64,000 nucleotides of DNA, from assembly GCF_013337185.1 (NCBI RefSeq), contig NZ_SWDE01000006.1, positions 124,001 through 188,000 of the forward strand, read 5' to 3'. This DNA comes from Serratia proteamaculans. GTDB lineage: Bacteria > Pseudomonadota > Gammaproteobacteria > Enterobacterales > Enterobacteriaceae. Shown one piece after another: positions 1 through 64,000 of this stretch. Made by a program: the position numbers and the translations under genes. The notes beneath the pieces are model-generated. The model did not search any database. It was not told the DNA's origin and saw only the letters and a program-made list of their open reading frames with translations. Numbering within the stretch: position 1 is the stretch's first letter; each line of letters starts with the position of its first letter.

Positions 1-1023
<1,023 letters not shown>

Positions 1024-1152
1024 TGTTTTCCGCCGTAGCCTGCGCACGCAGGTTCTCAACAAATGCGGCGGAATGATTTACACTCCGTTCTCTTGTTAGT
1101 GGCGTGGCCCAACACAGAGCACCATGGAACGTATTAAGCGGGATCCTAAACA

Positions 1153-3124
<1,972 letters not shown>

Positions 3125-3151
3125 TGTGACGTTTCTGGTCTGAAATCCCTG

Positions 3152-3178
3152 AGGGCGCAGCATGCTGCGCCCTTGTCA
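3152..3178 (+). terminator. Probable glnB terminator hairpin
   Basis: A perfect 20-base palindrome, GGGCGCAGCATGCTGCGCCC (3153-3172), lies 28 bases after the glnB stop. Only a weak T-containing tail (TTGTCAT) follows, so intrinsic termination may be partial. Confidence 0.6.
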
Positions 3179-3346
3179 TATCTGCAGTCTGTTATCTCCT
3201 CTCCCCGATTTATTTCTCCTTCTCTGTCATTGCTGCCGTTAGCGTTCTAAAAAAGCGAATGCTGTCGCATTTTTGATAGTTTATTCGATCGCTTTCCTCG
3301 CGGCATCTTACACTCAGCCCAACTGTTTTGATTGAGGTTGTGACCC

Positions 3347-4270
3347 ATGATGACGCTGCGCCAAATCCGCCACTTCATTGCGGTGGCGGAAACCGGATCG
3401 ATCTCCGCCGCCGCGCAGGCGGTGTTTGTTTCCCAATCCTCGCTGACGCTGGCCATCCAGCAACTGGAGACCGACATTGGCGTACGGCTGTTTGATCGCC
3501 ACGCCAAGGGCATGAACCTGACGCACCAGGGCCACCAGTTTCTCCGCCAGTCTTATCTGATCCTCGCTACGGTGGACAATGCCAAACGCAGCCTGCAATT
3601 GGGCACCGAAAGCCTGACCGGCAAGCTGACCATCGGCGTGACCAGCCTGGTGGCCGGGTACTTTTTGGTCGAGCTGCTCAAGCGGTTTAAATCGGCCTAT
3701 CCCAATGTCACCATTCAGATGATAGAGGATGAACGTCCTTATATTGAACACCTGCTGGTGAGTGGGGAGATCGATATTGGCGTACTGATACTGTCGAATA
3801 TTGAGGATCGTGATGCGCTACAGACCGAAGTGCTGATGCATTCGCCTTATCGTCTGTGGCTACCGCCACTGCACCCGCTGCTGGATCATGAAAGTATCGG
3901 GCTGGCGGATGTGGCGAAGCTGCCGCTGATCCAGCTTAACGCCGACGAAATGGACGTGCATGCGCGGCGTATCTGGGCGCGCGCCGGAGTGAAACCGGAG
4001 ATCGCCATGAAAACCGGTTCGACGGAGGCGGTGCGCAGCCTGGTCGCGGCGGGCATGGGCGTCTCAATTCTGCCAGACATGGCCTATCGCGCCTGGTCGC
4101 TGGAGGGCAACATGATTGAGGCTCGCAAGCTGGTGGATCTGCTGGAGCCGCTGGACATCGGCCTGGCGTGGCGACGCGGCAGTGCGCGGCCGGAACTGGT
4201 TACGCCATTCCTCACCATTGCCCGTGAGAATGGCAATATGCACGCTGCCGGGCTGAAGCATTCGATTTAA
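3347..4270 (+). CDS. LysR-family transcriptional regulator
   Basis: A 307-residue LysR-type activator or repressor. The N-terminal winged helix-turn-helix is clear (LRQIRHFIAVAETGSISAAA, then SQSSLTLAIQQLE and VRLFDRH), followed by a LysR substrate-binding domain (about 90-300) that would bind the inducer. It lies upstream of the polyamine cluster and points the same way, with a 115-base gap to the first aldehyde dehydrogenase. It is therefore the obvious candidate regulator, though LysR genes are more often divergent from their targets. A second ATG at 3350 directly follows the first; GAGG at 3334 is compatible with either. The ligand cannot be read from sequence; a polyamine or aminoaldehyde is an inference from context. 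Confidence 0.88.
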   Translation: MMTLRQIRHFIAVAETGSISAAAQAVFVSQSSLTLAIQQLETDIGVRLFDRHAKGMNLTHQGHQFLRQSYLILATVDNAKRSLQLGTESLTGKLTIGVTSLVAGYFLVELLKRFKSAYPNVTIQMIEDERPYIEHLLVSGEIDIGVLILSNIEDRDALQTEVLMHSPYRLWLPPLHPLLDHESIGLADVAKLPLIQLNADEMDVHARRIWARAGVKPEIAMKTGSTEAVRSLVAAGMGVSILPDMAYRAWSLEGNMIEARKLVDLLEPLDIGLAWRRGSARPELVTPFLTIARENGNMHAAGLKHSI

Positions 4271-4385
4271 TCGAACGCGGCGTTCAGTATTTAGAATTTG
4301 TTGGCTGCCTGATGCTCGCTTAGTCTGATTGAAACTAACTTATTCACATTTAGTTAACGTTTTGGTCACTTAGGGGCAATACACC

Positions 4386-5849
4386 ATGGCAGATGTGCAC
4401 CTCCTTTCAGGTTTATCCTGTCAGCAATTCATTAACGGTCAGTCGGTCGAGGGCGAAGGCCAGCAGGAGTGCATCGTTAATCCGGCCAATGGTGAAACGC
4501 TGGTTTCCATCACTGAAGCCTCATCGGCGCAGGTGGGCAGCGCGGTTAAGGCGGCACAGCAGGCTTTCGGCCACTGGTCGCGCACCACGCCGGCCTTCCG
4601 TGCTTCCATTTTGCTACGTATTGCCGACGCCATCGAACGTCAGGCCCCGCGCCTGGCCGGTCTGGAGGCGCTCAACTGCGGCAAGCCACTGCATCAGGCG
4701 CTCAATGACGACCTGCCGGCCGCCGTCGACGTGTTTCGTTTCTTTGCCGGCGCGGTGCGTACCCAGCAGGGGCAACTGGCCGGTGAATATATTGAAGGGC
4801 ACACCTCGATGATCCGCCGCGACCCAATCGGCGTGGTGGCCTCGATTGCGCCATGGAACTACCCGCTGATGATGGCGGCGTGGAAGATCGCTCCGGCGCT
4901 GGCGGCGGGCAACACCGTGGTATTCAAACCTTCCGAACATACCCCGCTGACCATTCTTGCGCTGGTGCCTGCGCTGCAGGACATCCTGCCGCCGGGCGTG
5001 CTGAATATCATCTATGGCGGTGGCGAAGGGGTTGGCAGCCATCTGGTTGGGCATCCTCAGGTGCGCTTGGTCTCGGTGACCGGCGATATTGTCACCGGGC
5101 AAAAAATTCTGCAGGCCGCGGCGAAAAGCGTCAAACGCACGCATCTCGAACTGGGCGGCAAGGCCCCGGTGATTGTCTGTGACGACGCCGATCTGGATGA
5201 AGTGGTTAACAGCATCCGTACCTACGGCTATTACAACGCCGGGCAAGACTGTACCGCCGCCTGTCGCATCTACGCGCAGGCGGGGATCTATCCCAAGCTG
5301 GTGGAAGCGTTGGGCGAGGCGGTTGCCAGCCTGCGTTTTGCCCGCAAACGCGATGAAGATAACGAAATCGGCCCGCTGATCAGCAGCCGCCAGCGCGATC
5401 GTGTCGCCAGCTTTGTCGAGCGGGCGCTCAGCCAGCCGCATATTGAATTGATTACCGGCGCCGCCGCGCATTCCGGCCCGGGTTTCTATTACCAACCCAC
5501 GCTGCTGGCCGGCTGCCTGCAAAGCGACGAAATCGTCCAGCGTGAGGTATTCGGCCCGGTGGTGAGCGTCACCCGCTTCGAACATCTGGAGCAGGCGGTC
5601 AACTGGGCCAACGATTCCGAATACGGCCTGGCCTCGTCGGTCTGGACGCAGAATATCGATCGGGCGCTGCATATTGCCGCGCATCTGCAATACGGCAGCA
5701 CCTGGATCAACACCCATTTCACCCTGGCAAGTGAGATGCCGCACGGGGGCCTGAAACGCTCTGGCTACGGCAAAGATCTGTCCAGTGATTCACTGCAAGA
5801 CTACAGCGTAGTCAGGCATGTAATGGCGAAGTTTAAAGCCAGCTTCTAA
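4386..5849 (+). CDS. NAD-dependent aldehyde dehydrogenase, PatD-like paralogue
   Basis: A 487-residue ALDH-superfamily enzyme closely resembling gamma-aminobutyraldehyde/betaine aldehyde dehydrogenases. It shows the proton-abstracting Glu255 in LELGGKAPV, catalytic Cys289 in [13 protein letters not shown], the cofactor loop [10 protein letters not shown] and the NPANGE start of the fold. It is a paralogue of the enzyme at 9941, with shared blocks such as [29 protein letters not shown] and EMPHGG. The likely reaction is oxidation of an aminoaldehyde to the amino acid, but the exact substrate is open: 3-aminopropanal and 4-aminobutanal are both plausible. It is first in the run leading into the YdcSTUV-like importer, with a 61-base gap holding a small hairpin. 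Confidence 0.88.
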
Positions 5850-5859
5850 TGAAACTAGA

Positions 5860-5880
5860 GCGGCAGCCGTTCCCTGCCGC
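5860..5880 (+). other. Intercistronic hairpin before ydcS
   Basis: A 7-bp stem, GCGGCAG (5860-5866) pairing with CTGCCGC (5874-5880), with a 7-base loop, lies between the aldehyde dehydrogenase stop and the ydcS start. No T-run follows, so it is more likely an mRNA-processing or stability element than a terminator. Confidence 0.4.
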
Positions 5881-5910
5881 ACACAGATACGCAACACAGG
5901 GGTCATTACG

Positions 5911-7065
5911 ATGGGAAAAACTACCGCAGTCACCACCACAGTTTCCGCACTCTGTTTCACCGTGCTTTGCGGCCTGGCTCAGGCGGCCGACTTGCCGCAG
6001 GCGCTGGGCAAAGGCGAAGGCCGTCTGGATATCATCGCCTGGCCGGGCTATATCGAACGTGGCCAGTCCGATAAAAACTATGACTGGGTCAGCCAGTTTG
6101 AAAAGCAAACCAGCTGCGCGGTGAATGTGAAAACCGCCGCCACCTCCGATGAAATGGTCAGCCTGATGGCCAAGGGCGGTTATGACCTGGTCACCGCTTC
6201 CGGCGATGCCTCGCTGCGATTGATCTTCGGTAAGCGGGTACAGCCGATCAACCCGGCGCTGATCCCTAACTGGAAAAATATCGACCCGCGTTTGCTGAAC
6301 GGTGCCTGGTACACCGTAGACGGAAAAACCTACGGCACGCCCTATCAGTGGGGGCCAAACCTGCTGATGTACAACACCAAAACCTTCCCGACGCCGCCAG
6401 ACAGCTGGGCGGTAGTGTTCCAGCAACAAAATCTGCCGGACGGCAAGAGCAATCAGGGCCGGGTGCAGGCCTACGACGGGCCGATTTACATCGCCGATGC
6501 GGCGCTGTTCCTGAAGGCTACTCAGCCGCAGCTTGGCATCAGCGACCCGTACCAGTTAAACGAAGAGCAATATCAGGCGGCATTGAAGCTGTTGCGCACC
6601 CAGCATGCGTTGATTCACCGCTACTGGCATGACACCTCGGTGCAGATGAGTGATTTCAAAAACGAAGGTGTGGTGGCCTCCAGCGCCTGGCCGTATCAGG
6701 CCAATGCCCTGAAAGGGGAAGGCCAGCCGATTGGCACCGTGTTCCCGAAAGAGGGGGTTACCGGCTGGGCGGACACCACCATGCTGCACAGCGATGCCAA
6801 GCATCCGAACTGTGCTTACCTGTGGATGAACTGGTCGCTGGAGCCGAAAGTGCAGGGCGACGTTGCCGCCTGGTTTGGTTCGGTACCGGCATCACCGGCG
6901 GGCTGCAAGGCCAGCACGCTACTGGGCGACAAAGGGTGTGAAACCAACGGCTTCAACCAATTCGACAAGATTGCCTTCTGGAAAACACCGCAGGCACAGG
7001 GCGGAAAATTCGTGCCATACAGCCGCTGGACTCAGGACTATATCGCCATCATGGGCGGTCGCTAA
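5911..7065 (+). CDS. ydcS: Polyamine ABC transporter substrate-binding protein (YdcS-like)
   Basis: Periplasmic binding protein of the PotD/PotF type, 384 residues. The N-terminus is a typical Sec signal (basic start, hydrophobic stretch, cleavage near AQA-ADLP). The body matches E. coli YdcS as remembered: GRLDIIAWPGYIERGQ, QFEKQTSCAVNVKTAATSDE, YGTPYQWGPNLLMYNTKTFP and a C-terminal WTQDYIAIMGGR. E. coli YdcS belongs to a putative putrescine importer. The gene heads a ydcSTUV-patD order identical to E. coli, and hairpins flank it on both sides, as is common when the binding protein must be made in excess. Specificity among putrescine, spermidine and aminoaldehydes cannot be told from sequence. 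Confidence 0.92.
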   Translation: MGKTTAVTTTVSALCFTVLCGLAQAADLPQALGKGEGRLDIIAWPGYIERGQSDKNYDWVSQFEKQTSCAVNVKTAATSDEMVSLMAKGGYDLVTASGDASLRLIFGKRVQPINPALIPNWKNIDPRLLNGAWYTVDGKTYGTPYQWGPNLLMYNTKTFPTPPDSWAVVFQQQNLPDGKSNQGRVQAYDGPIYIADAALFLKATQPQLGISDPYQLNEEQYQAALKLLRTQHALIHRYWHDTSVQMSDFKNEGVVASSAWPYQANALKGEGQPIGTVFPKEGVTGWADTTMLHSDAKHPNCAYLWMNWSLEPKVQGDVAAWFGSVPASPAGCKASTLLGDKGCETNGFNQFDKIAFWKTPQAQGGKFVPYSRWTQDYIAIMGGR

Positions 7066-7072
7066 CCCGCGG

Positions 7073-7092
7073 GGGCGTAGCCTGCTACGCCC
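7073..7092 (+). other. Intercistronic hairpin after ydcS
   Basis: An 8-bp perfect stem GGGCGTAG / CTACGCCC with a CCTG loop lies just after the ydcS stop and 27 bases before ydcT. Without a T-run it probably protects the upstream mRNA from 3' exonucleases and so raises binding-protein output over the membrane components. Confidence 0.5.
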
Positions 7093-7119
7093 GATGAATG
7101 CCTATCAGGAGCGCAGATC

Positions 7120-8148
7120 ATGACCATTGCCGTGCAATTTATCGATGTTTCGCGGAGCTTCGGCGAGGTTCGCGCCGTAGACCGGGTTTCTATCGAAATA
7201 CAAGACGGGGAATTTTTCTCCATGCTTGGGCCTTCGGGTTCGGGCAAAACTACCTGCCTGCGACTGATCGCCGGCTTTGAACAACTCAGCGCCGGTTCAA
7301 TTCGTATTCACGGCCAGGAGGCGGCCAACCTGCCGCCGTATCAGCGCGACGTGAATACCGTATTCCAGGATTACGCCCTGTTCCCGCACATGTCGGTGCT
7401 GGAAAACGTGGCCTACGGATTGATGGTGAAGGGCGTCGCCAAACGTGAACGGCTGGCGCGGGCACAGGAAGCGCTGGACAGCGTGGCGCTGGGATTCGTC
7501 GCCGAGCGTAAACCGGCGCATCTTTCCGGTGGCCAGCGTCAACGTGTGGCACTGGCCCGCGCGCTGGTCAATCGACCGCGGGTGCTGTTGCTGGATGAAC
7601 CGCTGGGCGCGCTGGATCTCAAGCTGCGTGAACAGATGCAGGGTGAACTGAAAAAGCTGCAGCGCCAACTGGGGATCACCTTTATTTTCGTCACCCATGA
7701 CCAGAGCGAAGCCTTGTCGATGTCCGATCGGGTAGCGGTGTTCAACAACGGGCGAATCGAGCAGGTGGATGCGCCGCGTGAGCTGTATATGCGGCCGAAG
7801 ACGCCGTTTGTCGCCGAGTTTGTCGGTACCTCTAACGTGGTGCGCAGCGAGCTGGCGCAGCGCTTGCTCGGCCAGACCGCCACCTTCTCGATCCGCCCCG
7901 AGCATATTCGCTTAATGGATCAGGCCGGTGCCGCACAGGGTGAAATCCAGGTACAGGGATTGCTGCAAGAGATCCATTATCAGGGCGCGGCTACGCGCTA
8001 CGAAATTGCGTTGAGCAGCGGTGAGAAACTGCTGGTCAGTGAGGCGAATCCTCAGTGGCACGCCGCCGGGCAGCAGCATCTGATCGGTCAGCCGGTCACC
8101 GCCTGCTGGTCACGTGAGGCGATGGTGCCGCTGCTGGAGGAGAGGTGA
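7120..8148 (+). CDS. ydcT: Polyamine ABC transporter ATP-binding protein (YdcT-like)
   Basis: The ATPase of the importer, 342 residues, PotA family. The nucleotide-binding domain has Walker A GPSGSGKTTCLR, Q-loop (VFQDYALFPHM), the ABC signature LSGGQRQRVALARAL, Walker B VLLLDEPLGALD and the switch His in FVTHDQSEAL. A C-terminal TOBE-like domain (about 240-342) is usual for this family. The gene ends 1 base before ydcU, so the two are translationally coupled. Confidence 0.94.
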   Translation: MTIAVQFIDVSRSFGEVRAVDRVSIEIQDGEFFSMLGPSGSGKTTCLRLIAGFEQLSAGSIRIHGQEAANLPPYQRDVNTVFQDYALFPHMSVLENVAYGLMVKGVAKRERLARAQEALDSVALGFVAERKPAHLSGGQRQRVALARALVNRPRVLLLDEPLGALDLKLREQMQGELKKLQRQLGITFIFVTHDQSEALSMSDRVAVFNNGRIEQVDAPRELYMRPKTPFVAEFVGTSNVVRSELAQRLLGQTATFSIRPEHIRLMDQAGAAQGEIQVQGLLQEIHYQGAATRYEIALSSGEKLLVSEANPQWHAAGQQHLIGQPVTACWSREAMVPLLEER

Positions 8149-8149
8149 G

Positions 8150-9094
8150 ATGGAGATGAGCATCGACTATCCCGCGCCGCGCCGCGGTACCTTGCGCACC
8201 CTGTCGACCTTTCTCTATCGCCGGCCGACGCTGTACCTGCTGCTGTTACTGGTGCCACCGCTGTTGTGGTTCGGCGCGGTGTACCTTGGCTCATTACTGA
8301 CGCTGCTGTGGCAGGGGTTTTATACCTTCGACGACTTCACCATGACGGTGACGCCGGATCTGACCTTCGATAACCTGCGGGCGCTGTTCAACCCGGCCAA
8401 CTACGACATCATCCTGCGCACACTGACCATGGCGGTGCTGGTGTCTCTGGCCAGTGCGGTGTTGGCGTTCCCGATTGCCTACTACATGGCGCGTTACACC
8501 AGTGGCCGCGTCAAAGCGTTCTTTTATATCGCGGTGATGATGCCGATGTGGGCCAGCTATATCGTCAAGGCCTACGCCTGGACGCTGCTGCTGGCAAAGG
8601 ATGGCGTGGCGCAGTGGTTCCTGCAACATCTGGGGCTGGAGCCGGTGTTGGCGGCAATCCTGACCGTGCCGGGCGTGGGGGGCAACACCCTGTCGACCTC
8701 CGGGCTGGGGCGTTTTCTGGTGTTTGTTTATATCTGGCTGCCGTTCATGATCCTGCCGATCCAGGCGGCGCTGGAACGCCTGCCGCCTTCGTTGCTGCAT
8801 GCCTCGGCGGATTTGGGCGCACGCCCGTCGCAGACTTTCCGTTACGTGATCCTGCCGCTGGCGGTGCCGGGCATTGCCGCCGGGTCGATCTTCACCTTCT
8901 CGCTGACGCTGGGAGACTTTATTGTGCCGCAGCTGGTGGGGCCGCCGGGCTATTTCATCGGCAGCATGGTGTACGCCCAGCAAGGGGCGATAGGCAATAT
9001 GCCGATGGCCGCGGCCTTTACCCTGGTGCCGATTGTGTTGATCGCGATTTATCTTTCCATTGTGAAACGTCTGGGGGCCTTCGATGCACTCTGA
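8150..9094 (+). CDS. ydcU: Polyamine ABC transporter permease (YdcU-like)
   Basis: Inner-membrane permease of the PotB family, about 314 residues with six or so hydrophobic segments. It has the permease EAA-type cytoplasmic loop ([22 protein letters not shown]) that contacts the ATPase. The ATG at 8150 is chosen because GGAGGAGAGG ends 5 bases before it and ydcT stops at 8148; an ATG at 8156 is an alternative. Longer in-frame extensions into ydcT lack a ribosome site. The last 11 bases overlap ydcV. Confidence 0.92.
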
Positions 9095-9890
9095 GCGCGC
9101 GCCATTAGGGCTGAAACTGGCCGCCTGGGGCGGTCTGATCTTCCTGCATTTCCCGCTGGCGATTATCGCCATCTACGCCTTCAACACCGAGGACGCGGCG
9201 TTCAGCTTCCCGCCGAAGGGTTTTACGCTGCATTGGTTTAGCATCGCGGCCGGTCGGCAGGACATTATCGATGCGATGCTGCTTTCCGCGCAGATTGCTG
9301 CGCTGGCGACGGCGGTGGCGCTGGTGCTGGGCACTCTGGCAGCGGCGGCGCTGTACCGGCGTGATTTCTTCGGCAAGGACAGCATTTCACTGTTGCTGCT
9401 GTTACCGATCGCGCTGCCGGGCATTGTTACCGGTCTGGCGCTGCTGGCGGCGTTCAAGGCGCTGAATATCGAGCCGGGAGTACTGACCATCGTGATCGGT
9501 CATGCCACCTTCTGTGTGGTGATCGTGTTCAACAACGTCATCGCTCGTTTCCGCCGGACTTCCCATAGCCTGATCGAGGCTTCGATGGATCTCGGTGCCG
9601 ACGGCTGGCAAACCTTCCGCTACGTGATGTTGCCCAACCTGGGTTCAGCATTGCTGGCCGGTGGCATGCTGGCGTTCGCGTTGTCGTTTGATGAAATCAT
9701 CGTCACCACCTTTACCGCCGGGCATGAGCGCACGCTGCCGCTATGGCTGCTCAATCAGCTCGGTCGCCCGCGCGATGTGCCGATCACCAACGTGGTGGCG
9801 CTGTCGGTGATGTTGCTGACCATGATCCCGATTTTGGGGGCTTATTACCTGACCAAGGGCGGCGAAAGCGTCGCCGGCAGCGGCAAATAA
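9084..9890 (+). CDS. ydcV: Polyamine ABC transporter permease (YdcV-like)
   Basis: Second membrane subunit, PotC family, 268 residues with about six transmembrane segments. The EAA loop reads [19 protein letters not shown] and is followed by the conserved FDEIIVTTF segment. It overlaps ydcU by 11 bases and precedes patD by 50 bases, the same order as in E. coli. Confidence 0.92.
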
Positions 9891-9940
9891 ATAGCCTCTT
9901 GACCCTAATGCGTACCAGACATCTTATAAAGGATAATCCT

Positions 9941-11365
9941 ATGCAAAGCCAACTGTTGATTAACGGCCAACTGGTTACCGGCCAGGGGGCGTTGTTGCCG
10001 GTGTATAACCCGGCAACCGGAGAGGTAGTGGTACAGGTGGCTGAAGCCAGTGCAGAGCAGGTCGATCAGGCGGTGCTGGCGGCCGACGCCGCATTTGAAC
10101 ACTGGGGGCAGACCACGCCGAAGGAACGTGCTGAACACCTGCTGAAGCTGGCGGATTTGATCGACAGCCATGCAGAAACCTTCGCCCGCCTGGAATCGAT
10201 TAACTGCGGCAAACCCTATCACTGCGTGCTGAATGATGAACTGCCGGGCGTGGCTGACGTCTTCCGCTTTTTCGCCGGAGCCAGCCGTTGTTTGAGCGGG
10301 CTGGCGGCCGGTGAATATCTGGCGGGACACACCTCGATGATCCGCCGCGACCCCTTGGGCGTGGTCGCCTCGATTGCCCCCTGGAATTACCCGCTGATGA
10401 TGGCGGCGTGGAAGCTGGCTCCGGCGCTGGCGGCGGGCAACTGCGTGGTGCTTAAGCCGTCGGAACAAACACCGCTGACCACCTTCAAGCTGGCCGAGCT
10501 GGCCGCCGGGCTGTTTCCGCCGGGCGTGTTCAACGTGCTGTTTGGCCGCGGCGCCAGCGTCGGCGACAGGCTGACCGGTCATAGCAAAGTGCGCATGGTG
10601 TCGCTGACCGGCTCAATCGCCACCGGCGAACATATCATTGGCCATACCGCGTCCGGCATTAAGCGCACCCATATGGAGCTGGGGGGCAAGGCGCCGGTGC
10701 TGGTGTTTGATGATGCCGACCTGCAACAGGTGGTGGAAGGGATCCGCAGCTTTGGTTTCTACAACGCCGGTCAGGACTGTACTGCCGCCTGTCGCATTTA
10801 CGCGCAGAAAGGCATTTATCCGCAGTTGGTGAAGGCGTTGGGCGAGGCCATTGGCAGCCTGAAGATCGGACCACCGGAAGAGGCCGACAGCGAACTGGGC
10901 CCGTTGATTACCGCTCAGCATCTGGAGCGCGTGGTGGGGTTTGTCGAGCGCGCCAAGGCATTGCCGCACGTGCAGGTGGTGACCGGTGGTGAGCGGGTTA
11001 ACGGCCCTGGCTACTATTTCCAGCCGACGCTGTTGGCCGGTGCTCGCCAGGAGGATGAAATCGTGCAGCGTGAAGTGTTCGGGCCGGTGGTGACCGTCAC
11101 GCCGTTCGACGATGAGGCGCAGGTGCTGGCCTGGGCCAACGAGTCTGACTACGGGCTGGCGTCGTCATTGTGGACCCGGGACGTGGGGCGGGCACACCGT
11201 CTGAGCGCCCGTTTGCAATACGGCTGCACCTGGGTGAATACCCATTTCATGCTGGTGAGCGAGATGCCGCACGGTGGCCAAAAGTTGTCCGGCTACGGCA
11301 AGGATATGTCGATGTACGGCCTGGAAGATTACACCGCTATCCGCCATGTGATGTTTAAGCATTGA
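9941..11365 (+). CDS. patD: Gamma-aminobutyraldehyde dehydrogenase PatD
   Basis: It oxidises 4-aminobutanal (from putrescine transamination or spermidine cleavage) to GABA with NAD+. The ATG at 9941 has AAAGGA 8-13 bases upstream and gives a 474-residue protein beginning [12 protein letters not shown], the same length and start type as E. coli PatD (YdcW). An upstream extension of the frame runs through ydcV and is discarded. Catalytic residues are Glu246 (MELGGKAPV) and Cys280 ([15 protein letters not shown]). The C-terminus RHVMFKH matches the E. coli family. Its place directly after ydcSTUV and before the spermidine dehydrogenase supports the assignment. Confidence 0.95.
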
Positions 11366-11402
11366 TTAATCAGGTTATATCTGCAAAATAACGCGGCTTT
11401 CA

Positions 11403-11420
11403 GACCGGCTCCGGCCGGTC
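11403..11420 (+). other. Intercistronic hairpin between patD and the dehydrogenase gene
   Basis: GACCGGC pairs with GCCGGTC around a 4-base loop in the 86-base gap between patD and the next gene. An A-rich stretch with GAAGGAAG follows, which is the next ribosome site. Weak evidence for partial termination or mRNA processing. Confidence 0.35.
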
Positions 11421-11451
11421 TGATGATAATAAAAATAGAAGGAAGCCAATT

Positions 11452-13368
11452 ATGAGCATCACCAGACGCGATTTTCTTAATGGGGTGGCGATCACCATCG
11501 CCGCCGGGTTAACGCCGATGCAGATCCTGCGGGCATCGCCGCAAACCGCCAATCAAACCCTCTATTACCCGCCGACGCTGACCGGGCTGCGCGGCAACCA
11601 TCCCGGTTCGTTTGAGCATGCACACCAGCTGGGGCGTGACGGCAAGGCCTTCGATTTTGCCGCAGTACCGGCCACAGAGGAGTTCGATTTGGTGGTGGTC
11701 GGTGCCGGTATCAGCGGCCTGGCCGCGGCCTGCTTCTGGCAGCAAATGAAAGGTCAGCAGCAGCGTATCTTGCTGATCGACAACCATGATGACTTCGGCG
11801 GCCACGCCAAGCGCAATGAATTCAGCAGCGAAAATGGCACCATTCTCGGCTACGGCGGCAGCGAGTCGCTGCAGTCACCGCGCTCCAACTTCAGTCCGGT
11901 GGCGATGGGGCTGCTGCAAAAACTGGGCGTCAGCATCGACAACCTGGAAAAAGCCTTCGATAAAACCTTCTACCCGGATCTGAACCTGAGTCGCGGCGTC
12001 TATTTCGATCGCAAAAACTTCGGCGTCGACAAAGTGGTGAACGGTGACCCTGGCCGTATGGTGGCGGATGATATTCCCCATGATCGTCTCAATGGCCGTT
12101 CCTACGAAGCCTTTATCGGTGATTTCCCGCTGCCGGAAAGCGATCGCCAGGCGCTGATTGCACTGCACACGGTGGATAAGGATTACCTGCCGGAGATGAG
12201 CCAGGAGCAGAAAAGCGAATGGCTCGACAAGCACAGCTATACCGAGTTCCTGCGTGACAAGGTCGGTCTGAGTGAAATGGCGATCCGCTATTTCCAGCAA
12301 ACTACCAGTGACTTCCAGGCGGTGGGCATCGACGCCACTTCTTGCAGCGATGCGCGTATTTGCGATCTGCCTGGCCTGAACGGCATGAACCTGCCGCCGC
12401 TGGATGAAGAGTCACAGGCGGATCTCGACGATCCTTACGTGTTCCACTTCCCGGATGGCAACGCCACGCTGACACGCTTAATGGTGCGCCATCTGATCCC
12501 GGCGGTAGCGCCTGGCGGCAAGGATATGAATGACATCGTGCTGGCGAAGTTCGACTACAGCCAGCTTGACCGCGCGGAGTCACCGGTAAAACTGCGGTTG
12601 AACAGCACCGGGCTGCATGCGGCCAACGTCGGCGACAAGGTCGAAGTGACCTACCTGACCGGCGAGAAAATGACCAAGGTGCGCGCCGGGCAGGTAGTGA
12701 TGGCCGGCTACAACATGATGATCCCTTATCTGGTGCCGGAAATGTCGCCGGAGCAGCAGCAGGCGCTGAAGCAGAACGTCAAGTCGCCGCTGGTGTACAG
12801 CAAAGTGGTGATCCGTAACTGGCAGTCGTTTATCAAACTGGGCGTGCATGAAGTTTACTCGCCAACGGCGCCTTATTGCCGTGTGAAGCTGGATTATCCG
12901 GTGAGCATGGGCGGCTACCAGCACCCGCGCGATCCGAACCAGCCGATTGGCCTGCACATGGTGTATGTGCCGACGCTGGCGGGCAGCGGGTTAAGCCCGC
13001 GTGAACAGTCGCGCAAAGGCCGAGCCTTGCTGTTGGGCACGCCGTTTGAAGTGCATGAGCAGATGATCCGCGAGCAGTTGCAGGGCATGCTCGGCTCTGC
13101 CGGTTTTGATCACCAGCGTGATATCGAAGCGATTACCGTAAACCGCTGGTCGCACGGCTATTCCTACTTCCTCAACGGGTTGTTTGACGACGAGGACGAG
13201 GCGAAGAAAATTATTGAAACGGCGCGTAAGCCGATCGGCAAAATTGTGATTGCCAACTCGGACTCCGACTGGAGCCCATACGCCAACTCGGCGATCGATC
13301 AGGCGTGGCGCGCGGTTAATGAACTGGCTTTCGGCCATGTTCCCGCTGCTGCCAAGGAGGGAGCATGA
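11452..13368 (+). CDS. spdH: Periplasmic FAD-dependent spermidine dehydrogenase (SpdH-like)
   Basis: A 638-residue flavoprotein. The first 30 residues form a twin-arginine signal (SITRRDFLNG, then a hydrophobic stretch), so the folded holoenzyme should be exported by Tat. The FAD-binding Rossmann motif is VVVGAGISGLAAACF, with the GAGISG core at residues 84-89, followed by an acidic turn (LLIDNHDDFGGHAKRNEF). Overall layout resembles P. aeruginosa SpdH and the classical FAD- and haem-containing spermidine dehydrogenase of Serratia, which splits spermidine into 1,3-diaminopropane and 4-aminobutanal. The stop overlaps the start of a cytochrome c gene (ATGA), suggesting the cytochrome is its electron acceptor. 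The assignment is by family memory plus a very consistent context; another amine substrate remains possible. Confidence 0.8.
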   Translation: MSITRRDFLNGVAITIAAGLTPMQILRASPQTANQTLYYPPTLTGLRGNHPGSFEHAHQLGRDGKAFDFAAVPATEEFDLVVVGAGISGLAAACFWQQMKGQQQRILLIDNHDDFGGHAKRNEFSSENGTILGYGGSESLQSPRSNFSPVAMGLLQKLGVSIDNLEKAFDKTFYPDLNLSRGVYFDRKNFGVDKVVNGDPGRMVADDIPHDRLNGRSYEAFIGDFPLPESDRQALIALHTVDKDYLPEMSQEQKSEWLDKHSYTEFLRDKVGLSEMAIRYFQQTTSDFQAVGIDATSCSDARICDLPGLNGMNLPPLDEESQADLDDPYVFHFPDGNATLTRLMVRHLIPAVAPGGKDMNDIVLAKFDYSQLDRAESPVKLRLNSTGLHAANVGDKVEVTYLTGEKMTKVRAGQVVMAGYNMMIPYLVPEMSPEQQQALKQNVKSPLVYSKVVIRNWQSFIKLGVHEVYSPTAPYCRVKLDYPVSMGGYQHPRDPNQPIGLHMVYVPTLAGSGLSPREQSRKGRALLLGTPFEVHEQMIREQLQGMLGSAGFDHQRDIEAITVNRWSHGYSYFLNGLFDDEDEAKKIIETARKPIGKIVIANSDSDWSPYANSAIDQAWRAVNELAFGHVPAAAKEGA

Positions 13369-14552
13369 GCATGCGTTCACTGTATTTACTGACCTTACTG
13401 GCGGCTGGCGGTTCGGCGCAGGCGATGTCGGCCGGGGAATATGTCGCCAGGGCCGGTGACTGCACCGCTTGCCATACCACGCCGGGTGGCGCGCTATTTG
13501 CCGGTGGCATGAAGTTCCCGACCCCGATGGGCAATATTTACGCTACCAATATTACGCCGGACAAACAGCAGGGCATCGGTGCCTATTCCTTTGACGAGTT
13601 TGACCGTGCGATGCGCCAGGGGATCGCCAAAGATGGCCATCGACTGTATCCGGCGATGCCATACACCTCTTACGCCAAAATGAACGCGGAAGATATGCGC
13701 GCGCTGTACGACTATCTGATGAAGGAAGTCCCGGCGCAGAACACCGCCAACCGCGCCAGTGATATCAGTTGGCCGCTGTCGATGCGTTGGCCGTTGGCAA
13801 TATGGAACCAGCTGTTCCATGAGGATACGCCTTATCAACCGGACAGCAGCCAGAGCAGTGAGTGGAACCGTGGCGCCTATCTGGTGCAAGGGGCGGGGCA
13901 CTGCGGCAGTTGCCATACGCCGCGCGGCTGGGCGATGCAGGAGAAAGGGCTGGACAGCAAAGATCCGGCCTTCCTGAGCGGTGCCGAACTCGATGGCTGG
14001 TACGCTTCTGGAATTCGCGGGCTGAAACAGGATGAAGTGGTGGCCTTGCTGAAAACCGGGCGCAGCCAACATGCGGCCGTCGCAGGGCCGATGAGTGACG
14101 TGGTTAGCCACAGCACGCAATATCTTACCGACGGTGATTTGAACGCCATTGCTACTTACCTGCACAGTCTGGCGGCAGAAAAACCGGCGGCGGAGAAACC
14201 TGTAGCCATGGCGGTCGACAACTGGCAGGCGGGGCAACGCAGCTATGCCATGTACTGTTCAACCTGTCACGGTAACAAAGGTGAGGGCAGCTCCAATACC
14301 ATTCCGGCATTGGCGGGTAACGCAACGGTCACGGCGGATAATCCACTAACCGCGCTGCGCGTGGTGCTGGAAGGAGCACATACGCCGATCACCCAGCATG
14401 CAACTGCGCTCGCCATGCCGGGTTACGCCTGGAACTTGAATGACCAGCAGGCTGCCGATCTGATGAGTTATTTACGGGGAAGCTGGGGCAACCAGGCGGC
14501 ACCGGTCACGGCGCAGCAGGTAAAAGAGACTCGCAAGCTGGCGGAAAAATAA
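13365..14552 (+). CDS. Tri-haem periplasmic cytochrome c, electron acceptor for the dehydrogenase
   Basis: A 395-residue exported cytochrome c. After a signal peptide (cleavage near SAQA-MSAG) there are three haem-attachment sites: CTACH at 33-37, CGSCH at 180-184 and CSTCH at 298-302, one per cytochrome c domain. The build is that of the tri-haem subunits of membrane alcohol and gluconate dehydrogenases, which pass electrons to ubiquinone or a terminal oxidase. Overlap of 4 bases with the spermidine dehydrogenase gene argues for a dedicated redox partner. No obvious C-terminal membrane anchor is seen, so it may be soluble or held by its uncleaved signal. Confidence 0.9.
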   Translation: MSMRSLYLLTLLAAGGSAQAMSAGEYVARAGDCTACHTTPGGALFAGGMKFPTPMGNIYATNITPDKQQGIGAYSFDEFDRAMRQGIAKDGHRLYPAMPYTSYAKMNAEDMRALYDYLMKEVPAQNTANRASDISWPLSMRWPLAIWNQLFHEDTPYQPDSSQSSEWNRGAYLVQGAGHCGSCHTPRGWAMQEKGLDSKDPAFLSGAELDGWYASGIRGLKQDEVVALLKTGRSQHAAVAGPMSDVVSHSTQYLTDGDLNAIATYLHSLAAEKPAAEKPVAMAVDNWQAGQRSYAMYCSTCHGNKGEGSSNTIPALAGNATVTADNPLTALRVVLEGAHTPITQHATALAMPGYAWNLNDQQAADLMSYLRGSWGNQAAPVTAQQVKETRKLAEK

Positions 14553-14555
14553 CGG

Positions 14556-14585
14556 AAGGGCGCGGTAACAGGCCGCGCCCCTTTC
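14556..14585. terminator. Bidirectional terminator between the cytochrome gene and hmp
   Basis: GGGCGCGG (14558-14565) pairs perfectly with CCGCGCCC (14573-14580). A CTTTC tail follows on the plus strand, and a TTCCGTTATTTTT tail on the minus strand, so it can serve both convergent genes. Confidence 0.75.
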
Positions 14586-14587
14586 AA

Positions 14588-15778
14588 TTACATGACCTTG
14601 TGCGGACCGAAGCATTCATAGTGGATGCGATCGGCCTCTACGCCCATCTCCAGCAGTTGGCTGGCCACAGACTGCATAAACGGCAGCGGCCCGCAGAAGT
14701 AGTAATGCATCTGCGGCGTGGCAAGCGTTTCGCGCAGGGCACTGAGGTTCATCAGGCCACGGCTCTGGTAGTCGCGGCCTGCCACATCATTGGCACCCGG
14801 TTGGTTGTACCACACGTGACGGCTCAGATTCGGCATGCGGCCGGCAATATCCGCCACTTCATCGGCAAAGGCGTGAACGCTGCCGTTTTCCGCCGCGTGC
14901 AGCCAGTGCACGTCCGCTGGGTGCTGGTTATCGTGCAGAGTATGGAGCATGCCAAGCATCGGTGTTTGGCCGACACCGGCGGAGATCAGTGCCACCGGGG
15001 TTTCCGGCTGCGCTTCGAGGAAGAAATCCCCGTGCGGCGGGGCGATATAAATTACGTCGCCTTCTTTGGCCTGCTGGTGCAGGAAGTTCGATACTTTCCC
15101 CTGATCCTCTCGTTTCACCGCAATGCGATAGTATTCGCCGTTCGGTGAGGTGGTCAGTGAGTATTGGCGAATTTCCTGATTTTCCATGCTGTCGTGCTTG
15201 ATGTAGACCGCCAGGTATTGGCCAGGTTTGAAGTCGATGACCTTGCCCCCGTCAACCGGTGCCAATACGAAACTGCAAATCACTTCGCTCTGTGGCTGCT
15301 TTTTGACGATGCGGAATGCACGTCGATCGCGCCAGCCGCCCTCGGCAGTTTCGCTGGCCTGGTAAATCTGGCCTTCGCGCTGGATAAATACGTCCGCCAA
15401 CACCCCGTAGGCTTTGCCCCAGGCGTCCAGCACTTCCTGGCCTGGGCTGAACATCTCGTCCAGCGTGGCAATCAGATGGCTGCCGACAATCTGATACTGG
15501 TCCGGGCGAATATTCAGGCTGGTATGCTTTTGGGCGATACGTTCCACCGCTGGTAACAGCGCCGCCAGATTCTCGATATTCACGGCGTAGGCGCAGATGG
15601 CATCGAACAGGGCCTGACGCTGATCGCCATTGCGCTGGTTGTTCATATTGAACACATCTTTTAACTCGGGATTATGCTCGAACATACGGTCGTAGAAGTG
15701 GGCGGTCAGCTTTGGCCCGGTAGCGGCCAGCAGGGGAATGGTAGATTTTACGGTGGCGATGGTTTGGCTATCCAGCAT
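14588..15778 (-). CDS. hmp: Flavohaemoglobin, nitric oxide dioxygenase
   Basis: It detoxifies nitric oxide to nitrate using O2 and NAD(P)H, in the cytoplasm. The 396 residues comprise a globin domain (about 1-140, with Tyr29, Gln53 and proximal His85), an FAD-binding ferredoxin-reductase domain ([20 protein letters not shown]) and an NAD-binding domain ([14 protein letters not shown]). It is divergent from glyA, as in E. coli. A palindromic NsrR-like site lies about 50 bases upstream of the start, consistent with induction by nitric oxide. Confidence 0.97.
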
Positions 15779-15816
15779 GGTGGCGCTCCTTGGTCGGACA
15801 TTATTGGAATATTCTA

Positions 15817-15839
15817 ATGATGCATTTAAAATGCACCTT
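15817..15839. promoter_or_regulatory. NsrR-like operator upstream of hmp
   Basis: The site has inverted halves TGCATTT and AAATGCA with flanking GAT / CACC, and fits the remembered NsrR consensus (AAGATGCATTT in inverted repeat) of E. coli hmp. It lies 39-61 bases before the hmp start codon. NsrR is the nitric-oxide-sensing Fe-S repressor; its gene is not in this window. Confidence 0.7.
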
Positions 15840-16015
15840 TGTGTTTGAACGCATCCTAACGGTTTCTGCCGTGGCTGTAAATACCCCTGTTTTTCTTACG
15901 GAGTCGCCAGCCGACGATCTCGCTCACAGAACATGAAAAAACCGCATTCTCAGCATGAGTAAAAGTCCGTTGTCGAATTGGGTGCTTTATCGGATCAAAG
16001 CCTTGCTGCGCCTAA

Positions 16016-16031
16016 TGCCAATCGTTTGCGT
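16016..16031 (+). promoter_or_regulatory. PurR-like box upstream of glyA
   Basis: The sequence TGCCAATCGTTTGCGT has a perfect right half (CGTTTGCGT) and a degenerate left half relative to the PurR consensus ACGCAAACGTTTGCGT. E. coli glyA carries a similarly asymmetric PurR site in the same relative place. Confidence 0.6.
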
Positions 16032-16150
16032 AAAAACCTCTGTCAAGACCTATCCTCGGTGGGGCGAAACAGTTTACACTGTGGCCCAGAACCCGAACGG
16101 GTAGTTATTTGGTGATTTTTTAGTTAGCTGATTTAGTCAGGAGAAGCCGG

Positions 16151-17404
16151 ATGTTAAAGCGTGAAATGAACATTGCTGATTACGATGCCGAACTGTGGCG
16201 TGCAATGGAGCAAGAAGTTGTGCGTCAGGAAGAGCACATTGAGCTGATTGCGTCTGAGAACTACACCAGCCCGCGCGTAATGCAGGCCCAGGGCTCCCAG
16301 TTGACCAACAAATACGCTGAAGGTTATCCGGGCAAGCGTTATTACGGCGGCTGCGAATATGTGGATATCGTTGAGCAACTGGCCATCGACCGCGCAAAAG
16401 AGCTGTTCGGCGCAGATTACGCCAACGTCCAGCCGCACTCCGGCTCCCAGGCGAACTTCGCTGTCTATACCGCGCTGCTGCAGCCGGGTGACACCATTCT
16501 GGGCATGAATCTGGCGCACGGCGGCCACCTGACCCACGGTTCACCGGTCAACCTGTCCGGCAAGCTGTATAACGTGGTGCCTTACGGCATCGACGAAAAA
16601 GGTCAAATCGATTACGAAGATCTGGCTAAACAGGCTCAGACTCATAAACCAAAAATGATCATCGGCGGCTTCTCTGCCTTCTCCGGTATCGTTGACTGGG
16701 CAAAAATGCGTGAAATCGCCGACAGCATCGGTGCTTACCTGTTCGTTGACATGGCGCACGTAGCGGGTCTGATCGCCGCCGGCGTTTATCCGAACCCGGT
16801 TCCTCACGCACACATCGTGACCACCACCACCCACAAAACCCTGGCAGGTCCGCGCGGCGGCCTGATCCTGGCGAAAGGCGGTGATGAAGATCTGTATAAA
16901 AAGCTGAACTCCGCCGTGTTCCCAGGCGGCCAGGGCGGCCCGCTGATGCACGTGATCGCCGGTAAAGCGGTGGCGCTGAAAGAAGCCATGGAGCCTGAGT
17001 TCAAAATTTACCAGCAGCAAGTGGCCAAAAACGCCAAGGCTATGGTGGAAGTGGTGCTGGAGCGCGGCTACAAAGTGGTTTCCGGCGGTACCCATAACCA
17101 TCTGTTCCTGCTGGATCTGGTTGATAAGAACCTGACCGGTAAAGAAGCTGACGCAGCCCTGGGCCGCGCCAACATCACCGTGAACAAAAACAGCGTGCCA
17201 AACGATCCCAAGAGCCCGTTCGTCACCTCCGGTGTGCGTATCGGTACTCCGGCAGTGACCCGTCGCGGCTTCAAAGAAGCTGACGTGCGTGAACTGGCCG
17301 GCTGGATCTGTGACGTGTTGGACAACATCAACGATGAAGCCACCATCGAACGCACCAAGAAGAAAGTACTGGATATCTGCGCCCGCCTGCCGGTTTACGC
17401 ATAA
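16151..17404 (+). CDS. glyA: Serine hydroxymethyltransferase
   Basis: A PLP enzyme of 417 residues that interconverts serine and glycine and charges tetrahydrofolate with one-carbon units for purine, thymidylate and methionine synthesis. The start [16 protein letters not shown] is identical in style to E. coli GlyA. The PLP-binding Lys229 sits in [14 protein letters not shown]. Length is standard. A strong terminator follows 34 bases after the stop. Confidence 0.98.
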
Positions 17405-17438
17405 TTTCCATTACGGGTAAAAAACGCTGAGGCGTCAG

Positions 17439-17468
17439 GCCGGTCACTTGGGTGACCGGCTTTTTTTT
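17439..17468 (+). terminator. glyA rho-independent terminator
   Basis: GCCGGTCAC (17439-17447) and GTGACCGGC (17452-17460) form a perfect 9-bp stem with a TTGG loop, followed directly by eight T residues. Confidence 0.95.
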
Positions 17469-17555
17469 ATCCCTCTGGCGATAGTTAGAGTTCGAATGTC
17501 GTATATATGTTTCTGTCATTAATATTAGTTATTAATATATTTAATAAAAACAGGT

Positions 17556-17621
17556 TGTGATATTCATCGCCTTTTAATTAATCGCAGGGTTTTGAGAGCC
17601 TGTTATGTGATGTGAGTCTAT
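17556..17621 (+). promoter_or_regulatory. Possible tandem CRP sites upstream of nupC
   Basis: Two TGTGA-N6 elements, TGTGATATTCATCGCC at 17556 and TGTGATGTGAGTCTAT at 17606, start 50 bases apart in the AT-rich 281-base gap before nupC. Such spacing is typical of CRP/CytR-controlled nucleoside genes. The right halves are poor matches, so this is tentative. Confidence 0.35.
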
Positions 17622-17685
17622 ATGATTGTTATTTACTCTCATGGTATACCTTAATAAAGGACGGTTATATACTATGGAGTGTCGT

Positions 17686-18870
17686 ATGACGCAGGTGATT
17701 CACTTTATTCTCTCTTGTCTGTTAGTGACGGTAATGGCCTTGCTGGTAAGCCATAACCGAAAGTTAATTAAAATTCGCTATATTATTCAGCTGCTGGTGA
17801 TTGAGGTATTACTTGCCTGGCTGTTCCTGCGTTCTGATATTGGTACCGGATTTACCGCGCAGGTTTCCACGGTGTTCAACGGCTTGATGCTGTTTGCCGG
17901 TGAAGGTACTGACTTTTTATTCGGCGGAATGCAGGCGCAAGGGTTGGCATTCTTCTTCCTTAATGTGTTATGCCCCATTATTTTTATTTCTGCATTAATC
18001 GGTATTATTCAGCACATCAATTTATTGCCGGTTATCATTCGGGTGGTGGGGACGGTATTATCCAAAGTCAATGGCATGGGCAAGCTGGAGTCTTTTAATG
18101 CCGTCAGCGCATTATTGCTGGGGCAGTCAGAGAACTTTATCGTTTATAAAGACGTGCTGGGCAAGATGTCCGAAAACCGTATCTACACTATGGCTGCCAC
18201 CGCGATGTCAACCGTCTCGGTTTTTATGGTCGGTGCCTATATCAATATGGTCGATGCCCGCTATGTCGTAGTTTCATTGATTCTGAATATGTTTAGTACA
18301 TTTATCGTGCTGTCACTGATTAATCCTTATCGTGTCGATTTGGAAGAAGAGGTTCAGATGCAGGATCTGCATCGTGGACAAAGCCTGTTTGAAATGCTGG
18401 GTGAATATATTCTTGCTGGCTTTAAGGTCGCAGTAATCATTGCGGCCATGCTGCTGGGCTTTATTGCCCTGATTGCCGCCATCAACGCGTTGTTTAGCAG
18501 CCTGTTCGGCATCAGCTTTCAGGGGCTGCTGGGTTATCTGCTTTATCCTTTTGCCTGGGTTCTTGGCGTGCCGGCCCATGAGGCGCAGCAGGTCGGCAGT
18601 ATCATGGCGACCAAGATTGTCGCCAACGAGTTCGTTGCCATGACTGATCTGCAACAGATTAAAGCTGCGCTGTCGCCACGTGCCGAAGGGATCCTGTCGG
18701 TCTTTCTGATCTCCTTTGCCAACTTCACTTCGGTGGGCATTGTGGCCGGGGCGATTAAAGCGCTGAACGAGGAGCAGGGGAACGTGGTTTCCCGTTTCAG
18801 TCTGAAACTGTTGTATGGCTCAACGTTGGTGAGTTTCTTATCGGCCGCGGTAGCGGGCCTGGTTATTTAA
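17686..18870 (+). CDS. nupC: Nucleoside:proton symporter, NupC type
   Basis: A concentrative nucleoside transporter, 394 residues with 8-10 hydrophobic segments, importing mainly pyrimidine nucleosides with protons. Conserved blocks include [41 protein letters not shown] and the C-terminal [13 protein letters not shown]. The start at 17686 (MTQVIHFIL) aligns with the E. coli NupC start MDRVLHFVL and has GGAG 6 bases upstream; an ATG at 17674 would add four residues. It heads an apparent operon with an amidotransferase-like gene and cytidine deaminase, so imported cytidine can be deaminated at once. Confidence 0.9.
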
Positions 18871-18947
18871 CTCCTCTTGCAGGTTCGACTCAGGAAAAAT
18901 TTATTCCCGGCGGCGTTTAAAATCAACCGACATAAGGAAGTGTTGCA

Positions 18948-19691
18948 ATGAAGATTTTGTTTATTGGTGAGTCATGGCATATTCACATGATCCATTCCAA
19001 AGGCTTTGACAGTTTTACCTCGAGTAAATATGAAGAGGGTGCAGACTATCTGTTGTCCTGCTTACGTGGCTCTGGTATTTCCATCGACTACATGCCGGCG
19101 CATACCGTACAAACCGCCTTTCCACAAACGTTGGACGAATTGCTGATTTATGATGCTGTGGTGATTAGCGATATCGGTAGCAACACCTTCTTATTGCAAA
19201 ATAAAACCTTTTATCGAATGGAGGTAATGACCAATGCCCTGTCGCTGATAAAAGACTTTGTCGCCATGGGGGGCGGGGCGTTAATGATAGGCGGTTATCT
19301 TTCCTTTACCGGCATAGAAGCAAAGGCAAATTATAAAAATACCATTCTTACCGAAGTATTACCGGTTGAAATGTTAGACCACGACGACCGCGTTGAATTA
19401 CCACAAGGCTGTAAACCCCTCACGCTGAACAAGAGTCACGAGATCACCCGTGGGCTAAATGAATGGCCGCCTTTACTGGGCTATAACAAATTTATTGCCA
19501 AGCCCGGTAGCGAAACCCTGGCTGAGATTAACGGCGATCCCTTGCTGGTGGTTGGCAAGTATCAGGAAGGTCATGTTGCCTGTTTTGCCAGTGACTGTTC
19601 CCCCCATTGGGGCGGGCCGCAATTTATGCAATGGGAAAACTATAGCGGCTTCTGGTGCAATTTAATGAATTCAATCAAAAGGAGAAATTGA
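18948..19691 (+). CDS. Glutamine amidotransferase-like protein (DUF1355/GATase1-like)
   Basis: A 247-residue protein of uncertain role. The fold resembles class I amidotransferase/ThuA-like Rossmann proteins: MKILFIGESW at the N-terminus, LIYDAVVISDIGSNT, then the glycine-rich VAMGGGALMIGGYLSF and a conserved DCSPHWGGPQF near the end. No signal peptide or membrane segment is seen. It stops one base before the cytidine deaminase start and follows nupC, so a part in nucleoside or nucleobase breakdown is likely, but the reaction is unknown. No convincing complete Cys-His-Glu glutaminase triad could be picked out by eye. Confidence 0.7.
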   Translation: MKILFIGESWHIHMIHSKGFDSFTSSKYEEGADYLLSCLRGSGISIDYMPAHTVQTAFPQTLDELLIYDAVVISDIGSNTFLLQNKTFYRMEVMTNALSLIKDFVAMGGGALMIGGYLSFTGIEAKANYKNTILTEVLPVEMLDHDDRVELPQGCKPLTLNKSHEITRGLNEWPPLLGYNKFIAKPGSETLAEINGDPLLVVGKYQEGHVACFASDCSPHWGGPQFMQWENYSGFWCNLMNSIKRRN

Positions 19692-19692
19692 A

Positions 19693-20121
19693 ATGGATGA
19701 CAAAGACCGGATCCAGCAAATGATTGCCACGGCCGCTAAAGCCAGGGAGTTCTCTTATGCCCCTTATTCGAACTTTACCGTGGGGGCGGCATTAATCACC
19801 AAGAGCGGTAAGGTGTTCACCGGCTGTAATGTCGAATCCGTCTCTTACTCGCCAACCACCTGCGCAGAACGCGTGGCGATCCTGAAAGCGGTCTCCGAAG
19901 GTGAGCGCAGTTTTGAGATGATTGTGGTGATCGGCGGCCCCAGAGTGGGGGAAAGCAAGGCTAAAGGTTATTCCGGGCCCTGTGGCGTTTGCCGCCAAAT
20001 GATTTATGAATTCGGCAAGGATACCCAGGTCATTATCGCCAACAGCCTGGAAGAATACTATGTGCACGATATCTCTGAGCTTTTCCCACTTGGGTTCGGC
20101 CCGGATCATTTGTTGGGCTAA
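19693..20121 (+). CDS. cdd: Cytidine deaminase, small tetrameric class
   Basis: It deaminates cytidine and deoxycytidine to uridine forms. At 142 residues it belongs to the small zinc-dependent class typified by B. subtilis, not the roughly 294-residue two-domain dimeric enzyme of E. coli. Zinc ligands are visible as Cys in TTCAERVAI (with the catalytic Glu next to it) and the pair in GPCGVCRQ. Translation is coupled to the preceding gene, with one base between stop and start. Presence of this class next to nupC suggests an operon acquired or kept as a unit. Confidence 0.92.
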   Translation: MDDKDRIQQMIATAAKAREFSYAPYSNFTVGAALITKSGKVFTGCNVESVSYSPTTCAERVAILKAVSEGERSFEMIVVIGGPRVGESKAKGYSGPCGVCRQMIYEFGKDTQVIIANSLEEYYVHDISELFPLGFGPDHLLG

Positions 20122-20135
20122 ATAGCGGCTTCTCC

Positions 20136-20170
20136 ATAATCAGGGCAATTGCATGCTGTGCCCTGATTAT
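20136..20170. terminator. Hairpin after cdd
   Basis: A perfect 12-bp stem, ATAATCAGGGCA with TGCCCTGATTAT, encloses an 11-base loop 15 bases after the cdd stop. The expected T-run is missing, so termination or mRNA protection are both possible. Confidence 0.5.
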
Positions 20171-20275
20171 CGGGCTAAACTGTGAACTGCCTTGCAGTCT
20201 ACTCCCTCGATGGTGAATGCACATTGCTAGCCAGTGTGAGCTCTGTCAAAGTATCGCCCTCACACCGGAGGGATC

Positions 20276-21427
20276 ATGGTTCTGCAATCTACGCGTTGGC
20301 TAGCTCTCAGTTATTTCACCTACTTCTTTTCTTACGGCATTTTCTTACCTTTTTGGGGCGTTTGGTTAAAAGGTGAGGGCATACCGCCTGAAACCATCGG
20401 TATTCTGCTTGGTGCCGGTCTGGTTGCACGTTTCCTCGGTAGTTTGTTGATTGCTCCCCGGGTAAAAGATCCCTCTCATCTGGTGACGGCATTGCGCCTG
20501 TTAGCGTTGCTGACGTTGGCTTTTGCCATTGGGTTCTGTTTCGGCAACGGCTGGGGCTGGCTGATGCTGGTGATCGCCGGCTTCAACCTGTTCTTCTCGC
20601 CGCTGGTCCCGCTGACCGATGCGTTGGCCGGCACCTGGCAAAAACAAATCACCATGGATTACGGCCGGGTCAGGCTATGGGGCTCGCTGGCGTTTGTGAT
20701 TGGCTCGGCGCTGACCGGGCAGATGGTTTCCGTCTGGGGCCATAACGCTATCCTCTACAGCCTGATAGCCAGCATACTGGCGATGCTGTTGGGCATGATG
20801 CTGAAACCGAGCGTGATGCCGCAGGGGGAGGCGCGAACCCACAGCGAAACCGAGCGTTCTTTGTGGGAGATGCTTAAGGAAGGGCCAGTCTGGCGTTTCC
20901 TGCTGTGCGTAACGCTATTGCAGGGCGCGCATGCCGGTTATTACAGTTTCGGTTCTATCTACTGGCAGGAGGCGGGCTACTCGGCTTCGACCATTGGTTA
21001 CTTGTGGTCGCTGGGCGTGGTGGCAGAAGTGATTATTTTCGCCAGCAGTAATTTCCTGTTCCGTCGCTGGAATGCGCGCAATCTGCTGCTGCTCTCCGCC
21101 TGCTGCGGGATACTGCGCTGGAGCCTGATGGCCAGCAGTACCGAGTTAGGGTGGCTGCTGGTGATCCAAATTCTGCACTGTGGCACCTTCACCGTCTGCC
21201 ACCTGGCCGCGATGCGTTTTATCGCCGCGCGCAAGGGGCCGGAAGTGATCCGTCTGCAGGCGGTTTATTCAGCGCTGGCGATGGGCGGCGGCATTGCGAT
21301 TATGACGGTAATCGCCGGTTTCCTGTTCGAGCATCTGCAGGGTGGCGTGTTCTGGGTGATGGCGGCAGTGGTGTTGCCGGCGCTATTTATCCGCCCGCCG
21401 GCCGTTATGGTCAGCAGCAGCCGTTAA
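20276..21427 (+). CDS. hcaT: MFS transporter, HcaT-like
   Basis: A 383-residue major facilitator with about 12 membrane segments, orthologous in sequence and position to E. coli HcaT (putative 3-phenylpropionate permease of the nucleoside:H+ symporter-like MFS group). The start MVLQSTRWLALSYFTYFFSY is nearly the same as in E. coli, as are the LQGAHAGYYSF and QILHCGTFTVCHLAAMR blocks. The E. coli hca catabolic genes are not nearby, so the substrate here may differ. Its stop overlaps the csiE stop by 4 bases on the other strand. Confidence 0.88.
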   Translation: MVLQSTRWLALSYFTYFFSYGIFLPFWGVWLKGEGIPPETIGILLGAGLVARFLGSLLIAPRVKDPSHLVTALRLLALLTLAFAIGFCFGNGWGWLMLVIAGFNLFFSPLVPLTDALAGTWQKQITMDYGRVRLWGSLAFVIGSALTGQMVSVWGHNAILYSLIASILAMLLGMMLKPSVMPQGEARTHSETERSLWEMLKEGPVWRFLLCVTLLQGAHAGYYSFGSIYWQEAGYSASTIGYLWSLGVVAEVIIFASSNFLFRRWNARNLLLLSACCGILRWSLMASSTELGWLLVIQILHCGTFTVCHLAAMRFIAARKGPEVIRLQAVYSALAMGGGIAIMTVIAGFLFEHLQGGVFWVMAAVVLPALFIRPPAVMVSSSR

Positions 21428-22689
21428 GAGGTTTCCAGCAGCGCACGGATGACTTTGCGCTGCTGGCGCGCCAACGGTAATTCGGTATAAATCAGCGGCG
21501 GCTGTGGCGCACTGTGCTCCGTGGCATAGGGGGTGATCACCAGGGTGACTCCCTGCGGCGCGCCAGAATGCAGATAGTCGCGCAGTGGCAAATACTTGAT
21601 ATTCAGCGGCAGCAGCGTTAATTCTCGGATCTGATATTCCACTTCATCTTCCAACTGCGGGTTGTCCAGCGTCAGCAATAACACCTGCTTTTCCTGCAAC
21701 GCATTGCCCTGCATCAACCAGGCACCGAAACTGATGGCGACCAGCCCGGCTTCCTCGCTGGAGAAATGAATACCATATTCCTGTTCGAGCGGGGCCAGCG
21801 CCTCCTGAGCGGTGCGCATCAGGCGCGGATACTTGCGTTCAACTTCTTCCAGCAGCGTGTTATCGATACCGATCTCGAAGCGACAGCGTTCAACCGCGGG
21901 GGCCAGATGGGCAAACAGCTGGCTGATCAAATCTTCTTTACTGCTGAAAGTCATGCCAGAAATCTGTTGGAAGCGCTCGACCATATTTTCAATCGCGGCC
22001 ATCAATCGCAGATCTTCCGCAGAGTCATTGCTGTGGTAGCTGTGGTTTTTCAGCATGGTAAACATCAGCAGCAGAAAATCGCTTTCGCTGGTTTCGGGGG
22101 GCAGGGAAAATAGCTGATTCAATGATTGCTGCAGCAAGCCGGTCGCCTGATGCTCCGGTTTCTGATGCAGCCAGTCGCGTTGTGCGCGGCTGAATGTCGG
22201 GTGCCGCTGGCGTTGGTTCTCCCATGCGCAGTAGCGCAGGTAATGTTGCAGAAACTGACGATCGCGCCGATCAAAGCTGCGGTTGATCAGTGCTTCATAC
22301 TCGCTGATGCACTGTTCCAGCTGCGGTGTCAGGTCGGTACTTTGCCCCAGAGCTTGCTGCAACCAGCGGGAAAAATGTTGCTCGATAAATTCCGGGCTGC
22401 AGCGCAGGGCTCTGCGCAGCCAGTGGAGCAGGCAGAGGCGTTGATTGAGTGCGCTGCCCCTGATCCGGTAACCCTCGTCGGGATTACCGTCGATCTCCAG
22501 ATGGTGGAAACGCTGGATTTCACTGGCAACCTCGGCTATATCTTGCCGGGTAACCGGGGGGGAAACGCCATTAATTTGGCTGATAGTCTCCAGTTGTACT
22601 GCGGGCACCGGCGCATACAACATCAATAACAGATGGCAGCGTCGTTGTTGACCGGAGAGCTCAGGCACGGGGGCAGTGTCCAGGCTCAT
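21424..22689 (-). CDS. csiE: Stationary-phase inducible protein CsiE
   Basis: A 421-residue PRD-containing regulator-like protein. E. coli CsiE is induced in stationary phase under sigma-S and CRP control, but its target is unknown. The sequence shows an N-terminal winged-helix-like part and two PRD-like helical modules with conserved histidines (the SYHSNDSAEDL region). It keeps the E. coli position, convergent with hcaT and near suhB. The call leans on synteny more than on motifs. Confidence 0.82.
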   Translation of the reverse strand: MSLDTAPVPELSGQQRRCHLLLMLYAPVPAVQLETISQINGVSPPVTRQDIAEVASEIQRFHHLEIDGNPDEGYRIRGSALNQRLCLLHWLRRALRCSPEFIEQHFSRWLQQALGQSTDLTPQLEQCISEYEALINRSFDRRDRQFLQHYLRYCAWENQRQRHPTFSRAQRDWLHQKPEHQATGLLQQSLNQLFSLPPETSESDFLLLMFTMLKNHSYHSNDSAEDLRLMAAIENMVERFQQISGMTFSSKEDLISQLFAHLAPAVERCRFEIGIDNTLLEEVERKYPRLMRTAQEALAPLEQEYGIHFSSEEAGLVAISFGAWLMQGNALQEKQVLLLTLDNPQLEDEVEYQIRELTLLPLNIKYLPLRDYLHSGAPQGVTLVITPYATEHSAPQPPLIYTELPLARQQRKVIRALLETS

Positions 22690-22834
22690 ATCACCTTCGG
22701 GCAGGTAACGTTTAAATTATGAATAAGCATAGCAAAAGGTGATGCGCGGCGCGGCAACGGCACCCGGTTTTACTTCGGCTTACAACTTTCGTCACAAATA
22801 TTGGGCGGAAACGCGGTGGTTGAGGAACGGTTGA

Positions 22835-22849
22835 TGTTACTTTATAACA
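22835..22849. promoter_or_regulatory. Zur-like box upstream of the metal transport pair
   Basis: TGTTACTTTATAACA is a near-palindrome differing at two positions from the remembered core of the enterobacterial Zur site (TGTTATANTATAACA). It overlaps a possible -10 (TATAAC at 22843) and ends 17 bases before the start of the DUF1007 gene. This fits repression by zinc. Confidence 0.55.
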
Positions 22850-22866
22850 ATAATGAGTATCGTTTG

Positions 22867-23502
22867 ATGATGAAGTTACGTTTTATTCTGGCCGGTTTTT
22901 TAACGCTTTTCAGCGTCGGCGCTATCGCACACCCGCACAGTTTTATTGATATGAACACCACCTTTGTGGCGAAGGATCAACAGCTGGTCGGTTTGAAAAT
23001 GGTTTGGGTTATGGATGAAATCACCTCGGCAGATCTGCTGTACGATGCGCAAAATGCCAAAAACGACTCGGAAATGTGGAAAAAGCTGGCGGCGCAAGTG
23101 ATGGCCAATGTCCTGGGGCAACACTATTTCACGGATGTTTATCGCGACGGCAAGCCGGTGAAATACCTGAATCTGCCAACGGAATACCATCTGTCGCGCC
23201 AGGGGCATCAGGCGGTGCTGGAGTTTGTGCTGCCGCTGGCCGAGCCGCAGCCGCTGGCGGGCAAGCCGTTTGAGATCTCCACCTACGATCCGACCTATTT
23301 TGTAGATATGACCTATAAAGATAAAACGGCACTGCATTTGCCGCCGGAGATGGCTTCGCAGTGCAAATTCAAACTGATGACGCCCAAACCAGACTCTTCT
23401 TTACAGGCTTACGCCTTGTCCCTCGATAAAAACGATTCACCCGGCGAAGATATGGCGCTGGGGCAGCAGTTCGCCCAGCGGGTCAGCCTGCAATGTCAAT
23501 AA
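22867..23502 (+). CDS. zevA: Periplasmic DUF1007 metal-binding protein, ZevA-like
   Basis: A 211-residue exported protein. The ATG at 22867 (or 22870) begins a signal peptide (KLRFILAGFLTLFSVGAIA) cleaved before HPHSFID, so the mature N-terminus starts with a His-x-His metal-binding motif. Longer frames from 22801 run through the Zur-like box and are rejected. DUF1007 proteins are encoded next to NicO-type transporters; the Haemophilus pair ZevAB is needed for growth in low zinc. The last 10 bases overlap the transporter gene, so the two are coupled. Zinc as substrate is inferred from the family and the upstream Zur-like site. Confidence 0.8.
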   Translation: MMKLRFILAGFLTLFSVGAIAHPHSFIDMNTTFVAKDQQLVGLKMVWVMDEITSADLLYDAQNAKNDSEMWKKLAAQVMANVLGQHYFTDVYRDGKPVKYLNLPTEYHLSRQGHQAVLEFVLPLAEPQPLAGKPFEISTYDPTYFVDMTYKDKTALHLPPEMASQCKFKLMTPKPDSSLQAYALSLDKNDSPGEDMALGQQFAQRVSLQCQ

Positions 23503-24515
23503 ACCTCAGCCAACACACGCCGCGTAAGCGACACTGGGCTTTCAGCCTGTGGCCGTTGTTGCTGTTTGCGCTGTTACTGGCGCTGGGCGCGCAGTTGGCG
23601 TGGCACTATTGGCCGCAATTACTGATGCAAAGCGTGGTGTGGCAGAAAGGGCTGCACCTGCAGTTGGCGGGGCTGTTGCAGCAGGTAAAAGCGGCACCGC
23701 AGCAGGCCGGACTGGCGTTGATGCTATTCAGCCTGAGTTATGGCGTGTTGCACGCCCTTGGCCCCGGCCACGGTAAAGTGGTGATTGCCACCTACCTGGC
23801 CACCCATCCGGCGCGGTTGAAAAGCAGCCTGAAACTGACCTTTGCTGCGTCGTTGGTGCAGGGGCTGGTGGCGATCGCGCTGGTGACGTTGATGCTGGTG
23901 GTATTGCAACTGTCGTCCCGGCAACTGCACCAGAGCAGTTTCTGGCTGGAGAAGGGCAGTTTTATTCTGGTGATGTTGCTCGGGGTGTTGCTGAGCTGGC
24001 GAGCGCTGAAGCGTTTGTATTATGCGGTGAAGGCCATGCGTCCAGTTCCGGCGCTGCGAATCAACAGCCTGCAACCGCTGCCGGCGGATCACGTTCACAG
24101 TGAGCATTGCGGCTGTGGTCACCGCCATATGCCGAGCGACAGCGAACTGCAGGCCGGCAGCGACTGGCGTACACAGACCGCCATCGTGTTGGCGATGGGA
24201 ATGCGGCCATGCTCGGGCGCAATACTGGTGTTGCTGTTTTCCAAGGTGATTGGCGTGTTTGTCTGGGGCGTTTTCTCGGCGTTGGCCATGGCGCTGGGCA
24301 CTTCACTGACCATCTCATTGCTGGCTTTGTTGGTGCATTACAGTCGCCGATTGGCGGTACGTCTCAGCCAATCACGTGCACCTGCGGCCTGGAGCGCGGT
24401 GGCCTGGGGTTCACTGGCGCTGGCCGGTGGCCTGATTCTGCTGTTCGCCGGGCTATTGCTGTATCTCACTGCCCAGTCGGAGTTTATCGGCGGCATCCGG
24501 CCTTTCTCCCGCTGA
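23493..24515 (+). CDS. zevB: NicO-family metal transporter, ZevB-like
   Basis: A 340-residue inner-membrane protein with about six or seven hydrophobic segments. It shows the NicO/RcnA signature (LHALGPGHGKVVIATYLATH, then a second MGMRPCSGAILVLLF) and a His/Cys-rich cytoplasmic or periplasmic loop (HVHSEHCGCGHRH) that should bind metal. RcnA exports nickel and cobalt, while ZevB in Haemophilus is linked to zinc uptake. The paired DUF1007 protein and Zur-like site favour zinc, but nickel or cobalt cannot be excluded. A strong terminator follows. Confidence 0.85.
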   Translation: MSINLSQHTPRKRHWAFSLWPLLLFALLLALGAQLAWHYWPQLLMQSVVWQKGLHLQLAGLLQQVKAAPQQAGLALMLFSLSYGVLHALGPGHGKVVIATYLATHPARLKSSLKLTFAASLVQGLVAIALVTLMLVVLQLSSRQLHQSSFWLEKGSFILVMLLGVLLSWRALKRLYYAVKAMRPVPALRINSLQPLPADHVHSEHCGCGHRHMPSDSELQAGSDWRTQTAIVLAMGMRPCSGAILVLLFSKVIGVFVWGVFSALAMALGTSLTISLLALLVHYSRRLAVRLSQSRAPAAWSAVAWGSLALAGGLILLFAGLLLYLTAQSEFIGGIRPFSR

Positions 24516-24522
24516 CAGGCAT

Positions 24523-24557
24523 AAAAAAAGCGCTGCAATAAATTGCAGCGCTTTTTC
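24523..24557. terminator. Bidirectional terminator between zevB and suhB
   Basis: AAAAAAAGCGCTGCAAT pairs with ATTGCAGCGCTTTTT around a short loop. The A-run on one side and T-run on the other let it stop transcription from both convergent genes. Confidence 0.95.
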
Positions 24558-24579
24558 TTTATTCATTCACTTCGCGATA

Positions 24580-25383
24580 TTAACGCTTCAGCGCTTCGCT
24601 CAGTTCTTCACGCATGGTGGAAAGCATGGCTTTCACTACGCGCGGGTTGCCGGCTACCACGTTGCCGGAGCTGAAGTGGTTGTGGCCGCCAACAAAGTCG
24701 GTCACCAGGCCGCCGGATTCACGCACCAGCAGTTCACCTGCGGCGAAATCCCATGGCTTCAGGCCAATTTCGAAGAAACCGTCAACGCGGCCGGCGGCCA
24801 CATAGGCCAGATCCAGCGCGGCAGAACCGGTACGACGGAAGTCGGCACACTGAGTGAACAGTTTGCCAACCACATTAATGTAGGGAGTTGCGTGCTGCTT
24901 AACCTTGAACGGGAAGCCGGTCGCCAGGATGGTGCCATCGAGATCTTTGGCATTGGTGCCGCGCAGACGGTAACCGTTGAGCTGTGCGCCCTGGCCGCGA
25001 GTGGCGGTAAACAGTTCGTTGCGCATTGGATCGTAAACCACAGCCACTTCAGTACGGCCTTTAATGCGTACGGCGATGGAAACTGAGAAGTGTGGGAAAC
25101 GTTTGATGAAGTTTGATGTGCCATCCAGTGGATCGATCACCCATTGTACATCTTTGTCTTCGCCGGCCAATTCGCCGCGTTCTTCGGTAACAATAGTATG
25201 TTGCGGATAGGACTTGCGAATGACGTCGATGATCAGATGCTCTGCATCGCGATCGACGTTAGTGACAAAGTCATTGGTCCCTTTCTGGCTCGCTTCTACA
25301 GCGTCCGGGGTTTCGTAGTTTTTGGCAATCAGGTTACCGGCCTTGCGCGCAGCGCGCACGGCGATCGTCAGCATCGGATGCAT
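24580..25383 (-). CDS. suhB: Inositol-1-monophosphatase / Nus factor SuhB
   Basis: A 267-residue Mg-dependent phosphatase that in E. coli also joins the rRNA antitermination complex. Metal-binding motifs are EERGE (about 67), DPLDGTSNF and the C-terminal WDFAAGELLVRESGG. The start MHPMLTIAVRAARKAG and length match E. coli. It is divergent from trmJ, as in E. coli. Confidence 0.97.
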   Translation of the reverse strand: MHPMLTIAVRAARKAGNLIAKNYETPDAVEASQKGTNDFVTNVDRDAEHLIIDVIRKSYPQHTIVTEERGELAGEDKDVQWVIDPLDGTSNFIKRFPHFSVSIAVRIKGRTEVAVVYDPMRNELFTATRGQGAQLNGYRLRGTNAKDLDGTILATGFPFKVKQHATPYINVVGKLFTQCADFRRTGSAALDLAYVAAGRVDGFFEIGLKPWDFAAGELLVRESGGLVTDFVGGHNHFSSGNVVAGNPRVVKAMLSTMREELSEALKR

Positions 25384-25502
25384 GGGTATCTTCCAACTAG
25401 GATGTTAAAGAACAGGAAACGGCGCGAAGTATAGCAGGTGTTCGGCAAAATGCCTACGGCTGTGTTAAGCTGCTGTGATTTTCCGCTACGCTCAGAGTTT
25501 GT

Positions 25503-26237
25503 ATGCTGCATAACATCCGCATTGTTCTGGTAGAAACCTCTCATACCGGTAACATGGGCTCGACCGCCAGAGCCATGAAAACCATGGGATTGACCAACCT
25601 TTATTTGGTTAATCCGCTGATAAAACCTGATTCTCAGGCGATCGCCCTGGCCGCTGGTGCCAGCGACGTGATCGGCAACGCCACTATCGTAGACACCCTG
25701 GATGACGCCATTGCCGGCTGCAGTCTGGTGGTGGGAACCAGTGCGCGTTCACGCACCCTGCCGTGGCCGATGCTGGAACCGCGTGAATGCGGCATCCGCG
25801 CCGTGCACGAAGGTGAACATGCGCCGGTAGCGCTGGTGTTCGGCCGTGAACGTGTCGGCCTGACCAATGATGAGCTGCAAAAGTGCCATTACCATGTCGC
25901 CATTCCTGCCAACCCGGATTACAGCTCGTTGAATCTGGCGATGGCGGTGCAAATTCTGGCGTATGAAGTGCGTGTGGCTTACCTCGATCGTCAGCAGGTC
26001 GGCGCGCCGCAACTGGAAGAAACGCCGTATCCGTTGGTGGACGACCTGGAACGCTTCTATCAGCACCTGGAACAAACGCTGCAGCACAGTGGCTTTATCC
26101 GCCCATCCCATCCGGGGCAGGTCATGAGCCGTTTGCGCCGTTTATTCACCCGCGCGCGGCCGGAAGCTCAAGAGCTGAATATCCTGCGCGGTATGCTGAC
26201 GTCGATCGAAAAACAGGACAAACATCAAGGTAATTAA
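25503..26237 (+). CDS. trmJ: tRNA (cytidine/uridine-32-2'-O)-methyltransferase TrmJ
   Basis: A SPOUT-class methyltransferase of 244 residues that methylates the ribose of position 32 in several tRNAs using S-adenosylmethionine. The N-terminus ([20 protein letters not shown]) and knot region ([16 protein letters not shown], then [17 protein letters not shown]) are diagnostic. It lies between suhB and iscR, the E. coli order. Confidence 0.97.
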
Positions 26238-26337
26238 TTTGATGTGAAATGACGGCTTGCGGTAATAGTATTAGTTATCTAACGGTTATAATGTGTATTT
26301 TATATGCATATTATCTGGCTTAGTCCAAAACGTGCTA

Positions 26338-26387
26338 ATACTTGAGTAAATTACTAGGTTAAATAGTTGACTGATTTACTCAGGAAT
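26338..26387 (+). promoter_or_regulatory. Two tandem type-1 IscR sites at the iscR promoter
   Basis: Two 25-base elements lie end to end (26338-26362 and 26363-26387). Each starts ATA-TTGA and has a partly mirrored TTAC-T right half, close to the remembered type-1 [2Fe-2S]-IscR consensus. The second contains TTGACT, a likely -35. E. coli has the same tandem arrangement, through which IscR represses its own operon when Fe-S supply is good. Confidence 0.75.
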
Positions 26388-26431
26388 GTCAGACTTTCGG
26401 CCATGTTTGACCAACAGGTAACCACTTAGCT

Positions 26432-26926
26432 ATGAGACTGACATCCAAAGGCCGTTATGCCGTAACCGCTATGCTTGACGTGGCATTGCACTCCCAGGAA
26501 GGGCCCGTTCCTCTGGCGGATATTTCTGAGCGCCAGGGTATCTCGCTCTCTTATCTGGAACAATTATTCTCCCGTCTGCGCAAGAATGGCCTGGTGGCCA
26601 GCGTACGTGGACCGGGCGGTGGTTATCTGCTGGGCAAAGACGCGAGTGAGATTGCCGTAGGTGCAGTCATCACTGCTGTCGATGAATCGGTAGACGCAAC
26701 CCGTTGCCAGGGTAAAGAAGGCTGTCAGGGTGGCGATCGCTGCCTGACCCATACCCTGTGGCGCGATCTGAGCGAGCGCATCAGCGGGTTCCTGAACAAC
26801 ATTACGCTGGCTGAACTGGTGAACAACCAGGACGTGCTGGTGGTGGCGGACCGTCAAAACAACGATACCCGTCGCACGGCCAACGGTCGTCAGCAAGAAA
26901 CTATCAACGTTAATCTGCGCGCATAA
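26432..26926 (+). CDS. iscR: Fe-S cluster-sensing regulator IscR
   Basis: A 164-residue Rrf2-family regulator. It has an N-terminal winged helix ([25 protein letters not shown]) and the [2Fe-2S] ligands Cys92, Cys98, Cys104 and His107, all present. It represses the isc operon as holoprotein and controls many other genes in both forms. It heads a complete isc operon, 54 bases before iscS. Confidence 0.98.
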
Positions 26927-26980
26927 GCAGCTGGCGATATTTTTTTAGTTTTTGGAAGTGATGTACGGAGCACAAGAGCA

Positions 26981-28195
26981 ATGAAATTACCGATTTATCT
27001 GGATTACTCAGCAACGACGCCGGTTGACCCGCGTGTTGCTGAGAAAATGATGCAATTTTTGACTCTGGACGGGACTTTTGGTAACCCGGCTTCCCGTTCC
27101 CACCGTTTCGGTTGGCAGGCGGAAGAGGCGGTAGATATCGCCCGTAACCAAATTGCTGAACTGGTTGGCGCTGACCCGCGCGAAATCGTGTTCACTTCCG
27201 GAGCCACCGAATCCGACAACCTGGCGATCAAAGGCGCTGCCAATTTCTATCAAAAGAAAGGCAAGCACATTATCACCAGCAAAACCGAACACAAAGCCGT
27301 GCTGGACACCTGTCGCCAGCTCGAGCGTGAAGGCTTTGAAGTGACCTATCTGGCACCGCAGAGCAACGGTATTATCAGCCTGCAGGCCCTCGAAGCCGCG
27401 ATGCGCGAAGACACCATTCTGGTTTCTATCATGCACGTGAACAACGAAATCGGCGTGGTGCAGGATATCGAAGCTATCGGCGAAATGTGCCGTGCGCGCG
27501 GTATCATTTATCACGTTGATGCTACCCAGAGCGTGGGCAAATTGCCTATCGACCTGAGCAAGCTGAAAGTTGATCTGATGTCATTCTCCGGCCACAAAAT
27601 TTATGGCCCGAAAGGCATTGGTGCACTGTACGTGCGTCGTAAGCCACGTATCCGTATCGAAGCCCAGATCCACGGCGGTGGCCATGAGCGCGGCATGCGT
27701 TCCGGTACCCTGCCTGTCCATCAGATCGCCGGTATGGGCGAAGCCTACCGTATTGCCAAAGAAGAAATGGCGACGGAAATGGCACGTCTGCGCACGCTGC
27801 GCGATCGTCTGTGGAACGGCGTGAAAGATATGGAAGAAGTGTATCTGAACGGCTCGCTGGAGAACGGGGTGCCTAACATCCTGAACGTCAGCTTCAACTA
27901 TGTTGAAGGCGAGTCGCTGATTATGGCGCTGAAAGACCTGGCCGTCTCTTCCGGTTCTGCCTGTACCTCCGCCAGCCTTGAGCCATCCTACGTGCTGCGT
28001 GCGTTGGGCATGACTGATGAATTGGCGCATAGCTCGATCCGTTTCTCTCTGGGGCGTTTCACCACAGAAGAAGAGATCGATTACACCATTCAACTGGTGC
28101 GTAAATCTATCGGCCGTCTGCGTGACCTGTCTCCACTGTGGGATATGTTCAAGCAGGGCGTGGATATCAACAGCATCGAATGGGCACATCATTAA
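26981..28195 (+). CDS. iscS: Cysteine desulfurase IscS
   Basis: A PLP enzyme of 404 residues that takes sulfur from cysteine for Fe-S clusters, tRNA thiolation and cofactors. The PLP lysine lies in [12 protein letters not shown] and the persulfide-forming Cys328 in [14 protein letters not shown]. Length and start ([19 protein letters not shown]) are those of E. coli. Confidence 0.99.
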
Positions 28196-28219
28196 TTCTC
28201 AGGATTCAGGAGCAAGGTC

Positions 28220-28606
28220 ATGGCTTACAGCGAAAAAGTAATCGATCACTATGAAAACCCGCGTAACGTGGGTTCTTTCGACAACGAAGATCCTAGCGTT
28301 GGCAGCGGCATGGTGGGTGCACCGGCCTGTGGCGACGTGATGAAGTTGCAGATCAAAGTCAACAATGAAGGTATCATTGAAGACGCCCGTTTCAAGACTT
28401 ACGGCTGCGGTTCCGCCATCGCCTCCAGTTCGCTGGTGACCGAATGGATGAAAGGCAAGTCTCTTGATCAGGCCGAAGCGATCAAAAACACTCAGATCGC
28501 CGAAGAACTGGAATTACCGCCGGTAAAAATTCACTGCTCAATCCTGGCCGAAGACGCCATTAAAGCAGCGATTGCCGACTACAAGAGCAAACACAGCGCC
28601 AAGTAA
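28220..28606 (+). CDS. iscU: Fe-S cluster scaffold IscU
   Basis: The 128-residue scaffold on which clusters are built. All expected ligands are present: Cys37 and Asp39 (APACGDV), Cys63 (YGCGSA) and Cys106 (KIHCS). The chaperone-recognition motif LPPVK is at 99-103, where HscA binds. Position between iscS and iscA is standard. Confidence 0.99.
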   Translation: MAYSEKVIDHYENPRNVGSFDNEDPSVGSGMVGAPACGDVMKLQIKVNNEGIIEDARFKTYGCGSAIASSSLVTEWMKGKSLDQAEAIKNTQIAEELELPPVKIHCSILAEDAIKAAIADYKSKHSAK

Positions 28607-28661
28607 TTATTTCTGAGTCATTTAGCCCGGCCTTGGTTGGGCTTTGAAGTGTGAGGTTGTG

Positions 28662-28985
28662 ATGTCAATTACCATGAGCGACAGCGCTGCACAGCGCGTT
28701 CAGGCATTTATGAATAACCGTGGCAAAGGCCTTGGCCTGCGTCTGGGGGTGAGAACCTCTGGCTGCTCCGGGATGGCGTACGTGCTGGAATTTGTTGACG
28801 ATATGAACGATGACGACATCGTTTTTGAAAACAAAGGCGTTAAGGTGATCATTGACGGCAAGAGCCTGGTCTACCTTGACGGCACCGAGCTTGATTTCGT
28901 TAAGGAAGGCCTGAACGAAGGCTTCAAGTTCAACAACCCCAATGTCTCAAGCGAGTGCGGCTGCGGCGAAAGTTTCAACGTCTGA
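28662..28985 (+). CDS. iscA: A-type Fe-S carrier IscA
   Basis: A 107-residue carrier with the three conserved cysteines Cys35 (TSGCSG), Cys99 and Cys101 (ECGCGES). The ATG at 28662 is chosen because it yields [10 protein letters not shown], matching E. coli, and a GTGAGG ribosome-site-like stretch precedes it. A frame opening at 28644 would add six unsupported residues. Confidence 0.97.
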
Positions 28986-28998
28986 CAGTCCATCGTGC

Positions 28999-29019
28999 TC
29001 CCCCGCCAGGTGCGGGGGA
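28999..29019 (+). other. Intercistronic hairpin iscA-hscB
   Basis: TCCCCCGC and GCGGGGGA form an 8-bp stem with a 5-base loop in the 63-base gap between iscA and hscB. It may stabilise the upstream iscRSUA message or lower hscB-hscA expression. Confidence 0.5.
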
Positions 29020-29048
29020 ACTTCATCCGATAACGCCCAGAGCACGCT

Positions 29049-29570
29049 ATGGATTACTTTACTTTATTCGGGCTGCCAGTTCGCTATCCCGTGGACGGCA
29101 GCCTGCTTGCCTCTCGCTATCAGGATCTGCAGCGCCAATTCCATCCCGATCGTTTTGCCAGTCAGCCAGAACGCGAACGCCTGATGGCGTTGCAACAGGC
29201 AGCGACTATCAATGAAGCCTACCAAACGCTGAAGCACCCATTAAAACGCGCGGAGTATATGCTATCTTTGCACGGCTTTGATTTGGGCAACGAGCAGCAC
29301 ACTATGCGTGATACCGCGTTCCTGATGGAACAGTTGGAACTGCGCGAAGAGCTTGATGCCATTGAGCGCAAAGCAGATGCACAAACCCAGTTGGCCAGCT
29401 TTGGCGCGCGGGTGAACGAGACGGTGAAACAGCGCAGCGCTTTGATGATTCAGCAACTCGAGAGCCAGCAGTGGATTGATGCCGCCGACACCGTGCGTAA
29501 GCTGCGCTTTTTGGACAAACTCCAGCAACAGGTTGAACAACTCGAAGAAAAACTGCTGGGTTTTGAGTAA
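29049..29570 (+). CDS. hscB: J-domain co-chaperone HscB
   Basis: A 173-residue co-chaperone that brings IscU to HscA and stimulates its ATPase. The N-terminal J domain has the HPD motif at 32-34 (FHPDRF); the C-terminal three-helix part binds IscU. It is 27 bases upstream of hscA. Confidence 0.97.
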
Positions 29571-29597
29571 CACATTTTTGATTGTGGAAGCTTCAAT

Positions 29598-31448
29598 ATG
29601 GCCTTATTACAAATTAGTGAGCCCGGCCTAAGTGCTGCGCCGCACCAGCGCCGTCTGGCTGCCGGTATTGATTTAGGCACCACCAACTCTCTGGTCGCCA
29701 CGGTGCGCAGCGGGCAGGCGGAAACGCTGGCCGATGCCGAAGGGCGCGATTTACTGCCCTCGGTGGTGCATTACCAGGCTGACACCTTGCGCGTCGGTTG
29801 GGATGCGCGCCGGCAGGCAGCAGAGGATCCCGCCAATACTATCAGCTCAATCAAACGCATGATGGGCCGCTCATTGGCCGACGTACTTGCGCGTTACCCG
29901 AACCTGCCGTATCAGTTTCAGGCCAGTGACAACGGCTTGCCGATGATCGTCACTGCCGCCGGTGCGGTTAACCCGGTAGGGGTTTCTGCCGATATCCTCA
30001 GAACCCTTGCCGAGCGCGCGAAAACCGCGCTGGAAGGGGATCTGGACGGCGTGGTGATCACCGTTCCTGCCTATTTTGATGATGCACAGCGCCAGGGCAC
30101 CAAAGACGCCGCGCGTCTGGCCGGGTTGCACGTGTTGCGTCTGCTGAACGAACCGACGGCGGCGGCGATTGCCTATGGCCTGGATTCCGGGCAGGAAGGC
30201 ATTATCGCGGTGTACGATTTGGGCGGCGGTACCTTTGATATTTCCATTCTGCGGCTGAGCCGTGGGGTGTTCGAAGTGTTGGCCACCGGCGGGGATTCCG
30301 CGCTGGGGGGCGACGACTTTGACCATCTGCTGGCCGACTGGCTGCGTGAACAGGCCGGTGTGGCTGACCGTAGCGATCACGGTGTACAGCGCCAACTGCT
30401 GGATGCGGCCATTGCGGCCAAAATTGCACTGAGCGCTGCCGACAGCACTGTTGTTGAGATTGCCGGCTGGCAGGGCGAAGTGACCCGGGCACAGTTTGAT
30501 GCGCTGATCGCCACTCTGGTGAAACGTACCCTGATGGCCTGCCGCCGTGCGCTGAAAGATGCGGGCGTGAGTGCCGAAGAAGTGCTGGAAGTGGTCATGG
30601 TTGGCGGTTCCACCCGCGTGCCTCTGGTGCGTGAACAGGTGGGCACGTTCTTCGGCCGCACGCCGTTAACTTCGATCGATCCGGATAAAGTTGTCGCTAT
30701 TGGCGCTGCTATCCAGGCGGACATTTTGGTGGGCAACAAGCCGGACAGTGACATGCTGTTGCTGGATGTGATCCCACTTTCGCTGGGTCTGGAAACCATG
30801 GGCGGTCTGGTAGAGAAAGTGATCCCGCGTAACACCACCATTCCGGTGGCGCGAGCGCAAGAGTTCACTACTTTTAAAGACGGCCAAAGCGCGATGATGA
30901 TCCATGTGCTGCAGGGCGAGCGCGAACTGGTGCAGGATTGCCGCTCGCTGGCGCGCTTCTCACTGCGTGGTTTACCGCCTCTGCCTGCCGGTGGCGCTCA
31001 TATTCGCGTTACCTTCCAGGTGGATGCCGATGGCCTGCTGAGCGTCACCGCGATGGAGAAATCCACCGGCGTTGAGGCTTCAATTCAGGTTAAACCGTCG
31101 TATGGTCTGTCCGACGCCGAAATCGCCGGCATGATCAAAGATTCGATGGCCAATGCGCAGAGCGATGTTGGCGCGCGCATGCTGGCGGAACAGCGGGTTG
31201 AGGCGTCACGGGTGCTGGAAAGCCTGCAGGGCGCACTGGCCAGCGACGCCGCATTGCTGAGCGAAGCAGAAAGCACGGCAATCCCCGCAGCGGTAGAAGC
31301 TTTGCAACAGGCGACGCAGGGCACCGATCCTGCCGCTATTGAAGCCGCAATTAAAACATTAGATGCACAAACGCAAGACTTTGCCGCGCGCCGCATGGAT
31401 GCTTCCATTCGCCGTGCGCTGGCTGGCCATTCTGTGGATGAGGTTTAA
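29598..31448 (+). CDS. hscA: Hsp70-type chaperone HscA
   Basis: A 616-residue specialised Hsp70 that drives cluster transfer from IscU. The ATPase domain carries [28 protein letters not shown] and [13 protein letters not shown]; a substrate-binding domain begins after about residue 390. It lacks the long acidic C-terminal tail of DnaK. Its stop is 2 bases from the fdx start. Confidence 0.98.
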
Positions 31449-31450
31449 TC

Positions 31451-31786
31451 ATGCCTAAAATTGTTTTCCTGCCCCATCAAGATTTATGCCCGGAGGGGGC
31501 AGTACTGGAAGCCGAACAAGGGGAGTCAATCCTCAACGTTGCGCTGCGTAACGGTATCGAGATTGAGCATGCCTGTGAGAAATCCTGCGCCTGCACCACC
31601 TGTCACTGCATCGTGCGCGAAGGTTTCGACTCTCTCGAAGAGAGCAGCGAACTGGAAGACGACATGCTGGACAAGGCCTGGGGTCTGGAGCCGGAAAGCC
31701 GTCTGAGCTGTCAGGCACTGGTGGCCGACGAAGATTTGGTGGTTGAAATGCCGCGTTATACCGTTAACCACGCGCGTGAAGGGTAA
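31451..31786 (+). CDS. fdx: [2Fe-2S] ferredoxin of the isc system
   Basis: An adrenodoxin-type ferredoxin of 111 residues that supplies electrons for cluster assembly. Ligands are Cys42, Cys48 and Cys51 ([14 protein letters not shown]) and a distal Cys in RLSCQAL. It follows hscA by 2 bases and precedes iscX by 13. Confidence 0.98.
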
Positions 31787-31799
31787 GAGGACTGTAGAA

Positions 31800-32000
31800 A
31801 TGGGATTGAAGTGGACCGACAGCCGTGAAATCGGCGAAGCCCTGTACGACCAATATCCGGATACCGATCCGAAAACCGTACGTTTTACCGACATGCATCA
31901 GTGGATTTGCGATCTGGAAGATTTTGACGACGATCCACAGGCTTCCAACGAAAAAATACTGGAAGCTGTTCTGCTGGTCTGGTTAGATGAAGCGGAGTAA
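31800..32000 (+). CDS. iscX: Fe-S assembly protein IscX
   Basis: A small acidic protein of 66 residues that binds IscS and iron and tunes desulfurase activity. The ATG at 31800 gives [17 protein letters not shown], as in E. coli. It is the last gene of the isc operon; a terminator follows. Confidence 0.96.
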
Positions 32001-32007
32001 ATAGCGT

Positions 32008-32039
32008 AACGGGCTGCCATAGGCGGCCCGTTTATTTTG
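32008..32039 (+). terminator. isc operon terminator
   Basis: AACGGGCTGCC and GGCGGCCCGTT pair over 11 positions (one G-T wobble) with a 3-base loop, followed by TTATTTTGT. The position directly after iscX fits the end of the operon. Confidence 0.85.
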
Positions 32040-32083
32040 TATCCGACACGATTAATAAAAGAATAATCCGGAGTAAGAAGGCT

Positions 32084-33379
32084 ATGACAACTGAATTTAT
32101 GCTGGTAACGCTGTCGAACCAACCTGCTGACGCTCGCTGGGGCGAGAAAGCGCTACTGAGCACCGGTACAGAAGGGATGACCATCCACCTGACCGGCAAA
32201 GATAAACTGGGCAGCATTCAACGTGCGGCTCGTAAGATTGACGGCCAGGGCATCAAAAACGTCAAACTGGCCGGTGACGACTGGGATCTGGAAAACAGCT
32301 GGGCATTCTGGCAGGGCTTCCGTGGGCCGAAAGGCAAACGCAGCGTCGAATGGGCACCATTGCCGGAAGCGGAAAGCAAAGAGCTGGAACAGCGCCTGAA
32401 GATTGTTGACTGGGTGCGTGACACCATCAACATGTCGGCGGAAGAGTTGGGGCCGGAGCAGCTGGCTACCCGCGCGGTTGATCTGATGTGTGACATCGGT
32501 TGTGAAGCCGTCAGCTACCGTATTACCAAAGGTGAAGATCTGCGTGAGCAAAACTACGCCGGTATTCACACCGTGGGCCGTGGGTCAGATCGTTCACCGG
32601 TGCTGTTGGCACTGGATTTCAACCCGACCGGTAACCCGGAAGCGCCGGTATTTGCCTGCCTGGTGGGCAAGGGCATCACCTTTGACACCGGTGGCTACAG
32701 CCTGAAACAAAGCGCCTTTATGGACTCCATGAAGGCGGATATGGGCGGTGCAGCCACCATTACCGGCGCACTGGCGCTGGCGGCAGCTCGTGGTCTGAAA
32801 CAGCGTGTGAAACTGTACCTGTGCTGTGCCGACAACATGGTCAGCGGCAATGCTTTCAAACTGGGCGATATCATCCGTTACCGCAACGGCAAAACCGTTG
32901 AGGTGATGAATACCGATGCGGAAGGGCGTCTGGTATTGGCCGATGGCCTGATCGATGCGTCCGCGCAGAACCCTCAGTTGATCATCGACTGCGCCACCCT
33001 GACCGGTGCGGCGAAAACGGCGGTGGGTAACGACTACCATGCGCTGTTCAGCTTCGACGACGCTCTGGCGCAAGAGCTGCTGGCCAGTGCGGCTGCAGAA
33101 CAAGAGCCATTCTGGCGTCTGCCGCTGGCTGAATTCCACCGCAGCCAACTGCCGTCCAACTTTGCCGAACTGAACAACGTAGCCGGTCCGGCCTACACGG
33201 CGGGGGCCAGCACAGCGGCTGCCTTCCTGTCGCATTTTGTGACTAACTATCAGCAGGGCTGGCTGCACATTGACTGTTCCGCTACTTACCGCAAGGGTGC
33301 AGTAGATCAATGGTCAGCAGGGGCGACCGGTCTGGGTGTCCGTGCACTGGCCAACCTGCTGCTGAGCAAAGCCAAATAA
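32084..33379 (+). CDS. pepB: Peptidase B (M17 leucine aminopeptidase family)
   Basis: A cytoplasmic two-metal aminopeptidase of 431 residues. The M17 signature [13 protein letters not shown] is present, as is the metal-binding block [14 protein letters not shown]. Length and location after iscX match E. coli PepB, which prefers acidic N-terminal residues. It ends just before a small GC-rich hairpin and a long repeat. Confidence 0.96.
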
Positions 33380-33385
33380 TTGAAT

Positions 33386-33401
33386 GCCCACCCCGGTGGG
33401 C
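33386..33401 (+). terminator. Small hairpin after pepB
   Basis: GCCCACC and GGTGGGC form a 7-bp stem 7 bases after the pepB stop. No T-run follows; the long repeat starts three bases further on. Confidence 0.4.
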
Positions 33402-33403
33402 GT

Positions 33404-33530
33404 TATACCCGTCATCTTTCAAGTTGCAGCGTTGTTACCTGCACTCGCTCACCCCAGTTACTTACTAAAGTAAGCGCCTGGGGATGAGCGAGCTGGGCGC
33501 CTAGCTGCAAAATGAAAGCTATAGGGTATA
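33404..33530. repeat. 127-bp hyphenated palindromic repeat, copy 1
   Basis: The element is bounded by TATACCC and GGGTATA. Inner arms pair again (CTCACCCCAG with CTGGGGATGAG, TTACTTAC with GTAAG), so the whole can fold into one long hairpin. A second full copy lies at 46686-46810 and a collapsed one at 58759-58787. No reading frame is evident. The form is that of a non-autonomous, MITE-like intergenic repeat of Serratia/Yersinia-type genomes. Confidence 0.85.
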
Positions 33531-33546
33531 GAATGTCATTTACCCT

Positions 33547-33576
33547 CGGGGCCCAGCATGCTGGGCCCCGTTATTT
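33547..33576 (+). terminator. GC-rich perfect palindrome before sseB
   Basis: A 24-base perfect palindrome (CGGGGCCCAGCATGCTGGGCCCCG, given as arms CGGGGCCCAGC and GCTGGGCCCCG) is followed by TTATTT. It probably ends pepB transcription and insulates sseB. Confidence 0.6.
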
Positions 33577-33593
33577 GATTGCTGGAGTTTGCC

Positions 33594-34424
33594 ATGAGTT
33601 CTCACCATCACGAAGCCGCCGCAGGCGAAAACGAACTTGAACGCCTGTTGAAACTGGCGGTGACGGAGCCGGCCCATCGTCCGGCATTCTTCCGTGAACT
33701 GCTTGAGGCTACGGTGTTGATCCTCGGTGACAGCGAACAGGTACAACTCGGTGGTGACATCACGCTCAACGCCGACACACCGGTGAATATTCAGCATTGG
33801 GAAAAGCAGGAAGGCGGCAGCATCATCCCGTTTTTCACCTCGGTGGAAGCGCTGCAAAAGGCCGTTGAGGATGAACAGCCCTTTATCGCCATGCCGGCAC
33901 GAGTCTTATTCGAGATTACGCAGGGTGCGGATCTGTTCCTCAACCCGAAGGCCGAGTACGGCAAAGAGTTTTATCCTGAAGAGGTGGCTATGCTGCTGGC
34001 CACCGGCGGCGTAAGCAAACCGGCAGAACGCTATATCGACAAGGATACCCAGATCCTGTTGGGCCAGCCGGAAGAATATCCGTCGGCGATGGTCGATGCC
34101 CTGACCACATTGTTCAGCCAGCGCAAGCCGGTCCGCCGCGCGTTTCTGGCGCTGATGCACGATCAGGCGGTCGACGAAAAACCCAATCTGCTGGTCGGGC
34201 TGGAAGTAGACGGCGAACAAGGCGATATCGAGGCGCTGATTAATGAAGCGGGCAGCGTGGCCAGCGAAACCGCGCCTAATGACGAACCGGTGGATTTTTG
34301 CCTGGTATCGGAAAAGGAACGTGGCGTCAGCCATTACCTGATCACCCATACCCAACCCTTCTACCAGCGCCGCTGGGGCAGTTGGTTGCGCAATATCATT
34401 CCTTCAACCGATAAAACCCAGTAA
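33594..34424 (+). CDS. sseB: Enhanced serine sensitivity protein SseB
   Basis: A 276-residue cytoplasmic protein with an N-terminal SseB domain and a C-terminal SseB_C domain. Overexpression in E. coli causes serine sensitivity; the biochemical role is not known. The ATG at 33594 has GGAG 7 bases upstream and gives MSSHHHEAAAGENELERLL. It follows pepB as in E. coli, but the E. coli partner sseA does not follow. Confidence 0.92.
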   Translation: MSSHHHEAAAGENELERLLKLAVTEPAHRPAFFRELLEATVLILGDSEQVQLGGDITLNADTPVNIQHWEKQEGGSIIPFFTSVEALQKAVEDEQPFIAMPARVLFEITQGADLFLNPKAEYGKEFYPEEVAMLLATGGVSKPAERYIDKDTQILLGQPEEYPSAMVDALTTLFSQRKPVRRAFLALMHDQAVDEKPNLLVGLEVDGEQGDIEALINEAGSVASETAPNDEPVDFCLVSEKERGVSHYLITHTQPFYQRRWGSWLRNIIPSTDKTQ

Positions 34425-34767
34425 TTCTGTTGTTGCCGTTGTTCTCTGTATCAAGGCAAAAGAGAGCGGCCAGCCTCGAAAGGCTGGCCGGATACAAAAA
34501 TGGGCGCTGGAAAACCACTGCGTCACATCAAAATAAGAGTCAGTTTGGGGCTTTCTTCTTTCTGCTTCCCACCCAGGGCCTGAAGCAGAATGTACGACGT
34601 TGTTTAAGTGGGCGCCCCCTCTTCAGAGGGAGAGGGCCGGGGTGAGGGGCTTTGGCGTTGGTATGTATCCCCTCACCCTAACCCTCTCCCAAAGGAGAGG
34701 GAACAATATCACCTTAACTGACAAGCATTACCCCGTTTGGGACCTTTCATACGCTGGTGATTGTGGT
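34425..34767. other. sseB-malY intergenic region, hairpins but no gene
   Basis: A 343-base gap. It holds a perfect 10-bp hairpin (CGGCCAGCCT / AGGCTGGCCG, 34467-34490, CGAA loop), probably the sseB terminator, and a second inverted repeat at 34628-34690. Only short, unconvincing reading frames were seen. Confidence 0.6.
34628..34690. repeat. GAGGG/CCCTC inverted repeat
   Basis: Two 22-base arms (34628-34649 and 34669-34690), purine-rich on the left and pyrimidine-rich on the right, match at 19 of 22 positions around a 19-base loop. Elements with the core GGGTGAGGGG and CCCCTCACCCT are scattered in many Gram-negative genomes. Confidence 0.75.
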
Positions 34768-35946
34768 TCAGGGTTTTAACCGGGCGAGCCCCGCGATGGC
34801 TTGTTCAAGATATTGACGAGGGCAGCCGAGGTTGATGCGAATAAACCCCTTTCCCTGCTCGCCAAAGCTGATGCCCATCGAGGCGGCAATTTTTGACTGC
34901 CTGATCAACGCCTGCTGTAGGGCGTTATCATCCAGGCCTAAAGCGCGACAATCCAGCCAGGCAAGGTAGGTTCCCTCGGCTGGGGTCATTTTGCACCAGG
35001 GCGCAGCATAGGCCAATGCCTGTTCAAACCAACGCCGGTTGTCGGCCAGATAACCTTGTAAATCATCAAGCCAGGCTTCCCCCTGTTGATAGGCTGCCGT
35101 TGCGGCAGTCATCGACAGCGCATTGAAGACATCCAACCCATGGGCATTGAGGCGTTCGATGAACGCATTGCGGGTGCGAACATTGGGGATCAGGAAATTG
35201 GAGATCCGCAGTGACGACAAGCCAAAGCTCTTGCTCGCCGAGGTCGCCGAAATCAGGTGGTCATGCCAGGCTTCATCCAGGTGCAGCACCGAGGTGAAGG
35301 TTTCGCCGGGCAGCGTCAGGTCGGCCCAGATTTCATCGGAAATCACCGTCACCCCATGACGGCTGCATAGCGTCATCAATTGTGTCAGTTCGCTGCGGGT
35401 CCAGCATCGCCCGGTGGGGTTATGCGGATTACACAACAGCAGTAACGGCGGTTTACGCTGCTCAAAGCAGATTTCCAGATGCTCGAAATCAAATTGATAG
35501 CCCTGCGCGCTTTCCTTCAGCGGATTTTCGAGGACTTCACGGCCGTTCATGGTGATGATCTTGGCGAAAGATCCATAGTATGGTCCCTGGATCACTACCG
35601 GATCGCCAGGCTGGCTGAGCAGTTGGATCAGCATCGCCAGACCGGGCACCACCCCTTCTATTGAGGTGAACCATTCACGCTGCAGCGGCAGGTTATGCCT
35701 GCGCAAAAACCAATCTATCGCCGCCTGATAATACGGGTCATCACGCTCGCTGTAGCCAAATACGCCGTGATCCACACGCTCATGCAATGCCTGCCGGACT
35801 TCCGCTGGGCACTGGAAGTCAAAATCAGAGACCCACATCGGCAAAAGGTCGGTTTCATCGAGATGCAGATAGCGATCGATAAAGTCCCATTTCACCGAAC
35901 CGGTATGGTGGCGGTCGACTATCTGATTAAAATCGGTCTGTTTCAC
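34768..35946 (-). CDS. PLP-dependent aminotransferase/C-S lyase, MalY/PatB family
   Basis: A fold-type I PLP enzyme of 392 residues. The PLP lysine lies in ATSASKSFGLSSLRISN; other landmarks are PMWVSDFDFQCP, CNPHNPTGR and ISDEIWADL. MalY/PatB members are cystathionine beta-lyases. A GTG at 35946 is preferred as start: it follows the upstream antiporter stop by one base (TGACGTG), has AGGAAG 6 bases upstream, and gives a start (KQTDFNQIVDRHHTGSVKWD) and length like E. coli MalY. Substrate is unknown; coupling to an NhaC antiporter suggests a sulfur amino acid or related compound carried by that protein. Confidence 0.85.
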   Translation of the reverse strand: MKQTDFNQIVDRHHTGSVKWDFIDRYLHLDETDLLPMWVSDFDFQCPAEVRQALHERVDHGVFGYSERDDPYYQAAIDWFLRRHNLPLQREWFTSIEGVVPGLAMLIQLLSQPGDPVVIQGPYYGSFAKIITMNGREVLENPLKESAQGYQFDFEHLEICFEQRKPPLLLLCNPHNPTGRCWTRSELTQLMTLCSRHGVTVISDEIWADLTLPGETFTSVLHLDEAWHDHLISATSASKSFGLSSLRISNFLIPNVRTRNAFIERLNAHGLDVFNALSMTAATAAYQQGEAWLDDLQGYLADNRRWFEQALAYAAPWCKMTPAEGTYLAWLDCRALGLDDNALQQALIRQSKIAASMGISFGEQGKGFIRINLGCPRQYLEQAIAGLARLKP

Positions 35947-35947
35947 G

Positions 35948-37387
35948 TCAGGCTTCCTCACGCTGTAAGTCATTTTGTGGCTGTATTCTGGCAATCCCAA
36001 ACCCGGTAAAACCATAAATCAGGGCGAAGACCACGGCGGCGTAGCATTGGATGGCCCACGGCAGGAGATCCAGCGTACTGACCCCCAGAGTGGTTGCCAT
36101 ATAAATGCCTGCGGCGGTCCAGGGGATTAAAGGTTCGATGACGGTGCCCGCATCTTCCACGGTCCGCGACAGGTTTTTATTGTCTAATCCCATGCGACGG
36201 TATGCGCCTTTGAACAGCTCTGCGGGAATGAGCAGTGCCAGCTTGCCGTCGCTGGTGGCACCGGTCACCAGGATGGTGGTCGCGACCGTTGCGGCGATCA
36301 ATTGGCCGGTGGTATGAACCACTTTCAGCAAGCGGTTGATGATAACGGTCAGTGCGCCGGTCAGCGTTAAGGCCCCGGCAAAGGAAAATGCACAGAACAC
36401 CAGAAGAATGGTACTCATCATCGAGAACATGCCGCCGCGGTTGAGCAGGCGCGGAACATCCGCGACGACGCCAGTAATGTTGTGTCCCTGAGCGGTGAAC
36501 ATTGAAAGATTAAAGCCGTCCATCAATGCATTTAAGCCTTGCTGCAGGTTGAACCCCTGGAGCAGTACGCCGATGGCAATGGCCAGGGTACAGGCTGCCA
36601 GCATCACGGGGATCACCGGTCGTTTGGTGACGGCCCCCCACAGAACCAGCACCGGCGGAAGGATCAGCAGCAGGTTAAAGTGATACATGCCTTCCAGGGC
36701 GGTGACGATTTCGGTGACTTTTTCCGGCGTGGCTACGCTGCCGACGGCGCTGGTGTGCCCGGCAATCAGATACACCACCGCGGCTAAAACGAAGCTCGGC
36801 AATGTGGTGTACATCAGGTGCTGGATATGGCTGTAGAGATCGGTATCGGCGACGATGGCCGCGAAATTGGTGGAGTCAGACAGCGGGGAGATCTTATCGC
36901 CAAAGTAGGCGCCGGAAACCACGGCACCGGCGGCGGCGGCCAGAGGCACATCCAGACCGGCGGCGACGCCCATCAGTGCGACACCCACGGTGCCAGCCGC
37001 GCCCCAGGAGGTGCCGGTACAAACGGAGATCACGCTGGTAATAAAGAACGCGGCGATCAGGATATATTGCGGACTGATCAGTTTTAAGCCCCAGTACACC
37101 ATGTAGGGAATAGTACCGCTGAACATCCAGGTGCCGATCAACCCGCCGACGCAGATCAATATCATGATCACCGGCATTGCCTTGGCCAGTTTGGCGACGA
37201 TGGAGTCGATAATGTCGCTCCAGCGATAGCCTTGCCACCAGGCCAGTGCGGCGGCAATGGCGGCCGAGACCAGCAGCAATGGCTCGATCCGCAGCCCAAG
37301 TTGGCCGTAGCCGATGATGAGCAGCAATAGCATCGCCACAATGGGCAGCATCGCCAATCCCAGGTTGAGTTTCTTTTTGTTATTCAT
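35948..37387 (-). CDS. nhaC: NhaC-family Na+/H+ antiporter
   Basis: A polytopic inner-membrane protein of 479 residues with about 11-12 hydrophobic segments. NhaC-family landmarks are SVCTGTSWGAAGTVG and GAYFGDKISPLSDSTNF. Start is ATG 37387, with GGAG 6 bases upstream. Members exchange sodium for protons, and some swap organic acids (for example malate/lactate). The tight link to a MalY-like lyase and a LacI regulator hints that it may carry the lyase substrate or product rather than serve general pH control. Confidence 0.85.
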   Translation of the reverse strand: MNNKKKLNLGLAMLPIVAMLLLLIIGYGQLGLRIEPLLLVSAAIAAALAWWQGYRWSDIIDSIVAKLAKAMPVIMILICVGGLIGTWMFSGTIPYMVYWGLKLISPQYILIAAFFITSVISVCTGTSWGAAGTVGVALMGVAAGLDVPLAAAAGAVVSGAYFGDKISPLSDSTNFAAIVADTDLYSHIQHLMYTTLPSFVLAAVVYLIAGHTSAVGSVATPEKVTEIVTALEGMYHFNLLLILPPVLVLWGAVTKRPVIPVMLAACTLAIAIGVLLQGFNLQQGLNALMDGFNLSMFTAQGHNITGVVADVPRLLNRGGMFSMMSTILLVFCAFSFAGALTLTGALTVIINRLLKVVHTTGQLIAATVATTILVTGATSDGKLALLIPAELFKGAYRRMGLDNKNLSRTVEDAGTVIEPLIPWTAAGIYMATTLGVSTLDLLPWAIQCYAAVVFALIYGFTGFGIARIQPQNDLQREEA

Positions 37388-37470
37388 TAACAACTCCGGT
37401 TAAGGATGAGGGTGTGACGCAAGCCTAATGAATTCGTTTTGATTGAGGTGTGAGCGCGGGCAACTGTCCA

Positions 37471-37484
37471 TGTAATCGGTTTCA
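37471..37484. promoter_or_regulatory. LacI-type operator upstream of nhaC
   Basis: On the minus strand it reads TGAAACCGATTACA, a LacI-family palindrome with central CG (GAAA-CG-TTAC). It lies 84-97 bases upstream of the nhaC start and just after the LacI regulator gene, so autogenous or local control is likely. Confidence 0.6.
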
Positions 37485-37510
37485 TGAGTAGGCGTTGTGT
37501 GCGTCGCCTC

Positions 37511-38548
37511 TCATTTTTCAGCCTTGTTTTCTTGATTTGAGGTGTTTTTCTCGAGGGAGGCGACCGAGTCTCGCAGGATCAACTCAGCGGAAAACATATT
37601 ATTCTGTGGCGCCACAGTGGCAGCAGAGTTAAGCTGCAGCGCCAAAGTAGCCGCGCGTCGTGCCATTTTCTCAACCGGATAATGCACGGTGGTCAATGCC
37701 GGGTAGAGATATTTTGCCAGGGCCACGTCATCAAAGCCGACAATCGAGATATCTTCTGGCAAGTTCATTTGGCGTTGGCGAAAGGTTCGCATCATACCGG
37801 CGGCCATCACGTCATTGAACGTCAGTGCGGCGGTAAAAGGGTGATCGCTGGCCAGGATCTTTTCTGCCGCCAATTCGCCCCCTTGCTCATTGAAGGGGAC
37901 GCTGATGATCCAGCTACCCGGCACCGAGATCCCAGCATCATTCATGGCACTGCGGTAGCCTTCCAGACGCTGTTTTCTGTCATCGATGGGCAAGTCTGTA
38001 GTGATACAGGCGATATTCCGGTGCCCGTGCCGAATCAGCATCTGGGTGGCGGCCCGAGAGGCGCTGACGTTGTCCAGCCAGATGCAGCGGTTGGCGATGG
38101 CGGGCAAATAGCGATTGATCACCACCATCGCCGGGGTATGGGCGGCATAGCGTAAAACGTCAGCATCGCTCATCCGGGTCACGTGGGCCACGATGGCTTC
38201 GCAACCCTGATTGATCAGAAAATCGAGGCCGTTCTTCTCCAGTTCGGCCTGATGGCCGCCGCTGCAGACCATTAATCTTACGCCGCCTTTGCGCGTAATA
38301 TCTTCGACTCCCCGTGCCAGACGCGAGAAAAAAGGGTCGTCGAGATTACCGGTCAACAGCCCCAGCATATTGCCGCTTCTTTTCGCCAGGGCCAGCGCGG
38401 CGGCATTGCGGTGATAGTTAAACTCGCGCATGGCTTTTTCAACCCGTTCACGGGTGACTGGCTCAACATAGGCGGTGCTGTTGATCACCCGGCTGACGGT
38501 GGCCGTCGATACGCCAGCCCGTCGGGCAACATCTTTCATTGTGGCCAT
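37511..38548 (-). CDS. LacI-family transcriptional regulator of the nhaC-malY unit
   Basis: A 345-residue LacI-type repressor. The helix-turn-helix is MKDVARRAGVSTATVSRVI, followed by the hinge (NYHRNAAALALA) and a periplasmic-binding-like core. The ATG at 38548 is chosen since it opens the DNA-binding domain directly and has AGGAAATG upstream; a longer frame from 38638 adds an unlikely 30-residue leader. It is co-directional with nhaC-malY, with 123 bases between. The inducer is not evident. Confidence 0.88.
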   Translation of the reverse strand: MATMKDVARRAGVSTATVSRVINSTAYVEPVTRERVEKAMREFNYHRNAAALALAKRSGNMLGLLTGNLDDPFFSRLARGVEDITRKGGVRLMVCSGGHQAELEKNGLDFLINQGCEAIVAHVTRMSDADVLRYAAHTPAMVVINRYLPAIANRCIWLDNVSASRAATQMLIRHGHRNIACITTDLPIDDRKQRLEGYRSAMNDAGISVPGSWIISVPFNEQGGELAAEKILASDHPFTAALTFNDVMAAGMMRTFRQRQMNLPEDISIVGFDDVALAKYLYPALTTVHYPVEKMARRAATLALQLNSAATVAPQNNMFSAELILRDSVASLEKNTSNQENKAEK

Positions 38549-38698
38549 ATCATTTCCTGCTTCAGGTTTGGGTGACCCTTTCTGTTGAAGGGGAAAAATT
38601 GAGCTGGGTCTGATGCTAACAGCGCTGCTATCATTCATCCATATTCGGATATTGCGCCGACGGGTGTCGTTGCGTAAAGGCTGCCAGGGAGTTAAACG

Positions 38699-64000: not shown

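Follow-up and report, generated by a model that had tools for sequence, protein, structure and literature searches.

A Serratia gene cluster with a possible role in extracytoplasmic spermidine oxidation and aldehyde retrieval

Introduction

Why do the genes of an ABC importer of the YdcSTUV type stand next to those of a predicted spermidine dehydrogenase and a tri-haem cytochrome c, and what would such an importer carry? This question is raised by a gene cluster in the 5.28 Mb genome of Serratia proteamaculans, which was analysed in a stretch of 64,000 nucleotides, called the window in the following. Putrescine import by YdcSTUV is called putative in one paper (PMC10936423), and the system is listed as an identified putrescine importer in another (PMC8674398). 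Serratia marcescens was the source of a purified spermidine dehydrogenase that contains FAD and haem (Tabor and Kellogg 1970, as cited by PMC12564564 and PMC7576179), and the passages citing it do not describe cluster partners of this enzyme. No title among the matches listed in a literature search has the present cluster as its subject. The kinds of parts in the cluster are known, and their joining suggests what the common YdcSTUV importer may carry. The reading preferred here, to which we give slightly less than an even chance, is an operon for oxidation of spermidine outside the cytoplasm and retrieval of the aldehyde formed.

Organization of the cluster

Nine open reading frames were confirmed on the forward strand between positions 3347 and 14552, with glnB (2786-3124) on one side and hmp (14588-15778, reverse strand) on the other. 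The features of the region are:

3347..4270, forward: LysR-type regulator (Pfam HTH_1 and LysR_substrate)
4283..4303, forward: conserved promoter- or operator-like site TTCAGTATTTAGAATTTGTTG, 5' of ALDH1 (motif search)
4333..4355, forward: inverted repeat AACTAA-N11-TTAGTT, candidate LysR box (sequence reading)
4386..5849, forward: ALDH1, similar to aminobutyraldehyde dehydrogenases (PRK13473, 782 bits)
5911..7065, forward: YdcS, solute-binding protein (NF041888, 795 bits; PDB 6nlp, 737 bits)
7120..8148, forward: YdcT, ATPase (ABC_tran, TOBE_2)
8150..9094, forward: YdcU, permease (family scan; probable start 8150 or 8156, frame open from 8114)
9084..9890, forward: YdcV, permease (family scan)
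9941..11365, forward: PatD, 4-aminobutanal dehydrogenase (TIGR03374, 927 bits; PDB 1wnb, 838 bits)
11401..11422, forward: conserved RNA hairpin in the gap between patD and spdH (folding z-score and alignment)
11452..13368, forward: SpdH, predicted FAD and haem b spermidine dehydrogenase with a twin-arginine motif (PDB 7d9f, 817 bits)
13365..14552, forward: tri-haem cytochrome c with a Sec-like signal (PDB 8hdd, glucose dehydrogenase beta subunit, 331 bits)
14556..14582, bidirectional: terminator-like hairpin at the end of the predicted operon (hairpin scan)

The start of PatD was placed at 9941 rather than at the longest-ORF start, 9743, and the Tat and Sec signals were read from the sequence by eye. 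The genes ydcU and ydcV overlap, as do spdH and the cytochrome gene, by 4 bp (ATGA). A preliminary description had listed a LysR regulator, an aldehyde dehydrogenase, YdcSTUV, PatD, a Tat-motif flavoprotein and a tri-haem cytochrome on one strand, and family scans and searches of solved structures agree with this list. The operon-like arrangement that it proposed is likewise in keeping with the layout, namely the common strand and the conserved promoter-like site at the head of the cluster. Its label "self-contained" proved too strong, because the GABA transaminase GabT is encoded elsewhere and the cluster does not account for 1,3-diaminopropane, no aminotransferase for this diamine having been found inside the cluster.

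PatD lies above the curated cut-off of TIGR03374 (927 versus 909 bits), in line with its earlier assignment. ALDH1, 60% identical to PatD, stays below that cut-off (746 versus 909 bits) and reaches that of the subfamily PRK13473 (782 versus 615 bits). The ydcR-ydcSTUV-patD locus of E. coli has the same gene order, and its importer and PatD proteins are 73-83% identical to those of the window. E. coli has ydcR, however, and not LysR or ALDH1, and by blastn no match to SpdH was found in 5426 of its genomes, 5364 of which matched ydcS.

Regulation and RNA elements

The regulator scores below the NCBIfam cut-off for PtrR (NF047711; 96 versus 400 bits). The 21-base site at 4283-4303 is unique in the window at up to 3 mismatches (0.00 expected) and recurs with 0-3 mismatches 77-143 bases 5' of ALDH1 at 36 of 36 true ALDH1 loci from Serratia, g33 and Pseudomonas, a count in which at least three genomes appear twice and from which four further PatD matches were left out. 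The Rahnella-like genome G252 carries the site with 4 mismatches. A TAGTCT-like hexamer is found 17 bases after the site, and in our reading its geometry with the last six bases of the site would be that of a sigma-70 promoter. The inverted repeat at 4333-4355 is imperfect in some Serratia and is missing from the Pseudomonas gaps read. No LysR dyad shared with Pseudomonas turned up there, and what the two have in common is the 4283-4303 site. A general promoter scan was of no use (6 found, 5.7 expected).

The hairpin between patD and spdH (z -4.4, 4-base loop, no U-run) had changes on both sides in three of nine pairs among 8 Serratia rows, with one pair broken in four of the eight. It may set a separate mRNA stability for spdH and the cytochrome gene. 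No known RNA element was matched there in Rfam at the gathering threshold.

The binding protein and the cargo of the importer

YdcS exceeds the curated cut-off of NF041888 (795 versus 725 bits). After 6nlp, its nearest solved homologues are the polyamine transport protein 3ttl and PotF. In the pocket of PotF one amine of putrescine is gripped by S38, D39 and D247, residues at the opposite end include E185 and D278, an aromatic box is built from W37, W244 and F276, and a triple change at the proximal site leaves no putrescine binding (PMC8666671). In an alignment of 23 YdcS rows, one from the window, one from E. coli and 21 from loci of the order, D39 was replaced by Gly, E185 by Tyr, His or Ala, and D247 fell into a gap in every row, while W37, W244, a Trp at 276 and D278 were kept throughout (PotF numbering). 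YdcS is therefore a distant PotF homologue which has only D278 left of the four carboxylates D39, E185, D247 and D278; all four are kept in the genome's own PotF, encoded elsewhere. The same residue pattern was obtained in 13 of 13 rows of a smaller run, five of them from Pseudomonas; this run left out three Aeromonas-type rows lacking a key peptide, and the 23-row run was made without that filter. Position 254, on which the two alignments disagree, was left unused. YdcS has an additional Asp at PotF position 87.

4-Aminobutanal or 1-pyrrolinium would fit such a pocket, which offers an aromatic cage and a site for one cationic end, and the pocket lends support to the earlier suggestion that the cargo of the importer differs from the substrate of the dehydrogenase, in a pathway split across the membrane. 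The preliminary description had also taken a role of YdcSTUV in putrescine handling as known, which is too firm for a pocket without most of the diamine carboxylates and with the two papers cited above differing between putative and identified. 1-Pyrroline has a pKa of 6.8 and is volatile when neutral (PMC5550421), and this volatility would be a reason for active uptake. By the same figures part of it is uncharged at pH 7 and might pass through membranes without a carrier, which speaks against a need for retrieval.

With the same enzymes, YdcSTUV might instead carry a polyamine or diamine (putrescine, 1,3-diaminopropane or spermidine), PatD receiving its aldehyde from another cytosolic aminotransferase and the product of SpdH entering by diffusion. 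We consider this unlikely, even though 3ttl and PotF are close behind 6nlp, the name of putrescine importer is used with or without "putative" in both papers (PMC8674398, PMC10936423), D278 and the aromatic cage are kept, and the Asp at 87 could replace a lost carboxylate, which would also weaken the case for retrieval. Diamine import has to be reconciled with the loss of D39, E185 and D247 in 23 of 23 YdcS proteins, the abolished putrescine binding of PotF with proximal-site changes (PMC8666671), a genome which already has PotF, and the absence of PatA.

The best score of the PatA profile in this genome is 219 bits against a cut-off of 659, and its seven matches are of the AstC, ArgD, Dat, BioA, AptA, HemL and GabT types, so PatD is here without its usual cytosolic supplier. 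The AptA-type omega-aminotransferase might nevertheless be a source of the aldehyde, a further point against retrieval. At E 1e-100 no PatA was found in the eight Serratia genomes searched (this one included), G320 (g33), G252, the seven genomes of the Aeromonas genus (G332, G302, G254, G341, G071, G091, G224) and G083 (g15), and PatA was present in all three genomes of the Buttiauxella genus (G330, G136, G164) and in all five family genomes with YdcS and no SpdH. The missing PatA does not track SpdH, because three of the Aeromonas-genus genomes and G083 have YdcS, no PatA and no SpdH match. The Dat-type aminotransferase is a separate observation, from which the genome may also make 1,3-diaminopropane.

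Two modules and their joining

SpdH is present in 20 of 24 other Serratia genomes searched, the four lacking it being small (1.5-3.6 Mb). Stretches were fetched from 13 of these 20, and in 12 of them the whole cluster occurs in order in the interval from nadE to hmp, a constancy of place which makes it more than chance. In the thirteenth, from S. inhibens, LysR through most of patD is gone, and a 54-residue PatD remnant is followed by spdH and the cytochrome gene. Beyond Serratia, the distribution of SpdH is patchy, with matches at E 1e-60 in 17 of 394 genomes from the order and in 15 of 398 from a phylum sample, this genome being in both counts.

Neighbours were compared at the best 80 named SpdH loci among the matches listed. 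A cytochrome gene lies immediately 3' of SpdH in 31 of them, six being Serratia with the importer, and 17 loci, all from Pseudomonas, have the importer but no cytochrome adjoining SpdH; L122 is by count the 18th importer-linked locus, though ydcS falls off its contig. Neither was seen in the available flanks of the remaining 31, some of which are short. As less than 1.3 kb is available downstream of SpdH in 3 of the 80 and less than 8 kb upstream in 16, a missing neighbour in these means little. Pairs of SpdH and cytochrome recur in Enterobacterales, Aeromonas and Commensalibacter, and one Pseudomonas locus (L103) has the cytochrome and no importer. Erwinia aphidicola and E. persicina have the spdH-cytochrome pair without the importer at the same site between glrR and hmp. 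In G252, which shares 87% identity with Rahnella rivi L098 over 13 kb, LysR-ALDH1-ydcSTUV-patD and spdH-cytochrome are on different contigs, and importer module and SpdH are also unlinked in Buttiauxella G136 and Aeromonas G302. The Commensalibacter-like genome G451 is 85.5% identical over 12 kb to L100. The comparative data are thus those of two modules, spdH-cytochrome and LysR-ALDH1-ydcSTUV-patD. The unlinked loci of G252 and Aeromonas, the S. inhibens locus without importer and the 3 of 17 SpdH-positive genomes of the order without YdcS are evidence against retrieval.

These modules could be neighbours by chance, with spdH-cytochrome working by itself in respiration, detoxification or the making of 1,3-diaminopropane, and the importer module as a separate nitrogen-scavenging operon. 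The two Erwinia, S. inhibens (by deletion), the importer of G252 without SpdH beside it and the conserved hairpin standing between patD and spdH would all fit this reading, which we nonetheless hold to be rather improbable in view of the following points.

The first is the adjacency of patD and spdH in two lineages of SpdH. Serratia SpdH is placed among cytochrome-linked SpdHs, those from Erwinia, Mixta and Rahnella, and not with the importer-linked ones of Pseudomonas, and a single ancestor for all importer-linked SpdHs was rejected (p-AU 3e-20, log-likelihood 153 lower) in a tree of 42 rows, from which 26 of the 68 rows of a first tree, including the cytochrome-linked L115 and L141, had been left out, and with groups that were named after inspection of that first tree. 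The adjacency has therefore arisen by separate joining or by replacement in place, and we take it as the best sign that importer and SpdH act together, against which has to be set the occurrence of each module without the other as a neighbour. The importer genes of an Enterobacterales sample (8 rows) form one clade (100/100) apart from Pseudomonas, and for that reason a recent arrival of the importer module in Serratia from Pseudomonas is not the simplest reading. A mosaic origin of SpdH by recombination was not borne out either, sliding identity giving no clear block beyond the end of the Tat signal.

Secondly, another PatD-like dehydrogenase (47-49% identical) is found upstream of SpdH in seven of nine Enterobacteriaceae loci, and one lies downstream in all three Commensalibacter loci (adjacent in L099, about 3-4 kb away in the two others), so that SpdH has a gene of the aminoaldehyde dehydrogenase type close by in several distinct arrangements. 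Thirdly, YdcS occurs in 14 of the 17 SpdH-positive genomes of the order compared with 22 of 295 in the order sample, where genomes of one genus are not independent and kinship is uncorrected; by genus the figures are 6 of 8 and 8 of 100. Finally, a weak scan found no promoter-like or terminator-like site in the gap between patD and spdH.

The flavoprotein

SpdH, which is 98% identical to a Serratia proteamaculans SpdH, matches P. aeruginosa SpdH (PDB 7d9f) full-length, over residues 1-625, with 817 bits, and the spermidine dehydrogenase activity suggested earlier is predicted from this match. The P. aeruginosa enzyme has FAD and a surface haem b with the ligands H54 and H562, and in a truncated form its haem was reduced upon addition of spermine, with transfer from FAD to haem (PMC12564564). 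The corresponding residues, H58 and H568, do not vary among the 11 SpdHs aligned (42-100% identity), and since both ligands are kept the protein is probably a flavocytochrome with FAD and haem b. It shares the twin-arginine motif with the P. aeruginosa enzyme (PDB 7d9f-7d9j), which makes the periplasmic location proposed before likely. The importer-linked Pseudomonas SpdHs that were fetched (17 and L122, the P. aeruginosa locus not being among them) differ in having no adjoining cytochrome. The S. marcescens enzyme, from the same genus and also with FAD and haem, is probably the orthologue; SpdH identity is 91% in S. ureilytica and S. bockelmannii. The substrate is not certain from sequence, homologues 41.5-45.5% identical to the P. 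aeruginosa enzyme being without an assigned one (PMC12564564), but an amine other than spermidine is very improbable given the full-length match and the enzyme purified from S. marcescens.

The cytochrome and the electron route

The cytochrome has CXXCH motifs at residues 33, 180 and 298 and is homologous over nearly its full length to the tri-haem subunits of dehydrogenases for glucose, alcohol and fructose (PDB 8hdd, 8gy2, 7w2j). It differs from these in having SpdH as gene partner and in lacking the C-terminal membrane anchor, no hydrophobic stretch being found beyond the signal. The anchor is missing in 30 of 31 SpdH-linked cytochromes and present in one. Thirty of 32 rows for cytochromes 3' of SpdH form one clade (SH-aLRT 89; 29 of these rows at 95), and another 24 rows, most of them paralogues encoded by the same genomes, fall outside it. 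Rows from Marinobacter and Chromobacterium and row L177, labelled a paralogue though it adjoins an SpdH (upstream of it), are placed at the base of the clade without resolution. Distances of SpdH and cytochrome were correlated among 19 representatives thinned from the 32 rows (r 0.84, reached in 0 of 5000 permutations), host kinship adding to r. Three members of the cytochrome-linked SpdH clade (L054, L140, L144) have no adjoining cytochrome match. A subset of SpdHs has this cytochrome as a co-inherited partner. Both identities in the earlier pairing of a Tat-signal FAD dehydrogenase with a cytochrome have stood, and the picture is refined by the probable haem b of SpdH, unnoticed before, and by the restriction of the cytochrome to this subset.

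No cytochrome c1 was found in the genome, with a positive control in Caulobacter; a bc1 route is therefore unlikely, and delivery of electrons to the quinone pool is what we infer.

Proposed pathway and its meaning

In the preferred reading, retrieval of a periplasmic aldehyde, Tat-exported SpdH would cleave spermidine, and perhaps spermine, in the periplasm to 1,3-diaminopropane and 4-aminobutanal, which would cyclise to 1-pyrroline. Electrons would pass from FAD to haem b, as in the P. aeruginosa precedent, and then presumably to the tri-haem cytochrome c and the quinone pool. YdcSTUV would bring in the monocation of 4-aminobutanal or 1-pyrrolinium, PatD would oxidise the aldehyde to GABA, ALDH1 acting on the same or a related aminoaldehyde, and GabT could degrade the GABA. 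The LysR regulator would act at the conserved site 5' of ALDH1.

A wider proposal is more tentative and, in our estimate, more probably wrong than right. It holds that YdcSTUV, also in E. coli, is an ABC importer for 4-aminobutanal or 1-pyrroline and not for putrescine, that in Serratia and Pseudomonas it retrieves the periplasmic aldehyde made by SpdH, and that in Serratia a dedicated tri-haem cytochrome links SpdH with the quinone pool. As E. coli keeps ydcSTUV-patD without SpdH, aldehyde import would there need an outside source.

The predicted operon in Serratia gives a concrete candidate cargo for an importer whose ydcS is near-universal in E. coli and whose cargo has been called putative (PMC10936423), and it points to a possible electron acceptor for spermidine dehydrogenase, which was described from Serratia in 1970. 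Should the readings of cargo and acceptor both be true, Serratia would have a pathway divided by the membrane, with a reactive aldehyde produced on the outside and taken back into the cell.

A conserved hairpin with a loop of four bases was found at positions 11401–11422 of the window, in the gap between patD and spdH, the gene of the putative spermidine dehydrogenase. This hairpin lacks a U-run and possibly plays a role in RNA processing or stability. Some Serratia relatives carry inserts of about 50–190 bases in intergenic gaps, located between patD and spdH in loci L088 and L048 and in other gaps in L079, L089, L081, and L094. The insert in the patD-spdH gap of L048 has what we take to be an ERIC-like appearance.

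The stretch from the LysR gene through most of patD is missing in L090 (S. inhibens) and L082, where a PatD remnant of 54 residues lies ahead of spdH and the cytochrome gene. A Rahnella-like genome (G252) contains the complete LysR-ALDH1-ydcSTUV-patD module (L226) without spdH, which is found together with its cytochrome gene on a different contig. On a 580 kb plasmid of Duffyella gerundensis the spdH-cytochrome pair (L169, 12001–15103) has no adjoining importer. Unlike the remaining Pseudomonas loci among the matches listed, L103 has the pair (66% identity for SpdH, 55% for the cytochrome) and lacks a linked LysR-ALDH1-ydcSTUV-patD module.

SpdH homologues of Helicobacter and Campylobacter (L132, L134, L136, and L139; 53–56% identity) adjoin neither a cytochrome nor an importer match. 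Contigs of Acidobacteria and Alphaproteobacteria (L153, L150, L158, L164, and L167) contain clusters of 2–4 SpdH-like genes, possibly an expanded family acting on other substrates.

The genome from which the window was taken also encodes a Dat-type diaminobutyrate aminotransferase (L234, C1:554300-556200), and 1,3-diaminopropane may therefore additionally be synthesized there by the C4 route.
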